A DNA stretch of 64,000 nt from Desulfuromonas sp. AOP6 (GTDB lineage: Bacteria; Desulfobacterota; Desulfuromonadia; Desulfuromonadales; SZUA-540), in NCBI RefSeq assembly GCF_009731355.2, contig NZ_AP022810.1, positions 930,001 through 994,000 of the forward strand. Reading direction: 5' to 3'. The notes below the pieces were generated by a model. That model did not search any database. It was not told where the DNA came from and saw nothing but the letters and a program-made list of their open reading frames with translations. A program made the position numbers and the translations under genes. Below are positions 1-64,000 of the stretch, in pieces. Position 1 is the first letter of the stretch, and each line of letters opens with the position of its first letter.

Positions 1-140
1 CATTTGACGATGTCAATGACCTCACTCAGGTCGTGTTCTGGATTGGCGCTCAGTTCCAGCAACCGCGAGGCGCTGGGGGACAGCAACGGGACCCTGCGGA
101 TGGCGTCAATAATGGTGTCGCGGTCAAATTTTTTATCCAT
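1..140 (-). CDS. HDOD-type signalling protein, N-terminal fragment (cut by window edge)
   Basis: Only about 46 codons are visible, starting MDKKFDRDTI at 140 and running off the left edge. The segment DAIRRVPLLSPSASRLLELS followed by an acidic SEVIDIVK stretch matches the usual opening of HDOD output domains (L-P-P/S-x-P-x-A-x-x-L-L-x-L). HDOD domains are helical, catalytically inactive relatives of HD phosphohydrolases and often sit beside chemotaxis genes. The start lies 12 bases after the cheD stop, so it is probably the last visible gene of the cheA-cheR-cheB-cheD operon. The family call rests on a short stretch and is tentative. Confidence 0.6.
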   Translation of the reverse strand, partial: MDKKFDRDTIIDAIRRVPLLSPSASRLLELSANPEHDLSEVIDIVK

Positions 141-151
141 GGCAGTCATCC

Positions 152-640
152 CTAAAGTGTCCAGTTGCTTCGTCCCGGCGACGACAGGGTAATGATGCCG
201 GTGTCGACGGAAACGGAGACGGTGCGGCTGTAGTTGCCACCTAGGTCTTCGGCGACGGCGCCCATGCCGTGGGCCCAGAGAATCTTTTTAATGGCCAGTT
301 CGTTGCGCTTGCCGATATTGAACGTATCGTTGGGATCCATGATTTTGGCGCCGCCGGCCAGCTTGACGATCATGCCGCGTCCGCGGGGATCGCAGCCGAA
401 TTTGACCATCTCCCGCAAAAGAGCGGGGATGCCCGTATCAGCGAAATAGCCGGGACGTTCGACGCCTTTGCCTGGGTTGATCCGCGATTCGGGCAAGGCG
501 ACATGTACCATACCCACCGTGCGCGTTTTGGGGTCCATCAGGACGACGGCGATGCAGGAACCGAGGGCGTAGGTTTTGACGCTGTCCCCCAGGTTATTGC
601 TGGCACCGTAATCACCGACACCGAGGACGATAGGACTCAT
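152..640 (-). CDS. cheD: Chemoreceptor glutamine deamidase CheD
   Basis: CheD deamidates specific glutamines of methyl-accepting chemotaxis proteins in the cytoplasm, creating methylatable glutamates. The 162-residue product is of normal family length. The catalytic cysteine is in the motif ALGSCIAVV (Cys29) and the partner histidine in GMVHVALP (His46), with the conserved Thr23 just before. The segment KLAGGAKIM and the C-terminal GGNYSRTVS are also typical. Its ATG overlaps the cheB stop (ATGA, 637-640), so it is translationally coupled to cheB, the methylesterase acting on the same receptor sites. Confidence 0.96.
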   Translation of the reverse strand: MSPIVLGVGDYGASNNLGDSVKTYALGSCIAVVLMDPKTRTVGMVHVALPESRINPGKGVERPGYFADTGIPALLREMVKFGCDPRGRGMIVKLAGGAKIMDPNDTFNIGKRNELAIKKILWAHGMGAVAEDLGGNYSRTVSVSVDTGIITLSSPGRSNWTL

Positions 641-1698
641 TTTCTCTTCTCCGTCAGCAGGCGGATTACCTCATCGGCCATGTCGTCGATAGGCAGGAGC
701 CGTTCGGCGCCCCCCTTGTCGAAGGCGACTTTGGGCATGCCGAAAACGACAGACGTCGCCTCGTCCTGGGCGATGTTACGGGCGCCGGCCTGGCGCATGG
801 CCAGCATGCCGGCAGCACCGTCCGAGCCCATGCCGGTGAGCATGACACCGACGGCGTTGGCGCCCACCTGTTCGGCCACCGAGTGCATGAGGACGTCGAC
901 GGAGGGGCAGTGGCCGCTGACCTTTTCACCGGCGTCGCAGACGACCTGGTAGATGCCGCCGGAGCGTCGCACCCGCATGTGCAGGCCGCCGGGAGCGACG
1001 AGAATGCGACCCGGCATGACACGGTCGCCCGACTCGGCTTCCTTGACCTCCATGGCGCACAATTGGTTCAGGCGGTCGGAGAACATTTTGGTAAAGCCCG
1101 CCGGCATGTGCTGCACGATAACGACGCCTGGCATGGTGGAGGGGAACTGGGTGATGACTTTTTTTATGGCCTCGGTTCCCCCTGTGGAGGCGCCGATGGC
1201 GATGACCTTGTCCGTCGATTCGGCCAGAGCGCTGCTGCCCGGCGCCGGTTCCCGCCGGGGCAGGGTGGAGCGTTTGCTCTTCCAGTGGGAGACGTTGGCG
1301 GTGGAGGCGATTTTAACCTTGGAGCGCAGCTCCAGCATCATGGCGGCCAGGCCGCGGGCCATGTCCGTCGTCGGTTTGGCGACGAAGTCGACGGCGCCGG
1401 CTTCGAGGGCGTCGATGGTGATCTGCTTCCCCTTCTGGGTCAGGGAGCTGACCATGACCACGGGCAGGGGATACTGGGGCATCAGGCGGCGCAGAAATTC
1501 GACGCCGTCCATGCGCGGCATCTCCACGTCGAGGGTGAGGACGTCGGGCTTGAGCTCGACGATCTTGTCCCGGGCCATATAGGGGTCGGAGGCGGTGCCG
1601 ACCACTTCGATCCCTGGGTCCATGGCCAGACCGCTGGAGAGGATCTGGCGAACGAGAGCGGAATCATCGACAACGAGAACGCGAACTTTATGGGCCAT
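637..1698 (-). CDS. cheB: Chemotaxis response regulator protein-glutamate methylesterase CheB
   Basis: CheB removes methyl groups from chemoreceptor glutamates when phosphorylated by CheA. The 353-residue protein has an N-terminal receiver domain (about residues 5-120: acidic pair VVDDS, phospho-acceptor Asp in LTLDVEMPRMDG, conserved Lys in FVAKP). A linker leads to the C-terminal methylesterase (about 165-350) with the catalytic Ser in IGASTGGTEA, His in VQHMPAGFT and Asp in MGSDGAAG. Start and stop overlap cheR and cheD by one to four bases, indicating a tightly coupled operon. Confidence 0.97.
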   Translation of the reverse strand: MAHKVRVLVVDDSALVRQILSSGLAMDPGIEVVGTASDPYMARDKIVELKPDVLTLDVEMPRMDGVEFLRRLMPQYPLPVVMVSSLTQKGKQITIDALEAGAVDFVAKPTTDMARGLAAMMLELRSKVKIASTANVSHWKSKRSTLPRREPAPGSSALAESTDKVIAIGASTGGTEAIKKVITQFPSTMPGVVIVQHMPAGFTKMFSDRLNQLCAMEVKEAESGDRVMPGRILVAPGGLHMRVRRSGGIYQVVCDAGEKVSGHCPSVDVLMHSVAEQVGANAVGVMLTGMGSDGAAGMLAMRQAGARNIAQDEATSVVFGMPKVAFDKGGAERLLPIDDMADEVIRLLTEKRK

Positions 1699-2582
1699 CA
1701 GAGAGTTCCCTTCTGGTAGGCGGCGGGCATCAGGTAGCGATAGAGGGACTGGTTGCGTCCCAGGGTTTCGGAGTGCCCGATGAAGAGATAGCCCCCCGGC
1801 TCGGTGGATTGGTGGAAGCGTTTCACCAGAGCGTCGCGGGTCGGCTGGTCAAAGTAAATCATGACATTGCGGCAAAAGATGATGTGAAATGATTTTTTGA
1901 AGGGAAACTGGGTGTTCATCAGGTTGAAGCGACGAAAGGTCGCCTCTTTCTTCAGTGCATCCACCACCCCCCACTGATTTCCCGAGACTTTGCGGAAATA
2001 CTTGCGGCGCCAGGCTTCCGGCAGAGAGGCGATACGGTCTTCCGGATAGACGCCGGTGGCGGCTGTTTCCAGCACACGTTCGGAGATGTCCGTGGCCAGG
2101 ATGCCGGCGTCCCAGTGTTTATACTCCTGTCCCAGACATTCGTGCATGAGCATCAGCAGGGTATAGGCTTCCTCTCCGGTGGAGCAACCGGCGCACCAGA
2201 CGCGCAGGTCCCGCCGGTTTTCCTGTTTAAGCCGAGAAATCACGGTCGGCAGCGCTGTCTGCAGGAAATAGTCGAAGTGATCCTTTTCCCGATTGAAGTA
2301 GGTGTAGTTGGTCGATACCAGGTTGATCAGATCGCTCAGACCCTTTTCGCCCGGTTCCTTGACGAGGAAATCGTAATAGCTCTGGAAGTTGGTAAATCCC
2401 TGTTGGCGCAACAACTTCTGCAGCCGGCCCACCAGCAGCGATTTCTTCTGGTCGGTAAGATTGATGCCGAAGCGATTGTAGATCAGGGTGCGCAGCGCAT
2501 TGAACTCCGCATCCGAGATCGGCATCATGGCACCGCTGGCTTCAATGTTACCCATGTCGGTAGGTTGAGGGGCTTTCTGCAT
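1698..2582 (-). CDS. cheR: Chemotaxis protein methyltransferase CheR
   Basis: CheR methylates chemoreceptor glutamates using S-adenosylmethionine. The 294-residue protein has the all-alpha N-terminal domain (about 20-95), then the SAM-binding fold with VWCAGCSTGEEAYTL, ILATDIS and the motif IIFCRNVMIYFD near residue 235. LFIGHSETL near the end is also diagnostic. An AGGAG lies five bases before the ATG at 2582. The stop shares a base with the cheB start. No C-terminal TPR or pentapeptide tether domain is present. Confidence 0.97.
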   Translation of the reverse strand: MQKAPQPTDMGNIEASGAMMPISDAEFNALRTLIYNRFGINLTDQKKSLLVGRLQKLLRQQGFTNFQSYYDFLVKEPGEKGLSDLINLVSTNYTYFNREKDHFDYFLQTALPTVISRLKQENRRDLRVWCAGCSTGEEAYTLLMLMHECLGQEYKHWDAGILATDISERVLETAATGVYPEDRIASLPEAWRRKYFRKVSGNQWGVVDALKKEATFRRFNLMNTQFPFKKSFHIIFCRNVMIYFDQPTRDALVKRFHQSTEPGGYLFIGHSETLGRNQSLYRYLMPAAYQKGTL

Positions 2583-2613
2583 ATAAACTCCTGCTGACCA
2601 GCGTAAAGCCGGC

Positions 2614-4881
2614 TCAGCTGTGGTCGCTCTTCTTTTCTTCGCTGATCTCCATCAGAGTGCCGACATCCATGATCAGGCTCACTTCACCGTTGCCGAGGAT
2701 GGTGCAGCCGGAAAAACCTCTGACATGGCCAATGTAGTCCGACAGGCCCTTGATGACCGTCTGCTGCTGGCCCAGAATTTCGTCAACGAAAACGCAGATG
2801 CGGTTGTCCTGGTATTCGAGGACGATAAGGATGCCCTGGTCAAGCTCAAAGTGATCCGGTTTCTTGCCCAGTACCTCATGAAGACGGATAACAGGGAAGA
2901 AATTTTCGCGCACACGGGCGAGTTCCTCGCCGTCGGGGGTGATGGTGATGGCTGAACTGTGCGGGCGGAAGGCTTCCTTGATGGAAAGGATGGGGACAAT
3001 GCATCTCGTCTCGCCCACCCGCACCAGCATGCCGTCGATAATCGCCAGGGTCAGGGGGATGCGCAGGGTCATGCGCGTGCCAACGCCAGGCTTGCTGTAG
3101 ACCTCGACCTTGCCCTTGATCTTTTCCAGGTTCTGCTTCACCACATCCATGCCGACGCCGCGGCCGGAGATGTCGGTGATCTTTTCCGCCGTGGAGAAGC
3201 CCGGCTGAAAAATCATATTGTACACGACTTTGTCGCTCAGGTCCGAACCGTCTCCCTCAATCAGGCCATTTTTGATGGCCTTGGCCAGGATTTTTTCGCG
3301 GTTGAGACCACGGCCGTCGTCTTCGATGGTGATCCAGACCTCGCCCTCCTCATGACGGGCCGACAGCTTAACCGTCCCTTTTTCGACCTTGCCCGCCGCC
3401 CGGCGCTCCTCGGGAGGCTCAAGGCCGTGGTCGAGGGAGTTGCGCAGCAGGTGAACGAGGGGGTCGGTGATGGTCTCGATAACCGTTTTGTCCACCTCGG
3501 TTTCTTCGCCGAAGAGCTTCAGTTCCACCTTTTTGCCCGATTTGACCGAGAGGTCATGGACCAGGCGGATCATGCGGCGGAAAAGACCGGAGACGGGGAT
3601 CATGCGGATGACCATAGCCATCTCCTGCAGCTCCCGCACGAGCTTGCTCATCTGCTGGGCCGCCTTGTTGAAGTTCTCCAGCTCCAGGCCCTGCAGGTCC
3701 GGGTTGTGAATCAGCATGTTCTCGGCGATGACCATCTCGCCGATGAGATTGATGAGGTTGTCCAGTTTTTCCAGATCGACACGGATGTCCTGCCTCTTTA
3801 CGGCTCCTTTTTTCTCCCGACCCTCCTCGGTCGCCTGGGGTGTCTTCTTTTTCTGCTGTTCCTCCACGATGGCCGCCACCTGCTCGGGCCGGACCTTGCC
3901 CATGTCCACCAGAATTTCGCCGAGAGGCTTTCTCTGGCTGTTGACGGCAGCCTCCACCGTCTCGCTGTCGACCAGTCCCCGTTCGATGAGCATCTCGCCC
4001 AGGCGTGGACTGAGGAGTTTTTTCAGGCGATCCAGGTGCTCCTCAAGGCCGTCGATGCGACCGCTCCCTTCCTGGGCGACGTTGGCGATGGCGTCCCGCA
4101 GCACATCGACGAGTTCAAGGAGTACGGCGGCAGTCCCCCCTTCACTGAGATTGCTGCCTGATTTGGCCTCGTCGAGGACCGTTTCCATCTGGTGACTGAG
4201 TTTTTCCATGTCGCCGTAACCAAAGAAACCGCAGTTGCCTTTGAAACTGTGTACGTGGCGGAAGAGATCGGCGAGAACGTCCCTGTCTTCGGGGTTTTCC
4301 TCCCAGGCCAGCAAACCCTGTTCAGCATTCTGCAGCAGCTCGTCGGCTTCCTGGACAAAACGCTCGATCATTTCAGCCGTCAGCACCATCTGCAGGTCGA
4401 ACTCGGCGTTTTCGGCGGGCTGCCCGGCCTCGGACGGCGCCTGCTCGGCGGAGACGTCTCTGCCGCCTCCTTTGGCCAGGGTGATGGCCTCTTCCAATCG
4501 CGAACCCATGACCTCGGCGGCCTCAGCCATGGCTTCGTCCTCGTAGGAGTTTTCCACGTGCTCCAGGGCCTCTTTGGCGAAGTCGCAGGTTTCGCACAGC
4601 AGGCTCACGTGGGCGGTCTGCAGCTCGATGGTGCCGGAGCGGACCAGATCAAGAAGATTCTCGGCGGCGTGGGCCACGCGGGTGATGTGATTGAACTCCA
4701 GGAAGCCGGCGCTTCCCTTCATCGAATGAAAGAGCCGGAAGACGGCGTTGATGGTCTTTTCATCGCCGCCGCTGTTGCCCAGTTCGATAATGGTCGGTTC
4801 GAGCTGCTCAATCATGTCCCGGCTTTCCTGGACAAACTCCTGGATAATCTCGATCTGGTCGGCTGAAATTTCGGAACTCAT
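2614..4881 (-). CDS. cheA: Chemotaxis histidine kinase CheA with two HPt domains and LGExL linker repeats
   Basis: CheA autophosphorylates and passes phosphate to CheY and CheB. I place the start at 4881 (MSSEISADQI), with GGAG eight bases upstream; this gives 755 residues. An upstream in-frame start at 5055 would add 58 atypical residues. Order: HPt1 (His52 in FHSMKGSAGF), HPt2 (His211 in HVHSFKGNCGFF), a linker with two 24-residue LGExL repeats (293-316 and 319-342), dimerisation domain (about 366-430), ATP-binding domain (HLLRNSLDHG, IEDDGRGL, GRGVGMDVV) and a C-terminal CheW-like domain. Two phosphorylatable HPt domains and the linker repeats are unusual compared with the enterobacterial enzyme. 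First gene of cheA-cheR-cheB-cheD. Confidence 0.96.
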   Translation of the reverse strand: MSSEISADQIEIIQEFVQESRDMIEQLEPTIIELGNSGGDEKTINAVFRLFHSMKGSAGFLEFNHITRVAHAAENLLDLVRSGTIELQTAHVSLLCETCDFAKEALEHVENSYEDEAMAEAAEVMGSRLEEAITLAKGGGRDVSAEQAPSEAGQPAENAEFDLQMVLTAEMIERFVQEADELLQNAEQGLLAWEENPEDRDVLADLFRHVHSFKGNCGFFGYGDMEKLSHQMETVLDEAKSGSNLSEGGTAAVLLELVDVLRDAIANVAQEGSGRIDGLEEHLDRLKKLLSPRLGEMLIERGLVDSETVEAAVNSQRKPLGEILVDMGKVRPEQVAAIVEEQQKKKTPQATEEGREKKGAVKRQDIRVDLEKLDNLINLIGEMVIAENMLIHNPDLQGLELENFNKAAQQMSKLVRELQEMAMVIRMIPVSGLFRRMIRLVHDLSVKSGKKVELKLFGEETEVDKTVIETITDPLVHLLRNSLDHGLEPPEERRAAGKVEKGTVKLSARHEEGEVWITIEDDGRGLNREKILAKAIKNGLIEGDGSDLSDKVVYNMIFQPGFSTAEKITDISGRGVGMDVVKQNLEKIKGKVEVYSKPGVGTRMTLRIPLTLAIIDGMLVRVGETRCIVPILSIKEAFRPHSSAITITPDGEELARVRENFFPVIRLHEVLGKKPDHFELDQGILIVLEYQDNRICVFVDEILGQQQTVIKGLSDYIGHVRGFSGCTILGNGEVSLIMDVGTLMEISEEKKSDHS

Positions 4882-5098
4882 GGGTCTCCTCATGGCTCGC
4901 CGGGGTGGCCGGCGGTTTAATATCCTCCACCAGATAAAGGTGAAGGGAGGGGGCTTTCTTGTGAAGAGCTGGCCCCGAATGGCGTGCCTGTCACATGCCT
5001 GTGGCACATAAATGCTTGTCCAGGCGTCGCCGTGGGGGAATTTCTCAGGCTTCAAAGTGTATATTCTGACATGTGAATGTCTGGCTGGGTAGTTTTAA

Positions 5099-5113
5099 GC
5101 AAAAAGCTTGCCG
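5099..5113 (-). promoter_or_regulatory. Candidate sigma-54 promoter for the cheA operon
   Basis: Read on the minus strand the bases are CGGCAAGCTTTTTGC: a GG (-24) and a GC (-12) separated by exactly ten bases, with a T-run before the GC as in sigma-54 promoters. It lies about 220 bases before the cheA start. The match at the -24 element (GGCAA instead of GGCAC) is imperfect, and the call is by eye. Confidence 0.4.
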
Positions 5114-5307
5114 AATTTTGAGACAAGTCGGCGCGGCCTATCAAGACCCAGAGCCGGATGGTTTGACAGAAGATGTCTCCATGAAGGCATCATGCGCCAC
5201 CGGCGAAGTCAAAAATATGACTTTCCGGATGCCGGCCGCGGCAGTGACAGTGTCGCCGGCGAGACATGCTTCCCGTCGATCGGGCCTTTGCGGTCCTGTC
5301 AACCCTG

Positions 5308-5324
5308 TTGGAACGCATTTTGCT
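5308..5324 (+). promoter_or_regulatory. Sigma-54 promoter for the TPR-flgB-to-flgE operon
   Basis: TTGGAACGCATTTTGCT fits the sigma-54 consensus (YTGGCACG-N4-TTGCW) with a single difference inside the -24 box, and GG and GC are exactly ten bases apart (5310-5311 and 5322-5323). Transcription would start near 5335, about 36 bases before the TPR gene at 5371. That supports the internal start chosen there. Early and middle flagellar operons of related bacteria are commonly sigma-54 dependent. Confidence 0.7.
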
Positions 5325-5370
5325 CTTCTGGGGCAGGCGTAACCTATGCGCGTCGTTGAGGGGAGTGGGA

Positions 5371-7791
5371 ATGTTCAATCGCATCCTGATTTTTAGTGTC
5401 GTTCTGGTCCTGTTCACGGGGGTCGTCGCGCAGGCGGCAGTGGAAAAGAACCGGATACCTCTGTTGGAAATGAGTAAAACCGCCGCTCCAGGCTTCACCC
5501 GGATCTCTCTGCTTTTCCCGGAAATTCCCGAGGCGCGGGTCAGTACTTCGGGCCACCGGGTGGATCTGCTGCTGCCAGGAGCTTATATTCCGCCGACCTT
5601 CAGATCCCTGCCTCTTGACAGCGAAATTGTGGATGTCCTCTTCGGCGAACGCCAGCAGGAAGCCATTCTCTCCTTTCTGGTGCGACGGGCGGTGCGGCGG
5701 GTCGAAATAACCTCTGATCGCCAGACCCGGCAACTTCATCTGGATATATTCTGGGTGACCGATAACGCCCGCGCCCGTCCGGCTATTGCCTTTGGACTGC
5801 CAGGCGGACCGGTCCTCGATGCCGGCAGCGCCAGTGGCCGCAAGGGCGTCTCTTCACCTTACACGGGCCGCTGGCCCTCCTTTTTCTCTGAATACGAGAC
5901 GCCGCTGTCTTTTCCTCTCACCCCCGGCTATTCCTTGCCGCCTTTTCCGTTGTCGGCGTTGGGAGAGGAAAAGCCCTTGCCTGCCGCGCTGACGGAGATT
6001 GTCGAGAAGGGTCGGGAGAGGCTCTGGGGGGCGGCTTTAACCCTCCTGGAAGGACCGGGCGGTTCCCTGGTGCAAGAGACCGACCCCGAACTGTTTCGAC
6101 TGCTGCGGGGGGAGTTGCTGCTGCGGTCCGGGCGTCCCGTCGAAGCGGCGGCTTTGCTTGAGCTTGCCATGTCGGGTTCGGCAGACTCTCTGCGCCGCTT
6201 CCTGCGGGTGCAGGCCGAGGCAGCGGCGGGCGAGCCCTATAAAGCGGTCCACCAGGTGCGTGACGACGACCTGGGTCTGTCGGAGCAGAGCCCTCTGCGA
6301 CCCTATCTTGAACTTTTTCGTGCTGAACTCGATCTGGCCCTGGGACGTCTGGAGACCGCCAGCAATCGCCTCGCCGCCGCCACCTCCAAGTTTCGGGGAC
6401 CGGCCGAGGCACTCCTCCGTCTGCGCCAGGCCGATCTGCTCTTTGCCCGTGGCGAAAGGGCCACGGCACTGAAGACCTACAGGGAGCTGGCGCAAAAGGG
6501 GATTTTGGACCACCATCGTTCCTTTTCCCTCTCCCGCTATGCCCAACTGCTCTACGAGCAAAAAGAATATGCTGAGGCGGCGGAGCAGTATCTGCGGTTG
6601 GGGTTGAGCCTTTCTGGGCAGTCCGGCGAGGATTTGGCCTATTTCGCTGCCGCCCGGGCGCAAGTGCGGGCGGGGCGTGGGGAGCCGGCCCTGCTGCAGC
6701 TGCAGAACATTGTCGACACCTTCGCCGGCCAGGAAGGGGCCTGGCGGAGCCAGTTGCTGCTGCACGACCAGCAGGTGGCCGCCGCCGGGGACGAGACGTC
6801 GATGGCCCGGGCCGCTCGCGGGTATCGACAGCTGGCAGACCAGATCCCTTATCGGGAGCTGCGGGAAGAGGCGACCTTCAAATACGCCCTGACCGAATAT
6901 TTAAGCGGCCGCAAGCTGGAAAGCGTGGAAACCCTGCAGGTTCTTCTGCGGGACTACGCGGCAGGTCGTCTCAGCCGGGAGGTCAGTGCTCTTATGGCAG
7001 AAGCCCTTCCCGGCGTGGTGCGGGAACTGGTGGCGGACGCACACTATGTCGACGCCCTGGTGCGGGTGGAGCAGAACCGCGAGCTGCTGCTGGCCGCCCA
7101 GGTGGGCCGGGAATTTCTCCTTGAACTCGGCGGCGTTTTCATGCAGCTCGGTTTCTGGGATCGGGCCGCGCGCCTCTATCTGTTTCTGCTCGATTATGAC
7201 GAAGTGGCTCCTGGTGTCGAGGTCGCTTACCTCCCTCTGGTGCAATGTTTCCATCGTCTGGGCGATCTGGCGCGGGTGGAGCGCTATGTCTCCCAGTACG
7301 GGGAGCGCCATCCCAGGGGCAAGGATGCCCCGGAGCTGTTTTATCTTCGCCTCAAGACGCTGGACGATGTTGGTCAGCGCCGTGAAGCCGTCGATCTGCT
7401 GCTGGCGGCCGGGCCAACAGCGCACCGCGAGACAGAGCGTCTGGCTGCCCGCCTGTTCATGTCTTTTGAGAACTATGTCGAGGTAGAAAAACGCCTGGCC
7501 CCACTTATGGACAGGAATTTGCAAGATGCCCATCCTGAGGATATTTTCCTGCGGGCAGAAGCTCTTTATCGCGATGATAAACCGAAACCGGCGCTCCCGT
7601 TTTTTACGCATCTGGCCGAGACTCTTGCTGATGCGGACCAAGCCCGTTATCGGGTAGCTCAGATCCATCTGCAGACGGGTAACCGCAGCCTCGGGCTTAA
7701 GTTTTTGCGGGAATTGGCCGAAAAGGGTCGTAGTGAACTTTGGCGTAAAATGGCCCGGGAAGCCCTGGCCATGCAACGGGAAAAATCCTAA
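5371..7791 (+). CDS. Exported TPR-repeat protein heading the flagellar basal-body operon
   Basis: The product is 806 residues. I chose the ATG at 5371 because it follows GAGGGGAG, begins a clean signal peptide (MFNRILIFSVVLVLFTGVVAQAA) and lies just after a sigma-54 promoter. The mature N-terminus contains a beta-rich AMIN-like stretch (roughly 25-130), and the remainder is alpha-helical with many degenerate TPR units (for example AEAAEQYLRLGL, ALKTYRELAQKG, KPALPFFTHLAE). It is probably periplasmic. No enzyme motif is visible. Its place immediately before flgB suggests a structural or assembly role for the flagellum; that is inference. I do not recognise a gene name. Confidence 0.85.
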   Translation: MFNRILIFSVVLVLFTGVVAQAAVEKNRIPLLEMSKTAAPGFTRISLLFPEIPEARVSTSGHRVDLLLPGAYIPPTFRSLPLDSEIVDVLFGERQQEAILSFLVRRAVRRVEITSDRQTRQLHLDIFWVTDNARARPAIAFGLPGGPVLDAGSASGRKGVSSPYTGRWPSFFSEYETPLSFPLTPGYSLPPFPLSALGEEKPLPAALTEIVEKGRERLWGAALTLLEGPGGSLVQETDPELFRLLRGELLLRSGRPVEAAALLELAMSGSADSLRRFLRVQAEAAAGEPYKAVHQVRDDDLGLSEQSPLRPYLELFRAELDLALGRLETASNRLAAATSKFRGPAEALLRLRQADLLFARGERATALKTYRELAQKGILDHHRSFSLSRYAQLLYEQKEYAEAAEQYLRLGLSLSGQSGEDLAYFAAARAQVRAGRGEPALLQLQNIVDTFAGQEGAWRSQLLLHDQQVAAAGDETSMARAARGYRQLADQIPYRELREEATFKYALTEYLSGRKLESVETLQVLLRDYAAGRLSREVSALMAEALPGVVRELVADAHYVDALVRVEQNRELLLAAQVGREFLLELGGVFMQLGFWDRAARLYLFLLDYDEVAPGVEVAYLPLVQCFHRLGDLARVERYVSQYGERHPRGKDAPELFYLRLKTLDDVGQRREAVDLLLAAGPTAHRETERLAARLFMSFENYVEVEKRLAPLMDRNLQDAHPEDIFLRAEALYRDDKPKPALPFFTHLAETLADADQARYRVAQIHLQTGNRSLGLKFLRELAEKGRSELWRKMAREALAMQREKS

Positions 7792-7853
7792 CGGCAGCCC
7801 TGTCATTTTTATGACTGCTGACAGACGCCTGATGTCATGAAAGAGAGGACGAC

Positions 7854-8267
7854 ATGTCGAATCTGGGACTATTCGATAAAACGGTAGGACTTCTTCACAA
7901 GGTGCTCGATCTTCGTGACCGGAACCAGAAGGTGATCGCCTCGAATATCGCCAACGCGGACACGCCCGGCTATTCACCGGCCCGCCTTGAATTCGAAGAA
8001 CAGTTGCGGCAGGCCATCAGACATCCCGGCGTCACACCGGCGATGACCCATCCCGCCCATTTTCCCATTGGCAACGGCCGTCTGGAACAGGTGCAGGGCA
8101 CCCTCATCCGCACGCCCGATCGCTCGGGAATCGGCGATGGCAATGGCGTGAACGTCGATCAGGAGATGGTGGCTCTGGCAGAAAACCAGATTTTGTATGA
8201 AGCGGCGGTACAGTCTCTCAACAAGAAGATGGGACTGTTGAAATATGTGGCCGGCGACGGCCGCTGA
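7854..8267 (+). CDS. flgB: Flagellar basal-body rod protein FlgB
   Basis: FlgB forms part of the proximal rod. The 137-residue product has the N-terminal rod signature RNQKVIASNIANADTPGYSP and the C-terminal heptad region VDQEMVALAENQILYEAAVQ, both of which fold into the D0 coiled coil of axial proteins. There is no signal peptide, as expected for a substrate of the flagellar type III system. It is followed nine bases later by flgC. Confidence 0.96.
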   Translation: MSNLGLFDKTVGLLHKVLDLRDRNQKVIASNIANADTPGYSPARLEFEEQLRQAIRHPGVTPAMTHPAHFPIGNGRLEQVQGTLIRTPDRSGIGDGNGVNVDQEMVALAENQILYEAAVQSLNKKMGLLKYVAGDGR

Positions 8268-8275
8268 GGAGGTTA

Positions 8276-8710
8276 ATGATGGACGTCTTTCAATCCCTGA
8301 AAATCGGGGCCAGCGCCCTTAAGGCCCAGCAGACACGGCTCAACACCATCAGTTCGAATCTGGCTAACATCGAAACGACACGAACCCCCGAAGGGGGTCC
8401 TTATCAGCGGCGGACCGTGCAGTTTCAGAGCGCCGACCTGAGCTTTGCGGATCGGCTCGAACAGAGCATGCGGGGTGTCGCCCAGGGTGTTGAGGTTACC
8501 CGCATTGTTACGGATCCGTCGCCGCCGCGCCTGGTTTTCAACCCGGCCCACCCTGACGCCGACGCCGAAGGTTATGTGGCGATGCCCGATATCAACCTGA
8601 TGGAAGAAATGACGGATATGATGACGGCCACCCGCGCCTACGAGGCCAACATCACCACCATCAAGACGGCCAAACGCATGGCCTTAAAGGCCCTTGAGAT
8701 AGGAAGGTAG
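8276..8710 (+). CDS. flgC: Flagellar basal-body rod protein FlgC
   Basis: A proximal rod subunit exported by the flagellar system. The 144 residues show the rod motif LNTISSNLANIETTRTPEGGPYQRR and the C-terminal DINLMEEMTDMMTATRAYEANITTIKTAK that defines FlgC/FlgG-type axial proteins. GAGG precedes the tandem ATGs at 8276 and 8279, so either Met could be used. It is followed by fliE after eight bases. Confidence 0.96.
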   Translation: MMDVFQSLKIGASALKAQQTRLNTISSNLANIETTRTPEGGPYQRRTVQFQSADLSFADRLEQSMRGVAQGVEVTRIVTDPSPPRLVFNPAHPDADAEGYVAMPDINLMEEMTDMMTATRAYEANITTIKTAKRMALKALEIGR

Positions 8711-8718
8711 GATAAGCG

Positions 8719-9018
8719 ATGAACGACATCACTCTCGTCAGTCACCTCAAGTCTCTGCAGGGCCCCGCCGCCACCTCTGCCACCAAGGCCGAACCGGTGG
8801 GTGGTTTCGCCCAGACCTTGAAGGAAGTGCTCGACCAGACCAACCAGTCCCAGCTGAATGCGGACAAGGCCGTGGAGAGACTCCACACCGGTGAAGCCCA
8901 GAGCCTCCACGAAGTGATGATCAGCCTGGAAGAAGCCGACATCTCCATGCGTCTGATGGTACAGATGCGCAACAAGGTGGTGGAAGCCTATCAGGAGATC
9001 ATGCGCATGCAGGTCTGA
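8719..9018 (+). CDS. fliE: Flagellar hook-basal body complex protein FliE
   Basis: FliE joins the MS ring to the rod and is the first exported rod component. At 99 residues it has the normal size. The C-terminal half is diagnostic: AVERLHTGEAQSLHEVMISL and SMRLMVQMRNKVVEAYQEIMRMQV. The gene order flgB-flgC-fliE-fliF is the standard one. Confidence 0.95.
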   Translation: MNDITLVSHLKSLQGPAATSATKAEPVGGFAQTLKEVLDQTNQSQLNADKAVERLHTGEAQSLHEVMISLEEADISMRLMVQMRNKVVEAYQEIMRMQV

Positions 9019-9085
9019 TGCACTCAGGCTGGTCCGGATCTAATCAGAATACCTGAGAATCGGTATTTCAGGAGGTTGTTGGTTC

Positions 9086-10660
9086 ATGGCAGAACAAAAG
9101 ATAAAAATCCCTGCCGACGGGGGAGAAAAAAGGACGCTGCTGCAGAGTCTCAACGAGTGGCCTCTGTCGCGCAAGCTCAGCCTCGTGGCCGTGGTTCTCG
9201 TCTGCGTGGCGCTGTTTGCCACCCTCATTCTGCAGGCGCGGGTGGCTGACTACCGGCTGCTGTTTGCCAATCTGTCCGACAGCGACGCGTCCTCGGTTGT
9301 TTCCTGGCTGAAAGAGCGCAAGATCCCCTACCGTTTCGATGACGGCGGCCGCGCGATTCATGTTCCGGCCGACCAGGTCTACGAGGTACGTATCGAACTG
9401 GCGGGGTCAGGCATTCCCCAAGGGGGAGGCATCGGCTTCGAGCTTTTCGACAAGCAGAGCTTCGGCATGACCGACTTTGCCCAGAAGGTCAATTATCAGC
9501 GGGCTCTGCAGGGCGAGCTGGCCAGAACCATCACGTCCCTGGCGCCGGTGGAAGGTGCTCGGGTTCATCTGGCTCTGCCGGAGAAGCGCCTGTTCAAGGA
9601 GCAGCAGAAGGATGCCACCGCTTCAGTCATCCTCAAGCTGGCCAGCGGGCAGAAGCTTAAGGAAGGGCAGATTCAGGGGATCATCAATCTGGTGGCGGGC
9701 AGTATCGAAGGCCTGGAGGCCGAGAATGTCACGGTCATCGATTCAAGCGGTGGTGTGCTGTCGCGCCGCAGTCAGGAGGGACCGAGCGGTCCCATGACAC
9801 CCGGTATGCTCGATTACCAGCAGACGCTGGAGCGGCGGCTGGAAGAGCGGGCGCAGTCCCTGCTTGACCGGGCCCTGGGGGTGAGTAACTCCCTGGTCAA
9901 GGTGACGGCCGAGGTCGACTTCTCCCAGGTGGAGAAAGTAGAAGAACTGTACGATCCGAAAGGTTCTGTGCCCCGTAGTGAGCAGGTCTCGGAAGAGTCC
10001 TCTGGCGGCGAAGTCAACGGCGGTATTCCCGGTGTTGCCGCCAATGTAGGCGGAGCCGCCGCCACGGCGGGCGCGATCCCCAGCAACCGCAGTTCGGAAA
10101 CGATCAATTACGAAATAAGCAAGGTGATCAATCGTATCGTGGAGCCCGTAGGGACGGTCAAGGCCCTCTCCGTGGCGGTATTGGTCGCTGATCGCCTGGT
10201 GCCCGGCGCTGAAGGGGGGGCGTCCAGTTACGCGCCGCGCAATGAACAGGAGCTGCTCTCCATTGAGAATATGGTCAAAAGCGCCCTTGGCATCGACCAG
10301 GGCCGGGGGGATCAGATCCAGGTCGTTTCCATGCCCTTTGAGAGCGGTTTCGCTGACGAGATCGTTTCAACGCCGGGGCCAGCGCCTTCCCTTTACGACT
10401 ACCTTCCCTATGTCAAGTACGGGCTGATCCTCCTTGGTGGCCTGCTCGCCTATCTCCTGCTGGTGCGTCCGCTTTTGCGTACTCTTAAAGGCGAAGTGAC
10501 GGAACACTATAAGACGGTTGAACAGCTGGAAGCCGAATTGCTGACCCACGACACGGCCCATTCCGCCACGGTTGACCCGGCTCAGCAACTGCGTACGGCG
10601 ACGATTGAAGGAAAAACCACCCCGGCTCAGGTAATCAAGACCTGGCTCAAAGAAGGTTGA
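9086..10660 (+). CDS. fliF: Flagellar MS-ring protein FliF
   Basis: FliF forms the inner-membrane MS ring on which the switch and export gate assemble. The 524 residues contain an N-terminal membrane helix (about 30-50, LSLVAVVLVCVALFATLIL) and the ring-building motifs IPYRFDDGGRAIHVPADQV and VNYQRALQGELARTITSL. A low-complexity Gly/Ala/Ser loop follows around 300-330, then a second membrane helix (about 440-460). The C-terminal tail ends QVIKTWLKEG, the FliG-binding segment. AGGAGG lies upstream of the ATG. Confidence 0.97.
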   Translation: MAEQKIKIPADGGEKRTLLQSLNEWPLSRKLSLVAVVLVCVALFATLILQARVADYRLLFANLSDSDASSVVSWLKERKIPYRFDDGGRAIHVPADQVYEVRIELAGSGIPQGGGIGFELFDKQSFGMTDFAQKVNYQRALQGELARTITSLAPVEGARVHLALPEKRLFKEQQKDATASVILKLASGQKLKEGQIQGIINLVAGSIEGLEAENVTVIDSSGGVLSRRSQEGPSGPMTPGMLDYQQTLERRLEERAQSLLDRALGVSNSLVKVTAEVDFSQVEKVEELYDPKGSVPRSEQVSEESSGGEVNGGIPGVAANVGGAAATAGAIPSNRSSETINYEISKVINRIVEPVGTVKALSVAVLVADRLVPGAEGGASSYAPRNEQELLSIENMVKSALGIDQGRGDQIQVVSMPFESGFADEIVSTPGPAPSLYDYLPYVKYGLILLGGLLAYLLLVRPLLRTLKGEVTEHYKTVEQLEAELLTHDTAHSATVDPAQQLRTATIEGKTTPAQVIKTWLKEG

Positions 10661-10678
10661 CAGAGGTAGGACACGGAC

Positions 10679-11701
10679 ATGGCAAAGCCGACTGTACAGT
10701 TTTTCGATTTGTCCGGCGTGGAGAAAGCGGCGATGCTGCTTCTCTGCCTGGGGGAGCGCGCCACTTCCATGGTGTTCAAAGAACTCTCCGACGCCGAGGT
10801 GAGGGCCATCAGCCGCTGCATGGTCAGTATGGAGCATGTGCCGGCACCCTTGGCGCGCGAGGTCATTTCCGCCTATGAAAAGGCGCAGGTCGAATACGCC
10901 GGCATCTTCGTCAAGGGGGATGAGTTCGTCAAAAACGCCATCTCCGAATCGGGCGATCCCAAGCGCATCGAGCAACTCATGGAACAGGTCGCCGCCGCCA
11001 CGGAAAAGCGTCCCCTGGAGACCATCGCCCTTATGCAACCCCGGGTGGTGGCGAGCCTTTTGGCCAGCGAGCATCCGCAGACCATGGCCCTGATCCTGTC
11101 GACACAGAAGGCCGACCACACCAGCCGCATCCTTTCCTATCTCCCTGACGACTTGAAATCGGACGTTATGTACCGCATCGCCAAAATCGAACAGGTTTCT
11201 CCCGATGTCATCAAACATATTGAAGACGCCCTACAGCGGGAAATCGGGGTTGTTTCCGACAAGGAGCAGCAGGAGCTGGGCGGTATCGACACGGTGGTCG
11301 ATATCCTGGCGCGTATGGAAAAGGGCGCCGACCGCAATATCCTGACGCGCATCGACGAGGTCGATCCCGAAATGGCCGAGGCCATCCGCAAAAAGATGTT
11401 TACCTTCGACGATCTGGTCATGCTCGACAACCCGTCCCTGCAGAAGATTTTGCGCGAGGTCGACAACGATACTCTTACGCTGGCCCTCAAGGCCGCCACG
11501 CCGGAGGTCAAGGAGAAGATCTTCAGCAACATCTCCATCCGGGCGGCGGAGATGATCGAGGAGGAGCTCGAAGCCATGGGGCCGGTGCGGCTGTCCGAGG
11601 TGGAGTCGATGCAGCAGACCATCGTCAAGATCGCGCTGCGTCTGGAAGAAGAAGGCACACTGATTATCCCGGGTCGGGGCGGAGACGATGTCCTTGTCTA
11701 A
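10679..11701 (+). CDS. fliG: Flagellar motor switch protein FliG
   Basis: FliG is the switch component that contacts MotA and generates torque. The 340 residues show the N-terminal FliF-binding domain (GVEKAAMLLLCLGERATSMVFKEL), the middle domain with the EHPQTMALIL motif (near residue 140) and the C-terminal torque helix (FDDLVMLDNPSLQKILREVDNDTLTLALK) carrying the conserved charged residues. The 3' end overlaps fliH by 14 bases. Confidence 0.97.
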   Translation: MAKPTVQFFDLSGVEKAAMLLLCLGERATSMVFKELSDAEVRAISRCMVSMEHVPAPLAREVISAYEKAQVEYAGIFVKGDEFVKNAISESGDPKRIEQLMEQVAAATEKRPLETIALMQPRVVASLLASEHPQTMALILSTQKADHTSRILSYLPDDLKSDVMYRIAKIEQVSPDVIKHIEDALQREIGVVSDKEQQELGGIDTVVDILARMEKGADRNILTRIDEVDPEMAEAIRKKMFTFDDLVMLDNPSLQKILREVDNDTLTLALKAATPEVKEKIFSNISIRAAEMIEEELEAMGPVRLSEVESMQQTIVKIALRLEEEGTLIIPGRGGDDVLV

Positions 11702-12371
11702 AATTTATCGCAGCACGGAAAACAGCACCTTTGAACCGATTCTCTTTGCCGATTTCGACGGCGGGGGTGGTTTTGGCATCGACGAGGCCCGAGATGAAGC
11801 CGCCATGTCATCTGAGGCGAAGACCGCCGGTTCTTCTTCGGCGGAACCGATGTCCACCCCGACTGTCGATGTCGAAGCTTTGGAGAAAGCCGCATTTGAA
11901 AAGGGACGTCAAGCCGGCCGGCAGGAGGCTGAGGCGCTGTTCGGGCAAAGCGCCCAGGCTTTGGCTGAAGCCGCAATAGAGATCAGTCAGCTGCGGGAGT
12001 CCCTCCATAAAAGCAGCGTCGAGGACATGCTGCGGCTGGTGATGGCCATTGCCGAGCGGGTGATTCACGTTGAAGTGGAAAAGCACAGCGAGATGATCGT
12101 CGACGTGATCGAAAGGGCTCTGAAGGCCGCCATCAAGGCCGATGAGTACCACATCCGGGTCAATCCCCAGGATCTGGAGGTGGTCAAGGAGAAAAAACCC
12201 CTCTTCATCGCCAGCATCAGTGGTCTCAAAAATATCATCTTTGAAGGCGATGCCGCTATCGCCCGCGGCGGCTGTCTGGTCGAGTCGACCCTCGGGCAGG
12301 TGGACGCTACCCTGGAAAGCCAACTGGCGCAGATCCGCCAGCATCTGGCCGAGCAGACAGGTCACGAGTAA
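11688..12371 (+). CDS. fliH: Flagellar export apparatus stator FliH
   Basis: FliH dimers bind and regulate the FliI ATPase at the base of the export gate. The 227 residues have a disordered N-terminus, a helical central part with [17 protein letters not shown] and a conserved C-terminal domain ([42 protein letters not shown]). The coding region overlaps fliG and its stop shares bases with the fliI start (TAATG). Confidence 0.93.
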
Positions 12372-13696
12372 TGAAAGAGCTGGCCGCCTCCATAGAGCAT
12401 CTCAATCTGCTCCAGGTGCGGGGCAAGGTCACCAAGATCGTCGGCCTGGTGGTGGAGGGCTATTGCCCCAACGCCTCCGTCGGCACGCTGTGTGAGCTGA
12501 CCCCCCTCGATGGCGGCGACCCCGTACCGGCGGAAGTGGTCGGTTTCCGCGATTCCCGCGCCCTGCTCATGCCGCTCGGGGAGCTGCGCGGTCTGGGGCC
12601 GGGCAGCCTCATCCGCGTCTGTCAGAGCTGCGCTTCCATGGAGGTCGGCGAAGAACTGCTCGGCCGGGTGATCGACGCCATGGGCCAACCGATGGATGGC
12701 GGTCCTCCCCTTGACCTCAGCCGCCGCCTGCCCCTGTATGCCCTTCCGCCCGGTCCCATGCAGCGCAAGAAAATCAAGCAGCCCCTCGACCTGGGCGTGC
12801 GCGCCATCAACGGCCTGCTCACCTGCGGTATCGGCCAGCGTATGGGCGTTATGGCCGGTTCCGGTGTGGGCAAGAGCGTGCTGTTGGGGACGATGGCCAA
12901 ACATGCCCGCGCCGATGTCAACGTCATCGCCCTCATCGGGGAGCGCGGCCGCGAGGTGATGGAGTTTATCGAGCGCGACCTGGGTGCCGAAGGTTTGGCC
13001 CGCTCCGTGGTTGTTGTCGCCACCTCCGATCAGTCACCCCTGTTGCGCATGCGCGGGGCTTTCGTCGCCACCACCATCGCCGAATACTTTTGTGGACAAG
13101 GTCAGGATGTCCTCATGATGATGGATTCGGTCACCCGTTTTGCCATGGCCATGCGTGAGGTCGGCCTGGCCGTCGGCGAGCCGCCCACCACCAAGGGCTA
13201 CACGCCCTCCGTCTTTGCCACCCTCCCCAAGCTGCTCGAACGTGCCGGCAGCTTTGCCGGCTGCGGCAGCATCACCGCTCTCTATACGGTACTGGTGGAA
13301 GGGGACGACATGAACGAACCGGTAGCCGACGCCGTCCGTTCTATCCTCGATGGCCATATTGTCCTGTCCCGCGACCTGGCGGCCAAGAATCACTATCCCG
13401 CCATCGATATTATGAATTCCGCCAGTCGCGTCATGCGTGAAATCGTCGATCCCGAGCACGTCAAACTGGCGGGGCAGCTGCGGGAGATCCTCGCTACCTA
13501 CCGGGAAGCTGAGGATCTCATCAATATCGGCGCCTACGCCAATGGCAGCAATCCCAAGATCGATTACGCCCTTACCCGCATCGATGCCGTCAACGACTTT
13601 CTCTGCCAGGGGATGGATGAGGCCGTGGACCTGGAGTCGACTTTGCCCCACCTGCGCCAGGTTGTGCTCGATCGCCGCGAAAAACTGCGCGGATAA
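12371..13696 (+). CDS. fliI: Flagellum-specific ATPase FliI
   Basis: FliI is the F1-beta-like ATPase that energises the loading of export substrates. The 441 residues contain Walker [16 protein letters not shown] (near 155-170), Walker [14 protein letters not shown] and the family signature [24 protein letters not shown]. Normal length. Translationally coupled to fliH. Confidence 0.98.
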
Positions 13697-13717
13697 TTTT
13701 GCCTGCGAGGTCATGTC

Positions 13718-14152
13718 ATGAAGACGTTCAAACTCGAATCCGTGCTGAACTATCGCCGCATTCTGGAGAACCAGGCCCAGCAGAAGCTGGCGGAAGCTTT
13801 CGAGCGGGAAGCCGCGCTCATCGCCGAAATCAATCGCGAGGAAGAGGAGTTGCGCCGGCTTTACAGCGAGCGGGAAAAGTGCCAGCAGGTGGGCATGACG
13901 GTGCATGAGATGCAGCTCTACGAAAACCGCATCAGCCACCAGGTTCAGCAGCTGGCCGCCCTCGTCGATGCTGTCGAACACTGTCGGGAAGCCATCGCCG
14001 CCTGCCGGGAGAAGCTGTGTGAGGCCAGCCGTGAAAAAAAACTGATGGAAAAGATCAAGGAAAAGCACCTGCAGGAGCAGCATCGGGTCCTGAACCGTCT
14101 GGAGGCCAAAAATCTAGACGAGCTGGCTGTTATTTTTCATTCCAAGGATTAA
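13718..14152 (+). CDS. fliJ: Flagellar export protein FliJ
   Basis: FliJ is the coiled-coil stalk of the export ATPase, similar to F1-gamma. The 144 residues are almost wholly predicted coiled coil, starting FKLESVLNYRRILENQAQQKLAEA, which is the usual FliJ opening. Its position directly after fliI agrees. Sequence conservation in this family is low, so the call rests mainly on the N-terminal pattern, length and context. Confidence 0.9.
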   Translation: MKTFKLESVLNYRRILENQAQQKLAEAFEREAALIAEINREEEELRRLYSEREKCQQVGMTVHEMQLYENRISHQVQQLAALVDAVEHCREAIAACREKLCEASREKKLMEKIKEKHLQEQHRVLNRLEAKNLDELAVIFHSKD

Positions 14153-14155
14153 GTC

Positions 14156-14668
14156 ATGAAGAGCCTCCGCTTACCGCCCTTTCTGTACGCCTCTCTTGTC
14201 GCCGCCGTTTTTCTGGGTCCCTCCCAGCTGAGTGCCCAGCCAGGGTCCCTGGACGTGCAGCCGATCCAGTCTGTCGAGGAACGCCGGATCCTCCTTTCTC
14301 TGCAGGAAGAGCGGGCTCGCCTTGAAGACAGAGACCGGCAGCTTGACCAGCGTGAAATGGAGCTAAAGTCTTTGCAGACCGAAGTCGATAAGAAGCTGGA
14401 CGAGTTGAACGTTTTGCGTCAGCAGTTCGAACAGCTTCTGGCCGAAAGAGACAACCTTGAAGCTGAGCGTCTCGGAGAGTTGAGTCTGATGTACGAAAAA
14501 ATGGATCCCGTCAAGGCCGCTGCCATTATCTCGACGCTCGACGAAGAGCTGGCCATTGGTATTCTGGCCGGTATGCGCAAGAAATCGGCCGGCAAACTGC
14601 TCAACAACATGGAACGGAAGAAGGCGGCCAGCTTAAGTCGCCGTTTCAGCAACATCGAACCGGAGTAA
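14156..14668 (+). CDS. MotE-like periplasmic coiled-coil protein with MgtE-N-like domain
   Basis: The 170-residue product begins with a signal peptide or membrane anchor (LPPFLYASLVAAVFLGPSQLSAQ). A long charged coiled coil (about 40-100) follows, then a C-terminal domain resembling the MgtE N-terminal fold (MDPVKAAAIISTLDEELAIGILAGMRKKSAGKLL). This architecture matches MotE-type proteins, which chaperone MotC in alphaproteobacteria, and similar genes between fliJ and fliK in other phyla. It is probably an export- or stator-linked factor in the periplasm. The exact role is not shown by the sequence. Confidence 0.8.
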   Translation: MKSLRLPPFLYASLVAAVFLGPSQLSAQPGSLDVQPIQSVEERRILLSLQEERARLEDRDRQLDQREMELKSLQTEVDKKLDELNVLRQQFEQLLAERDNLEAERLGELSLMYEKMDPVKAAAIISTLDEELAIGILAGMRKKSAGKLLNNMERKKAASLSRRFSNIEPE

Positions 14669-14685
14669 TCGCCGGTTTTGAAGTG

Positions 14686-14703
14686 CCCCCTGACCACAGG
14701 GGG
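14686..14703 (+). other. Intercistronic hairpin before fliK
   Basis: CCCCCTG-ACCA-CAGGGGG is a perfect seven-pair stem with a four-base loop, 14 bases upstream of the strong AGGAGGT of fliK. It has no T-run and so is unlikely to be a terminator. It may stabilise or separate the upstream mRNA. Confidence 0.5.
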
Positions 14704-14730
14704 ATTTGAAAAAGAAAGGAGGTGAATACG

Positions 14731-16032
14731 ATGATGAACATGATGCCTATCGCAACAAATGGAAGCCAGCTCATGCAAGGGCGCACCGGTGCCGCCAATG
14801 GGCAACCGGCCGGAGATTTCCTTCCTTTTCTACAACAGGCACAGGGAGAAGGTCTTTCCTGGAACGGCCACGAAGCCTCCCAGGACCTCATGGCGGCTCT
14901 ACTGGCTGCCGGCATGGGCGTTGTCCCAGCGTCCATGCCGCATGAAGGCTTTGCGCCAGCCGCACTGCAGGGCCAACAGTTCCTCGGTGACGGCTCGATG
15001 CTGCCAGGTCAGGATCTTCTGGCCATGGAAGGGCAGCAGAATCCTGATTTTTTATCCGGTCAGGATCTGAAGGCGGCTGCTGCAACGGCACAGTCCCAGG
15101 GCAAGATGGCCGAAGTGAACGGGGCGAACATGTCCGCTCAGGGAGACCTTCTGGATCAGGAGGCCGAATTTGACCTGAAAATGTTCATGGCCAAAACCGA
15201 AGGTGGATCAGCACAGGCAAGCGCTGGCGAAGGGAAGGGCTCCACCTCTCTGTCCGAAAGCCGTTTCGCCGAAATCCTCGGCGTCAAGTCTGTGGAGGTC
15301 AAAAGCGATACGATCGGGCCGAACAAGGAAGCAGCAGGGCACAGTCAACTCCGGCTGGCTCAAAACGGCCAGATCGAAGAATCCGTGGCTGAGCCAACCC
15401 TGTCTGTCGATGCCACTGCCGACGAGGCTGGAGAAGTTCCTGAACTTTCTCTCGGCCATAAGGCGACCATCGCCGGGGAAACAGATGGATTTACCCACAA
15501 GGGGCAGGATGCTCTGCAGGTCGATAGCGGTCGGCCATCCCAGGCTCCGGCCACGGGTCTTGAAAACAAGGGACCTGAGGTCCGTCTGAACTCCGGCATG
15601 CTGATCAGTGAAAACCGTATTGTCGAACAGACCATCGAGAAGTTTTCCCTGCACCAGGCGAAAGACGCCGGGAGCATCACCCTGCGCCTGCACCCTGAAG
15701 AACTGGGGCAGATCAAGGTGGAACTGGTGATGGACAAGGATAGTGTCCGTGCCCATCTCCATGCTCAGAGCCAGCAGGTTCAGGAGGTGCTCGAACGGCA
15801 CCTGCCGCGCCTGCGGGATGCCCTCGAACAGCAGGGGCTGAAGATCGACCAGTTGCAGGTCAGCGTCGATTCCCAGCACAATGGGAACCGGGGGTCGTTT
15901 CAGCAGCATGGTTTCACCGGACATCAGAATATGCCCGCAACCCTTGCAGGATATAAGGGGACCCCGGCAGAAGTACCACCCTCAGCGCAACCCATCGCCC
16001 GACAGGGCTCGGGATTGAGCCTGAGAATCTGA
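14731..16032 (+). CDS. fliK: Flagellar hook-length control protein FliK
   Basis: FliK is the secreted ruler that stops hook growth and switches export specificity through FlhB. I start at the ATG at 14731, seven bases after AGGAGGT (14717-14723), giving 433 residues; a GTG at 14722 overlaps that Shine-Dalgarno and is unlikely. The long N-terminal part is low-complexity, rich in Gln, Gly and Ala. The C-terminal Flg_hook domain (about 300-380) has the signature [22 protein letters not shown] followed by [22 protein letters not shown] second, divergent FliK-like gene lies at 51950. Confidence 0.93.
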
Positions 16033-16055
16033 CAGAAAGGAGGCGAGTCAAAATA

Positions 16056-16727
16056 ATGGCAGATATCAGCAGTATCACCGGTACCACAACCAGTCCCTCG
16101 GCTTTTTCCAGCCTGGGTGGCACCACCATGGGCAAGGAAGACTTTCTTAAGCTCCTGGTGGCCCAGTTGCAGAATCAGGATCCGCTCAATCCGCAGGACG
16201 CCACCGAGTTCACCGCGCAGATGGCCCAGTTCAGCTCCCTGGAGCAACTCATCGGCATCAACGAAGGGATCGGCGGGTTGTCGGCAGCCAGCGGCGAAGT
16301 GGAGAAACTCTCGGCGCTGACTCTGATCGGTCGGGAAATCGTCGCCACCTCCGCCGGTTTCAAAGTTGGCGAGGAAGGCTCTCTGTCCGGACGCATCGGT
16401 TATCACCTGAACGATGCCGCCGAGGAAGTGACCGTCAGCGTACTCAATGCCAGCGGGCAGGCGGTCGCCACTCTTCCTCCGCATGCGGCGTCGGCGGGGG
16501 AGAAATTCCTCGATTGGGACGGCCGTGATGCCGAGGGTCAACCTCTGCCCGCCGGTCAGTATTATCTGGTCGTCCAGGCGGTCGATGGCAACGAGGCGGC
16601 CTTGCCGGCAACGCCCCTGGTTTCAGGGACAATCACGGGGGTCGATTTTGACGCCAGGGGGAGCCGTCTTTACAGTGCCATCGGCGAGTTCCGCATGAGC
16701 GACGTGGCCTCGGTGCGGGAGATCTAG
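16056..16727 (+). CDS. flgD: Flagellar hook capping protein FlgD
   Basis: FlgD forms the scaffold cap for hook assembly. The 223 residues show the N-terminal signature [22 protein letters not shown]...[15 protein letters not shown] and a C-terminal Ig-like domain with [26 protein letters not shown] precedes the ATG. It sits between fliK and the flg_new gene, as in related clusters. Confidence 0.96.
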
Positions 16728-16729
16728 TC

Positions 16730-17122
16730 ATGAGCGACAAGGTCTTTCTCTATCCCCGACCAATTCTCCCCCCAACGGCTCCGGCAACGCGATCGCCGGA
16801 AAAGGCAGGTGGACACCTTAAAGGACCTTCTTTTGATCAGGTTCTGCAGCAACAACTGGAACCCGCCTCAGGTCTGCGTTTTTCCAAACATGCGCTGAGC
16901 CGCATGGAAAGTCGAGGCATCCAGCTTAGCCCGGAAGCCATGAACCGTCTGGAAGAGGCGGTCAAAACGGTGGACGCCAAAGGCAGCCGCGATTCCCTGG
17001 TGCTGCTCGACCAGACAGCCATGGTCGTCAGCGTCAAGAACAGCACCGTAGTGACGGTGGTCGACAGGGACAGTCTTAAAGGAAACGTCTTTACCAACAT
17101 TGACAGCGCGATTATCGCTTAA
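16730..17122 (+). CDS. Flagellar operon protein of the TIGR02530 (flg_new) family
   Basis: The 130-residue protein has a variable N-terminus and a conserved C-terminal half: LRFSKHALSRMESRGIQLSPEAMNRLEEAV, SLVLLDQTAMVVSVKNSTVVTVVDR and GNVFTNIDSAII. This pattern is that of the small flagellar operon protein found between flgD and flgE in many Firmicutes and Desulfuromonadia. Its function is not established; the position suggests a role in hook assembly. It starts two bases after the flgD stop. Confidence 0.88.
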   Translation: MSDKVFLYPRPILPPTAPATRSPEKAGGHLKGPSFDQVLQQQLEPASGLRFSKHALSRMESRGIQLSPEAMNRLEEAVKTVDAKGSRDSLVLLDQTAMVVSVKNSTVVTVVDRDSLKGNVFTNIDSAIIA

Positions 17123-17151
17123 CTGAACCGGTCCTCACAGAGGAGGTTCAC

Positions 17152-17177
17152 GGAAAGCCAACCGACAGCGGCTTTCC
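17152..17177 (+). promoter_or_regulatory. Hairpin just upstream of the flgE ribosome binding site
   Basis: GGAAAGCC (17152-17159) and GGCTTTCC (17170-17177) form a perfect eight-pair stem with a ten-base loop, ending four bases before AAGGAGG of flgE. Another AGGAGG lies upstream at 17141. It could tune flgE translation or protect the mRNA of this highly expressed gene. The role is inference. Confidence 0.45.
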
Positions 17178-17194
17178 CTCAAGGAGGATAAATC

Positions 17195-18445
17195 ATGGGT
17201 ATTTCAAGCTCTCTCTACGCAGGCATCAGCGGTCTTAACGCCAATGGCAATGCCATGAGCGTCATCGGCAACAATCTGGCCAACACCAATACGGTTGGTT
17301 TCAAATCGGGCCGCACGGTCTTCGCCGACATGCTCTCCAGCTCTATCTCCGGTTCCGGCGGCGTCTCCCAGGTAGGCCGCGGCGTCTCCCTGTCGACGGT
17401 GGACAACATCTTCTCCCAGGGCACCTTCGAAACCACCGAATCCAATACCGATCTGGCCCTGGAAGGAGAAGGTTTCTTCGTAGTCTCGGCCCCCGGCTCC
17501 GATGAAAATCTTTACACTCGTGCTGGTGCCTTTGGCTTTGATAAGCAGGGTTATCTGATCAATCCCGAGGGCTATCGCGTGCAGGGCAATCCCTATGACG
17601 TGGATGGCGCCACTCTGCTCTCCACCTTGGAAGACATTCGTGTCGATGGCACCTCCACGGTGCCGGCGCAGGCGACTTCCGAGATCACCCTGAGCAATAA
17701 CCTCGACTCCAATTCAACCATTATCGGTGCGTTCGATCTGACCGACCCGCAGGGGACGTCCAACTATTCCAGTTCGATCCAGGCCTACGACACCCTGGGC
17801 AACACCCACCTGCTGACGACCTATTTCACCAAAACCGCCGATAACAACTGGAGCTGGAATACCGTGGCTCTCTCGAACGAGGTAACAGCCCCGGCCACGA
17901 CACCGTTGGTCTCCGTCGGCTCCGGCACTTTTACCTTCGATACGAACGGTGCCCTGACGGCACCAGCCGTCGGCACCCTGACGCTGCCGGCCTGGATCGG
18001 AGGATCGGCACCGGGTCTGCCCGTGGACATCAACTTCAATGCCACGCAGTATGCCAGCGATTCGGTGACCGTGGGACAGGAACAGGATGGCTATTCGGCC
18101 GGCGACCTGGTCAAGGTGGCCATCGAATCTACCGGTGACGTGGTGGCGAGCTACACCAACGGTGAGCGTGTCTCCGTGGCCCGCATCGGCCTGGCCCGTT
18201 TCGCCAATCTCGGCGGCCTGTTCAAGGAAGGGGGCAACCTCTACTCGGCCACGACCGCTTCCGGCCTGCCCAGCGATGCCTCGGCCAGCACCAAGATCTT
18301 CACCAACTCTCTCGAGCAGTCCAATGTCGACATGGGACTTGAGTTCGTCAAGATGATCACCACCCAGCGGGGTTTCCAGGCGAATTCCAAGATCATCACC
18401 ACGACGGACGAGATGCTGGCCGAGCTGATCAATCTCAAGCGATAG
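17195..18445 (+). CDS. flgE: Flagellar hook protein FlgE
   Basis: FlgE polymerises into the hook. The 416 residues have the axial N-terminus SSLYAGISGLNANGNAMSVIGNNLANTNTVGFKSGR and the C-terminus LEQSNVDMGLEFVKMITTQRGFQANSKIITTTDEMLAELINLKR. The middle contains the hook core domain (LALEGEGFFVVS, TRAGAFGFDKQGYLINPEGYRVQG). Length is typical. It is the last gene of the first flagellar operon and is followed by a strong terminator. Confidence 0.97.
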   Translation: MGISSSLYAGISGLNANGNAMSVIGNNLANTNTVGFKSGRTVFADMLSSSISGSGGVSQVGRGVSLSTVDNIFSQGTFETTESNTDLALEGEGFFVVSAPGSDENLYTRAGAFGFDKQGYLINPEGYRVQGNPYDVDGATLLSTLEDIRVDGTSTVPAQATSEITLSNNLDSNSTIIGAFDLTDPQGTSNYSSSIQAYDTLGNTHLLTTYFTKTADNNWSWNTVALSNEVTAPATTPLVSVGSGTFTFDTNGALTAPAVGTLTLPAWIGGSAPGLPVDINFNATQYASDSVTVGQEQDGYSAGDLVKVAIESTGDVVASYTNGERVSVARIGLARFANLGGLFKEGGNLYSATTASGLPSDASASTKIFTNSLEQSNVDMGLEFVKMITTQRGFQANSKIITTTDEMLAELINLKR

Positions 18446-18483
18446 GTGACCGCAGCGGATTTCGTGTCAAAAATATGACCAGG

Positions 18484-18516
18484 GGAGCGGCCAGCAGGTG
18501 GCCGCTCCTTTTTTTT
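18484..18516 (+). terminator. Rho-independent terminator after flgE
   Basis: GGAGCGGCCA (18484-18493) and TGGCCGCTCC (18499-18508) form a perfect ten-pair stem with a GCAGG loop, followed by eight T residues. It separates the rod-hook operon from the motor-export operon. Confidence 0.93.
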
Positions 18517-18576
18517 GGTGACTGTTTGTCCCTGTGCTTTCGCCCTTCTGCCACCTTTCCGAGCCTGTGGGTGGAG

Positions 18577-18594
18577 CTGGCATGTATTGTGCTA
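18577..18594 (+). promoter_or_regulatory. Sigma-54 promoter for the motA operon
   Basis: CTGGCATGTATTGTGCTA has GG and GC separated by exactly ten bases (18579-18580 and 18591-18592) and the TGGCAnG -24 box of sigma-54 promoters. Predicted transcription starts near 18604, about 48 bases before motA. It lies just downstream of the flgE terminator, as needed for an independent operon. Confidence 0.65.
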
Positions 18595-18651
18595 TTGCAG
18601 GTGTCTGCATGGTCTATGCGGACTTAACTTCTATCCTCTGAGGATCAAGAG

Positions 18652-19422
18652 ATGGATCTGTCAACCATTCTCGGAATTATGGCGGCTTTTGCCCTGATGA
18701 TCTCGGCGATCATGATGGGTGGCTCTATCTTTCTGTTCATCAACATTCCGTCGATCGTTATTGTGATGGGTGGCACTATCGGCGCCACCCTGGTGCATTA
18801 TCCCTTCAAGAATGTTTTCCGGGCCTTTGCTGTTCTTAAGAAAGCTTTTTTTCACAAGAACGAGTCGCCCAACGAGATCATCGCCCGTCTGATCACCCTG
18901 GCCACCAAGGCTCGTAAAGAGGGTATTCTGTCGTTGCAGATGGCCATGAACGACATCGAAGACGCTTTCTTTCTCAAGGGATTGCAGATGGCCGTTGACG
19001 GGCAGGAGCCAGAGACGCTCAAGGAGATGCTCGACCGCGAGATCGAATATATCCAGGAGCGCCACGAAGACGGTGCCGACATTTTTCTGGCCATGGGCAC
19101 CTACGCCCCGGCCATGGGGATGATCGGGACGCTCATCGGCCTGGTGCAGATGCTGCAGACCATGGACGATCCTTCCACCATCGGGCCGGCGATGGCCGTG
19201 GCCCTTTTGACCACCTTTTACGGCGCGGTTATCGCCAATGTCATCTGCATTCCCGTGGCCGGTAAGCTCAAGAACCGTTCCCAGTCGGAAGTGCTTCTGA
19301 AAACCCTGATAGCCGAAGGGATGAAGTCGATTCTGGTCGGCGAAAATCCCCGCATCATGGAGCAGAAGCTGCACGCTTTCGTGGCCCCTCAGCTTCGTGA
19401 GAGCAACTTCAACAAGAAGTAG
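18652..19422 (+). CDS. motA: Flagellar motor stator protein MotA
   Basis: MotA forms, with MotB, the ion-conducting stator. The 256 residues carry four membrane segments (about 3-23, 28-48, 150-172, 180-203) and the cytoplasmic loop with charged residues that contacts FliG. The signature GTYAPAMGMIGTLIGLVQMLQTMDDPSTIGPAMAVALLTTFYG is diagnostic. It is the first gene of the long motor-export operon. Ion specificity cannot be read from the sequence. Confidence 0.96.
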   Translation: MDLSTILGIMAAFALMISAIMMGGSIFLFINIPSIVIVMGGTIGATLVHYPFKNVFRAFAVLKKAFFHKNESPNEIIARLITLATKARKEGILSLQMAMNDIEDAFFLKGLQMAVDGQEPETLKEMLDREIEYIQERHEDGADIFLAMGTYAPAMGMIGTLIGLVQMLQTMDDPSTIGPAMAVALLTTFYGAVIANVICIPVAGKLKNRSQSEVLLKTLIAEGMKSILVGENPRIMEQKLHAFVAPQLRESNFNKK

Positions 19423-19448
19423 GGCCCGCGCGGCCAAAGGACGATAAC

Positions 19449-20189
19449 GTGGCGAAGAAGCCGAAAAAAAAGCCGGAAGGAGCCCCCGCCTGGATGGTCA
19501 CGTACAGTGACCTGGTGACGCTGCTGCTGACCTTCTTTGTGCTGCTGCTGTCCATGGCGAGTATGGACCGCATCAAATTCAGTGCGGCGTCCAACTCCTT
19601 GAAAGGGGCTTTCGGCATTATGGGCGGGAAGCAGCAGACGGAGATCGCGCCGCCCGCCATCATCGATTTTTCGCCCATTGACGATGATCTCTTTCAGCGC
19701 GTCTATAAAAGGATTCTGGAGCAGCTTAACCGCCTGCGTCTGGACAAAACCATCACCCTGGTGAAGGATCGGGGTGCCATTGTCCTGCGGGTCAACGAGG
19801 CTATTCTTTTCGATGTGGGCCAGACGGAGGTCAAGCCCGAGGCCTATCCGGTGCTGCGCAAAGTGGCGGACATGGTGCGTCCCCTGCCCATGAAGCTGCG
19901 CGTGGAGGGACACACGGACAATGTGCCGGTCGCTACCGGCCAGCGAACCAACTGGGATATTTCCGTGCAGCGAGCCGTGTCGGTCCTCAAATTCCTGCAG
20001 CAGGAAGACCTCTTCCCTCTCGATCGCATGGCGGCCGTGGGCTACGGCGAGCAAAAGCCTCTCGCCCCCAACGATTCGGACGAAAACCGCGCCCTGAATC
20101 GGCGTGTCGAATTCGTTCTGGAAAGCATGGGCAAGCACCAGGAAAAGTTGCCCTATCTCATTGATGCCAAGGATCAGATGCCTTTTTAA
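19449..20189 (+). CDS. motB: Flagellar motor stator protein MotB
   Basis: MotB anchors the stator to peptidoglycan. The 246-residue protein starts at a GTG (19449) after AAAGGA. It has one N-terminal membrane helix with the ion-binding Asp21 in WMVTYSDLVTLLLTFFVLL. A plug/linker region leads to the C-terminal OmpA-like peptidoglycan-binding domain (VEGHTDNVPVA, NWDISVQRAVSVLKFL, ALNRRVEFVLE). Confidence 0.96.
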   Translation: MAKKPKKKPEGAPAWMVTYSDLVTLLLTFFVLLLSMASMDRIKFSAASNSLKGAFGIMGGKQQTEIAPPAIIDFSPIDDDLFQRVYKRILEQLNRLRLDKTITLVKDRGAIVLRVNEAILFDVGQTEVKPEAYPVLRKVADMVRPLPMKLRVEGHTDNVPVATGQRTNWDISVQRAVSVLKFLQQEDLFPLDRMAAVGYGEQKPLAPNDSDENRALNRRVEFVLESMGKHQEKLPYLIDAKDQMPF

Positions 20190-20210
20190 ACTGCACAAGG
20201 GAGTAAGTGT

Positions 20211-20720
20211 ATGGCCAAAAAAGATATGGAACAGACAGAGCAGCCTGAAGGGAAGAAAAGCAAACTGCCCCTGATTCTGGCTATTGTGGGCGGGTTGATC
20301 CTGCTCGGCGGTGTCGGGGTTGGTGCCTATTTTCTGGGGGCCAGCGGGAAAGAGCAGGCTCCTGAGGATGCCGTGATCGCATCTTCGACGCCAGCCCAAA
20401 AGGCCCCGGCGGGCAAAATCGGTCCCATGGTCGACGTCTCTGGTTTCATTATCAATATCCTCGATCGTGACGAGATCCGCTATCTCAAGGCTGCCATCAC
20501 TCTTGAGGCGGACAGCGAGGCGGGGGCCCTGGAGCTCCAGGAGCGGCAGGCCCAGGTCCGTGACGCCATCCTGTTGCTCGTCGGCAACAAGACCTTCGAT
20601 GAACTGCGCGACCTGCAGGGCAAAATGCAGCTGCGCTCCGAGTTGATTGCCCAGATCAACACCATGTTGCAGCAGGGCCAGGTCAAGAATATCTACTTTA
20701 CCGACTTCGTCGTCCAGTAA
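20211..20720 (+). CDS. fliL: Flagellar basal body-associated protein FliL
   Basis: FliL encircles and supports the stator. The 169 residues have a charged cytoplasmic N-terminus, one membrane helix (LPLILAIVGGLILLGGVGVGAYFL) and a periplasmic domain with the family features DVSGFIINILDRDEIRYLKAAITLE and LRSELIAQINTMLQQGQVKNIYFTDFVVQ. It is located between motB and fliM, as usual. Confidence 0.94.
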   Translation: MAKKDMEQTEQPEGKKSKLPLILAIVGGLILLGGVGVGAYFLGASGKEQAPEDAVIASSTPAQKAPAGKIGPMVDVSGFIINILDRDEIRYLKAAITLEADSEAGALELQERQAQVRDAILLLVGNKTFDELRDLQGKMQLRSELIAQINTMLQQGQVKNIYFTDFVVQ

Positions 20721-20756
20721 CGGCTGCCCGTCGGGCATAGCAGCAAGGGGTCCTTC

Positions 20757-21770
20757 GTGGAACGCATCCTGACCAAAGACGAAATTGCCGAACTCCTCTC
20801 CGCCGTACGCGACGGGGATCTCGACACCGAGCTCGATTCGGAGGAGACACCGCAGCAGAAGCGGGCTGTCAGCCGGATCGATCTGGTTGGTGCCGGTGGG
20901 GCGGGGCGCTATCGCATCAATAATTTCGACATCATTCTCGATGCCTTCACCCGCAATTACAGCCTGTCCCTCTCCAGTCGCCTGCAGCGGTCGGTGACCA
21001 TCAAGCGGGGCAAGCTCGACTACCTGGAGTTTGATCCCTTTGTGCAGCAGCTTGGCGACCACAACGCCATCGGGGTCATCAAACTTGATCCGCTGAAAAG
21101 TGCCGGTCTGTTCGTTTTTGATGGCTCCCTTTCCTTCTCTTTTCTCGAAGCCATGCTCGGCGGTTCTTCCGACGTCAAACCTATGGCGCTGTCCCGTTCA
21201 CTGACAGCCATCGAGATGAATGTCCTGCGGGGGCTCATGCTAGACGCCTGCGGCGACATGCAGAAGGCTTTTCGGCCACTGGAAGAGCTGACGGTGACCC
21301 TGGTCAATATCGAGGCGAGTTCACGCATGGTCAACATCGTGGCCCCCGATACGGATGTCATGGCGGCTGAGTTCGATGTCACCGTCGACAAGACGCCGGG
21401 CAAGATTACCCTGATGATTCCCTTCTTTTCGCTGGAGCCTTTCCGCGAGAAGCTCAAGGACGGCATTCTGGCCATTACCTCTCTGCGCGGCGACGATTGG
21501 AAGTCTACGCTGCAGAGCGATCTGGCTCGCCTGAAGGCCAATGTCACCGGCCAGTTTGCCGAGATATCCCTGTCGGTGCGGGATATCCTGAATTTTCAGG
21601 CCGGAGACATTATTGACCTGGGCTGTGAACCGAACAGCCCCATCCGCCTGCTGGTGGAAAATAAACCGAAATTCGAGGGCATGGTAGGCGCGCGCAACGG
21701 GAAAAAAGCCGTCCGCGTCACCAGCCGGATTATCCCAGAGGGAGTGCACGATGGAAAAGACAGAGAATAA
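20757..21770 (+). CDS. fliM: Flagellar motor switch protein FliM
   Basis: FliM is the CheY-P receptor of the C ring. It starts at GTG 20757. The 337 residues begin ERILTKDEIAELLSAVRDGD, the conserved N-terminal element that binds CheY-P in homologues but here in a form (LTKDEIAELL) lacking the classical LSQ-DID wording. The middle domain includes NNFDIILDAFTRNYSLSLSSRLQ, and the C-terminal SpoA domain includes ISLSVRDILNFQAGDIIDLG. It overlaps fliN by 20 bases. Confidence 0.95.
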   Translation: MERILTKDEIAELLSAVRDGDLDTELDSEETPQQKRAVSRIDLVGAGGAGRYRINNFDIILDAFTRNYSLSLSSRLQRSVTIKRGKLDYLEFDPFVQQLGDHNAIGVIKLDPLKSAGLFVFDGSLSFSFLEAMLGGSSDVKPMALSRSLTAIEMNVLRGLMLDACGDMQKAFRPLEELTVTLVNIEASSRMVNIVAPDTDVMAAEFDVTVDKTPGKITLMIPFFSLEPFREKLKDGILAITSLRGDDWKSTLQSDLARLKANVTGQFAEISLSVRDILNFQAGDIIDLGCEPNSPIRLLVENKPKFEGMVGARNGKKAVRVTSRIIPEGVHDGKDRE

Positions 21771-22089
21771 AGACTCCAAAGCCGCCGCCGCAGAGACAGC
21801 GGACGAGAGCGCCGCGTCAAAGAAAGAACTGCGCAATCTCGACTTTCTGCTCGATGTCCCTTTGCAGCTTTCCGTCGAGGTAGGGCGGTCCAAGCTGCTC
21901 ATCAAAGACCTGCTGCAGGTGCGGGAGGGCTCCGTCATCGAACTGGACAAACTGGCCGGGGAACCCCTGGACGTCTATGTCAACTCGCGCCTTATCGCCC
22001 GGGGCGAGGCGGTCATGGTCAACGACAAGTTCGGCCTGCGACTGACGGACGTGGTCAGCCCTGCCGAGCGCATCGAGAAGCTGGGCTGA
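21751..22089 (+). CDS. fliN: Flagellar motor switch protein FliN
   Basis: FliN completes the C ring and docks FliH. The 112 residues have a charged N-terminal tail and a SpoA domain: LDVPLQLSVEVGRSKLLIKDLLQVREGSVIELDKLAGEPLDVYVN and IARGEAVMVNDKFGLRLTDV, all standard for FliN. The short form without a CheC-like extension matches proteobacteria. Confidence 0.96.
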   Translation: MEKTENKDSKAAAAETADESAASKKELRNLDFLLDVPLQLSVEVGRSKLLIKDLLQVREGSVIELDKLAGEPLDVYVNSRLIARGEAVMVNDKFGLRLTDVVSPAERIEKLG

Positions 22090-22094
22090 ACACC

Positions 22095-22472
22095 ATGCTG
22101 AGGCTTCTTTCTTTTCCCGTTCTGTGGCTCTGGCCTTCCCTGGCACTGGCTGCCGAATCTGGCAGTCTGTTGGCCTCTTCTCTGAAAATGCTGGCGGCTT
22201 TGGGCGTCGTCTTGGGGTTGGTGCTGCTGCTCTATGCGGCCAGCCGAAAGGGATTCGGTTTTCTGCCGGCCGCCAAAGGGGGGGCGATTAAGATCATCGA
22301 GATGCGTCATCTGGCTCCGCGCAAGGCCATCTGTCTGGTGGAAATTCGCGGCCGGGAGTTCCTGCTCGGTGTCGGCAGTGAACGGGTCGAGCTGCTGACG
22401 CCTCTGGGCCCTAAAGAACGGCAGCACTCTTTTGAGGAGAACCTGCGCACCGAAATCGAGAGCGGTCAATGA
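22095..22472 (+). CDS. fliO: Flagellar biosynthetic protein FliO
   Basis: FliO assists assembly of the FliP ring. The 125 residues have a hydrophobic leader (LSFPVLWLWPSLALA), a membrane helix (MLAALGVVLGLVLLLYAASR) and a cytoplasmic domain with IKIIEMRHLAPRKAICLVEIRGREFLLGV, the FliO pattern. Its end overlaps the fliP start by four bases (ATGA). Confidence 0.92.
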   Translation: MLRLLSFPVLWLWPSLALAAESGSLLASSLKMLAALGVVLGLVLLLYAASRKGFGFLPAAKGGAIKIIEMRHLAPRKAICLVEIRGREFLLGVGSERVELLTPLGPKERQHSFEENLRTEIESGQ

Positions 22473-23209
22473 AGACGCGGTTTTTGTGGCTGCTTGCCAT
22501 CCTGCTTTTGCTGCCGGCCCTGGTGCAGGCCGCACCGCTGCCGACCATCACCTTCGGGGTAGCCGACGCCGAAAGTCCCCAACAGGTTTCCACCGCCATG
22601 CAGGTGCTGCTGCTTCTCACCATCCTGTCCATGGCGCCGGCCATCCTGCTCATGACCACGGCCTTCACCCGCATCGTCATCGTGCTGTCCTTTGTGCGTC
22701 AGGCCATGGGGACGCAGGGGATGCCGCCCAACCAGATCATCATCGGGCTGGCTCTTTTCCTGACTCTTTTCATCATGGCGCCGGTCTACAACCAGGTCAA
22801 CGATACAGCCCTGCAGCCCTATCTGGCCGAGACCATCAGCCAGGAGCAGGCTCTTGACCTGGCCCTGGTTCCCGTGCGCGAATTCATGTTCGCCCACACG
22901 GACGAAAAGGACCTGGCGCTGCTCATGGAGATCGCCAAGCAGCCGACCCCCGAAACGCGCACCGACATTTCGACCCTGAGCCTGATTCCCGCGTTCATGC
23001 TTTCCGAACTCAAGCGGGCCTTCCAGATGGGCTTCATGATCTTCATCCCCTTTCTGGTCATCGACATGGTCGTCGCCTCGGTGCTCATGTCCATGGGGAT
23101 GATGATGCTGCCGCCGATTATTATTTCACTCCCTTTCAAGCTTCTTCTCTTTGTCCTGGTCGATGGCTGGGCCCTGGTGGTCGGCTCGCTGGTACAGAGT
23201 TTCTATTGA
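22469..23209 (+). CDS. fliP: Flagellar export gate protein FliP
   Basis: FliP forms the pentameric core of the export gate. The 246-residue product has a cleavable signal peptide (LWLLAILLLLPALVQAA) and the strongly conserved segments TAFTRIVIVLSFVRQAMGTQGMPPNQIIIGLALFLT and LIPAFMLSELKRAFQMGFMIFIPFLVIDMVVASVLMSMGMMMLPP. Coupled to fliO by overlap. Confidence 0.97.
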   Translation: MKTRFLWLLAILLLLPALVQAAPLPTITFGVADAESPQQVSTAMQVLLLLTILSMAPAILLMTTAFTRIVIVLSFVRQAMGTQGMPPNQIIIGLALFLTLFIMAPVYNQVNDTALQPYLAETISQEQALDLALVPVREFMFAHTDEKDLALLMEIAKQPTPETRTDISTLSLIPAFMLSELKRAFQMGFMIFIPFLVIDMVVASVLMSMGMMMLPPIIISLPFKLLLFVLVDGWALVVGSLVQSFY

Positions 23210-23221
23210 CGGAAGTCCGGG

Positions 23222-23257
23222 TCTCAGGCGGCAGGGATGATGCCCGACCGCCTGAGA
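23222..23257 (+). other. Intercistronic hairpin between fliP and fliQ
   Basis: TCTCAGGCGG (23222-23231) and CCGCCTGAGA (23248-23257) form a perfect ten-pair stem around a 16-base loop, in a 70-base gap that is long for this tightly packed operon. No T-run follows. It may act as a stability or partial attenuation element setting FliP and FliQ amounts; this is inference. Confidence 0.55.
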
Positions 23258-23279
23258 ACCGCGTTCCTCGGGAAATACC

Positions 23280-23549
23280 ATGACTCCGGAATTCGTTGTT
23301 GACATAGGCCGCCAGGCGGTAGAGACGGTTTTGCTTATGGCCGCCCCCATGCTGCTGGCCGCCCTGATCATCGGTCTGCTCATCAGTATTTTTCAGGCCG
23401 CCACGCAGATTAACGAGCAGACCATGACCTTTATCCCCAAAATCGTGGCGGTACTGGTGACCCTGCTTATCTTCGCCCCCTGGATGATCAAAATCATGCT
23501 CGCCTTCACGCTGGGCATCTTTGAAGGGCTGGCCACTGTCGGAGGCTGA
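23280..23549 (+). CDS. fliQ: Flagellar export gate protein FliQ
   Basis: FliQ is a small two-helix membrane subunit of the export gate. The 89 residues include VVDIGRQAVETVLLMAAPMLLAALIIGLLISIFQAATQINEQTMTFIPKI, the hallmark of the family, with membrane segments near 15-37 and 53-75. Confidence 0.96.
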   Translation: MTPEFVVDIGRQAVETVLLMAAPMLLAALIIGLLISIFQAATQINEQTMTFIPKIVAVLVTLLIFAPWMIKIMLAFTLGIFEGLATVGG

Positions 23550-23557
23550 GAAACGCT

Positions 23558-24334
23558 GTGGAACTGCCGCTCATCCCCGTGGAACAATTTCAGAGCTTTT
23601 TGATCTGCCTGGCTCGGGTCGGCGCCCTGATCGCCGCCCTGCCCGTCTTCAGCGGTGGCCAGACTCCCATGCAGCTGCGCGTCGGCCTGGCGGTGATGGT
23701 CTCTTTGCTGGTCTACCCTGTCGTCGCTCCCTACATTCCGGCCCAATCTTTTCATCCTGTCAGTCTGGCTGTGCTGGTGACGGGGGAGACCCTTTTCGGC
23801 GTCCTTGTGGCCATCATCGCTCGCCTCATCTTCACGGCAGCGGAATTCGGTGGCACCATCATCGGTTTCCAGATGGGGTTTGCCGCCGCCAACGTCTTCG
23901 ATCCGCAGAACCAGCGGCAGATCGCCCTCATCTCCCAGCTGCAGAACGTCTTCGCCATTCTCGTTTTTCTGGCGCTGGACATTCACCACATTTTTCTGCG
24001 GGCCATTGTCTACTCCTATGAACTGCTGCCGCCGGGCGGTGTCGATTTCTCCGGCGAGGCCGTCCCCTACCTGATGACCCTGACCTCGGGGATGTTTGTG
24101 CTGGCGGTGAAATTCAGCGCGCCCATCCTGGCCGTGCTGCTGCTCTCCAGTTTTGTGCTGGGGATTCTCTCCAGAGTGTTCCCCCAGCTCAACGTGTTCA
24201 TGATTTCCTTCCCGGTCAATATCGGCCTCTCGCTTATTGTCATGGGACTGACCCTCAATGTGCTGGTTTCGATGCTGGGACGCGAGTTCAATGCGCTTGG
24301 TGACCGTTTCATGCTGCTTTTTGAGCTGCTTTGA
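23558..24334 (+). CDS. fliR: Flagellar export gate protein FliR
   Basis: FliR caps the FliP5-FliQ4-FliR1 gate. The product is 258 residues from a GTG at 23558 and has about six membrane helices. Conserved parts include FLICLARVGALIAALPVFSGGQTPMQLRVGLAVMVS, EFGGTIIGFQMGFAAANVFDP and VFPQLNVFMISFPVNIGLSLIVMGLTL. It is followed by flhB after eight bases. Confidence 0.96.
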   Translation: MELPLIPVEQFQSFLICLARVGALIAALPVFSGGQTPMQLRVGLAVMVSLLVYPVVAPYIPAQSFHPVSLAVLVTGETLFGVLVAIIARLIFTAAEFGGTIIGFQMGFAAANVFDPQNQRQIALISQLQNVFAILVFLALDIHHIFLRAIVYSYELLPPGGVDFSGEAVPYLMTLTSGMFVLAVKFSAPILAVLLLSSFVLGILSRVFPQLNVFMISFPVNIGLSLIVMGLTLNVLVSMLGREFNALGDRFMLLFELL

Positions 24335-24342
24335 GGTAGGCG

Positions 24343-25407
24343 ATGTCTGAGGACAGCGGTCAGGAAAAAACAGAACAGGCGTCGGATAAGCGGCGCCAGG
24401 AATTTCGTGAAAAAGGGCAGGTAGCCCAGAGCCGTGAAGTGCAGACGGCGGCTCTGTTGACCACCTCGCTGCTGCTCTGGTTCTTTTATGCGCCTCTTTT
24501 CTGGGGGCAGCTCTCCAAGCTGGTGGCGACCTTCTGGCGCAGCGCCGGCGATTTCGAAACGACGCCTCTGTATGTTGTCAATTTGATGACAGCCACCTTC
24601 GGCAAGATGGCCCTGATGCTGGCGCCGCCCCTCATTCTGGTGCTGGTAGCCGGATTTCTCGCCAGTTACCTGCAAATTGGCTGGCTCTTCACCGGTAAGC
24701 CCCTGGTTCCCGATCTCAAGAAGCTCGACCCTATCGAAGGGGCCAAAAAGTTCATTTCCAAACGATCCCTGGTCGAACTTGTCAAATCTTTGGCTAAAGT
24801 CCTGCTGGTCGGGGTTATCGCCTTTCGCGCCATCAGCGCCGAATTCGAACAGGCCCTCTATCTTATCGATATGGATGTCAGCGAAACGGTGCGTTACGTA
24901 GGGCGGGTCGGCGGTTTGGTCCTGCTCAAGAGCAGCGGTGTCCTTATTTTGCTGGCCGTACTCGATTTTTTGTTCGTGCGCTGGGAAATGGAACAGAAAA
25001 TGAAGATGTCCAAGCAGGAGCAGAAAGAAGAGTACAAACAGACGGAAGGCGACCCCTACATCAAGTCGCGCATCCGCTCCATTCAGCAGCAGGTCGCCCG
25101 CAAGCGCATGATGGCCGAGGTGCCCAAGGCAGACGTCATCATCACCAACCCGACCCACCTCTCCATTGCCCTGGCCTACCGGCGCGGGGAGATGGAGGCG
25201 CCGCAGGTGGTGGCCAAGGGCGCCGATCATGTGGCCATGCGCATCCGCGACATTGCTCGCGAGCACAACGTCCCCATGGTGGAAAACGTTCCCGTGGCCC
25301 GGGCGCTGTACAAGGTGGAGGTCGGTCGGGAAATCCCCGAAGAGATGTTCAAAGCCGTGGCCGAAGTACTGGCCTATGTCTATAACATAAAGAGGAACAA
25401 GGGATGA
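24343..25407 (+). CDS. flhB: Flagellar export switch protein FlhB
   Basis: FlhB controls the change of export specificity from hook to filament. The 354 residues begin with the conserved GQEKTEQASDKRRQEFREKGQVAQSRE, then four membrane helices, then the cytoplasmic domain. The autocleavage site NPTH occurs in VIITNPTHLSIALAYRRGE, and the tail IPEEMFKAVAEVLAYVYNIK is typical. Its stop overlaps the flhA start by four bases. A stand-alone paralogue of the C-terminal part is encoded at 52985. Confidence 0.97.
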   Translation: MSEDSGQEKTEQASDKRRQEFREKGQVAQSREVQTAALLTTSLLLWFFYAPLFWGQLSKLVATFWRSAGDFETTPLYVVNLMTATFGKMALMLAPPLILVLVAGFLASYLQIGWLFTGKPLVPDLKKLDPIEGAKKFISKRSLVELVKSLAKVLLVGVIAFRAISAEFEQALYLIDMDVSETVRYVGRVGGLVLLKSSGVLILLAVLDFLFVRWEMEQKMKMSKQEQKEEYKQTEGDPYIKSRIRSIQQQVARKRMMAEVPKADVIITNPTHLSIALAYRRGEMEAPQVVAKGADHVAMRIRDIAREHNVPMVENVPVARALYKVEVGREIPEEMFKAVAEVLAYVYNIKRNKG

Positions 25408-27497
25408 TAAACGTAAGCACGCTCCGCTCGATAAACTTCAAAGAGATGCTGCTGCGCAGCGACATCATGGTCGCTCTGGGCTTGGTGTCCATCCTGTTGG
25501 TGATGATCATCCCGCTGCCGGCCATCCTCCTCGATATCTTCCTCTCCCTCAATATCACCCTGGCCCTGCTCATCATGATCATCAGCCTCTATACCGCCCG
25601 GGCTTTGGATTTCGGTATATTCCCCTCGGTGCTGCTGGCCACCACCCTTTTTCGCCTCTCCCTCAATGTCGCCTCCACCCGGCTTATTCTGCTCAACGGC
25701 GACCAGGGACCGACAGCCGCCGGCTCCGTGATCGCCTCCTTCGGCCAGTTTGTCGTCGGCGGCAACTACGTGGTCGGCATTGTTGTCTTCTCCATCCTCG
25801 TGGTCATCAACTTCATGGTTATCACCAAGGGGGCCGGGCGCGTGGCCGAGGTCGCCGCCCGCTTCACCCTCGACGCCATGCCCGGCAAGCAGATGGCCAT
25901 CGACGCCGATCTCAACGCCGGCCTCGTCGATGAACAGGAGGCCCGTACCCGCCGTAAGGAAATCGCCATGGAGGCCGAGTTCTACGGTGCCATGGATGGT
26001 GCCAGCAAGTTCGTGCGCGGCGACGCCATCGCCGGTATCCTCATCACCCTGATCAATATCGGCGCCGGCTTCATCATCGGCGTCATGCAGAAGGGCATGC
26101 CCATGCTGGAGGCGGCCCAGAACTACACCATCCTCACCGTCGGGGACGGCCTGGTGGGGCAGGTGCCGGCCCTGATCATCTCCACGGCGGCCGGTATTCT
26201 GGTCACCCGCACCGCCGGCGAAGGTGACTTCGGCTCGGATATCAAAAAGCAGTTCTCCCTGCACCCCCGCGCCATCTGGGTGGTCTCCGGTGTATTGCTG
26301 GGCTTTGCCCTCATTCCGGGATTGCCTTTTCTGCCCTTCATGCTCCTCTCCATCGCCCTGGCCTTTCTGGCCTATGGCATTGACAAAAAGGTCAAGGAAG
26401 CCGACCGCGTCGCTCGCCTGCCGGTCGAGCCCGAAACACGCACGGAGGAGAAGGAAGATTATGAGGAGATGTTGGCGGTGGACCTGCTCGAGCTGGAAGT
26501 CGGTTACGGTCTGATCCCCTTCGTCGACGCCGCCCAGGATGGCGAACTGCTGGCCCGCATCCGCTCGACCCGCAAGCAGTTTGCTGTGAGCATGGGTTTC
26601 ATCGTGCCACCGGTGCACATCAAAGACAATCTGCAGCTCAAGCCCAACGAGTACCGCATTCTGCTCAAGGGAGTCTCCATTGCCGGCGGCGAGATGCTTC
26701 CTGGCCATTACCTCGCCATGAACCCGGGCTTGGCCACTGAGAATCTCAAAGGGGTGCAGACGGTGGAACCGGCTTTCGGCCTGCCCGCCACCTGGATCGC
26801 CGAAGACAAGAAAGAACGGGCGCAGATGGCCGGCTACACGGTGGTCGACTGCACCACAGTCATTGCCACCCATATCAGCGAAATCATAAAAAGACACGCC
26901 CACGAGCTGCTTGGCCGGCAAGAGGTACAGAACTTGCTAGATAACCTTGCCAAGAGCTATCCGAAGCTGGTTGAGGAGCTGGTCCCCAACCTGATCAGTC
27001 TGGGGGGCTTCATGCGTATCTTGCAGAATTTATTGCGCGAACAGGTTTCCATAAGGGATCTGCGCACCATCCTGGAAACGGTGGCCGACTGGGCACCCTC
27101 CACGCAGGATGTCGATATGCTGACGGAGCAGGTGCGACAGGCCCTCGGGCGGCAGATCAGCGCCCGTTATGCCCAGGACGACAATGTGCTGCCGCTGCTC
27201 ACCCTCGATCGCAGCGTTGAGGAGACCCTGCAGAAAGCGGTACAGCAGACGGACCAGGGGGCATTTCTCAATATCGATCCGCGTACGGCCCAGTCCATCC
27301 TCGAAGGCTTGAGTGAGAACCTGGGGCGGTTTAGTGGAACCAGTGAACCCGTGCTTTTGTGTCCGCCAACAATCCGACCGCATGTCAAAAGGTTGACCGA
27401 ACGCTATCTGCCGTCGCTGGCGGTCATCTCTCACAATGAGGTGGCCCCTAATCTTAAAGTCAGATCCATCGGAACGGTGAAATTGAATGCAAGTTAA
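25404..27497 (+). CDS. flhA: Flagellar export gate protein FlhA
   Basis: FlhA forms the nonameric cytoplasmic ring that receives export substrates. The 697 residues have eight membrane segments in the first half and the FHIPEP motif region TTLFRLSLNVASTRLILLNGD and VVINFMVITKGAGRVAEVAARFTLDAMPGKQMAIDADLNAGL. The C-terminal cytoplasmic domain (about 350-697) includes MAGYTVVDCTTVIATHISEII. It overlaps flhF by 11 bases. Confidence 0.98.
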   Translation: MINVSTLRSINFKEMLLRSDIMVALGLVSILLVMIIPLPAILLDIFLSLNITLALLIMIISLYTARALDFGIFPSVLLATTLFRLSLNVASTRLILLNGDQGPTAAGSVIASFGQFVVGGNYVVGIVVFSILVVINFMVITKGAGRVAEVAARFTLDAMPGKQMAIDADLNAGLVDEQEARTRRKEIAMEAEFYGAMDGASKFVRGDAIAGILITLINIGAGFIIGVMQKGMPMLEAAQNYTILTVGDGLVGQVPALIISTAAGILVTRTAGEGDFGSDIKKQFSLHPRAIWVVSGVLLGFALIPGLPFLPFMLLSIALAFLAYGIDKKVKEADRVARLPVEPETRTEEKEDYEEMLAVDLLELEVGYGLIPFVDAAQDGELLARIRSTRKQFAVSMGFIVPPVHIKDNLQLKPNEYRILLKGVSIAGGEMLPGHYLAMNPGLATENLKGVQTVEPAFGLPATWIAEDKKERAQMAGYTVVDCTTVIATHISEIIKRHAHELLGRQEVQNLLDNLAKSYPKLVEELVPNLISLGGFMRILQNLLREQVSIRDLRTILETVADWAPSTQDVDMLTEQVRQALGRQISARYAQDDNVLPLLTLDRSVEETLQKAVQQTDQGAFLNIDPRTAQSILEGLSENLGRFSGTSEPVLLCPPTIRPHVKRLTERYLPSLAVISHNEVAPNLKVRSIGTVKLNAS

Positions 27498-28740
27498 AGT
27501 CTTTCAATCGGAAACCATGGCTACGGCCCTGAGGATGGTGAAGGAAACCCTGGGACCTGACGCCCTCATCCTTTCCACCCGTACCGTGCGTAAAGGCGGT
27601 GGCTTTTTCGGCAAGCCCCTGCTGGAGGTAACGGCTGCCATCGAGCCGGAAGCCGCCAAACCGGCCCCGAACAGGCCGGTGGCCGCTGCCAGACCGGCGC
27701 GGGCCTACGCCAGTGTCGCCGACGATATCCGCTATGAGGATATCTGGGCCGGCCGCCAGGGCACCCCGGCGGTCGAGGAGCCGCCCACCCGCCGCACCCA
27801 GGCTGCCAGTGCTCCTGTCGACACGCTGCGCAGCGAAATCGACGAGCTGCGTTCGCTGGTGCAGGGTTTCGTACGAGAGATGGCCGAGCGCAAGCCCGAA
27901 CCTGCTCCGGCGGCACCACGCTGGACGGCGCCCACGGCGCCGGCGCGCAAAGGACAGGATGCCTGGCTGGCACCGGTCATGGCCGAACTCAGCGCCCTTG
28001 GTCTCGAAGACGAGGTCGCGGAGACCATCGCCCGCTATGCCGGCGAGAAGCTGACCCCGCAGCAGGTCTACAGCCCCGGTGTGCTCAACAGTTTCTTTCA
28101 CGACGCCCTTACTGACCTCGTCCAGGTCAGTGGCCCGATCGTCCGTCCCGGCGAAGCCCGTCGCCTCGCCCTGGTTGGGCCCACCGGCGTCGGCAAAACG
28201 ACGACCATCGCCAAGCTGGCAGCCGACTATCTCCTGCAGGGAGGGCAGAGCGTTGCCCTGGTCACCATCGACACCTACCGTATCGCCGCCGTGGAGCAAC
28301 TCAAGGTCTACGGCGAAATCATGAATGTTCCCGTCGAGGTGGTCGTGCGGCCCGAGCAGCTGGAGCAGGTTTTTGCCCGCCACCGGGACAAGGACCTTAT
28401 CCTCATCGACACCGCCGGCCGCAGTCCCAAAGACGATGTCAGTCTGCGCGAGCTCGGTGAATTTCTGCACCCCGATTATGCTATTGAGAACCACCTGGTG
28501 CTTTCCGCCACCACCCGCGAACGCGACCTGGGCGAAGTGATCCGCCGTTTTCAGGGGCTCGGCCTTAAAAGCCTCATGTTTACCAAGCTGGATGAGTGCG
28601 AAAGCCTGGGTGCCCTGATCAATGTGCCGACGCGCCATAATTTCCCCATTTCCTACCTGGGCAATGGCCAAAGGGTTCCTGAAGATCTCATGCTGGCCGA
28701 AGCCCGCCGGGTGGCCGGACTCATTCTGGGAAAAGAGTAA
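27487..28740 (+). CDS. flhF: Flagellar GTPase FlhF
   Basis: FlhF is an SRP-type GTPase that sets the position of polar flagella. The 417 residues have a variable N-terminal B domain beginning MQVKVFQSETMATALRMVKETLGPDALILSTRTV. A Pro/Ala-rich linker and then the NG domain follow, with P-loop LVGPTGVGKTTTIAKLA, IDTYRIAAVEQLK, IDTAGRSPKD and TKLDECESLG. Together with flhG next door it suggests few, polar flagella. Confidence 0.97.
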   Translation: MQVKVFQSETMATALRMVKETLGPDALILSTRTVRKGGGFFGKPLLEVTAAIEPEAAKPAPNRPVAAARPARAYASVADDIRYEDIWAGRQGTPAVEEPPTRRTQAASAPVDTLRSEIDELRSLVQGFVREMAERKPEPAPAAPRWTAPTAPARKGQDAWLAPVMAELSALGLEDEVAETIARYAGEKLTPQQVYSPGVLNSFFHDALTDLVQVSGPIVRPGEARRLALVGPTGVGKTTTIAKLAADYLLQGGQSVALVTIDTYRIAAVEQLKVYGEIMNVPVEVVVRPEQLEQVFARHRDKDLILIDTAGRSPKDDVSLRELGEFLHPDYAIENHLVLSATTRERDLGEVIRRFQGLGLKSLMFTKLDECESLGALINVPTRHNFPISYLGNGQRVPEDLMLAEARRVAGLILGKE

Positions 28741-28750
28741 GGATTTGCCG

Positions 28751-29662
28751 ATGATGGAAACAGTACAGAAATATGTGGACCAGGCAGGCACTCTGCGCTC
28801 TCTCTCGGGCCGGCTGGCCGGCAAGGACAAGGCGGCCGTGGCTGAAACGAAGACGACCCGCGTCATTTCCGTGACCAGCGGCAAGGGCGGAGTTGGCAAG
28901 ACGGCCGTCGTTTCCAACATGGCCGTGTCGCTGGCTCGCCTGGGGAAAAAGGTCCTGATTATCGATGCCGACCTTGGTCTGGCCAACGTCGACGTCGTCT
29001 TCGGTCTGGCCCCGCGCTACAATCTGAACCATTTTTTTGCCGGCGAACAGAGCCTGCAGGACATTATGGTCGAAGGGCCGGCCGGTATTCATATCCTGCC
29101 CGCTGGATCGGGAGTGCAGAGATTTACCCGTCTCGATTCCACCCAGAAGATGCGCTTCATGGAGGACCTCGACAATCTGCACGGCGAATTCGATATCGTC
29201 CTCATCGACACCGAGGCTGGCATTTCCGAAAACGTCACCTATTTCAACGTGGCCGCCCAGGACATTCTGGTGGTCACCACGCCCGAGCCGACGGCCATCA
29301 CCGACGCCTACGCGCTGATGAAGCTCCTCTCCATCCAGTATCACGAAAAACGCTTCAACCTTATCGTCAACTCGGTGCGCAACAACGACGAGGCCCTGGA
29401 TGTCTACCGCAAGCTCACCATGGTCTCAGGGCGCTATCTCGACATTTCCATCGATTTTCTCGGTGGCATCCCTTTCGATCGCCGCATGCACGAGGCGGTA
29501 CGCCGGCAGCGGGTGATGGTCGAGCTCTTTCCCACCACCAAAGTGAGCGCCGCCTTTGAATCGCTGGCCGGCCAGCTTACCTCCGGTTCGCGCGAATCCC
29601 AGGCCAAGGGGTCTCTGCAGTTTTTCTGGAAGAAGATCATGTCCTTCGGCAGCGGAGGCTAG
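28751..29662 (+). CDS. flhG: Flagellar number regulator FlhG (FleN, MinD-like ATPase)
   Basis: FlhG is a MinD/ParA-type ATPase that limits flagellar number, acting with FlhF. I start at the ATG at 28751, after AAGG and ten bases past the flhF stop, giving 303 residues; the open frame further upstream runs inside flhF. The deviant Walker A VTSGKGGVGKTAVVSNMAV, the Walker B IIDADLGLANVDVVFGL and VLIDTEAGISENV are clear. A C-terminal helix could bind the membrane. Confidence 0.95.
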   Translation: MMETVQKYVDQAGTLRSLSGRLAGKDKAAVAETKTTRVISVTSGKGGVGKTAVVSNMAVSLARLGKKVLIIDADLGLANVDVVFGLAPRYNLNHFFAGEQSLQDIMVEGPAGIHILPAGSGVQRFTRLDSTQKMRFMEDLDNLHGEFDIVLIDTEAGISENVTYFNVAAQDILVVTTPEPTAITDAYALMKLLSIQYHEKRFNLIVNSVRNNDEALDVYRKLTMVSGRYLDISIDFLGGIPFDRRMHEAVRRQRVMVELFPTTKVSAAFESLAGQLTSGSRESQAKGSLQFFWKKIMSFGSGG

Positions 29663-29664
29663 AC

Positions 29665-30402
29665 ATGAACAAAGCGTTTGGATATGGCCAGACAGAGGGC
29701 GATGAGCGCTCCCGGCTGATCCAGTCGCATCTGCCGACGGTCAGCCTGGTGGTCGATCGCATGATGTGCCAGGTACCGTCTTTTCTCACCCGCGACGACG
29801 TCACCAGCGCCGCTATGATGGGTCTGCTCGACGCGGCCAATCGTTTCGATCCCTCCCGCGGCATCCTGTTCAAGACCTTTGCCGAGCATCGCATTCGCGG
29901 CGCCATCTTTGATGAAGTGCGCAAGATGGACTGGTTTTCCCGCTCACTGCGCGACAAGCAGTCGCGGGTGGCGGACGCGATGAATGTGCTCGAGCATCAG
30001 CTTGGCCGCAGCCCCGAGGAGGAAGAGGTGGCCGAGGCCATGGGCATCGCTCTGGACGAATATCGGGATACCCTCGGGCAAATTGGCCATCTCGGCTGCG
30101 TCAGTCTGCACGAGACGCTGGATGATTCAGACGAAGGACGCAGCTTCCTCGACAGTCTCGAAGATCCCGACGGCAAGAATCCCGAAGAGCAGTTGGCCGA
30201 GCACCAGTTGACCCATGAACTGGCCGCGCATCTGGAAAAGCTGACGGAAAAGGAGCGGCTGGTCGTCTCTCTCTACTATTATGAGGAACTGAGTCAGAAG
30301 GAGATTGCCGAAGTGCTCGAGCTCTCTGAAGGACGTGTCTCCCAGCTTCATAGCCAGGCCCTGCTCAAGCTCAAAGTCAAGATGCAGAAACGTCAGCGTT
30401 AG
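29665..30402 (+). CDS. fliA: Flagellar sigma factor FliA (sigma-28)
   Basis: FliA directs RNA polymerase to late flagellar promoters and is inhibited by FlgM. The 245 residues show region 2 (SAAMMGLLDAANRFDPSRGILFKTFAEHRIRGAIFDEVRKMDW), region 3 and region 4 (LTEKERLVVSLYYYEELSQKEIAEVLELSEGRVSQLHSQALLKLK). It starts three bases after flhG. Matching promoters (TAAA-N15/16-CCGATAA) occur at 39265, 45323, 51874 and 51915. Confidence 0.97.
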   Translation: MNKAFGYGQTEGDERSRLIQSHLPTVSLVVDRMMCQVPSFLTRDDVTSAAMMGLLDAANRFDPSRGILFKTFAEHRIRGAIFDEVRKMDWFSRSLRDKQSRVADAMNVLEHQLGRSPEEEEVAEAMGIALDEYRDTLGQIGHLGCVSLHETLDDSDEGRSFLDSLEDPDGKNPEEQLAEHQLTHELAAHLEKLTEKERLVVSLYYYEELSQKEIAEVLELSEGRVSQLHSQALLKLKVKMQKRQR

Positions 30403-30405
30403 GTC

Positions 30406-30819
30406 ATGCCTATGTCTTTGCAGGAAATCGCTCTCGTTATCGCCTCTGCCCTCTGGCTGCTCACCTGCATGGTTTTACTTCTGCTGCTGGTGCGCTTGCG
30501 CCGCCTGGATCGGCAGAATGGGGCCTTGCGCCAACATCTGGACGATGCTCTGGCCCGCCTGGATCTGCTGGAGAGCAGGGCATCAGCCCACCAGCCCCAG
30601 GCTGGCGCCATTCCGGATAAAGAGCAGCTGCGGGCCCAGCTCAAAGCCCGCTTGGATATGTCTGCCGTTGGCAGCAGTCTGCCGGAAAAATATCGCTATC
30701 TCGCTTCCATGGCCGGGCACGGTATGAAGGCGGAAGAAATCGCCGATGTGCTTGATATCTCTCCCCGTGAGGCGGAGCAGTTGGTGCGGCTGGCCCAGGT
30801 AGCGAGACGAAACCAGTAA
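30406..30819 (+). CDS. Small membrane protein with C-terminal helix-turn-helix-like segment (DUF2802/DUF6115-like)
   Basis: The 137 residues have one N-terminal membrane helix (IALVIASALWLLTCMVLLLLLVRL), a short coiled coil (LRRLDRQNGALRQHLDDALARLDLLE), a Pro/Gln linker and a C-terminal helical segment YLASMAGHGMKAEEIADVLDISPREAEQLVRLAQVA, which looks like a sigma-4-type helix-turn-helix. Similar small genes follow fliA or sit near cheW in several phyla, under names such as DUF2802. The function is unknown. It starts three bases after the fliA stop, so it is co-translated with it. Confidence 0.75.
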   Translation: MPMSLQEIALVIASALWLLTCMVLLLLLVRLRRLDRQNGALRQHLDDALARLDLLESRASAHQPQAGAIPDKEQLRAQLKARLDMSAVGSSLPEKYRYLASMAGHGMKAEEIADVLDISPREAEQLVRLAQVARRNQ

Positions 30820-30885
30820 CGCCTAAAGATTCGGCCTCTTCCTGTCGAAGAGTATCTGGACAGTCAAGAGAAAGGACAGGTTGCC

Positions 30886-31617
30886 ATGAGTTCAGGAATT
30901 TACAGCGCCATGTCGGGCGCGATGGCCCGCATGAACCTGATGGATACCATCAGCGACAATATGAGTAACAGCCGTACCGCCGGTTTCAAGGGCGGAGAAA
31001 GTGCTTTTGAAGGAATTCTGGAGCGGACGCGGACCGGTGTCGAAATCCGCGGCATCAATCTGACGGAGGTTCGCCAGGGGTTTACGAATTTTGGTCAGGG
31101 AGCGCTTACTCCGACCGGCATCGGCACCCATCTGGCTATCGAGGGAGAGGGTTTCTTTCGGGTGCGCGGGGCCGATGGCGAAGAATTCTATACGCGTCAG
31201 GGCAACTTTAATCTCAACAGTCTGGGGCAGCTGGTCAATGGTGCCGGCATGAATGTCCTGGATGATGCGGGCCAGCCCATCGTGCTGCCCAGTCCTGATG
31301 TAGAAATCGACGAGCGCGGGCGTGTCAATGTGGGTGAGGGCGACTTCCGCCAGGTGGCCGTCATGGGCTTTGCCGATCTTGGCAGCCTGGAACGCCGGGG
31401 AGATGGCCTTTTTGCACCCACCGGCAATGCGCCTGAGCCGCAGGCGGTGGCCGAGCCTGTTGTTCATCAGGGCAAGATTGAAGAATCCAATGTCAATATG
31501 ATGGCGGAGACGGTGCGCATGGTCGAAGCCAATCGCGCTTTCGAGGCCTGCCAGCGCATGATGAGAACCTTTGACGACCTTTCAAGCAAGGCCAACGAAA
31601 TCGGTCTGCTTGGTTAA
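30886..31617 (+). CDS. flgF: Flagellar basal-body rod protein FlgF
   Basis: FlgF is a proximal rod subunit. The 243 residues show the axial N-terminus SSGIYSAMSGAMARMNLMDTISDNMSNSRTAGFKGGE, the core LAIEGEGFFRVRGADGEEFYTRQGNFNLN and the C-terminus KIEESNVNMMAETVRMVEANRAFEACQRMMRTFDD. It is shorter than FlgG and directly precedes it, which supports FlgF over FlgG. Confidence 0.93.
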   Translation: MSSGIYSAMSGAMARMNLMDTISDNMSNSRTAGFKGGESAFEGILERTRTGVEIRGINLTEVRQGFTNFGQGALTPTGIGTHLAIEGEGFFRVRGADGEEFYTRQGNFNLNSLGQLVNGAGMNVLDDAGQPIVLPSPDVEIDERGRVNVGEGDFRQVAVMGFADLGSLERRGDGLFAPTGNAPEPQAVAEPVVHQGKIEESNVNMMAETVRMVEANRAFEACQRMMRTFDDLSSKANEIGLLG

Positions 31618-31644
31618 GACGCCTACAGCGAGGAGACATAAATT

Positions 31645-32433
31645 ATGATCAGGGCATTGTGGACAGCATCGAGCGGCATGGAAGCCCAACAGGTGAACAT
31701 GGACGTGATCGCGCACAATCTGGCGAACGTTAACAGCGTTGGCTTCAAGAAGAGCCGGGCCGACTTCCAGGACGTCCTCTACCAGACCACCCGCATGGCC
31801 GGCACCACGACCGCCGACGGCGGTGAAATTCCCACCGGCATCCAGATCGGCCTCGGCGCCAAAGTGGCCGCCGTGCAGAAGATCTTCACCGTCGGCGACA
31901 TGCAGAGCACCGGCAATGAGCTAGATCTGGCCATCGAAGGCACCGGTTTCTTTCAGGTGATCCTCCCCGACGGCGAAACCGCCTATACTCGTGACGGTTC
32001 CTTCAAGAAGGACAGCGTCGGCCGCATGGTGACCTCGGAAGGTTATCCGCTCTTTCCTGAAATCGTCATCCCCGAGAATACGACCCGCATCTCCGTCGGG
32101 GAAGGGGGCGATGTTGAAGTCTTTCTCGATGGCGAGGGCGCACCGGCCCAGGTCGGTGTCATCGAACTGGTGCGCTTCAGTAATCCCGCAGGACTTTCCA
32201 GCCTCGGCCGCAACTTGTACGCTGAAACCATCAGTTCCGGGGTGCCGGTAGCCGGCGTCGCCGGCACCGAAGGTCTGGGACTGATCAGCCAGGGTTTCCT
32301 GGAAGGCTCCAACGTCAGCGTCATGGAAGAGATGGTCAACATGATCGCCGGCCAGCGCGCCTACGAGGTAAACTCCAAGGCCATCCGCACCGCCGACGAG
32401 ATGCTGCAGATGACCAACGGACTGATCCGCTAG
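31645..32433 (+). CDS. flgG: Flagellar distal rod protein FlgG
   Basis: FlgG builds the distal rod that crosses the periplasm. The 262 residues are of standard length and carry ALWTASSGMEAQQVNMDVIAHNLANVNSVGFKKSRADFQDVLYQT, the L-type stretch typical of FlgG, and the C-terminus LEGSNVSVMEEMVNMIAGQRAYEVNSKAIRTADEMLQMTNGL. Confidence 0.97.
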   Translation: MIRALWTASSGMEAQQVNMDVIAHNLANVNSVGFKKSRADFQDVLYQTTRMAGTTTADGGEIPTGIQIGLGAKVAAVQKIFTVGDMQSTGNELDLAIEGTGFFQVILPDGETAYTRDGSFKKDSVGRMVTSEGYPLFPEIVIPENTTRISVGEGGDVEVFLDGEGAPAQVGVIELVRFSNPAGLSSLGRNLYAETISSGVPVAGVAGTEGLGLISQGFLEGSNVSVMEEMVNMIAGQRAYEVNSKAIRTADEMLQMTNGLIR

Positions 32434-32444
32434 GCGGAATGATC

Positions 32445-33398
32445 ATGACGCGCTTATGGCTCATGCTGACGCTGTTCCTGCTCTGCGGACAGGCAACGGC
32501 CGCCCTGGCCCTGGAGATTCGCTTTCGTCCCCAGGCCCAGGCCCAGGGTGAAATCCTGCTGCTGGGCGAAGTGGCGCAGATTCTTCCCGATACCAACGAA
32601 AACCGCCTGCTGGGAGACCTGACCCTGTTTCGCGCCCCGGCTCCCGGCGAAGAAGAGCTGCACCAGGCCGCCGATATTCGGGCCTATGTCCAGCGCACGA
32701 ATCCCGATCTGGCGGAGGCCGCCTGGGGCGGCGCCGAGGAAGTTCGGGTCATCCGTGCCGGCATTACCGTGGACCAGGCCCACATCAACCGGATTCTGCA
32801 GGACTACCTCAAGTCGCAGCAGGACAACCTGGCTTCCACCGCTACCTCGCTGGAAATCGTCGGGCGCATCGCCCCCTTCGTCTTGCCCCAAGGCAAGCTC
32901 CAGGTTGACGTCATCCCCTCCGATCCGGCCATCGTCAACAGCAACCGTTTCACCCTGATCTTTCGCATTGACGGCCGCGTAGTCAAAAACCTCTCCGTGC
33001 GCGTCCAGATGCAGGCCATGGCCCAACTGGTCGTGGCGACGACCGAGCTTCGCCGAGGGCAGATTATCGGTCAAGGCGACCTGCAGCTGGTCGAGGCCGA
33101 ACTGGGGAGGCTGCGCGAGCCCTGCCAGGATCTGGATGAGCTGATCGGCAAAAAGGTGCGGCGTACCATTTCCGCCGGTGAGCCCATCGAATGTTACAGC
33201 ATCGAATTTCCCCCCATGGTTCAGCGCGGCGAGCTTGTGACCATCGTCGCCAGCCGTGGATCGCTGACCATCAGCGCCACCGGACTGGCCCGTGAAGATG
33301 GTAAGAAGGGGGATGTCATCAAGGTACGCAACACCAGCTCGCAGAAAGATGTTCACTGTCGGGTGATTGCTCCCGGCGTGGTGGAAGTGGAGTTCTGA
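32445..33398 (+). CDS. flgA: Flagellar P-ring assembly chaperone FlgA
   Basis: FlgA is a periplasmic chaperone needed to assemble the FlgI ring. I choose the ATG at 32445, six bases after AGGCGGA; an ATG at 32439 abuts that site. The 317 residues begin with a signal peptide (LWLMLTLFLLCGQATAALA) and contain SAF-domain features: VVATTELRRGQIIGQGDLQLVE, DLDELIGKKVRRTISAGEPI and GELVTIVASRGSLTISATGLAREDGKKGDVIKVRNTSS. It sits ahead of flgH and flgI, as expected. Confidence 0.94.
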   Translation: MTRLWLMLTLFLLCGQATAALALEIRFRPQAQAQGEILLLGEVAQILPDTNENRLLGDLTLFRAPAPGEEELHQAADIRAYVQRTNPDLAEAAWGGAEEVRVIRAGITVDQAHINRILQDYLKSQQDNLASTATSLEIVGRIAPFVLPQGKLQVDVIPSDPAIVNSNRFTLIFRIDGRVVKNLSVRVQMQAMAQLVVATTELRRGQIIGQGDLQLVEAELGRLREPCQDLDELIGKKVRRTISAGEPIECYSIEFPPMVQRGELVTIVASRGSLTISATGLAREDGKKGDVIKVRNTSSQKDVHCRVIAPGVVEVEF

Positions 33399-33399
33399 T

Positions 33400-34092
33400 A
33401 TGAAAAAAGCCATCACCCTGCTTTGTGTCTTTAGCCTTTTCGCCGCCGGTTGCGCCTCGCATCAGCCGGCCATGGATCCACCGCCGCCCCTGACCCCTTC
33501 CGCGGCGATGGTGGAGCCCCCGGTAGAGCCCTCGGCTCCCGGCTCCCTGTGGAACGCCGGCAACAACGATCTTTTCGCCGATCACAAGGCTCGGCGGGTC
33601 GGCGATATCCTCACTGTCGCCATTTTCGAGCGGGCCAGCGCCAGCAAGGAAGCCAAGACCAGCACGGGCCGTTCCAGCAGCGCCTCCGCCGGGATCGACA
33701 ATCTCTTCGGCATCGAAAAGAACATCGGCATGATCAACAGCGCCATCAACCCCGCCAGCCTTATCGGCACCGAGTACGAAAACAGCTTTCAGGGCAGCGG
33801 CTCCACCAGCCGTAAAGAGGATCTGGTTGCCACGCTCACCGTGCGGGTGATCGAGGTTTTCGGCAACGGCAATATGCGCATCGAAGGGGGCAAAAACGTG
33901 CGGGTCAACAACGAAGACCAGATTATCCGTCTTACCGGTCTGGTGCGGCCGGCCGACGTCACCCGCGATAATATTGTCGACTCCAAGTACATCCTCGACT
34001 CGCAGATTACCTACACCGGCAAGGGTGTGATCAGTGATAAGCAGAAGCAGGGGTGGCTCGTGCGCGTCCTTGACAACGTCTGGCCTTTTTAG
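33400..34092 (+). CDS. flgH: Flagellar L-ring lipoprotein FlgH
   Basis: FlgH forms the outer-membrane L ring. The 230-residue product starts at 33400, one base after the flgA stop. A lipoprotein signal ends in the lipobox FAAGC (Cys19), followed by a Pro-rich linker, then the conserved NDLFADHKARRVGDILTVAIFE and the C-terminal LTVRVIEVFGNGNMRIEGGKNVRVNNEDQIIRLTGLVRPADV. Its presence shows an outer membrane, hence a Gram-negative cell. Confidence 0.96.
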   Translation: MKKAITLLCVFSLFAAGCASHQPAMDPPPPLTPSAAMVEPPVEPSAPGSLWNAGNNDLFADHKARRVGDILTVAIFERASASKEAKTSTGRSSSASAGIDNLFGIEKNIGMINSAINPASLIGTEYENSFQGSGSTSRKEDLVATLTVRVIEVFGNGNMRIEGGKNVRVNNEDQIIRLTGLVRPADVTRDNIVDSKYILDSQITYTGKGVISDKQKQGWLVRVLDNVWPF

Positions 34093-34124
34093 CCGCCCGT
34101 TTGTGGTGCAGCAGAGGTAAGCCT

Positions 34125-35231
34125 ATGAAACGAATTCTTACAGGCCTGTTTGCCCTTTTCGCGTTGGCCACCATGATGTTGCCTGCTGTCGCCGGGGCTG
34201 CGCGCATCAAAGACATCGCCGGCCTTGAAGGGGTGCGTAACAACCAGTTGGTCGGCTATGGCCTGGTGGTCGGTCTTAACGGGACCGGCGACAGCGCCAG
34301 CACCGAATTCACCATTCAGTCCCTCGTCAACATGATGGAAAACATGGGGCTGACTGTTGACCGCAGCAAGGTCAAAGTGGACAACGTCGCCGCTGTAATC
34401 GTCACCGCCCAGCTGCCGCCCTTCGCCAAGACCGGAACCACCATTGATGTTCTCGTCTCCTCGCTGGGTGACGCCGACAGCCTCGCCGGCGGCACTCTGC
34501 TGATGGCCCCCCTCAAGGGACCGGACGGCCAGGTCTATGCTGTCGCCCAGGGGCCTCTGGTGGTCGGCGCTCTCGCTTTCGGTGGCAATGCGGCCAAAGT
34601 GCAGAAGAATCATCCTACTGTCGGCCGTATTCCTGGCGGCGCCCTGGTGGAGCGTGAGGTTCCCTTCGCCCTGCCCAATCAGAACCGTCTCGTCTATCGC
34701 CTGAAAACCGCCGATTTCACCACGGCGTCGCGCATGGCGGCCGTTATCGATTCCCGTTTCGGGCGCGGCACCGCCTATACTCTCGACAGCGGCAGCCTCG
34801 AAATCGGCATTCCCCGCGCCTACCTTGGCCGCACCGTCGACTTCGTCGCCGCCCTCGAGCGTCTCAATGTCACCCCCGATGCCCTGGCCAAAATCGTGGT
34901 CAACGAAAAGACCGGCACCATCGTCATGGGTGAGGAAGTTCGTCTCTCCACGGTGGCTGTCTCCCACGCCAACCTGAGCCTGGTTATCACTGAATCAGCC
35001 CAAGTGTCCCAGCCCGATCCCTTCAGTGAAGGGGAGACCGTGGTCATACCGCAGACCAGCATCGAGGTCACCGAGGAAGGGGGCGCCCTCGTGGTCGTCG
35101 ACCCCGGCGTCAGTATCGGCGAAATCGCCCGCGCCCTCAACGCCATTGGCGCCACCCCCCGCGACCTCATCGCTATCTTCCAAGCCATCAAAGCCGCCGG
35201 GGCCATGCATGCCGATCTGGAGATTCTGTAA
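34125..35231 (+). CDS. flgI: Flagellar P-ring protein FlgI
   Basis: FlgI forms the periplasmic P ring around the rod. I start at the ATG at 34125 after GAGGTAAG, giving 368 residues with signal peptide ILTGLFALFALATMMLPAVAGA. Conserved stretches are ARIKDIAGLEGVRNNQLVGYGLVVGLNGTGD, VNMMENMGL and VNEKTGTIVMGEEVRLSTVAVSHANLSLVITES. Normal length. Confidence 0.97.
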   Translation: MKRILTGLFALFALATMMLPAVAGAARIKDIAGLEGVRNNQLVGYGLVVGLNGTGDSASTEFTIQSLVNMMENMGLTVDRSKVKVDNVAAVIVTAQLPPFAKTGTTIDVLVSSLGDADSLAGGTLLMAPLKGPDGQVYAVAQGPLVVGALAFGGNAAKVQKNHPTVGRIPGGALVEREVPFALPNQNRLVYRLKTADFTTASRMAAVIDSRFGRGTAYTLDSGSLEIGIPRAYLGRTVDFVAALERLNVTPDALAKIVVNEKTGTIVMGEEVRLSTVAVSHANLSLVITESAQVSQPDPFSEGETVVIPQTSIEVTEEGGALVVVDPGVSIGEIARALNAIGATPRDLIAIFQAIKAAGAMHADLEIL

Positions 35232-35248
35232 AAGGGTGGTCCCCTTTT
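35230..35248 (+). terminator. Weak terminator-like hairpin after flgI
   Basis: AAAAGGG and CCCTTTT pair as a seven-base stem (35230-35236 and 35242-35248) over a five-base loop, overlapping the flgI stop codon. The short T-run makes it a weak terminator at best, so flgJ may still be read from the upstream operon. Confidence 0.35.
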
Positions 35249-35265
35249 AAATCTCGAAAAGCACT

Positions 35266-35342
35266 CACCACGAAGACACCAAGGCACCAAGAAAAATTCC
35301 AATTCCCAATGGGTTACATGGTGTCTCCGTGTCTTGGTGGTG
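35266..35342. repeat. Palindromic intergenic repeat between flgI and flgJ
   Basis: The left arm 35266-35288 (beginning CACCACGAAGACACC) and right arm 35320-35342 (ending GTGTCTTGGTGGTG) are inverted copies matching at 19 of 23 positions, separated by 31 bases. Both contain the CCACGAA/CCAAG wording of palindromic repeats common in intergenic DNA of this bacterial group. A second element with CCACGAA ends lies at 50735-50833. It could be a non-autonomous mobile or REP-type element. Confidence 0.6.
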
Positions 35343-35365
35343 GGTAGTCTAAAAGGTTTTGACTC

Positions 35366-35668
35366 ATGAAAATAAACGTCGACCCGCAAATCCTTCTCTC
35401 ACAGGCCAATGCCAAAGCACCGACCAAAAACGTCAAGCGAGACGATCCCGAGGCGCTCAAAAAGACCTGCCAGGAATTCGAAGCCATCTTCCTCGCCTCC
35501 ATGTTCAAGGCGATGCGCCAGTCCGTCCCGCAAGGGGGCCTTATCGAAAAAGGCAATGCTGACGAAATTTATCAGAGCCTGCTCGATCAGGAAATCGCCA
35601 CGCAAGCGTCCAAAGGGCAAGGGATGGGTATTGCCGAGGTGCTGTATCGGCAGCTTTCATCCAAATAA
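35366..35668 (+). CDS. flgJ: Rod-binding protein FlgJ, muramidase domain absent
   Basis: The 100 residues match only the N-terminal rod-binding domain of FlgJ: LKKTCQEFEAIFLASMFKAMRQSVP and IYQSLLDQEIATQASKGQGMGIAEVLYRQL. The C-terminal peptidoglycan hydrolase domain of the enterobacterial protein is missing, as in many non-gamma bacteria, so another enzyme must open the wall for the rod. It caps the rod during growth. It is the last gene before a base-composition change. Confidence 0.93.
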   Translation: MKINVDPQILLSQANAKAPTKNVKRDDPEALKKTCQEFEAIFLASMFKAMRQSVPQGGLIEKGNADEIYQSLLDQEIATQASKGQGMGIAEVLYRQLSSK

Positions 35669-35751
35669 ATTGTGGAAAAAAGATAGTTTGCCCTTCGACC
35701 AACCAGCCACGGTCAGTGTCAGTCTCATATTAAATTCCTTATGGTAGAGTT

Positions 35752-38700
35752 ATGAAAAAAAAAGCATTAGTTCTCACCAATCATCTCCATTCTTTTGCAG
35801 GTTCTGAAATCCTTGCCCTAGAGGTTGCGGAAACCTTGGTTAGGCTTGGTTTTGATGTATTGATTTACTGCAATGCTTTAGCACCTGACATCGCCAAGCA
35901 CACTTTCCCCGAGATTTCGCTTTCAGATTCAGATACGCGCCCAAATTTTTTTGAATATGACTTTGTGTGGATGCATCATTTAGTTGCGCCATTATGTTTG
36001 CCTGAAAATCTCCCCGATTTTGAAAAAAATCAGGTTATAGTTTCAGCACATCTTTCACCTTACGAAGAATTTGAGCATATTGGCTTGGGGCTCGCTAAGG
36101 ACATTGGAGCCCAGATTTGTTCCAACAGTACAGAAACTGCAAGAGCCATATCTCATTATGTCGAAAACCAAGATGTGTTTAATTTCTTTAATGCCTGTAG
36201 CCCATCATTCTGGTCAGCCAGTCCTGTTGCAGCCCAATCCTTAAAAAAAGTATTGCTAGTTTCCAATCATTTGCCTCAAGAGTTAATCGAGTTGCAAAAA
36301 CTTACGAGTCTTTGTGATGTTGAATTCACTCACATTGGTAATGTTGGTAAGTACACACGCTTGCGCCCTCATCATATTGAAGAACATGATGCTGTTATAA
36401 CAATTGGAAAAACAGTTCAAAATAGCCTTCTTATGGGAAAGCCTGTTTTTGTTTACGATAAATTCGGTGGACCTGGTTGGTTAAGTGAGAAGAACTTTTA
36501 CAGGGCAGAGGAATATAATTTTTCCGGAAGGTGTTGTAATCAAAAACTTGAACCAGAAGAAATTGCTAAAAATCTTAAAGAAAAATTTCAGGAGGCTCAA
36601 GAATTCGTATTAAATTTAAAAGACAAAATAAAAACAAAATATTGTCTTGAAACCTTTATTAAAAAACGCATTGAGTGTGGTTCTTATAATAAGAATATTG
36701 AGACTTTAATAAATTCTTTACAAAAATTAAAGCCACATTCAGTGGTGATTAGAAAACTGTACAAAGGGTCAATGTATCAACAAAAATCAAATAATAGACA
36801 TTTAATATTAAAGGGTGAGGCTCTGTTTAAAGAAGGTAACTATGATAAATCTAAAAAATATTTTGTTAACGCAATAAAAGATGATTCTTCAAATATAGAA
36901 GCCCTTAATAACTTAGGGGTTGTTGCTATGCAAAATGGAGAGTTTGACGAGGCAAAAAATCTATTTAATTGCTGTCTTTATATTGATCCATTTTTTGGAG
37001 ATGCTTCCGAGAACTTGCGCTTCTTGTTGTCTTTGGAAACAGGTAAAAATGATGAAGAAGCGAATAAAGTTAGATGTCTTTGCGATGAAGGAGAAGCCTT
37101 TTTTCAACAAGGAAATTTCAGTGAAGCGATTAACTGTTTCTTAAAAATGCTAGAATTGAACCAGGAAAATGTCGAAGCCTTAAATAATCTAGGTGTCATT
37201 GCCTATCAGCAAAAGAATTTAAGCCGAGCTAAAGAATTCTTTAGACGATGTACTCAAATTGACCCTGATTTTAAAGAGGCTTCTGAAAATCTAGAGATGT
37301 GTAAACGTGAGGCTGAGTTTACGGATGCAGATATCAGCCATGAGAATAAAAAGTCATATTTTTCCATTATCACTTGCAGTGTTGATGATACAAAATTTTC
37401 ACGACTTCAGTCGAGCCTGAATCAATCTTTTTCGGAACCTTTCGAATTAATTCGCATCCCTGACGCTCAATCTTTATGTGAGGGCTATAATCGTGGTATC
37501 CGTGAAGCCCGAGGTGATGTGCTTGTTTTTTGCCACGACGATATCGAATTTTTTAACGAGAATCTCGGGAGTCGACTGCATCAAAGTTTAGAAAGCTGCG
37601 ATATTGTCGGAGTGGCGGGAACAAGTAGGCTTGTCGAGGGTAACTGGATAGCGGCAGGCCACCCCTACATTCACGGGCAGGTCGCTCATTTGACGAAAGG
37701 CAAAGCCGATACCTATGAGCTTTGTATCTATGGCAATGGCCGCGATCCTGAACTTGTGCCGGGGATTCAGGCCCTCGATGGCCTTTTTTTTGCGGTGCGG
37801 CGGGATGTGTTTAAGGAAGTTTCCTTTGATGAGGATCTTTTTGATGGGTTCCACCTGTATGACCTGGATTTTACTTATACTGCCTTTTTAAAAGGCTATC
37901 GGATTGCGGTTGACCATCGAATTAATGTGCTCCATTCCTCCGCAGGGAATTATAGTGAAGATTGGAGTAGATATTTTAAGCGGTTCAATACAAAGCATTC
38001 TCATGTTTTGGAGAAGAAAAATTCTTTCTCTTTGACAAGGTTTAAAGGCCTTCGATTGGAAACGAGGCCCGCAGTCAAGCGAGAAATGAAGCGATATGGT
38101 GAATATCGGCGGGTCGAGATAGTCGCGAGTGAAAATAAAGTTTCCGGTGTTGAGTTGCGTATGACTCAAGATGGTCGGTCTGTTGACCTACCCTTTGGTG
38201 ATTCTGAAATTGATTTCTTTCGTATCACGGGGGAGGTTAAGCTTTTGCCTGAAATCATCCCCTTGATGAATGCTGTCAACCGGGTGTGCAGACATGGCGC
38301 CATGCTAGAAATAGTGCAAAATGGCAGGGTTGGAGATGTGGACGGGGAATGGCCTATTCATGACTGTTTTAGTCTCTCAATAACTGAGCCGGGCTATTAT
38401 GGGTTCGCAAAAGAAAAAGGTTTTAGAGGCCAATTCACAATTGTTAACAATTTTTTTGGTAAGCATAAAACAGGAGAAAGAGTCGTCGAATTTCACTATC
38501 AAATAATAAAGCATGTAGTGGAAAAATTACCATCAATATTCGAGAATAAAAACAAGCTTGATATTAATTCAAACGCATTACCAAACTCTTTTTCAAATAA
38601 TCCGAAATTTTCAATAATAGTTCCGCACTATCAGGGGTCAGTTTCACACAAAAAGTTTATTGAAGGTATTAATTCAATACTATGCCAATCATTTAAAGAT

Positions 38701-39201
38701 TTCGAAATACTCTGTTACCATGATGGTCCTTTGTTAGATGCATCCTGCCAATTTCCCATTAAAATTATGCCAACTAAACAAAGGTACAATAACTGGGGGC
38801 ATTCTCTTAGGGACCTTGGTATAAAGCAAGCAAGGGGAGAATACATCATTCACTTTAATCCTGATAATGTTCTTTATCCTAATGCTTTAAAAATTTTATC
38901 AGCTGTTGACAGTGATATTATTATTTTTCCTGTGAAAATGATGGGTTTAGAGAGGAATGGCGAGCTCCTGTATTATTCTAATCCTAGAAATTATGAAAAA
39001 TTTGAAATTTTACGTGGCAAGCCTCTTGTTTTTGCAAATATCGATTGCATGCAGTTTGTAATGAGAAGGAGCCGCTGGCTTGAGGTTGGGGGGTGGTTTG
39101 ATACGCGAGAGACCTCGGATGGATTTATGTACCCTTTGTTTGCTGAAAAGTTTGGACCACCTGCCTACGTTAGTGGAGCCCCCTTGGGTGAACACTGGTA
39201 A
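35752..39201 (+). CDS. Large multidomain glycosyltransferase with TPR repeats (candidate flagellin glycosyltransferase)
   Basis: The 1149 residues read as a fusion. Residues 1-330 resemble a GT-B-like glycosyltransferase (KKALVLTNHLHSFAGSEILALEVAETL; GKTVQNSLLMGKPVFVYDKFGGPGWL). Two TPR pairs follow (about 350-420 and 445-515, each with EALNNLGV). About 535-800 is a GT-A domain (FSIITCSVDD, LCEGYNRGIREARGDVLVFCHDDIEFF) with an HDD acidic motif. About 950-1149 is a second GT-2-like domain (FSIIVPHYQGS, KQARGEYIIHFNPDNVLYPNALKIL). The gene is visibly AT-rich compared with its neighbours, with a more GC-rich middle, which suggests assembly from transferred parts. Its place between flgJ and flgM suggests flagellin or hook-protein glycosylation; the sugar and acceptor cannot be read. 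Confidence 0.8.
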   Translation: MKKKALVLTNHLHSFAGSEILALEVAETLVRLGFDVLIYCNALAPDIAKHTFPEISLSDSDTRPNFFEYDFVWMHHLVAPLCLPENLPDFEKNQVIVSAHLSPYEEFEHIGLGLAKDIGAQICSNSTETARAISHYVENQDVFNFFNACSPSFWSASPVAAQSLKKVLLVSNHLPQELIELQKLTSLCDVEFTHIGNVGKYTRLRPHHIEEHDAVITIGKTVQNSLLMGKPVFVYDKFGGPGWLSEKNFYRAEEYNFSGRCCNQKLEPEEIAKNLKEKFQEAQEFVLNLKDKIKTKYCLETFIKKRIECGSYNKNIETLINSLQKLKPHSVVIRKLYKGSMYQQKSNNRHLILKGEALFKEGNYDKSKKYFVNAIKDDSSNIEALNNLGVVAMQNGEFDEAKNLFNCCLYIDPFFGDASENLRFLLSLETGKNDEEANKVRCLCDEGEAFFQQGNFSEAINCFLKMLELNQENVEALNNLGVIAYQQKNLSRAKEFFRRCTQIDPDFKEASENLEMCKREAEFTDADISHENKKSYFSIITCSVDDTKFSRLQSSLNQSFSEPFELIRIPDAQSLCEGYNRGIREARGDVLVFCHDDIEFFNENLGSRLHQSLESCDIVGVAGTSRLVEGNWIAAGHPYIHGQVAHLTKGKADTYELCIYGNGRDPELVPGIQALDGLFFAVRRDVFKEVSFDEDLFDGFHLYDLDFTYTAFLKGYRIAVDHRINVLHSSAGNYSEDWSRYFKRFNTKHSHVLEKKNSFSLTRFKGLRLETRPAVKREMKRYGEYRRVEIVASENKVSGVELRMTQDGRSVDLPFGDSEIDFFRITGEVKLLPEIIPLMNAVNRVCRHGAMLEIVQNGRVGDVDGEWPIHDCFSLSITEPGYYGFAKEKGFRGQFTIVNNFFGKHKTGERVVEFHYQIIKHVVEKLPSIFENKNKLDINSNALPNSFSNNPKFSIIVPHYQGSVSHKKFIEGINSILCQSFKDFEILCYHDGPLLDASCQFPIKIMPTKQRYNNWGHSLRDLGIKQARGEYIIHFNPDNVLYPNALKILSAVDSDIIIFPVKMMGLERNGELLYYSNPRNYEKFEILRGKPLVFANIDCMQFVMRRSRWLEVGGWFDTRETSDGFMYPLFAEKFGPPAYVSGAPLGEHW

Positions 39202-39222
39202 AATTTTCGCGTTGCTTTGAAT

Positions 39223-39239
39223 CGCCTCTCCATGAGGCG
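39223..39239 (+). terminator. Weak terminator after the large glycosyltransferase
   Basis: CGCCTC and GAGGCG pair over a five-base loop (39223-39239), followed by a pyrimidine-rich stretch with a T7 run about 15 bases on. The stem is short, so confidence is modest, but it separates the gene from the sigma-28 promoter of flgM. Confidence 0.45.
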
Positions 39240-39264
39240 CTTCTTCTTTCCTCTATTTTTTTCC

Positions 39265-39292
39265 TAAAGTTCCCACCACATCCCACCGATAA
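39265..39292 (+). promoter_or_regulatory. Sigma-28 (FliA) promoter for flgM-flgN-flgK-flgL-csrA-fliW
   Basis: TAAA (39265-39268), 16 bases, then ACCGATAA (39285-39292) matches the FliA consensus TAAA-N15-GCCGATAA with one base change. Spacing equals that of the flagellin promoter in this window. Transcription would start near 39300, about 80 bases before flgM. Confidence 0.75.
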
Positions 39293-39377
39293 GACAGGCA
39301 AGAGCAAGTATGTCGCTTAGATGACATGAACCTCTGTTAGCCTTAAATGAATAATTTTTATCGATAAGGGGATGATT

Positions 39378-39749
39378 ATGACGATCAAAATTTCTGGAGA
39401 CAAAGGGCTCGGCCCTCTCGACGGGTTGAAGAAAAGCCAGAAGACGGCAGCCGCAGGCGACAAGGCCAAGGCGGGCGCGGCGGACAAAGTGAGCTTTTCC
39501 TCGGCCCTGCAGCAGGCAGCCCAGGCCCAGGAAACAAAAGGCGCGGCGCGCACCGAGTCCATGGAGAAAGTCGCTTTCTCTCCCCTTATCATGGAGATGA
39601 GCCATATTCAGGACAGCGGCACTTCTGAGGTGTCCGCTCGCCAACAGAAGATCGATGAACTTAAGGCGCAGATCGCCGATGGTTCTTACCAGCCTGATCT
39701 TAATAAAGTGGCGGCCAGCCTGCTCAAGTTCGTCACCGGGGAGAAATGA
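39378..39749 (+). CDS. flgM: Anti-sigma-28 factor FlgM
   Basis: FlgM binds and inhibits FliA until exported after hook completion. I start at the ATG at 39378, six bases after AAGGGG; an ATG at 39372 is too close to that site. The 123 residues have a disordered N-terminus (KISGDKGLGPLD) and a C-terminal sigma-binding helix region (VSARQQKIDELKAQIADGSYQPDLNKVAASLLKFV), the FlgM signature. A FliA-type promoter upstream predicts feedback on its own target. Confidence 0.93.
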   Translation: MTIKISGDKGLGPLDGLKKSQKTAAAGDKAKAGAADKVSFSSALQQAAQAQETKGAARTESMEKVAFSPLIMEMSHIQDSGTSEVSARQQKIDELKAQIADGSYQPDLNKVAASLLKFVTGEK

Positions 39750-39751
39750 TC

Positions 39752-40102
39752 ATGGCGTCGACCCTGCGAGCCCAGCTTGAAGAGCTTTATGCGCTGATAC
39801 TCAAGGAGCGTGAGTGCGCCAAGACCATGGCAATGGATGAGCTACTGCATACCGTTCAGGCCAAAAACGAACTGCTCCGGTCTTTGCAGTCCGTAACCAA
39901 GGTCGCTCCTGAAGATCGTGAGCTGGCGGTTGCTGTGCGCGAAGAAAACCGCCGCAATGCTTATCTGTTCTGGGCATCGCTGGGGTTTATCCGTGAATCG
40001 ATGAGTTTTTTCCGGAAAGAGCTGTCTCCGGTATCTTATGGCGCTCACGGGGCTACCGTCCGCGGTCGTTCCGAAGGGATGCTTTTGAGAGGGAGGATCT
40101 GA
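39752..40102 (+). CDS. flgN: Flagellar export chaperone FlgN
   Basis: FlgN chaperones the hook-filament junction proteins FlgK and FlgL. The chosen ATG at 39752 lies eight bases after GGGGAG; an ATG at 39746 overlaps the flgM stop. The 116 residues are helical (LRAQLEELYALILKERECAKTMAMDELLHTVQAKNELLRSL), in keeping with the FlgN family. It sits between flgM and flgK, which code for its partners, and its stop overlaps the flgK start. Confidence 0.88.
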   Translation: MASTLRAQLEELYALILKERECAKTMAMDELLHTVQAKNELLRSLQSVTKVAPEDRELAVAVREENRRNAYLFWASLGFIRESMSFFRKELSPVSYGAHGATVRGRSEGMLLRGRI

Positions 40103-41511
40103 TGGGGGGTCTCCTTAATGCGTTGAATTCCGGCAAGACGAGCCTCTTCACCAATCAGAAGGGGATTGAAGTCACCGGCAACAATATGGCCAACGTCAAC
40201 ACGCCGGGCTATTCCCGTCAGGTGATGCAGCTTTCGGACGTTCCTACTCTGGAGTACGGCGGCCTGTTTATCGGTACCGGTGTCAGGGTTGACGATATCG
40301 TTCGTAACTACGACTCCTTTGTGCAGGATCAGCTTGTATCCAAGCAGGCGTCCTTTGGCGAAATGGATGCCAAGAGCCTGCCTTTGACCGAAGTGGAGAG
40401 AATCGTCAACGTCACCGATGCCAATCTTTCCACGGCGGTGGATGCTTTTTTTGACTCCTGGCAGGAGCTTTCCACGAATCCCAGCGGAGAGGTGGAGCGC
40501 CAGATCGTCATCCAGAACGGCCAGACACTGGCGGCGGCTTTTAATTCGGCCAGCAGTCAGATGCAGTATGCGCAGGAAAATATCAACACGATCCTGGAAT
40601 CCAAGGTAGTCGGCGTCAATTCGGCTCTCCAGGAAATAGCCGATCTCAACGACAGGATTGCCGGTATCGAGGCCACCGGTCTTACCGCTAACGGTGAGCG
40701 TGACCGGCGTGACCTGTTGGTGCAGGATGTCGCCAAGGCCTTGGGGGCTTCCTATCTGGAACAACGCGATGGCACGGTTTCCCTGCAATTGCCCGGCGGG
40801 CTCCCCCTCGTGCAGGGACGGGAGTACCTCCCTCTGGAAACGCAGCGGGTCGATGGTAAAATCGAGATTTCCCTGAAGACCAAGGCCTCTGATATCCCCC
40901 TGGGACTCAGAGATGTAGGGGGCGAGATCAAAGGGCTTCTGAGTGTGCGGGATGAAATTATTCCAGACCTTCTCGCGGATTTTGACAAGCTGGCCTATAA
41001 CCTGGTTGAAAGCGTCAATGCGGTCCATCAGGCAGGCGTTGATCGTGACGGCAATCCGGCTGGTCTGTTTTTCGAGGCGGCGCCTCTGCCGGTTCCGCCA
41101 GCGACCTTTGGAGCCGGCGCCGCTGCTGTCATGCAGGTTAGTGCGGCTGTGGTTAACAATACGGGGCTGGTCGCTGCCGGTAAGAGCGGCCTGTCGGGAG
41201 ACAACACCAACGCGCTGGACATGGCGACCCTTCACCAGGCGCCTGTAATTGACGGCGCGGACAGCTTCAATGGGTTTTACAGTAAAATCGCCGGGAAGGT
41301 CGGGATAACGATCAACCAGAACAATCTTCAGCGGGATGGCGCCGACGATGCTCTGATCCAACTGCAGAACCTGCGTGACTCCAAATCGGGAGTTTCGATT
41401 GAAGAAGAGATGTTGAGTCTGGTCAAGTACCAATCGGGCTTTGAGGCGGCAGCCAAATTTTTGACCACCGTCGATGAGATGATGGATACCGTGATCAATC
41501 TGAAGAGGTAG
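40102..41511 (+). CDS. flgK: Hook-filament junction protein FlgK
   Basis: FlgK (HAP1) joins hook and filament. The 469 residues show the N-terminal LLNALNSGKTSLFTNQKGIEVTGNNMANVNTPGYSRQVM and the C-terminal SGVSIEEEMLSLVKYQSGFEAAAKFLTTVDEMMDTVINLKR, both diagnostic. Central LLADFDKLAYNLVESVNAVHQAGVD is also conserved. Confidence 0.97.
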   Translation: MGGLLNALNSGKTSLFTNQKGIEVTGNNMANVNTPGYSRQVMQLSDVPTLEYGGLFIGTGVRVDDIVRNYDSFVQDQLVSKQASFGEMDAKSLPLTEVERIVNVTDANLSTAVDAFFDSWQELSTNPSGEVERQIVIQNGQTLAAAFNSASSQMQYAQENINTILESKVVGVNSALQEIADLNDRIAGIEATGLTANGERDRRDLLVQDVAKALGASYLEQRDGTVSLQLPGGLPLVQGREYLPLETQRVDGKIEISLKTKASDIPLGLRDVGGEIKGLLSVRDEIIPDLLADFDKLAYNLVESVNAVHQAGVDRDGNPAGLFFEAAPLPVPPATFGAGAAAVMQVSAAVVNNTGLVAAGKSGLSGDNTNALDMATLHQAPVIDGADSFNGFYSKIAGKVGITINQNNLQRDGADDALIQLQNLRDSKSGVSIEEEMLSLVKYQSGFEAAAKFLTTVDEMMDTVINLKR

Positions 41512-41514
41512 TCG

Positions 41515-42456
41515 ATGAAAACAACCAACGCGACAACCTATCGTACGCTGTTGCAGAATCTGACCCGCGGCAGCACCCGCCTGAATGACTGGCGCATCAA
41601 AACAGCGACGGGCAAGCAGGTATCCCGTCCTTCTGATGATCCGACGGCGATTCGCCCCATCCTGAATGCCCGCAGCCAGATCAGCGCCTCCGATCGCTAC
41701 GTGCGGACCATGGATACGGCGCAGGATCGTCTGGACAACTCCGAAGCCTATCTTTTCAACGTGGAAAATGTCCTCACCCGCGTAAAAGAGCTGGTGATTC
41801 AGGCCGGCAATGCTACCTATACCCCGGAAGACCGCGCCCTGCTGGCCAATGAAATCGCTTTGCGCCGAGAGGAACTGCTTGACGCCGCCAACGCCAAGGT
41901 CGACGGCAAGTACCTTTTTGCCGGCTATGCCGACAATACCAAGCCCTTTCTCGCCAATCCTGCCTATCCGGGCACCTCTTCCGCGCCCGTTATCTATGCG
42001 GGTGATTCCCGGGCCGTTACACTGGAAATAGGCCCTGGCGCTCTGGTCGAGACCTCCATTCCGGGATCCGAGCTTTTTATGGGCCAGGAGGATACGGATG
42101 GCGACGGCGTAGCCGAGCAGGTTGGTATCGATATTTTTTCTGTGCTCGCCCGCATTGAAGAGGGGTTGCGGGCCAACGACCCGGACGCCGTCAATGTCGA
42201 AATCGACAATGTTGAAGAGGGTGCCAATCAGGTCCGTAAATTGCACGGCCTGCTGGGGGCGGTCGGGCAGCGTCTTGACACCGCTCGTGTCCATATGGAA
42301 ACACTCAATATCGATATGGAAGAAATACGGTCCCGTTATGAGGATATTGATCTGGTCGAAGCCATCAGCAATATGACCATGGAGGAAAACGCCCTGAAAG
42401 CCGCCATGCAGGTCAGTGCCAGGGTCTCGCAGCTGTCCATCCTCGATTATTTCTAA
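41515..42456 (+). CDS. flgL: Hook-filament junction protein FlgL
   Basis: FlgL (HAP3) is the second junction protein, a flagellin homologue. The 313 residues begin TNATTYRTLLQNLTRGSTRLNDWRIKTATGKQVSRPSDDPTAI and end DIDLVEAISNMTMEENALKAAMQVSARVSQLSILDYF, both family signatures. It starts four bases after flgK. Confidence 0.96.
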   Translation: MKTTNATTYRTLLQNLTRGSTRLNDWRIKTATGKQVSRPSDDPTAIRPILNARSQISASDRYVRTMDTAQDRLDNSEAYLFNVENVLTRVKELVIQAGNATYTPEDRALLANEIALRREELLDAANAKVDGKYLFAGYADNTKPFLANPAYPGTSSAPVIYAGDSRAVTLEIGPGALVETSIPGSELFMGQEDTDGDGVAEQVGIDIFSVLARIEEGLRANDPDAVNVEIDNVEEGANQVRKLHGLLGAVGQRLDTARVHMETLNIDMEEIRSRYEDIDLVEAISNMTMEENALKAAMQVSARVSQLSILDYF

Positions 42457-42499
42457 CAATCCCCTTGGAGAAGGGGACACATCAGCCAGGGAGGGCGCC

Positions 42500-42739
42500 A
42501 TGTTGGTTCTGACTCGAAAAGCCGGTGAAGGTATTGTCATCGGCGACAACATCAAACTCACCATTGTTGAGATCAAGGGTGGCGGCATACGCATTGGTAT
42601 CGACGCCCCCCAGGATATGAAAATATACCGGCAGGAGGTCTACGACCGCATCTGCGCGGAAAACAAGGAGGCCACCCAATGGAACCTTGCCGATCTGAAC
42701 TCTCTTTTGACGGCCAGCCTTGCCAAGGAGGATCGGTGA
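42500..42739 (+). CDS. csrA: Carbon storage / translational regulator CsrA
   Basis: CsrA is a dimeric RNA-binding protein that recognises GGA motifs and blocks ribosome binding. The start at 42500 (MLVLTRKAGEGIVIGDNIKLTIVEIKG) follows GGGAGGG; 79 residues, with the C-terminal extension typical of FliW-regulated CsrA. The motif RIGIDAPQDMKIYRQEVYDRI is conserved. It overlaps fliW by one base (TGATG). The flagellin leader at 45.4 kb carries matching GGA sites. Confidence 0.96.
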   Translation: MLVLTRKAGEGIVIGDNIKLTIVEIKGGGIRIGIDAPQDMKIYRQEVYDRICAENKEATQWNLADLNSLLTASLAKEDR

Positions 42740-43164
42740 TGAATAAAATCATGACGCGTTTCGGCGAAGTCGAATACGATCCCCGGAATACCCTGCAATT
42801 TCCTAAGGGCCTCATCGGTTTTGAGGGCCTGCGGGAATTCATCGTCATGCCCAATATCAAAGACGGCCCGCTGTTCTGGATTCAGAGCATCGACGACCCC
42901 CAGATTGCCTTTGTGCTGACCGAACCGACCAACTTCTTTCTCGATTACCGGGTGGCTCCCGATGAGACAGAGCGCAGCTTTCTCGGGATCAGCGAAAAAG
43001 ATGACTGTTATGTGCTGTCGGTCGTGACTGTTCATGCGGGAGGAAAGGTAACCCTCAACCTGATGGCCCCGATCCTTTTCGCTCCTGCCAGCAATCGGGC
43101 GATGCAGGTCATCCTCGAAAAAACGTCCTATACGACAAAGCACCCTTTGCCGGAAGTGGCTTAA
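42739..43164 (+). CDS. fliW: Flagellar assembly factor and CsrA antagonist FliW
   Basis: FliW binds either flagellin or CsrA; free FliW relieves CsrA repression of flagellin translation. The start at 42739 follows AAGGAGG with seven-base spacing and overlaps the csrA stop. The 141 residues show the family patterns VEYDPRNTLQFPKGLIGFEGLREFIV, FWIQSIDDPQIAFVLTEP and VTLNLMAPILFAPASNRAMQVIL. It is the last gene of the flgM operon, followed by a terminator. Confidence 0.95.
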   Translation: MNKIMTRFGEVEYDPRNTLQFPKGLIGFEGLREFIVMPNIKDGPLFWIQSIDDPQIAFVLTEPTNFFLDYRVAPDETERSFLGISEKDDCYVLSVVTVHAGGKVTLNLMAPILFAPASNRAMQVILEKTSYTTKHPLPEVA

Positions 43165-43189
43165 TTTTTTTTCTTTGAATCCATTTCCG

Positions 43190-43227
43190 ACGCCCTCTAT
43201 TCTTTTTGAAAAGAGGGCGTTGCTTTT
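43190..43227 (+). terminator. Terminator after fliW
   Basis: ACGCCCTCT (43190-43198) and AGAGGGCGT (43212-43220) form a perfect nine-pair stem around a 13-base loop, followed by TGCTTTT. Confidence 0.75.
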
Positions 43228-43279
43228 AATGGTGACGCTATCGGGTCGGGTGAGCGGCGGTTTAAAAGGGTGATGACTT

Positions 43280-45295
43280 ATGGGAAGAAAAAATAGGCAG
43301 ATCAAGACTCCCAGAAAAGAGAGTTCAGATGCCGTGCTGGTGAGCAAAGCCATGGACCTCTTCGGTCAGGGCGCCGTGACCCAGGCCATCTCTCTGCTGT
43401 CGGGTGAGGTGAACAGGGGAGGTAATCAGGCCAAGCTCTGGTATGCTCTTGGCTATATCTATCAGGGGGCAGGCAGGGACGAAGACGCCTTGCATTCCTA
43501 TAAGGAGGCTCTTGCGGCAGAGCCTTCGTTGGCGGAAGCCTGGAACAATCTCGGCTTGCTTTATGCGAAACGCGGCCGCAGGGCAGAGGCGGAAAATGCT
43601 TTTAAGCAAGCCTTGCAACATTCGGCCGGGATGCATGATGCGAGCATCAATTTAGGCCGTCTTCTTGTTGAGCAGGGTAGAGCGAAAGAGGCCGTCACGA
43701 TTTACCAGACGGCTCTCACGTCTTCGGATAAACCTGCGCAGCTCTGTTATGCCCTGGCGGTTGCCTACCGGGCTGTCAACCGCCCTGGGCAGGCTATTGT
43801 CTATCTGGAAGAAGCCCTGAGTCTTGCCCCTGATTATTCGCCTGGGCACAATCTCATGGGCGTTGTTCTCATGGATATGGGCATGGCCGAGGAGGCCCTG
43901 TCCCATTTCCATAAAGCTATCGAGATTACTCCCGACGATGATGGGCCACGGACAAACCTGGCCGGGCTGCTTCAGTCCCTGGGGAGGTTCCAGGAAGCGT
44001 ATGAGCAGGCCAGAGAGGCTGTTGCCCTGGCCCCTGAAAAGCCCCTGATTCACTCCAATCTGTTGTTTCTCATGAATTATCAGGAAGCCCTGAGTCGTGA
44101 TGAAATCTATGCCGAGCAACGTCGATGGAACGAACGCCATGCCTTGCCCGTGCTCCAGAAATCGGTGAGGCCTGAAACCGAACTGACGCGGGACAAAAAG
44201 CTCAGGATTGGCTATGTCTCGCCAGATTTCCGCTTCCACCCGGTCTGCTTCTTTATCACTCCCATCCTTTCCGGTTTTGACCGCAGTCACTTTGAAGTGT
44301 TCTGTTACTCCAATGTTTCCCGTCCGGATCAACAGACCGAAAAAATGAAAGAGTGGGCAACAGGTTGGCGGGACATCTGCGGGGTCCCTGATGAAGAGGT
44401 GGCCCAATGGATTCGTGACGATCGGATCGATATTCTGGTTGACCTTGCTGGACATTCTGGCGACAACCGGCTCCTGGTATTTGCCCATAAGGCGGCCCCA
44501 GTACAAATCACCTTTCTGGGGAACCCTGATGGGACCGGCATGGATGCCATGGATTACCGGATTACCGACTCCTGGTGTGATCCTGTCGGGCTGACGGAGT
44601 GTTTCCATGCCGAGAAATTGCTGCGCCTGCCTGGAAATTTTTTCTGCTATGCGCCGCCGTCCCCCGCGCCGGATATAGGCCCGCTTCCTTGTAGGCAAAA
44701 TGGCTACGTCACCTTTGGCAGTTTTAACAATTTTTCAAAAATTTCAGAAAATCTCCTCGGGATCTGGTCTGAAATTATGCAGGGTGTTCCCGAATCCCGT
44801 CTGGTATTTCAGGCTAAGCCTCTGACGGACAAGGGCAAGGTTTTAGAGCTGAAACGGTTCTTTGAAAGCAGAGGCGTCGCCGGCGATCGGATTCTGGCGA
44901 AGGGGAATACTTCTATTTCAGAGCATTTGAAATTAGTGACTCAAGTGGATATCGCCTTGGACAGCTTCCCTTGGAATGGGCATACGACCACCTGTCATAC
45001 CCTCTGGATGGGAGTGCCTGTCGTTTCCATGGCTGGTGAACGGGGGATATCTAGAATGGGTCTTTCTATTCTAGGCGGGCTGGGCCTTGAAAGGTTCGTT
45101 GCCTGCAATGTTTCTGACTATGTAAAGACAGCTGTGGACCTGAGTGGCAACCCAGGAGTTCTTGAGAACTTTCGCAAAAATATCCGCAGTGAAATTTTGA
45201 ATTCATCCTGGGGTAACTCCCTAACATATAACGAAACCCTGGAAAATCTGTTTCGTGATGTCTGGATAAAATATTGTGTGGAACATCAGGGATAA
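43280..45295 (+). CDS. TPR/OGT-like (SPINDLY family, GT41) protein glycosyltransferase
   Basis: The 671 residues have five to seven N-terminal TPR units (about 15-290: AWNNLGLLYAKRGRRAEAENAFKQAL and similar). A family-41 glycosyltransferase region follows (about 305-660), starting LRIGYVSPDFRFHPVCFF, with ILVDLAGHSGDNRLLVFAHKAAPVQITFLGNPDGTGMDAMDYRITD and VDIALDSFPWNGHTTTCHTLWMGVPVVSMAGE. These match the O-linked N-acetylglucosamine transferase catalytic region. Lying between fliW and flagellin, it is a good candidate for cytoplasmic O-glycosylation of flagellin, as shown for GT41-like enzymes in other bacteria; the substrate here is inferred. Confidence 0.9.
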   Translation: MGRKNRQIKTPRKESSDAVLVSKAMDLFGQGAVTQAISLLSGEVNRGGNQAKLWYALGYIYQGAGRDEDALHSYKEALAAEPSLAEAWNNLGLLYAKRGRRAEAENAFKQALQHSAGMHDASINLGRLLVEQGRAKEAVTIYQTALTSSDKPAQLCYALAVAYRAVNRPGQAIVYLEEALSLAPDYSPGHNLMGVVLMDMGMAEEALSHFHKAIEITPDDDGPRTNLAGLLQSLGRFQEAYEQAREAVALAPEKPLIHSNLLFLMNYQEALSRDEIYAEQRRWNERHALPVLQKSVRPETELTRDKKLRIGYVSPDFRFHPVCFFITPILSGFDRSHFEVFCYSNVSRPDQQTEKMKEWATGWRDICGVPDEEVAQWIRDDRIDILVDLAGHSGDNRLLVFAHKAAPVQITFLGNPDGTGMDAMDYRITDSWCDPVGLTECFHAEKLLRLPGNFFCYAPPSPAPDIGPLPCRQNGYVTFGSFNNFSKISENLLGIWSEIMQGVPESRLVFQAKPLTDKGKVLELKRFFESRGVAGDRILAKGNTSISEHLKLVTQVDIALDSFPWNGHTTTCHTLWMGVPVVSMAGERGISRMGLSILGGLGLERFVACNVSDYVKTAVDLSGNPGVLENFRKNIRSEILNSSWGNSLTYNETLENLFRDVWIKYCVEHQG

Positions 45296-45322
45296 AAAAA
45301 CAAAATCCCTTTCATTTTTCTC

Positions 45323-45350
45323 TAAAGCCTTTCGACAAAAGATCCGATAA
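45323..45350 (+). promoter_or_regulatory. Sigma-28 (FliA) promoter for flagellin
   Basis: TAAA (45323-45326), 16 bases, then TCCGATAA (45343-45350) fits the FliA consensus with one mismatch. Transcription from about 45357 would give a leader near 138 bases long before the flagellin ATG. Confidence 0.75.
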
Positions 45351-45360
45351 GAGTTTCAAG

Positions 45361-45418
45361 CCGAAAGAAATCTGCAAAAGGAGGTGAGGTTTATTAGTGA
45401 CCAATCGCGCTCTTTCGG
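45361..45418 (+). promoter_or_regulatory. Long-range stem in the flagellin leader enclosing an AGGAGG motif
   Basis: CCGAAAGA (45361-45368) and TCTTTCGG (45411-45418) can pair perfectly and enclose AAAGGAGG (45377-45384), a GGA-containing motif that could bind CsrA or act as a decoy ribosome site. A GTG 12 bases further on (45397) would open a 12-codon frame ending at 45435. Role unproven. Confidence 0.4.
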
Positions 45419-45450
45419 TTGAAAAAAGGCAGTAATCACCGTAAGCAAAA

Positions 45451-45464
45451 GGGCAAGGACGCCC
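45451..45464 (+). promoter_or_regulatory. Predicted CsrA-binding hairpin in the flagellin leader
   Basis: GGGC-AAGGAC-GCCC is a four-pair stem presenting GGA in a six-base loop, the preferred CsrA target. A second GGA lies in the Shine-Dalgarno CGGAGG (45481-45486) nine bases before the ATG. This two-site layout mirrors the known CsrA-controlled hag leader of Bacillus subtilis. Confidence 0.6.
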
Positions 45465-45494
45465 GCAAACACACACATCACGGAGGATAATGTT

Positions 45495-46319
45495 ATGGCA
45501 CTCGTAATCAACAGCAATATCGGTTCTCTCAACGCTCAACGCAATCTGAACTCCACTTCAAAAGGCATGAGCACCGCCATGCAGCGCCTCTCCTCGGGCC
45601 TGCGTATCAACAGCGCCAAGGATGACGCCGCCGGTCTGGCCATTTCCGACCGCATGACCGCCCAGATCCGCGGACTCAATCAGGCTGCCCGTAACGCTAA
45701 CGACGGTATCTCTCTGGCGCAGACTGCTGAAGGCGCTCTCTCTGAGACCACCAACATTCTGCAGCGCATGCGTGAACTGTCTGTTCAGTCAGCCAACGCC
45801 ACCAACTCTACGACTGACCGCGCTTCTCTGGATGCCGAATTCAAGCAGTTGATTTCTGAAATTGACCGTATCGCCACTGACACCGAGTTCAACGGCACCA
45901 AACTCCTCGACGGTACTTTTACCGCCCAGGCTTTCCAGGTCGGTGCAGATTCGGGTCAGACCATTTCTGTGGGAATTGCTGGTGCTACCGCTACGGCTCT
46001 CAGTGTTACTGACGCAGCTATTGGTGTTGACACTGCTTCAGGCGCCAGCGCATCTATTGCTGCCATCGATTCGGCTATCTCTACTGTCGACACCATCCGT
46101 GGCGACCTGGGTGCCGTGCAGAACCGTTTCGAGTCTACCATCGCCAACCTGCAGAATGTTTCTGAAAACGTCTCCGCTGCCCGCTCCCGCATCCTGGATG
46201 CGGACATCGCGGCCGAAACGTCCACAATGACCAAGTACAACATCCTGCAGCAGGCAGGGGTTTCGATCCTGGCTCAGGCCAACCAGACCCCTCAGCTGGC
46301 TCTTTCTCTTCTCGGTTAA
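45495..46319 (+). CDS. fliC: Flagellin FliC
   Basis: Flagellin is the filament subunit. The 274 residues have the N-terminal D0/D1 region ([51 protein letters not shown]), a short central part rich in Ala, Ser and Thr (about 145-195) with no large D2/D3 domains, and the C-terminal [56 protein letters not shown]. The Ser/Thr-rich centre gives many possible O-glycosylation sites, relevant to the two glycosyltransferases nearby. Confidence 0.98.
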
Positions 46320-46342
46320 TCGGGAGAACCACATGTGAGATC

Positions 46343-46369
46343 GGGGGCCGGTTTACCGGCCCCCATTTT
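46343..46369 (+). terminator. Terminator after flagellin
   Basis: GGGGGCCGG (46343-46351), loop TTTA, CCGGCCCCC (46356-46364), then ATTTTT. A very stable nine-pair stem that would end the abundant flagellin transcript and reduce read-through into flaG-fliD. Confidence 0.9.
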
Positions 46370-46393
46370 TCCCGTTGGTAGGAGGAGAGGACC

Positions 46394-46738
46394 ATGAAAG
46401 TTGAATCTGTCGCAGTTCAAGGGATGTCCCAATTCAAGGAGAGGGAGGCCGCTGAAGTTGAGAAGATCGAGCGGCAGAACCCTCAGGATTCCTCCTCGTC
46501 ATCGGGGGACAAACAGAAAGTACCGCCCGAACAAGTTCTGACCAAGATCAAGGAACTGACTCAGGACGGGGCTTACAGCGTGCGTTTTGAAATGGATGAT
46601 GCGACCCAGAAACTGATCATCCGACTCGTAGACCCGACTACCGGTGAAATGATCCGGCAGATCCCGCCCGAAGAAATTCTTGGAAACGTTAAACACCTGA
46701 AGACCCTGCGCGGCAACCTGGTCGATTCGGCAAGTTAA
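46394..46738 (+). CDS. flaG: FlaG family protein
   Basis: The 114 residues have a variable N-terminus and the conserved C-terminal FlaG pattern AYSVRFEMDDATQKLIIRLVDPTTGEMIRQIPPEEIL. FlaG proteins influence filament length in some polarly flagellated bacteria and usually precede fliD, as here. AGGAGGAGAGG precedes the ATG. No promoter is evident in the 24 bases after the flagellin terminator. Confidence 0.92.
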   Translation: MKVESVAVQGMSQFKEREAAEVEKIERQNPQDSSSSSGDKQKVPPEQVLTKIKELTQDGAYSVRFEMDDATQKLIIRLVDPTTGEMIRQIPPEEILGNVKHLKTLRGNLVDSAS

Positions 46739-46756
46739 GCAGAGGCGGAGGTAGGT

Positions 46757-48076
46757 ATGTCCATAACATTCGGCGGATTGGCTACAGGCCTGGATACCAA
46801 CGCCATTATCGATGCGTTGATGGAGATCGAGCGGAGACCCATTGATCGTCTGGAGCGGGAACAGAGTTACCTCAAGAGCCGCTTGGATGCCTTCAAGAGT
46901 TTTGATGGTATTCTGTCCAAGTTGCAGGGTAAGTTCGAGGCTCTTGATACCCAGGATGAGGTCCGTTCCTATACCGCAAAAGCCGGATCCGATGAATTCT
47001 TCGGTGTGTCGACCTCCGGCACGGCACTTCCCGGCAATTACCAGATCGAAGTTCAGAACCTGGCTCAGCTGCAAAAAGACGTCAGTGGCGGTTACGCCAG
47101 TTCTTCAGAAGCGTCTTTCGGGCAGGGGACGATTACCATCAATGGTGTTGATATCGCCTATGACGGCGATTCGCTCAGCAGCTTGATTGACAAGATTAAC
47201 CTGGCCAATACCGGCGATACGCCGACGGGTGTTTCAGCCTCGATCATCAACGACGGGGTTACCGGGTACCGCATGGTTCTGACAGGGGACGATGCCTCTA
47301 CAAGCTTTACGGTCAGTGGGAACGAGACAAGCGCGGGTGCGTATGCTGCTCCTGCTTTCAGCAACGTTCAGGTGGCCATGCAGGCCTCCATTCTCGTCGA
47401 TAATATTCAGATCAAAAGCAACACGAATACTTTTGATGAGGCCATTCCCGGGATCACGCTAGATCTGACCAAGGCCAATGCGCTTGGGGAAAAGACCAGT
47501 CTCAACATCGCTGTTGATAAGGAGGCGGTCAAGACAAAGATCAACGATTTCGTCAAGGCCTACAATGAAGTGTTTGAGTTTATCGCCAAACAGTCTGAAG
47601 CCGATTGGGGCAAAGATTCCAGCTTTCGCAGCGTCAAGCGCAACCTTCAGAACATGCTCACCGCACCCGTAGGCGTTTCCGGTAGCTATACCATGTTGTC
47701 ACAGCTGGGTCTGAAGACGGAACGTGACGGTACCCTGACGGTGAACGATACCACGTTGACCGAAGCCATTGAAAACGATCTTGACGGTGTCGCCAAATTG
47801 CTGGCGGGTGAGTCGGGGATTGATGGAGTCAGCACTCTGTTTAAAGGCTATCTGGATAGCATCACCGACAGTCTGGATGGCATTTTGGCCAGTCGCAAGG
47901 AGAGCACCGACAGCAGCCTTCGTCGAATCGATCTCAATCTCCTGAGGCTTGAGGGTCGCATGGAACAGAAAGAGAAAAACCTTCGGGCTCAATACAGCGC
48001 CCTGGAAGACCTCGTCTCTTCCATGAACTCCCAAAGTGCTTATCTCTCGCAGCAATTAAACGCCTTGAACGCCTGA
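46757..48076 (+). CDS. fliD: Filament cap protein FliD
   Basis: FliD caps the growing filament and helps flagellin fold into it. The 439 residues open ITFGGLATGLDTNAIIDALMEIERRPIDRLEREQSYLKSRLDAFKSFDGILSKLQ, contain the central domains (TITINGVDIAYDGDSLSSLIDKIN), and end with a coiled coil (RIDLNLLRLEGRMEQKEKNLRAQYSALEDLVSSMNSQSAYLSQQL). Length is typical. Confidence 0.96.
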   Translation: MSITFGGLATGLDTNAIIDALMEIERRPIDRLEREQSYLKSRLDAFKSFDGILSKLQGKFEALDTQDEVRSYTAKAGSDEFFGVSTSGTALPGNYQIEVQNLAQLQKDVSGGYASSSEASFGQGTITINGVDIAYDGDSLSSLIDKINLANTGDTPTGVSASIINDGVTGYRMVLTGDDASTSFTVSGNETSAGAYAAPAFSNVQVAMQASILVDNIQIKSNTNTFDEAIPGITLDLTKANALGEKTSLNIAVDKEAVKTKINDFVKAYNEVFEFIAKQSEADWGKDSSFRSVKRNLQNMLTAPVGVSGSYTMLSQLGLKTERDGTLTVNDTTLTEAIENDLDGVAKLLAGESGIDGVSTLFKGYLDSITDSLDGILASRKESTDSSLRRIDLNLLRLEGRMEQKEKNLRAQYSALEDLVSSMNSQSAYLSQQLNALNA

Positions 48077-48095
48077 ATCTAGTGTGGAGTTGATC

Positions 48096-48548
48096 ATGAA
48101 TGCTTATTTTAACCAATATCAAAACACCCAGGTTTCTACGGCTTCACGAGAGCAGATCCTGCTTATGCTCTACGATGGAGCTATCCGTTTTGTCCGGCAG
48201 GCCGAAGAGGCCATGCTGGACAAAAATTTCAGTAAAAAAACGCAGATGATCAACAAAGCCATGGCCATTATCAGTGAGTTTTCCGCCACCCTTGACTTTG
48301 AAGTAGGCGGCGAAATCGCCCATAACCTTTATGCCTTGTACGACTATATGAACCGAGAGCTGATCAAGGGAAATATCAGCAATGATCCCGGTCATCTGCA
48401 GATCGTTCATAAGCTTTTGACCGAGTTGAGGGAAACCTGGGCCGAAGCCGTGGAAATTTATCGCAAGGAAAAAATGGCCGATAAAAATGTCACGGCATCC
48501 TCCCAGAAAAGTATAAGCGAAGGGCGAACCCTGGCGGTGTCGCTGTAG
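48096..48548 (+). CDS. fliS: Flagellin export chaperone FliS
   Basis: FliS binds the C-terminus of flagellin before export. I choose the ATG at 48096, six bases after GGAG; a GTG at 48084 overlaps that site. The 150 residues show YQNTQVSTASREQILLMLYDGAIRFVRQAEEAM and LYALYDYMNRELIKGNISNDPGHLQIVHKLLTELRETWAEA, the family hallmark. In CsrA-FliW systems FliS can also affect flagellin feedback. Confidence 0.96.
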   Translation: MNAYFNQYQNTQVSTASREQILLMLYDGAIRFVRQAEEAMLDKNFSKKTQMINKAMAIISEFSATLDFEVGGEIAHNLYALYDYMNRELIKGNISNDPGHLQIVHKLLTELRETWAEAVEIYRKEKMADKNVTASSQKSISEGRTLAVSL

Positions 48549-48571
48549 TCGCAAAACCGGGGGAGAAGACA

Positions 48572-49063
48572 ATGACCAACGCGATGAGCATGGAAGACAG
48601 GTTGCTTGAAAAAGGAGAGACCTTTTTTGCGAAAGGATCCCTCGATCTGGCCGTACAGATGTTTCGAGAGGTGTTGGATTTGAATCCACGCCGAAAAGAG
48701 GCGCACAACAATCTGGGGTGCGTTTTTTTCGAACAGGGAGTGCTGGACAAGGCGGAAGAGAATCTTCTCAGGGCTTATGCTCAGGACTGTGACTATCTCA
48801 ATGCCGTCGATAACCTCTCTGAACTGTACAAGCAGATGAAAAATCATCGTCGTGAACTGTTCTTTCGGCAGGAGGCAGTCAAAATCGAACAGGATAATCC
48901 TGCCCGCTGGAATGCTCTGGCGCTGTGCTGGCTTGAACTGGGCAATGCCGCCGAAGTGCAGAAGGCTTTTGAGAAATCCCTTTCTCTCCATGGTGACCAG
49001 CCGCAGATTCGTACCTTGCTTGACGAACTGGTCTCAATCGGGGCTGAAGCCGCCGCCGTGTGA
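48572..49063 (+). CDS. Small TPR protein in the filament-cap operon
   Basis: The 163 residues consist of three to four TPR units (LEKGETFFAKGSLDLAVQMFREVLDLNPRRKEAHNNLGCVFFEQGVLDKAEENLLRAY). No signal peptide is seen, so it is probably cytoplasmic. It lies between fliS and a putative chaperone. It may be an adaptor in filament assembly or modification, which is inference; TPR units alone do not define a function. Confidence 0.8.
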   Translation: MTNAMSMEDRLLEKGETFFAKGSLDLAVQMFREVLDLNPRRKEAHNNLGCVFFEQGVLDKAEENLLRAYAQDCDYLNAVDNLSELYKQMKNHRRELFFRQEAVKIEQDNPARWNALALCWLELGNAAEVQKAFEKSLSLHGDQPQIRTLLDELVSIGAEAAAV

Positions 49064-49106
49064 GATGTGGATTGAAGTGCAAAGCCGTCAGGACAGAGAG
49101 GGCCAT

Positions 49107-49502
49107 ATGGAACTGTTGTTGCGTCAGTCGTTGACCGGCTACCAGGAACTCTTTGCTTTGAATGAAGAAATCCTGGTCATGGACATTCAATCTGGTCCTG
49201 AAGCCATTGATGTGTATTCTCGTCGACTAAAGGACCTGCTCGTCGAAATTAAAAATTGCGACAAAAGTGTCGAGACAGCCCTGCTAGAAGAATCGCCCAC
49301 AATAAGTCGTCAATGGCTCCTGCAGCGCCAGGAGCTTATGCAGCGCATCGAGGCGCAGAACCGGTTGATTTCTGAAAAGATCCGTGGCATGATGTCCGTC
49401 ATTTCGGCCGAAATCGGACAGTTGCGAGGGGGGATGACGGCCATGTCGGGTTACCATGGTGATCGTGACCATAAAGGCAGTGTTCTTAAGGACTCCTGCT
49501 GA
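49107..49502 (+). CDS. Putative flagellar export chaperone (FliT/FlgN-like helical protein)
   Basis: The 131 residues are almost entirely helical (MELLLRQSLTGYQELFALNEEILVMDI; WLLQRQELMQRIEAQNRLISEKIRGMMSVI), similar in size and character to FliT/FlgN-type chaperones, which are poorly conserved. I prefer the ATG at 49107 after GAGAGGG; an in-frame ATG at 49065, two bases after the previous stop, would add 14 residues. Position after fliD-fliS fits a FliD chaperone. Confidence 0.6.
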   Translation: MELLLRQSLTGYQELFALNEEILVMDIQSGPEAIDVYSRRLKDLLVEIKNCDKSVETALLEESPTISRQWLLQRQELMQRIEAQNRLISEKIRGMMSVISAEIGQLRGGMTAMSGYHGDRDHKGSVLKDSC

Positions 49503-49538
49503 TTCTCCTCTCAAGATGTTTCCACCAAGGATCAATCT

Positions 49539-50213
49539 GTGTCCTCCCTAACACTGCTTACTCACTTGCAAGAGTCCAAGGTCGTGCGTGTTTTCGTCCC
49601 CTTGAAAAACGGGGACAAGAAACGACTGGACGGTGTGGCCAAGGTCGTGAAAGATACTTTGGTCGAGGTGAGTTTCGTCCCCGATCAACTCCCCGTTGCT
49701 GACATAGAACCTGCCCAAAAAGCCCTGATTTCCCTGGACACCGGTGATGGCACCTTTTCGTTGAACTGTTCGATTGAGCAGGTTGTCAGTGATGAGAAGC
49801 TGTTGCTGATGGCGACCGAATCGATCAGTCATGAACAAAAACGCGAGTGGTTTCGGGTCGATGCCGCATTTGTTGTGAAATATTGGCCGGTTACCGAAAA
49901 AGGGGCCCCCAACGGCGATACTGCCATGGGTGAGACCATTGATGTCAGTGGTGGCGGTGTGCGTATCGCGGTCAAAGAGTGTTTGCCCGTGAGAACGCGT
50001 CTGCGCCTGGAGATTGAGATGACCGAACCTCATAATAATATCACCTGTATCGGGCGGGTCATGCGGGTGATCCGCACTTTCAGTGGCCGTTCGCAGATGG
50101 GGGTGCAGTTTGAGGATATTGAGAACGACGAAAGGGATAAAATCGTCTCGTTTTGTCTGGCCGAACAGCGGCGTCAGTTGCGCTTGAAGGTGCAGGTGGT
50201 GGGGACGGTTTAG
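49539..50213 (+). CDS. PilZ-domain c-di-GMP-binding protein (YcgR-like)
   Basis: The 224-residue product starts at a GTG (49539). An N-terminal YcgR-like beta domain (about 1-105) is followed by a PilZ domain with the two c-di-GMP motifs: RxxxR in KREWFRVDA and DxSxxG in DVSGGGVRIAV. FSGRSQMGVQFEDIENDERDKIVSFCLAEQRR is the normal C-terminal part. Such proteins slow or brake the motor when c-di-GMP is high. It is the last gene of the cap operon, near a diguanylate cyclase. Confidence 0.9.
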   Translation: MSSLTLLTHLQESKVVRVFVPLKNGDKKRLDGVAKVVKDTLVEVSFVPDQLPVADIEPAQKALISLDTGDGTFSLNCSIEQVVSDEKLLLMATESISHEQKREWFRVDAAFVVKYWPVTEKGAPNGDTAMGETIDVSGGGVRIAVKECLPVRTRLRLEIEMTEPHNNITCIGRVMRVIRTFSGRSQMGVQFEDIENDERDKIVSFCLAEQRRQLRLKVQVVGTV

Positions 50214-50240
50214 CGATTTATTCGTAATATGTTTGTTAGG

Positions 50241-50269
50241 GCCTCTGCCGTCATGGTGGGGGCTTTTTT
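50241..50269 (+). terminator. Terminator of the flaG-fliD-PilZ operon
   Basis: GCCTCTGCC (50241-50249) and GGTGGGGGC (50255-50263) pair with some G-T wobbles over a five-base loop, followed directly by six T residues. Confidence 0.7.
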
Positions 50270-50732
50270 AATTTGTGAAATGTGGGAAAACCATTAAGAC
50301 CGGCGGGTTGCGCCCCGCCATGACGCCTTCCTTTTCTTGCTCGTCCAAGAAAAGGAAGCAAAAGAAGGACGCCCGGCTCCTTGCCCTGCGGGTTCCCTGC
50401 GCTCCGCCGCCCGACCGGGGGCAGGCAAAAACTCGCTGCGCTCAAACATTTGCCTGCCTCTTCCCGGCCGCTCGGCTACGCTCCGGCTTCGTCACACGGG
50501 GTGAGAAGCAGAAAGCCCCCCCCCCTGAGAACTCGCCTTCGAGGGGCGGAGGTTTCGGGAAAAGCCGTGAACTTAAGCGCAGCGCATGTGAACGGCCCCG
50601 AAACATCTGTCCGTCGAAGGGAACCTGCGCCAGCAGGCGAGTGAACCGGGGGCGCCCTTTGGGTCCAACCCTTTGGGCGAAAAAAGGGTTGGGCGGCGTC
50701 AGGGGCCGCGACCCCTGGTTTTTAAAAATATT
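50270..50732. other. GC-rich noncoding block with several inverted repeats
   Basis: No convincing gene is present: open frames here lack Shine-Dalgarno sites, show no family motifs and are rich in Pro, Arg and Ala on either strand. Inverted repeats include the 13-bp pair at 50327-50358, CCAACCCTTT with AAGGGTTGG near 50668-50695, and CAGGGG with CCCCTG near 50700-50717. The style resembles large repeated intergenic elements of proteobacteria. It could be a decayed repeat or a structured RNA. Confidence 0.55.
50327..50358. repeat. Perfect 13-bp inverted repeat in the noncoding block
   Basis: CTTCCTTTTCTTG (50327-50339) and CAAGAAAAGGAAG (50346-50358) pair perfectly around a six-base loop CTCGTC. 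It is the first and clearest of several hairpins in the noncoding stretch to 50730 and is not followed by a T-run. Confidence 0.8.
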
Positions 50733-50734
50733 TA

Positions 50735-50833
50735 GCCACGAATAAAGGCAGATAAGGGCAAATGAAGGCTTGGGGTAAATCCTAAATCGGATCTCAAGAC
50801 CTTCATTCGTGTCCATTGGCTCTTATTCGTGGC
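50735..50833. repeat. Palindromic intergenic element with CCACGAA ends
   Basis: GCCACGAATAA (50735-50745) and TTATTCGTGGC (50823-50833) are perfect inverted ends. Inside them AATGAAGG (50761-50768) pairs with CCTTCATT (50800-50807). The whole 99 bases can fold into one long hairpin. The ends share CCACGAA with the element at 35266-35342. It is placed just after the 3' end of the diguanylate cyclase gene. Confidence 0.65.
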
Positions 50834-50850
50834 AAAAAGACTGCATCCTC

Positions 50851-51834
50851 TCAGGCGAAGGCATATTCTCCCGCTGAGGAGGCGTGGGGGGGAAGAAAAT
50901 CGAGGAAGGCATCTTCGGGGGTGAACATCTCGGTGCGGTTGCGGCCCTTGCGTTTGGCGGCATAGAGGGCGCAGTCCGCCTGTTCAACCATATCCTGCGG
51001 TGAGATGGCTGCATCGCCAACAATGCAGGTCAGGCCTATGCTGATGGTGATGGGGTGGCCATGCAGGCTGAACCCAGCACTGACGGCCTGCAGGCTTTTG
51101 TGTATACGACTGGCGAGCGTGAAGGCTTGGGGAGCGTTGGTTTCAGGCAGAATAAGAGCAAACTCTTCGCCGCCGTAACGGCAGGGTGTGTCGGTACGAC
51201 GGACTGTGCGCCCGAGGCACTTGGCCACTTCCTGCAGAACCCTGTCGCCTTGAGGATGGCCATAGGTGTCGTTGACCTTTTTGAAGTGGTCCAGGTCGAG
51301 GAGCATGAGAGAGAAGGGTTTGCCGGTCCGTACGCTGCGGGCAAGTTCAGCTTCGAGGGTAACGTCAAAAAAGGCGCGATTGTACAGATGGGTCAGGGAG
51401 TCCGTCAGCGCCAGGCGGGCCAGATCGCTTTTGACCTGGCGAAGGTGATCCATCCTTTCCTTCTGGCGCAGGTGGGACCGGATACGCGCGGCCATTTCCT
51501 GGTCGCAGATATCGGTGGGCAGGCAGTCACAGGCGCCGAGGTCGAGAGCAAGAACCCGTTCCTTGGCTCCTCCCTTTTCCATCAGGACAACAACCGGGAT
51601 ATCGCTCAACTCTTCTCTTTTTTTCAAGGATTTCAGCCAACCCAGACTGTCTGCCGTGAGCCCCTGCTGTTGGCAGAAGATCATGGCGACCTGTCGCAGA
51701 CTCGTAGACTCCAGAGCTGTTGGTCCATCGGCTGTCATGCGGACGTCTGCAAAAAGTCCGGTAGCGCTGAGAACGTCTGCCAGAGCCTGGCGTCTGGGAG
51801 ATGATGGAGCGACAATAAGAGCTGAACTGTGCAT
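50851..51834 (-). CDS. Diguanylate cyclase with degenerate receiver domain
   Basis: The 327 residues have an N-terminal receiver-like domain (about 5-120) in which the usual phospho-acceptor segment reads VAMIFCQQQG, without the Asp, so it is probably not phosphorylated. A GGDEF domain (about 140-305) follows, with the active motif YGGEEFALILPE, an RxxD inhibitory site (RRTD) five residues earlier, and LTDSLTHLYNRAFF. It should make c-di-GMP with product inhibition. A FliA promoter precedes it, so it is probably made late in flagellar assembly. Confidence 0.93.
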   Translation of the reverse strand: MHSSALIVAPSSPRRQALADVLSATGLFADVRMTADGPTALESTSLRQVAMIFCQQQGLTADSLGWLKSLKKREELSDIPVVVLMEKGGAKERVLALDLGACDCLPTDICDQEMAARIRSHLRQKERMDHLRQVKSDLARLALTDSLTHLYNRAFFDVTLEAELARSVRTGKPFSLMLLDLDHFKKVNDTYGHPQGDRVLQEVAKCLGRTVRRTDTPCRYGGEEFALILPETNAPQAFTLASRIHKSLQAVSAGFSLHGHPITISIGLTCIVGDAAISPQDMVEQADCALYAAKRKGRNRTEMFTPEDAFLDFLPPHASSAGEYAFA

Positions 51835-51873
51835 GTGAATACCCTGTAGATGTTAGAAGTTCCTGTATCTTAC

Positions 51874-51900
51874 TTATCGGCTGATTTCAGGTAAAATTTA
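51874..51900 (-). promoter_or_regulatory. Sigma-28 (FliA) promoter for the diguanylate cyclase
   Basis: On the minus strand TAAA (51900-51897), 15 bases, then GCCGATAA (51881-51874) is an exact FliA consensus. Transcription would begin near 51867, about 33 bases before the gene. Confidence 0.8.
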
Positions 51901-51914
51901 GCCTCATTTTTTAT

Positions 51915-51942
51915 TAAAGATTTCGCTATGTGGAGCCGATAA
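51915..51942 (+). promoter_or_regulatory. Sigma-28 (FliA) promoter for the FliK-like/FlhB-like genes
   Basis: TAAA (51915-51918), 16 bases, then GCCGATAA (51935-51942) matches FliA. The expected start of transcription (about 51947-51950) coincides with the ATG at 51950, so the mRNA may be leaderless. It is divergent from the promoter at 51874-51900. Confidence 0.7.
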
Positions 51943-51949
51943 ACTCATT

Positions 51950-52981
51950 ATGAATATTATCCCGCCCACGTCTCCAGTCCCTTTTGCTGTGCAGCCAGTG
52001 GTTTCCACCAGCAGTCTGCATGAACAACGGCAGTACGATCTGCATCCCAACCAGATGGTGCGGGCGACGGTGGCCGAGGGCGGCGCGGACCGGGCACTGC
52101 TCGATCTTGGCCATCAGCAGGTGCTGGCCGAAACAAAGGTTCCCCTGCAGAAGGGGCAGAAACTCAACCTGATGGTGGTGGAGACTTCTCCACAACTGAT
52201 TCTGCAGATCGTGGAAGACAAGCTCGCCAGCCGCTTGCTGCGATCCCTGCACCTGCTGGCGGAAAAGCCGGAAATGTTACCTCTCCTCGGTCGTTTGCTG
52301 GCCGGGTCTTTTAGTGGCAAGGGTTTGCCCGAGCAGGCGCAGGCGGTCCTGGCGAGGGTTGTAGAACTGATGCGCCTGCCGCCAGGGCAGCTCAAGGGCG
52401 AAGGCCTGGCTGAGTTGATACGTCTTTTGGGGCTTGATGCCGAAGCCCTCTTGGCCAAAGGGGATGGCGCCAAGGCTCTGGCCGGTCTTAAAGGGGCGCT
52501 GCTGCAGGTCGCCGGTTTACTGGCCGAGGACAGTGCGACCGCGGCCATGATGGAAAAACAGCTGAAAGGCCTTGAACTCTATCAACTCTGCCGCGTTCGC
52601 CTGGAGCAGGATGGGATGCTCTTTTTCCCCCTGCTACTGCCGTTTCTGGAGCAGGGTTTTGTCTTTGCGCAAAAGAACGAGTCCGAAAGCGACGGAGAAG
52701 CGGAAATATCTCATTTGCTCTCCCTGCATCTGCGCCTGGAAGGGCTCGGTAATTTACAGATTCGTCTGTTGCATGACGGCAAGGGAGTTTTTCTGCGTTT
52801 TTATTGCGAGTCACAGGCGATAGCCGATTTTGTGGGGTCTTTCTCCGATGAATTGAACGAGGGGCTCGCCTCTTTGCCGCTGCAGGGGGTCAGCTTCACC
52901 GACGGCGCTCAGGAGCCGGCCAGAGTGCTGGCGGAAACAGCCATGCCAGAGCGCGACGGGCTTCTCGACGCCAGGGTGTAA
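51950..52981 (+). CDS. Second FliK-like hook-length control protein
   Basis: The 343 residues show an N-terminal beta segment (LHPNQMVRATVAEGGADRALLDLGHQQVLAETKVPLQKGQKLNLMV) found in some FliK-like proteins. A Leu/Ala-rich helical middle and a C-terminal Flg_hook-like domain (about 245-315: LSLHLRLEGLGNLQIRLLHDGKGVFLRFYCESQAIADFV) follow. No Shine-Dalgarno precedes the ATG. The next gene is an FlhB C-terminal homologue; FliK and FlhB interact, and the pair resembles the ylqG-ylqH layout of Bacillus. It may tune the export switch. Confidence 0.75.
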   Translation: MNIIPPTSPVPFAVQPVVSTSSLHEQRQYDLHPNQMVRATVAEGGADRALLDLGHQQVLAETKVPLQKGQKLNLMVVETSPQLILQIVEDKLASRLLRSLHLLAEKPEMLPLLGRLLAGSFSGKGLPEQAQAVLARVVELMRLPPGQLKGEGLAELIRLLGLDAEALLAKGDGAKALAGLKGALLQVAGLLAEDSATAAMMEKQLKGLELYQLCRVRLEQDGMLFFPLLLPFLEQGFVFAQKNESESDGEAEISHLLSLHLRLEGLGNLQIRLLHDGKGVFLRFYCESQAIADFVGSFSDELNEGLASLPLQGVSFTDGAQEPARVLAETAMPERDGLLDARV

Positions 52982-52984
52982 GTT

Positions 52985-53272
52985 ATGAGTGAGAGCAAGC
53001 CGATGAAAAAAGCTGTGGCGCTGCAGTATGACCGGGAAAAAACGGCGGCACCGCGTGTTGTCGCCAGCGGTCGCGGTGAGATTGCTGAGCGTATCCTGCA
53101 ATCGGCCAAAGAAGCTGGCCTGCCGGTACGGGAAGATGCCGATCTGCTGGAGGTTCTGGCTCGTATTCCGGTCGGTGAGGAGATACCCGAGGACCTTTAT
53201 CAGGCGGTGGCTGAAATTCTGGCCTTTGTTTACCGGGTCAATGGTCGTTATAAAGAGAAAGCCGGCGCCTGA
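52985..53272 (+). CDS. FlhB C-terminal domain homologue (FhlB-like)
   Basis: The 95 residues align with the cytoplasmic C-terminal part of FlhB: AVALQYDREKTAAPRVVASGRGEIAERILQSAKEAGLPVREDADLLEVLARIPVGEEIPEDLYQAVAEILAFVYRV parallels the full-length protein at 24343. The NPTH autocleavage site is absent, and so are the membrane helices. Such proteins can partly replace the FlhB C-terminal fragment in other bacteria. It starts three bases after the FliK-like gene. Confidence 0.9.
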   Translation: MSESKPMKKAVALQYDREKTAAPRVVASGRGEIAERILQSAKEAGLPVREDADLLEVLARIPVGEEIPEDLYQAVAEILAFVYRVNGRYKEKAGA

Positions 53273-53345
53273 AATACCCTCCAGGCTTTACATGTTTTTT
53301 TTAGAGGATCACTGACCTTCTCTTTTCATTTAGGAGATTTGCTTC

Positions 53346-53864
53346 ATGACGGAAAATGCAAGGGGACACAACTTTCTCGAGGCTGACGCCACCGGGGAAG
53401 AGGACACCATGGAGAACAAGTTTCTCACCTTTCATCTGGGTAAAGAGGACTACGGGATTGAAATTCGCTATGTCACGGAGATCATCGGTGTGCAGAAGAT
53501 CACCGATGTGCCTGACATGCCCGACTACATCAAGGGCGTGATCAATCTGCGCGGCAAGGTCATCCCCGTGATGGACGTGCGGGCCCGCTTCAAATTGCCC
53601 GCCCGGGCATACGATGATCGAACCTGCATTATTGTCGTTCAGTATAACGAGACGGCTGTGGGACTGGTCGTGGATGAAGTGAGCGAGGTGGCCAACATTG
53701 CCAGTGATCAGATCGAGCCGCCGCCGCGAACCAACCGTGGGAAGAGTAGCCGTTTTTTCAAAGGTATGGGCAAGATGGAAGAAGATGTGAAGATTCTGCT
53801 CGATGTGGAGCGTCTGCTCTATGACGAGGAGCGCTTAAGTGCGGGGCAGGGGGACCAGGTTTAG
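53346..53864 (+). CDS. cheW: Chemotaxis coupling protein CheW
   Basis: CheW links chemoreceptors to CheA. The 172 residues include FLTFHLGKEDYGIEIRYVTEIIGVQKITDVPDMPDYIKGVINLRGKVIPVMDVRARF, the standard CheW fold, with a short N-terminal extension; an in-frame ATG at 53409 would give a compact 151-residue form. AGGAG lies upstream of 53346. It is separate from the cheA operon, close to the late flagellar genes. Confidence 0.95.
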   Translation: MTENARGHNFLEADATGEEDTMENKFLTFHLGKEDYGIEIRYVTEIIGVQKITDVPDMPDYIKGVINLRGKVIPVMDVRARFKLPARAYDDRTCIIVVQYNETAVGLVVDEVSEVANIASDQIEPPPRTNRGKSSRFFKGMGKMEEDVKILLDVERLLYDEERLSAGQGDQV

Positions 53865-53892
53865 TCTCTTGCCTGCTGTCGATTGATACAGA

Positions 53893-53920
53893 AAAGGCCT
53901 GCTTGTCGGCGGGCCTTTTT
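53893..53920 (+). terminator. Terminator between cheW and the convergent DUF294 gene
   Basis: AAAGGCCTGC (53893-53902) and GCGGGCCTTT (53909-53918) form a ten-pair stem with one G-T pair, and a T5 run overlaps the end. An A-rich stretch on the other side could let it serve both converging genes. Confidence 0.8.
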
Positions 53921-53942
53921 ATTTGGGTCAGGCTCGATCGTA

Positions 53943-55856
53943 CTAAAAGGGCGTCTTGGCGAAGTGGCGTTTGGTGGCGTCCTGTAGTTTGCTGACGGCG
54001 TTGAAGGACTCCTTGAGCAGGTCCTGCTCGTTTTTGGCCAGGGCGTAGGGGTCGAGGTGGTGGCTCGGCGGCCGTCCTTGCTCCACCATGGCGATCTCAT
54101 GGCGAAGACGCAGGAAGATGAGGGCCTCAAAGGCGGCCCGGATGTGTTCGGCCGTCTCGGCGGAAAAGACGTGATTTTCCACCAGGGCCTTGAGGCGGTC
54201 AAGGGTGGTAATGCGGTTGATTTCCTTCTCCAGGGTGAACATGCGGATGCAGTCGACGATATAGACAATGCCGCCCTGCTTGAGGGAAAGTTCCCCTTCG
54301 TGCTCGCCGCTTTTGTCGACGATGAACCTCCCCAGCAGTCCCACCGGCACCTTGTAGCGCAGATCCAGTGACATGACGTGATAGAGAAAGCCTGGGAATT
54401 CCCGGATGAGATGGTGCACCGTATCCCGCAGATCCTGAGCCAGGGTCGGGTCGCCCACCAGGGGAGAAAAGTCGAAAAAGATAGAAGAATAACGCACTTT
54501 CTGCGGTTCGGGGTCATGTACCCAGTCGGCAATGCGCTCCTCCCAATCCTGCAGGCGGCCGCGCCAGGCCGGGTTGTTGACCATGACCTTGCCGCTGCAC
54601 AGCGGGTAGCCGATCTGGGCCAGAGCCTGGACGATCTTTTCGGCCAGGGGGGCGAAAAATCCCTCAATCTCCGGCAGACGTTCATCGGAGACATTTTCGA
54701 AGATAAAACCGTGGTCCTGATCCGGGCCGAGCAGCATCTCACGGCGGCCGCCGCTGCCCATAATGAGAAAGCAGTAGCGGATGTCGGGGAGAATGTTCCC
54801 TTCGGCCAGGTGCTGGTCCAGGCATATTTCGTATGCGCGCCGGATGATGCCATGATGAATGTAGGAGATGATCTCCATGACCTCCGGGGTACTGCGCGTC
54901 TCCGACAGCAGGCCGCGGGCCACGGTGACGATTTCCCGGCGGATGGCAGCCAGCCCTGCCAGGGTTGATTCGTCCCTGATATTGCCGACCAGTACCATGG
55001 CTTTTTGGCTGCGATAGCGCAGCAGGTCGCGCAAGGTGACGATGCCCACCATCTCGCCGCGATCGACCACGGGCAGATGTTTGATGCGGTGGCCGGTCAT
55101 ATAGGCCATGGCTTCGTACATGTAGGTATCGGGCGCCATAGTGTAGGGGTGGGCGGTCATGATGTCGCGGGCGCGCAAGATCTGGCCGTTGGTGTGCTCA
55201 GGAGCGATGACCTTATACACCAGGTCTTTTTCGGTGATGATGCCGCAGGGCCGGCTCTTTTCGTCGAGAACGAGGACGGAGCTGATCTTCTTCTCCATCA
55301 GTCGACGGGCCACTTGCTGGGCTGTTTCATCGGCCTCGCAAGTCACTACTGTCGTCACCATGATCTCCGACAGCCGTTTTTTAAAGGGATAGGCTTCGAC
55401 CTGGGTCATGGCCTTCTGGGTGTAGTCGGTGACCATCTCCGAGTAGAGTTGGCGCACGCGCGAATGGACAATGCGGGCGAAGTAGGCGCTCAACTGAGGA
55501 TGGTCTTTCTCGGCCCGTTTGAGAATATCCTGAGGGATGAGGTAGCATTCCGTCCCCTTGACGGTACGGGCGCCACCCGTATAGGGCTCGCCGGTAAAGA
55601 TGGGGGTGCCGCCGAAAAAGGTCCCTTCCTTGCGGTAGTCCACCACCATATCCGAACCGCCGGGGGTGGTGACGACAATCTCGATCAGCCCCGTCTTGAT
55701 AACATAGAGGTAGCCCGTCGGCGGATCGTTCTGATGAAAGATGTGATAGTTGGCCGGATATTTTCGCACGACGGCAGCGCTGCTTATCTCCTGAAAAATT
55801 TCATCGGGCAGGTGATTGAAGGGCTCGGTGTCTTTGAGATGTCTGATGAGACTCAT
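53943..55856 (-). CDS. Cyclic-nucleotide-binding / CBS / DUF294 nucleotidyltransferase-like protein
   Basis: The start at 55856 (MSLIRHLKDTEPF) gives 637 residues; an ATG at 55910 would add 18 atypical ones. Order: cNMP-binding domain (about 5-125), two CBS motifs (about 160-285: VTTVVTCEADETAQQVARRLMEKKISSVLVLDE and HPYTMAPDTYMYEAMAYMTGHRIKHLPVVDRGE), a DUF294 nucleotidyltransferase (MGSGGRREMLLGPDQDHGFIFEN) and its C-terminal substrate-binding domain. Such proteins often sit beside acetate symporters of the DUF4212/SSS type, as here, and are thought to regulate them. No enzymatic reaction is known with certainty. Confidence 0.9.
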   Translation of the reverse strand: MSLIRHLKDTEPFNHLPDEIFQEISSAAVVRKYPANYHIFHQNDPPTGYLYVIKTGLIEIVVTTPGGSDMVVDYRKEGTFFGGTPIFTGEPYTGGARTVKGTECYLIPQDILKRAEKDHPQLSAYFARIVHSRVRQLYSEMVTDYTQKAMTQVEAYPFKKRLSEIMVTTVVTCEADETAQQVARRLMEKKISSVLVLDEKSRPCGIITEKDLVYKVIAPEHTNGQILRARDIMTAHPYTMAPDTYMYEAMAYMTGHRIKHLPVVDRGEMVGIVTLRDLLRYRSQKAMVLVGNIRDESTLAGLAAIRREIVTVARGLLSETRSTPEVMEIISYIHHGIIRRAYEICLDQHLAEGNILPDIRYCFLIMGSGGRREMLLGPDQDHGFIFENVSDERLPEIEGFFAPLAEKIVQALAQIGYPLCSGKVMVNNPAWRGRLQDWEERIADWVHDPEPQKVRYSSIFFDFSPLVGDPTLAQDLRDTVHHLIREFPGFLYHVMSLDLRYKVPVGLLGRFIVDKSGEHEGELSLKQGGIVYIVDCIRMFTLEKEINRITTLDRLKALVENHVFSAETAEHIRAAFEALIFLRLRHEIAMVEQGRPPSHHLDPYALAKNEQDLLKESFNAVSKLQDATKRHFAKTPF

Positions 55857-55900
55857 GCAGAATTCCGGGGTCAAGGGATACACAGCAGTTGCGAATGGCC

Positions 55901-55927
55901 ACAGGGCCACCTTGGGGGCGGCCCTGT
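55901..55927 (-). other. Intercistronic hairpin between the symporter and DUF294 genes
   Basis: ACAGGGCC (55901-55908) pairs with GGCCCTGT (55920-55927), extended by three more pairs with one wobble. It lies in the 123-base gap before the DUF294 start and has no T-run, so it may stabilise or partly attenuate the transcript. Confidence 0.5.
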
Positions 55928-55979
55928 AATTTGAAATGGTGTTTCATTATGGTCCGGAATCGTTTAAATGGCAACCCCT

Positions 55980-57683
55980 TTAGGGGGTCTTTGTCGCGGA
56001 GGAGACATCCCTTTCATCCTCATCCACATAACCTGGCAGGTTGTGCAACTTGCGCAGAATATTGTCCATGCGCGTGGCAGACTCATCGCTGACCCGTTCA
56101 TCCGTGAGGTTGGAAACGAGAATATTGATGAGAAAGGCCAGGGGGCAGACGATGAGAGACGACGAGGTGGCCGGCAGCAGCCCTTCGGGACCGAACAGGG
56201 GAATGCCGGCAATCCAGCCGGCCATGGCCGTGAGGGTCAGGGTGAGGCCGAAAATGATGCCGGCCAGGGCGCCGTATTTGTTGGCCTTGCCGTACCAGAC
56301 GGCGAGGACAGCGGCCGGGAAGATGGTGTTGCCGGCAATGGCGAAGGCCATGGCGACGATCTGGGCGATGAGGGCCGGCGGGTTGAGGGCGGCGATGACC
56401 ACGATGGCACAGATGATGACCGTGAAGATGCGGCCGACGTGCAGCGCCTCCCGGTCGGTGCAGTCGGGCTTGAAGACAGTGGCATACCAGTCGTGGGCTA
56501 TCGCCGAGGCGCCGGCGACCAGCAGACCGGCGACGGTGGAGAGACCGGCGGCCATGGCTCCTCCGGCCAGATAGCCGATAAAGGGAATGCCAAGGCCGGC
56601 TCGTTCGGGGGCGGAAAGAATGATGACATCCGCCACCGCTTTGCCGCCCAGAGGGTTCCAGAATTTACCCATGGCGGCGTAGACGGGGGAGGACCAGTAG
56701 AGCAGGCCGATGAAGAAGAGTCCCCACAGCACCGACTTGCGGGCGATATCCTCGTTCTTGACCGTGTAGAAGCGGATCATGATGTGGGGGAGTCCGGCGG
56801 TGCCGACCATGAGGGTAAAAGCGAGGGCGATGAACTGGTAGATATTCCCCATGCCCCAGGGAAGAAAGTCTTTCCGGAGTTGATCCAGGGCTTCCGCCGA
56901 AAGCTGTCCGGAAGCGACCTTGCCGTCCATGAGGCCGGAGAGGATGGCGCCGTACTCAAGCTGTGGCAGCCAGCCGATGCCGCCGGCCTTTTTGATGAGA
57001 AGCCAGAGCGGAATCAGGAAGGCGGAGATGAGAACGACATACTGAATCTGCTGATTGCGGGTGACCCCCCGCATGCCGGAGATGAGCATGTAGGTGAGGA
57101 CGACACCGGCAGCGAGAAGGACGCTGGCCGTGTAGTCGATGCCGAAAATCCAGCCGCAGATGAGGCCGATGCCCTTGAACTGAGCGGTGGCGTAGGTGAT
57201 GGCGATGATAACGGTCACGGCCGCCGAGATGAGGCGGACGGCGTGGCTGTCGTAACGATCCCCGAGAAACTCAGGGATGGTGTACTTGCCGAAGCGGCGG
57301 ATTTGCGCTGCCAGCAGGGTAAGCAGCAGCACGTAGCCGCCGGTCCAGCCGAGAATGTAGCCCAGCCCGAACCAGCCTTTCAGGTAGAGCAGACCGGCTA
57401 CGCCCATGAAGGAGGCCGCTGACATCCAGTCCGAGGCGATGGCGGCGCCGTTGCCGATTTTGCCAATTCCCCGCCCGGCCACCCAGTAGCCGGAGGTCTC
57501 GGATACCTTGGAGAGAAAGCCGACGCCGATATAGACAGCGAGCAGGATGAGCAGAATGACCGCCGGGATCATCTTGAAGCCCGGTTCCACCTGGTAAATC
57601 TCTTCGCCGACCGCGAAGGCGGGCAGGGCGGTGGCCAGCAGGATAGTCAGGGCGGCCGCTGTGTGGGAAAGGAGCCGCGACAT
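55980..57683 (-). CDS. Sodium:solute symporter, acetate/monocarboxylate type (ActP-like)
   Basis: An SSS-family transporter likely taking up acetate. The 567 residues have about 13 membrane helices and an N-terminal hydrophobic leader. Conserved parts include GYWVAGRGIGKIGNGAAIASDWMSAASFMGVAGLLYLKGW, EFLGDRYDSHAVRLISAAVTVIIAITYATAQFKGIG and GAMAAGLSTVAGLLVAGASAIAHDWYATVF. It lies one base after the DUF4212 gene, the usual small subunit. Acetate is a key electron donor for Desulfuromonadia; the substrate here is inferred. Confidence 0.9.
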   Translation of the reverse strand: MSRLLSHTAAALTILLATALPAFAVGEEIYQVEPGFKMIPAVILLILLAVYIGVGFLSKVSETSGYWVAGRGIGKIGNGAAIASDWMSAASFMGVAGLLYLKGWFGLGYILGWTGGYVLLLTLLAAQIRRFGKYTIPEFLGDRYDSHAVRLISAAVTVIIAITYATAQFKGIGLICGWIFGIDYTASVLLAAGVVLTYMLISGMRGVTRNQQIQYVVLISAFLIPLWLLIKKAGGIGWLPQLEYGAILSGLMDGKVASGQLSAEALDQLRKDFLPWGMGNIYQFIALAFTLMVGTAGLPHIMIRFYTVKNEDIARKSVLWGLFFIGLLYWSSPVYAAMGKFWNPLGGKAVADVIILSAPERAGLGIPFIGYLAGGAMAAGLSTVAGLLVAGASAIAHDWYATVFKPDCTDREALHVGRIFTVIICAIVVIAALNPPALIAQIVAMAFAIAGNTIFPAAVLAVWYGKANKYGALAGIIFGLTLTLTAMAGWIAGIPLFGPEGLLPATSSSLIVCPLAFLINILVSNLTDERVSDESATRMDNILRKLHNLPGYVDEDERDVSSATKTP

Positions 57684-57684
57684 G

Positions 57685-58020
57685 TCAGTTTCTCCTCAGC
57701 GCTGGTGGGGCGATCCGCTGCTGGGCCACGTGGCGTTCCCAGAGAAAGCAGTAGAGCTTGCACAAAAGTACATAGCCGATGGTGCAGCCCTGGGCCACCA
57801 GCCAGTAGTGCAGGGGGAAACCCAGAAATCGTGAGCGGGTAAAGAACGACTCGCCCAGACCCCTGGGATCGCCCAGCCCGGCGAGCCAGATAACGAGGGG
57901 AACGCCGAAACTCAAAAGGGCCCAGAGCAGAAGGATGGTTTTGGCAACGGCCGTTTCCCTTCGCATACTCCGGTGCACAGGGCGAAAGAAATTGACCGTC
58001 ACTCTTTGTCGTGCCGTCAT
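57685..58020 (-). CDS. Symporter small subunit, DUF4212 family
   Basis: The 111 residues have two membrane helices (KTILLLWALLSFGVPLVIWLAGL and HYWLVAQGCTIGYVLLCKLYCFLWE) with FFTRSRFLGFPLHYWL between them, the DUF4212 pattern. It precedes the SSS symporter with a one-base gap and is thought to be its accessory subunit. Confidence 0.92.
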   Translation of the reverse strand: MTARQRVTVNFFRPVHRSMRRETAVAKTILLLWALLSFGVPLVIWLAGLGDPRGLGESFFTRSRFLGFPLHYWLVAQGCTIGYVLLCKLYCFLWERHVAQQRIAPPALRRN

Positions 58021-58080
58021 GCCGTTCTCCTGGTCTAACCTGTGGATTTTTTCGGATTGGAAAATTGGTACGTGATGGCG

Positions 58081-58869
58081 TCAGTCGTGCTCGCCGTCAA
58101 AGTAACGGCCAAGGTGGCCGAGCTTGGAGGAGATAATATCACCGGCTTCCTTGAGATGGGGAAAAATTTCTTCCTGCAGACGATTTTCGGTCATGCGAAA
58201 ATCGGGACCGACGCAGCAGAGGCTCCCTAACACCTCGCCGCCCGACCGGAATAGAGGGACGGCCGCGCTGACCACGCCTTCACCGAGACCGCCCTGGTCA
58301 AGGCATAAGCCGGTGTTGCGGATAGCCTGTTTTTCGGAGGACATCAGCTGCGGCACCTCCCGACCTCTTTTGACCTGGGAGCCATTGGAACCCTCACTAT
58401 CCTCGGCCCGAAAGGCCAGGATGACCTTGCCGGCCGCCGTGCCCGCAATCGGGTAGCGATTGCCGACAAGCGAGACAATTTTGACCTGGGCGCTGGTGTC
58501 GACCATGTCCAAAAGAAGAATAAAAGGGTCGCGAGGTACTGCAAGATATACGGCTTCATTGACCTGCCGAACAAGCCGCTCCATCACGGGCTTGGCCTTG
58601 CGCAGCAGGTGCATGCGTGACAGAAACTTTTGTCCCATTTCATAGGCGGAAAGGCCCAGACGGTATTTGCCGGAGCCCTTTTCCCGCTCGACATAACCAC
58701 GGTTTTCGAAGGTCGCCAGCAGGCGGAAGACACTGGTTTTATTCATGCCGAGTCTTTCACTGAGCTGCGAGATGCGGACCTCGTCCCCCTCTTCACAGAG
58801 GGCCTCAAGGACATCCAGGGCATTATCCACCGACTGGATGGAGTAGGATTCTTTTTCCCTGGTAGACAA
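58081..58869 (-). CDS. IclR-family transcriptional regulator
   Basis: I propose the TTG at 58869 as start, because AAGGAG lies seven bases upstream (58882-58877 on the minus strand); this gives 262 residues. Longer ATG starts at 58887 and 58911 overlap or precede that site. An N-terminal winged helix (SVDNALDVLEALCEEGDEVRISQLSERLGMNKTSVFRLLATFENRGYVEREKGSGKYRLG) is followed by the IclR effector domain (IAGTAAGKVILAF). It is upstream of and in the same direction as the acetate symporter genes, so it probably controls them. Confidence 0.9.
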   Translation of the reverse strand: MSTREKESYSIQSVDNALDVLEALCEEGDEVRISQLSERLGMNKTSVFRLLATFENRGYVEREKGSGKYRLGLSAYEMGQKFLSRMHLLRKAKPVMERLVRQVNEAVYLAVPRDPFILLLDMVDTSAQVKIVSLVGNRYPIAGTAAGKVILAFRAEDSEGSNGSQVKRGREVPQLMSSEKQAIRNTGLCLDQGGLGEGVVSAAVPLFRSGGEVLGSLCCVGPDFRMTENRLQEEIFPHLKEAGDIISSKLGHLGRYFDGEHD

Positions 58870-58960
58870 TGTTCTTCTCCTTGACATCCAGTGGTGGAAA
58901 CGGCCGGCCATGGCGACTCACACCGCCCCATAGGACGTTAATGTTTGAGTACTAGTGTTA

Positions 58961-58989
58961 AAAATAATACACCGTTTTATTTGTGTCAA
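58961..58989 (-). promoter_or_regulatory. Sigma-70-type promoter for the IclR gene
   Basis: On the minus strand TTGACA (58989-58984), 17 bases, TATTTT (58966-58961). The -35 is perfect, the -10 matches four of six. It lies about 92 bases before the TTG start. The rest of the 58.99-59.24 kb stretch shows no gene or clear signal. Confidence 0.5.
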
Positions 58990-59239
58990 CTTCAATTATG
59001 CGAAAAATGAAGTGGGTTGTGGATGGAGGTAAAGTCCAGAAATGCCGGTTTTTGTGAGGATGGTCTGTCTGTAGGATAGAAGGGAGCGAAAAGGGGAGGC
59101 TGCCTGCTTCTGCCTTTTTAGTGGTCGATTTTATTACAGCGGTGCTCTTGTGAAAAAATTGTTCTATTTCTAGGTCTAGGGAGGGGGCGGGATGGCTGTT
59201 GCGGCTGAGACTTTCTTCCCGCAGGTGTCGCGGATGAAA

Positions 59240-59656
59240 TCAGATTTCGCCTGCGGCACCTGCAGGCTTCGCTTGAAGTTTTTCAATAATGGGACGATCT
59301 GCTGGCAGTATGTTGAAGTCGTTCAATTCTTCCGGCAGCACCCAGCGGTGCTCCGAGACCTGAATGTTCTGCACGGTAGGGCTCAAGGGCCGGCACAGAT
59401 AGGCCAGGATCAGCACCGGACCCCAATCATACAGGTGATACACCACCTCGTAGATATCACCTGTTTCGACCTCAAGCGACAACTCTTCCATAAGTTCCCG
59501 ACGCAGGCCTTGCTGTGGGGACTCGCCGGGGTCCAGTTTGCCGCCAGGAAATTCCCACATGCCGGCATGTTTGCTTCCGCCCGGGCGGCGGGTGATGAGA
59601 ATGCGGCCTTTATGGGTGACGATGCCGGCGGTGACGATGAGGGGGAGACTGTTCAT
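59240..59656 (-). CDS. Nudix hydrolase (MutT-like)
   Basis: Nudix enzymes hydrolyse nucleoside diphosphates linked to another moiety, for example oxidised dGTP. The Nudix box reads GGKLDPGESPQQGLRRELMEEL (about 38-60 of the 138-residue form), with the metal-binding REXXEE residues intact. VTAGIVTHKGRILITRRPGG and HRWVLPEEL are typical of the MutT subgroup. I prefer the ATG at 59656, preceded by AGGGA, over one at 59671 that lacks a ribosome site. The exact substrate is unknown. Confidence 0.9.
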   Translation of the reverse strand: MNSLPLIVTAGIVTHKGRILITRRPGGSKHAGMWEFPGGKLDPGESPQQGLRRELMEELSLEVETGDIYEVVYHLYDWGPVLILAYLCRPLSPTVQNIQVSEHRWVLPEELNDFNILPADRPIIEKLQAKPAGAAGEI

Positions 59657-59795
59657 GGGGTCCCTGTTCATTTTGGAGGATGGGTTGGCTCAGTATAGCG
59701 GTGTGGTCGCTGGGTAAAAAGGTTTTTTTGCTGACAGGCCCTGACGGGTTGTGTTAAAAATTCCCCCCTAAACCTTGCCAATGGAAGGTTAACTT

Positions 59796-60506
59796 ATGTT
59801 CAAGTTGTCTGACAAAGGGCGCGGTATCCGCGAGATGTTTGACACCATCGCCCCCCGCTACGATCTCCTCAATCGTCTTCTTTCGCTGGGTATCGACCGC
59901 CGCTGGCGGGCCTTTGCCGTAAGACAGTTGCAGATACCCGAGAACGGACGCGTTCTCGACGTGGCGACGGGAACGGGGGATGTCGCCCTGGAAATCGCCG
60001 CCCGCACTCCCGATTCGGTGCGCATCGTCGGCGAAGATCTGACCCAGGGCATGCTTCGTGTCGGCCAGGAGAAGATCGCCGCTTCCGCCTTTGCCCACCG
60101 CATCTTTCTGGTCAACGCGCCCTGTGAGGCCATGCCACATCCGGCGTCCGTCTTCGATGGCGTTACCATCGCCTTCGGTATCCGTAATGTGGTCGATCGC
60201 CTGGCGGGACTGCAGGAGATGGTGCGGGTGCTCAAGCCGAGTGGTCGGGCCGTCATTCTCGAATTCTCCAACCCCCGCAGCCGTCTGTTCAAGGCTCTTT
60301 ACTACTTTTATTTTCGGCAGGTTCTGCCTTTTATCGGCGGCCTGCTCTCCAAACGCAGCGCCTACCAATATTTGCCCGATTCCGTTCTCGAATTCCCCGA
60401 TCAGGAAACCTTCAAGGGGATGATGGCCGAGGCCGGCTTCACCGAACTGCGCCATTTCGACCTCACCTTCGGCATTGCCACGGTCTACGTCGGGGTGCGA
60501 CCCTGA
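59796..60506 (+). CDS. ubiE: Demethylmenaquinone / 2-methoxy-benzoquinol methyltransferase UbiE (MenG)
   Basis: The 236 residues carry the SAM-binding motif VLDVATGTGDVALEIA and the UbiE signatures YDLLNRLLSLGIDRRWR, VTIAFGIRNVVDR and LILEFS-like VILEFSNPRSRLFKALYYFYFRQVLPFIGGLLS. It catalyses the last methylation of menaquinone, the quinone of anaerobic respirers such as Desulfuromonadia. Ordinary length. A terminator follows. Confidence 0.95.
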   Translation: MFKLSDKGRGIREMFDTIAPRYDLLNRLLSLGIDRRWRAFAVRQLQIPENGRVLDVATGTGDVALEIAARTPDSVRIVGEDLTQGMLRVGQEKIAASAFAHRIFLVNAPCEAMPHPASVFDGVTIAFGIRNVVDRLAGLQEMVRVLKPSGRAVILEFSNPRSRLFKALYYFYFRQVLPFIGGLLSKRSAYQYLPDSVLEFPDQETFKGMMAEAGFTELRHFDLTFGIATVYVGVRP

Positions 60507-60532
60507 ACCCTCCTGTTTACTCATTCTGTCAC

Positions 60533-60556
60533 GGCGGCTTTCGGGCCGCCTTTTTT
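60533..60556 (+). terminator. Terminator after ubiE
   Basis: GGCGGC (60533-60538), a six-base loop, GCCGCC (60545-60550), then six T residues. Confidence 0.85.
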
Positions 60557-60627
60557 GTTGGTGCAAAACCGCTATACTTGTCTTCAGAGTTCCGTATTCC
60601 CACGACTGCAACGCGAAGGAGGATTGT

Positions 60628-61149
60628 GTGAAACAGGCTTTGCTCGTTATCGACATGCTCAACGACTTTGTGCGACCGGGCGCTCCCCTGGAAGTTCCCA
60701 ATGCCCGGCATATTCTGCCCGGGTTGCAGGCGCGCGTACAGGAGGCCCGCGCCGGAGGTGTTCCTGTCGTTTTTATCTGTGATGCTCACGCCGCCGACGA
60801 TCGCGAATTCGAGCGTATGGGCTGGCCTCCCCATGCCGTGCGCGGCAGCGAGGGGGCCCAGATTGTCTCGGAACTGTCCCCGCAACCGGGTGAAGAGGTG
60901 GTGGAAAAGACGACCTACTCGGGTTTTTACGGAACAGAGCTTGAGGCGGTACTGACAGAAATGGGGGCGCAGGAACTGGTGCTGACCGGCTGCGTGACCA
61001 ATATCTGCATCTTTTACACCGCTGCCGATGCAGTTATGAGAGGATACCGGGTTCGCGTACCCCGGCAGCTCGTGGCCGATATCGAGGCCGTCGATGGACG
61101 TTTTGCGCTGGAGCAGATGGAAAAAGTACTTGGCGTGATGGTGGAGTGA
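60628..61149 (+). CDS. Isochorismatase-family cysteine hydrolase (nicotinamidase-like)
   Basis: The start is GTG 60628, with AAGGAGGA five bases upstream, giving 173 residues. The catalytic triad of the family is visible: Asp in ALLVIDMLNDFV, Lys in VVEKTTYSGFYGT and Cys in LTGCVTNICIFYTAADA. Family members include nicotinamidase, N-carbamoylsarcosine amidase and isochorismatase; the size and sequence favour a nicotinamidase-related amidase but do not prove it. Confidence 0.9.
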   Translation: MKQALLVIDMLNDFVRPGAPLEVPNARHILPGLQARVQEARAGGVPVVFICDAHAADDREFERMGWPPHAVRGSEGAQIVSELSPQPGEEVVEKTTYSGFYGTELEAVLTEMGAQELVLTGCVTNICIFYTAADAVMRGYRVRVPRQLVADIEAVDGRFALEQMEKVLGVMVE

Positions 61150-61150
61150 C

Positions 61151-64000
61151 TTACGGCTGTGTTTTTTTGTCTTCCTGTTGACCCGCTTCCATGTCGCTCG
61201 TACCCAGGGATTCCAGGTCGGTAATGAGTTTGCCGGGCAGGCCGAGGGTACGCTTGAAGATGCCCAGCACCGTGTCTGAAACTGAGGTGATGGGGATGGC
61301 GCTGACTTCAGGATCCTTGCCGCTCCCTGCTACTTTGAACTGGGCGGTGACCAGGGCTTTGTCCTCCCCGGTCAGCAGCCAGCCGGCCAACGGTATGCTG
61401 GAGACGATTTTGTCGACTGTCCCCAGCGGCTTGATTCCGAGGGTCAGGTTCAGCTGGTCGTCTATGAGTCGGTAGCTGCCGACGAGCGAAAGATTCATGG
61501 CGTTGCTGTCAATGAACAGATCCTCCGTGCTCAGCACCCCCTGGTCCAGGGAAATGGAGGTTCGCAGCTTGTTGAAAGGCATGCCTTCCTCGGCCATGTC
61601 GGGCAGGCGCAGAGAAAAAATTTGCGAGACATTTATCAGTGAAAAAACCCGCGACAGGGTTTTGAGCTGGCGAAGCACCCCATCTTTTATTTCCAGATTG
61701 ATCCCGCCCAGAGAAGAGGCCAAAAATCCTTTGCCCGTTCGTCCTTCCAGGTAAAAGTCGCTGCGCATGGTGCCGGTAACCAGGCCACGGTGTTCGAGCA
61801 TTTCCTGATAGATGGTGGCGGCGTCGAAGTTTTCCAGATGGCCTGAGATGCGCAGCAGAGACGGGGAGCCTTGACTGTTGTCAACCAGAACCTGCCCGAT
61901 GCCATAGCCATCTTTGGACCGAAAGCGGATGGGAGATATGCCGAGTACACTGTCTTTGAGCCAGATGTCCCCCTCGGCCTCGGTAAATCGGAGATTGCCG
62001 ATGGAACCTTTGGCGGCGCGGGCTTTAATGTCTAATTGCACCTGTTGTTGATTTTTTAACGCCTCTTCCCCTGTCTCTTTTTTACTCCCTTCTTTCTTAA
62101 CACCATCCTGCCACAGGGCGATAACCTCGTCGATCCGGGCGTTTGTCGAGACAATGTCCAGCCGTACGCTGGGTGCTCCCTTCCAGTGGATGCGTCCATT
62201 GACCTGGGCTTTGGTGCCCTGATCCAGACGCACATGAACGGGGGCGAACTCCATGCCCTCCTTGTCGAAATGCAGGCGCCCGGCAATGTCATGCAGAACG
62301 GCCACTTCGGAAGGGAAGATAATGTCCTGGGCGCGTACCGCCTCGCCACGGACATCGACCTGCAGCAGGAATTCGTCGAAGCGCTGAAGGCGGGCGTCGA
62401 CACTGAGGGGTGATTCGCCCAGCTTCAGAGAAAGATTCTGTCCGAGGGCATGATCGGGAAAGAGGCGGATCGTACCGTTGATAGCTGTCAGGTCGGGAAT
62501 GACCCGCGTGAGATGAACGCCCACATCCTGAACGATGGCTTCGCCGCCTTGGAACTGCATCCTGTGGCGGTCGCCGGCCAACCGGAGGTCGAAGACTACA
62601 CTGCCGCGAGGTTCGAGCCACTTGAGAAAGGGCAGGAAGGAGGGGGTCTTGGCAAGATTTCGGGTCACTCCGTGGATGTCCAGGTGGTAAGGGCGGTCCT
62701 TTTCCATTTTGATGCCGCCTGCAAGGTCCAGCCTCAGGTCCGGGAATAACAGGCTTCCCTGAACCAAGGTGATTTCGGCTGGCTGGCGTCGGATGGAAAG
62801 TGCCAACTGGCTGTCTGAGTCCGCCGATTTGGACAGAAGGCGTGGCCAACCAACCACCAGGCCGCCCAGGTTTGCGTGTGCGTCTATGGCAAGGTCTCGC
62901 CAGGGGCCTTGACCCGAAACGGTAAAGGGGACGGCGCCTTTCAGGGAGGCGGGATGTTCGCGTAGAGCGGGGACGGCAGACTTGAGCCAGGTGGCGTCGA
63001 TGGCTCCCGCCGCCTGCAGGGAGAGCTGGCGGTTGACCGAAAAAGGGGAGCTCAGGGTGCCTTCAAGGTGAAGGGCGTGACCTCCCATGCTGGCCACCGC
63101 TTCAAGGGCTACCTCGTCATCCTGCACATCAATCTGGCCGGAAAGTCCCGATACTTCAAGGTCCTGTCGAAAGCGCAGGTGAACATCCCTGATATTTAGT
63201 CGGGCATTCTGTATATGAATACCATGGTCCTGCCCCTGTCCATCCTGCCGTTGGCCCACCAGGTTCAGAGCGGAGATTTCCACGGTGCCCGCTTGCAGGC
63301 AGTTGGCGAAGCCGGAACCCTTTTCTCCCTCGGGCAGGAAGGTCCTGATGACGGCCGCCGGGATGGGTTCGCTGGACCAGGTGGTCTGCAGTCGCAGATC
63401 GCCCGCGGTCGTCTCCAGTGAGGCCTTCCCCTGCAGGAGGAGGTTGTTTCCGGCAAGTTGCAGGTCCCTTGCCGTATGGATACCCTCCTCATAAGTCCAG
63501 TGCCCGGAAAAAACCAGGGGAAAGAGTTTTTTGCCGCTGATCCGGAAGGTTGGCGCCTGCAGGGAAAAATCATCGCCCCAAAGTCGGCAGCTGAAGTCCA
63601 TGCCTTCACTTAGGGAGCCGTGGCTTTCCAGAAAAAGCGAGGTTTTCCCGGTTGCGGTGAGAGTGGACTTGGACTTTGGCAAAAAATCCGTGATTGATTT
63701 GGCGTCCACGTCAGTCAGATTAAGGGTAAGCCGGGCAGAGGTGTCCCGCCAGGCTTCCAGGTCTGGGGGCAGGTCGATAGTCCCCGTCAAAGACAGGTCG
63801 GCGGTGTTTTCCTGATGATGCCATTGCGCTTTAAGGGCCAACTGGCCTGTTTTTCCCAAGGCAAGATTGTCAAGGTGGAAGTCCACAGTTTTTAATTCGG
63901 AAAAGACAAGACGGTCAGGCTGCCTCTTATCCAGAAACTCGAAGTGCCCTTGTACGATCGTCAAGGACTGTATCCTGCCTTGGGAGAGTACACCGATATC
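61151..64000 (-). CDS. AsmA-like (YhdP/TamB-type) envelope protein, cut by window end
   Basis: About 950 codons are visible with no stop to the window edge, so the N-terminus, probably with a membrane anchor, is missing; the TTG at 63964 is not a likely start. The sequence is beta-rich with repeated LxLxGxL patterns and ends with an AsmA C-terminal region (LNLTLGIKPLGTVDKIVSSIPLAGWLLTGEDKALVTAQFKVAGSGKDPEVSAIP). Such proteins form long periplasmic bridges for lipid transport to the outer membrane. The tail ends in Lys/Gln/Glu residues. Confidence 0.85.
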   Translation of the reverse strand, partial: DIGVLSQGRIQSLTIVQGHFEFLDKRQPDRLVFSELKTVDFHLDNLALGKTGQLALKAQWHHQENTADLSLTGTIDLPPDLEAWRDTSARLTLNLTDVDAKSITDFLPKSKSTLTATGKTSLFLESHGSLSEGMDFSCRLWGDDFSLQAPTFRISGKKLFPLVFSGHWTYEEGIHTARDLQLAGNNLLLQGKASLETTAGDLRLQTTWSSEPIPAAVIRTFLPEGEKGSGFANCLQAGTVEISALNLVGQRQDGQGQDHGIHIQNARLNIRDVHLRFRQDLEVSGLSGQIDVQDDEVALEAVASMGGHALHLEGTLSSPFSVNRQLSLQAAGAIDATWLKSAVPALREHPASLKGAVPFTVSGQGPWRDLAIDAHANLGGLVVGWPRLLSKSADSDSQLALSIRRQPAEITLVQGSLLFPDLRLDLAGGIKMEKDRPYHLDIHGVTRNLAKTPSFLPFLKWLEPRGSVVFDLRLAGDRHRMQFQGGEAIVQDVGVHLTRVIPDLTAINGTIRLFPDHALGQNLSLKLGESPLSVDARLQRFDEFLLQVDVRGEAVRAQDIIFPSEVAVLHDIAGRLHFDKEGMEFAPVHVRLDQGTKAQVNGRIHWKGAPSVRLDIVSTNARIDEVIALWQDGVKKEGSKKETGEEALKNQQQVQLDIKARAAKGSIGNLRFTEAEGDIWLKDSVLGISPIRFRSKDGYGIGQVLVDNSQGSPSLLRISGHLENFDAATIYQEMLEHRGLVTGTMRSDFYLEGRTGKGFLASSLGGINLEIKDGVLRQLKTLSRVFSLINVSQIFSLRLPDMAEEGMPFNKLRTSISLDQGVLSTEDLFIDSNAMNLSLVGSYRLIDDQLNLTLGIKPLGTVDKIVSSIPLAGWLLTGEDKALVTAQFKVAGSGKDPEVSAIPITSVSDTVLGIFKRTLGLPGKLITDLESLGTSDMEAGQQEDKKTQP

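Follow-up and report, generated by a model that had tools for sequence, protein, structure and literature searches.

What a giant, multidomain glycosyltransferase might do inside a flagellar gene cluster is the question raised by the interval between flgJ and flgM in Desulfuromonas sp. AOP6. We examined the gene and its site within a 64-kb window, the whole stretch of DNA analyzed, together with relatives of the gene, and compared them with the congeners G108 and G107.

A single-copy modular glycosyltransferase gene

The gene is a single uninterrupted frame of 1149 codons (1149 aa plus stop), present in one copy in the AOP6 genome. Its GC content is 38.7%, versus 56.7% for the window, and no other stretch of its length in the 64 kb is lower. 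The coordinates of the gene, its domains, and the neighboring features are given in Table 1. A sequence-only reading had described an open frame of this length encoding a GT-B-like domain, two TPR blocks, a GT-A domain with an HDD motif, and a GT2-like domain with NPDN; the frame is indeed open and all of these parts were found, although the list overlooked a methyltransferase-like module at residues 780 to 910. The domain order is GT-B, duplicated TPRs, PF13712 GT-A, half-methyltransferase tail, and GT2. Checked separately, all three of the parts proposed as glycosyltransferases proved to be such domains, by Pfam or, for the N-terminal part, by a profile of its relatives and AlphaFold2. The fold was modeled for the N-terminal domain only, and the other modules are known from profile matches; a full-length AlphaFold2 run without an alignment gave a pLDDT of 34.5 and was set aside.

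Table 1. Features of the flgJ-flgM interval and its surroundings (positions in the window)
Feature	Position	Strand	Basis
flgJ, left flank	35366..35668	+	ORF list, comparison with relatives
Modular glycosyltransferase gene, 1149 aa plus stop	35752..39201	+	Frame, Pfam matches, single copy
Predicted GT-B domain, GT4-like, residues 1-313; AGSE motif (16-19), IGKTVQ (218-223)	35752..36690	+	Family profile, AlphaFold2, VIA-align
Duplicated TPR unit (~90 residues, two TPRs), the copies 45% identical, residues 345-520	36784..37311	+	Pfam TPR, residues 343-515
GT-A domain PF13712 with HDD	37363..37980	+	Pfam; 67% identical to congeners
Methyltransferase-like tail, C-terminal half of class I methyltransferase, residues about 780-910	38089..38481	+	Profile and hhalign matches of relatives
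GT2 domain with NPDN for acidic motif, residues 954-1149	38611..39198	+	PF00535
Terminator-like hairpin after the gene and ahead of the flgM promoter, GCCTC...GAGGC followed by T-rich sequence	39222..39262	+	Sequence
FliA-type promoter-like sequence TAAAGTTC...ACCGATAAG of flgM	39265..39294	+	Conserved in both congeners
flgM, right flank	39372..39749	+	ORF list
TPR-GT41 gene of the fliW-fliC interval (OGT/SPINDLY-like), probable partner	43280..45295	+	PF13844, 6e-50; discordant history like GT-A
fliC, short 274-aa flagellin, candidate acceptor	45495..46319	+	ORF list, comparison with G108

The N-terminal domain is predicted to be a GT-B glycosyltransferase

Searched alone, the N-terminal domain gave nothing significant in Pfam (PF13439 at E = 0.09, below the cutoff), NCBIfam, or PHROGs. 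PF13439 was matched by five of the six members of its family profile (A2), with a best value of 2.1e-11, and the profile identified HepE (PDB 4xso) at 5.6e-4. The AlphaFold2 model, built from 16 aligned sequences, had a pLDDT of 70 and a pTM of 0.70. Comparison by VIA-align with TarM, BshA, HepE, PimA, and GtfA gave Z scores of 17 to 20 over about 280 aligned residues, including 20.5 for TarM, 19.7 for BshA, 19.4 for HepE, and 17.8 for GtfA, a protein O-GlcNAc transferase. Because the family profile and the fold comparison succeeded where the single-sequence search gave nothing significant, we assign the domain, on the strength of this model, to the GT-B fold of the retaining, GT4-like type.

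The IGKTVQ motif of AOP6 aligns with LGRTTIE of phage homologues, and the usual second Glu of GT4 enzymes, the conserved Glu of the EX7E motif, appears to be replaced by Gln. Four other sequences of this GT-B subgroup, including a stand-alone viral-contig protein, have an IGKTV- or IGKSV-type motif without Glu, so the Glu-less motif may be functional. Relatives of the domain with 30 to 36% identity (tblastn) are found on plasmids of Marinibacterium, Paracoccus, and Azospirillum, where two have recognizable glycan clusters around them (dTDP-rhamnose or other), and further relatives occur in two other genomes of the phylum and on one viral contig. No match was found in phage records (tblastn) or in a first scan of viral contigs.

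Central and C-terminal modules

Judged by sequence motifs, the central GT-A is the only one of the three glycosyltransferase modules that keeps a standard catalytic motif. Its match to PF13712 (Glyco_tranf_2_5) spans residues 538 to 743 and profile positions 1 to 204 of 210, with an E value of 1.1e-26 and 94.3 bits versus a gathering score of 27. The HDD motif occupies residues 595 to 597; CHDDIE is invariant across the three congeners, and the GT-A invariants are kept in the AOP6 protein. The C-terminal GT2 matches PF00535 at residues 954 to 1051 (1.7e-13; 51.3 bits for the whole protein and 31.0 for the domain alone, versus a cutoff of 23.3) and has no DxD-type acidic motif, NPDN standing in its place at residues 1036 to 1039. 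The GT41 domain, PF13844, is absent from the modular protein among the best 25 of 28 Pfam families.

In the congeners, the tail region aligns with class I methyltransferases over their C-terminal half alone. Two relatives matched Methyltransf_11, with E values of 7.5e-4 and 0.013, and hhalign gave a probability of 89%, with PDB 6uv6, a glucose O-methyltransferase, at E = 5.5e-4. The tail alignment (A3) shows no SAM-binding motif I, and the tail is probably an inactive, noncatalytic methyltransferase remnant.

The insertion was found only in this genus among the relatives examined

DNA homology with G108 ends at 35653, within the last flgJ codons, and restarts at 39257, 8 bp before the promoter-like sequence at 39265; these breakpoints agree with the exact insertion between flgJ and the FliA promoter of flgM that had been proposed for the gene. 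The promoter-like element reads TAAAGTTC-CCGATAAG in AOP6, and in each of the three genomes of the genus flgM is preceded by a FliA-type promoter-like sequence, TAAAGTTC...CCGATAAGACAGGCAAGAG. Terminator-like hairpins separate the gene from this sequence, strong ones in G108 and G107. A member of the modular glycosyltransferase family likewise precedes flgM in all three genomes (the flgJ side of G107 lies outside its contig). The site is empty in other relatives: none of 15 in the order has a glycosyltransferase between flgJ and flgM, which are adjacent or one small frame apart, and the protein core has no match in the rest of the order, in the class, or in a 395-genome sample of the phylum.

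Modules and alleles appear to have been exchanged between congeners

The G108 version is 1977 aa long and consists of GT2, B12-binding plus radical SAM, GT2, GT2, TPRs, PF13712, and the tail. G107 (MAG SZUA-540) has the same core, in a gene that ends directly upstream of flgM on a contig starting within it. Only the TPR, GT-A, and tail modules are common to AOP6 and its congeners.

The flagellar proteins pair AOP6 with G108, with identities of 95.5% for FlgK, 94.2% for FlgL, and 88.0% for FlgN; the corresponding values for G108 and G107 are 84.1%, 83.4%, and 68.4%. The glycosyltransferases instead pair G108 with G107: GT-A is 89.6% identical between these two and 67.5% between AOP6 and G108, and GT41 is 79.1% and 67.1% identical, respectively. 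The GT-A tree also groups G108 with G107 (support, 100/99). Vertical descent with ordinary divergence was rejected in view of the 94 to 96% identity of FlgK and FlgL versus 67% for GT-A and GT41, together with the different pairing. The simplest reading of these comparisons is that both AOP6 glycosyltransferase cassettes were replaced by foreign alleles. Since the two would have been replaced together, the GT-A protein and GT41 are suggested to work as a pair. Flagellin itself is almost identical in AOP6 and G108 except for a small variable part; the FliC N termini are 98.6% identical, compared with only 67% for the GT41 protein of the fliW-fliC region.

Nucleotide-sugar genes accompany the modular glycosyltransferase in G108, and none is found in the flgJ-flgM interval of AOP6. 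The G108 island, between flgJ and the 1977-aa gene, contains rfbF, rfbG, rfbH, a 3,5-epimerase, and a sugar epimerase (rfb names read from translations), as well as two radical-SAM proteins, a GT-B, and a methyltransferase. It reads as a set of CDP-3,6-dideoxyhexose genes (L011:12197 to L009:6088), suggesting that the flagella of G108 carry an unusual sugar. RfbH had no match in the AOP6 genome, and NeuB (PF03102) gave only weak partial matches there (best, 2e-10, positions 53 to 238), compared with 2.1e-88 in G108; synthesis of a CDP-dideoxyhexose or nonulosonic acid donor by AOP6 thus found no support.

Two other genes of these flagellar regions are worth recording. G108 has an additional GT2 gene in its fliW-fliC region (L009:18245-19081). 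In AOP6, a small TPR protein encoded at 48572-49063, after fliD-fliS, has repeats like those of the glycosyltransferase TPR unit (28% across 128 aa; E = 3e-13); it is possibly a flagellar TPR adaptor or the source of that unit.

Relatives of the modules at other loci

The nearest GT-A outside the genus (clade support, 100/99) is encoded in an Acidobacteriota MAG, where it adjoins fliC and fliD; that locus also encodes a TPR protein that partly matches GT41. The methyltransferase-like tail was not found in this relative by profile A3. A 1609-aa protein from another family of the phylum (L059:6184-11010) combines radical SAM/SPASM, GT-B, three GT2 domains, and TPRs, its GT-B being of the same family as the AOP6 N-terminal domain, and is encoded 0.65 kb from fliC.

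Of the 37 loci that encode the GT-A, 20 also have a GT41 catalytic domain; these 20 are not phylogenetically independent, about eleven representing one Nitrotoga-type clade. GT41 is fused to the PF13712 GT-A in three betaproteobacterial MAGs. Outside the clade of the AOP6 protein, PF13712/GT41 pairs are mostly not near flagellar genes in the flanks examined (draft contigs); in Gallionella, type II secretion or pilus genes lie nearby. In "Candidatus Nitrotoga" (L017-L023, L026, L036, and L038), an array of three tandem TPR-GT41 genes followed by a PF13712 glycosyltransferase is kept across the genus, with no flagellar genes close by in the flanks examined.

The PF13712 domain also occurs in 80 viral loci. 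In many of these, including about 14 distinct proteins of ~550 aa, the GT-A is followed by a TGSE-family GT-B; both families therefore share one polypeptide in viruses, in the opposite order. Such fusions are found on viral contigs L093, L107, L116, L131, L139, and others; the L131 protein, the only one tested, has no match among PHROGs families.

Proposed role in flagellar glycosylation

We consider it probable that the modular enzyme is a cytoplasmic, TPR-guided glycosyltransferase that decorates a flagellar export substrate, acting with the GT41 protein, and flagellin FliC is the most likely acceptor. A flagellar function is supported by the shared location of the gene in the three genomes and by two independent relatives at flagellar loci. 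FlmG of Caulobacter is a flagellin O-glycosyltransferase consisting of TPR and GT domains (PMC7591256). We infer a TPR-guided role because the TPR domain of FlmG alone binds flagellins, whereas its GT domain does not (PMC7591256). The export substrate would be glycosylated in the cytoplasm, before export, while held by the TPR block as in FlmG. GT41 would place the first residue, and the central GT-A, the module likeliest to be active, would transfer a sugar, probably onto that residue; the GT-B and GT2 modules might add further residues or serve as donor or acceptor adaptors. The sequence-only reading, which overlooked the GT41 gene, had envisaged the transfer of two or three sugars to flagellin or hook proteins: the glycosyltransferase domains and the flagellar position are in keeping with such a transfer, but the number is called into question by the altered catalytic motifs of the outer modules.

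Those altered motifs, Gln for Glu in IGKTVQ and NPDN in GT2, would also fit a single-sugar enzyme in which only the central GT-A is active and the GT-B and GT2 are degenerate passengers of recombination, as would a tail without a SAM motif and a common core limited to TPR, GT-A, and tail. We regard this as possible but doubtful, given that the Glu-less motif recurs in four other members of the GT-B subgroup and may thus be functional, and that the frame is open with no decay. An assembly line on one polypeptide is a still less likely arrangement: the TPR scaffold would hold the subunit while exchangeable glycosyltransferase modules, with radical-SAM modules too in relatives, act in turn. Recombination would shuffle these modules, and joint swapping of the flgJ-flgM and fliW-fliC cassettes would switch the flagellar coat with flagellin nearly constant.

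The acceptor could also lie elsewhere (LPS, capsule, a pilin, or a phage-exposed surface polymer), the flagellar location being due to chance insertion. The plasmid relatives of the N-terminal domain in dTDP-rhamnose or other glycan clusters point that way, and most PF13712 relatives are away from flagellar genes; but such an acceptor is unlikely, because the gene occupies an identical site in three genomes, two other lineages have relatives at flagellar sites, and the gene appears to have been replaced jointly with the fliW-fliC GT41. A recent random fusion or a functionless pseudogene is highly improbable. The gene is very AT rich and chimeric and has a partial methyltransferase domain, yet its 1149 codons are open, the GT-A invariants are intact, and the core has been retained at the same site in three species.

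Flagellar glycan diversity is usually attributed to islands of separate enzymes; in the AOP6 genus, a single modular protein may account for much of it. The modules of this protein change between species whose flagellar proteins are ~95% identical, with flagellin changing little. If its role is cytoplasmic glycosylation of a flagellar substrate, the locus could serve as a model for surface-glycan switching, perhaps under phage pressure. AOP6, G108, and G107 offer a natural three-way comparison, domain by domain. The recurrent pairing of PF13712 with GT41 suggests that bacteria have a general two-enzyme unit for protein O-glycosylation.

Comparison with known systems

The flagellar glycosylation island of Pseudomonas aeruginosa lies between flgL and fliC. 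Like such islands, the AOP6 locus places strain-variable glycosyltransferase genes within the flagellar cluster, and G108 has a full sugar-biosynthesis island; unlike them, it uses the flgJ-flgM site and one giant modular protein rather than a set of single-domain enzymes. In the Aeromonas flagellar glycosylation island (FGI), Fgi-1 is 313 to 327 aa long (PMC7874193). The two-domain phage glycosyltransferases (PF13712 plus TGSE-type, GT4-like) likewise join members of these GT-A and GT-B families in one polypeptide, but in reverse order, in about 550 aa, and with neither TPR nor GT2. GT41 enzymes of the OGT/SPINDLY type share the TPR-glycosyltransferase plan, and one is encoded nearby, whereas the modular protein has no detected GT41 domain. 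As in FlmG, TPRs are joined to a glycosyltransferase in a flagellar setting, with a short flagellin that lacks a large variable domain. FlmG uses pseudaminic acid, whereas the AOP6 genome has no strong NeuB match; FlmG has 596 aa, with N-terminal TPRs and a single C-terminal GT-B, whereas the AOP6 protein has an N-terminal GT-B and central TPRs, followed by GT-A and GT2.
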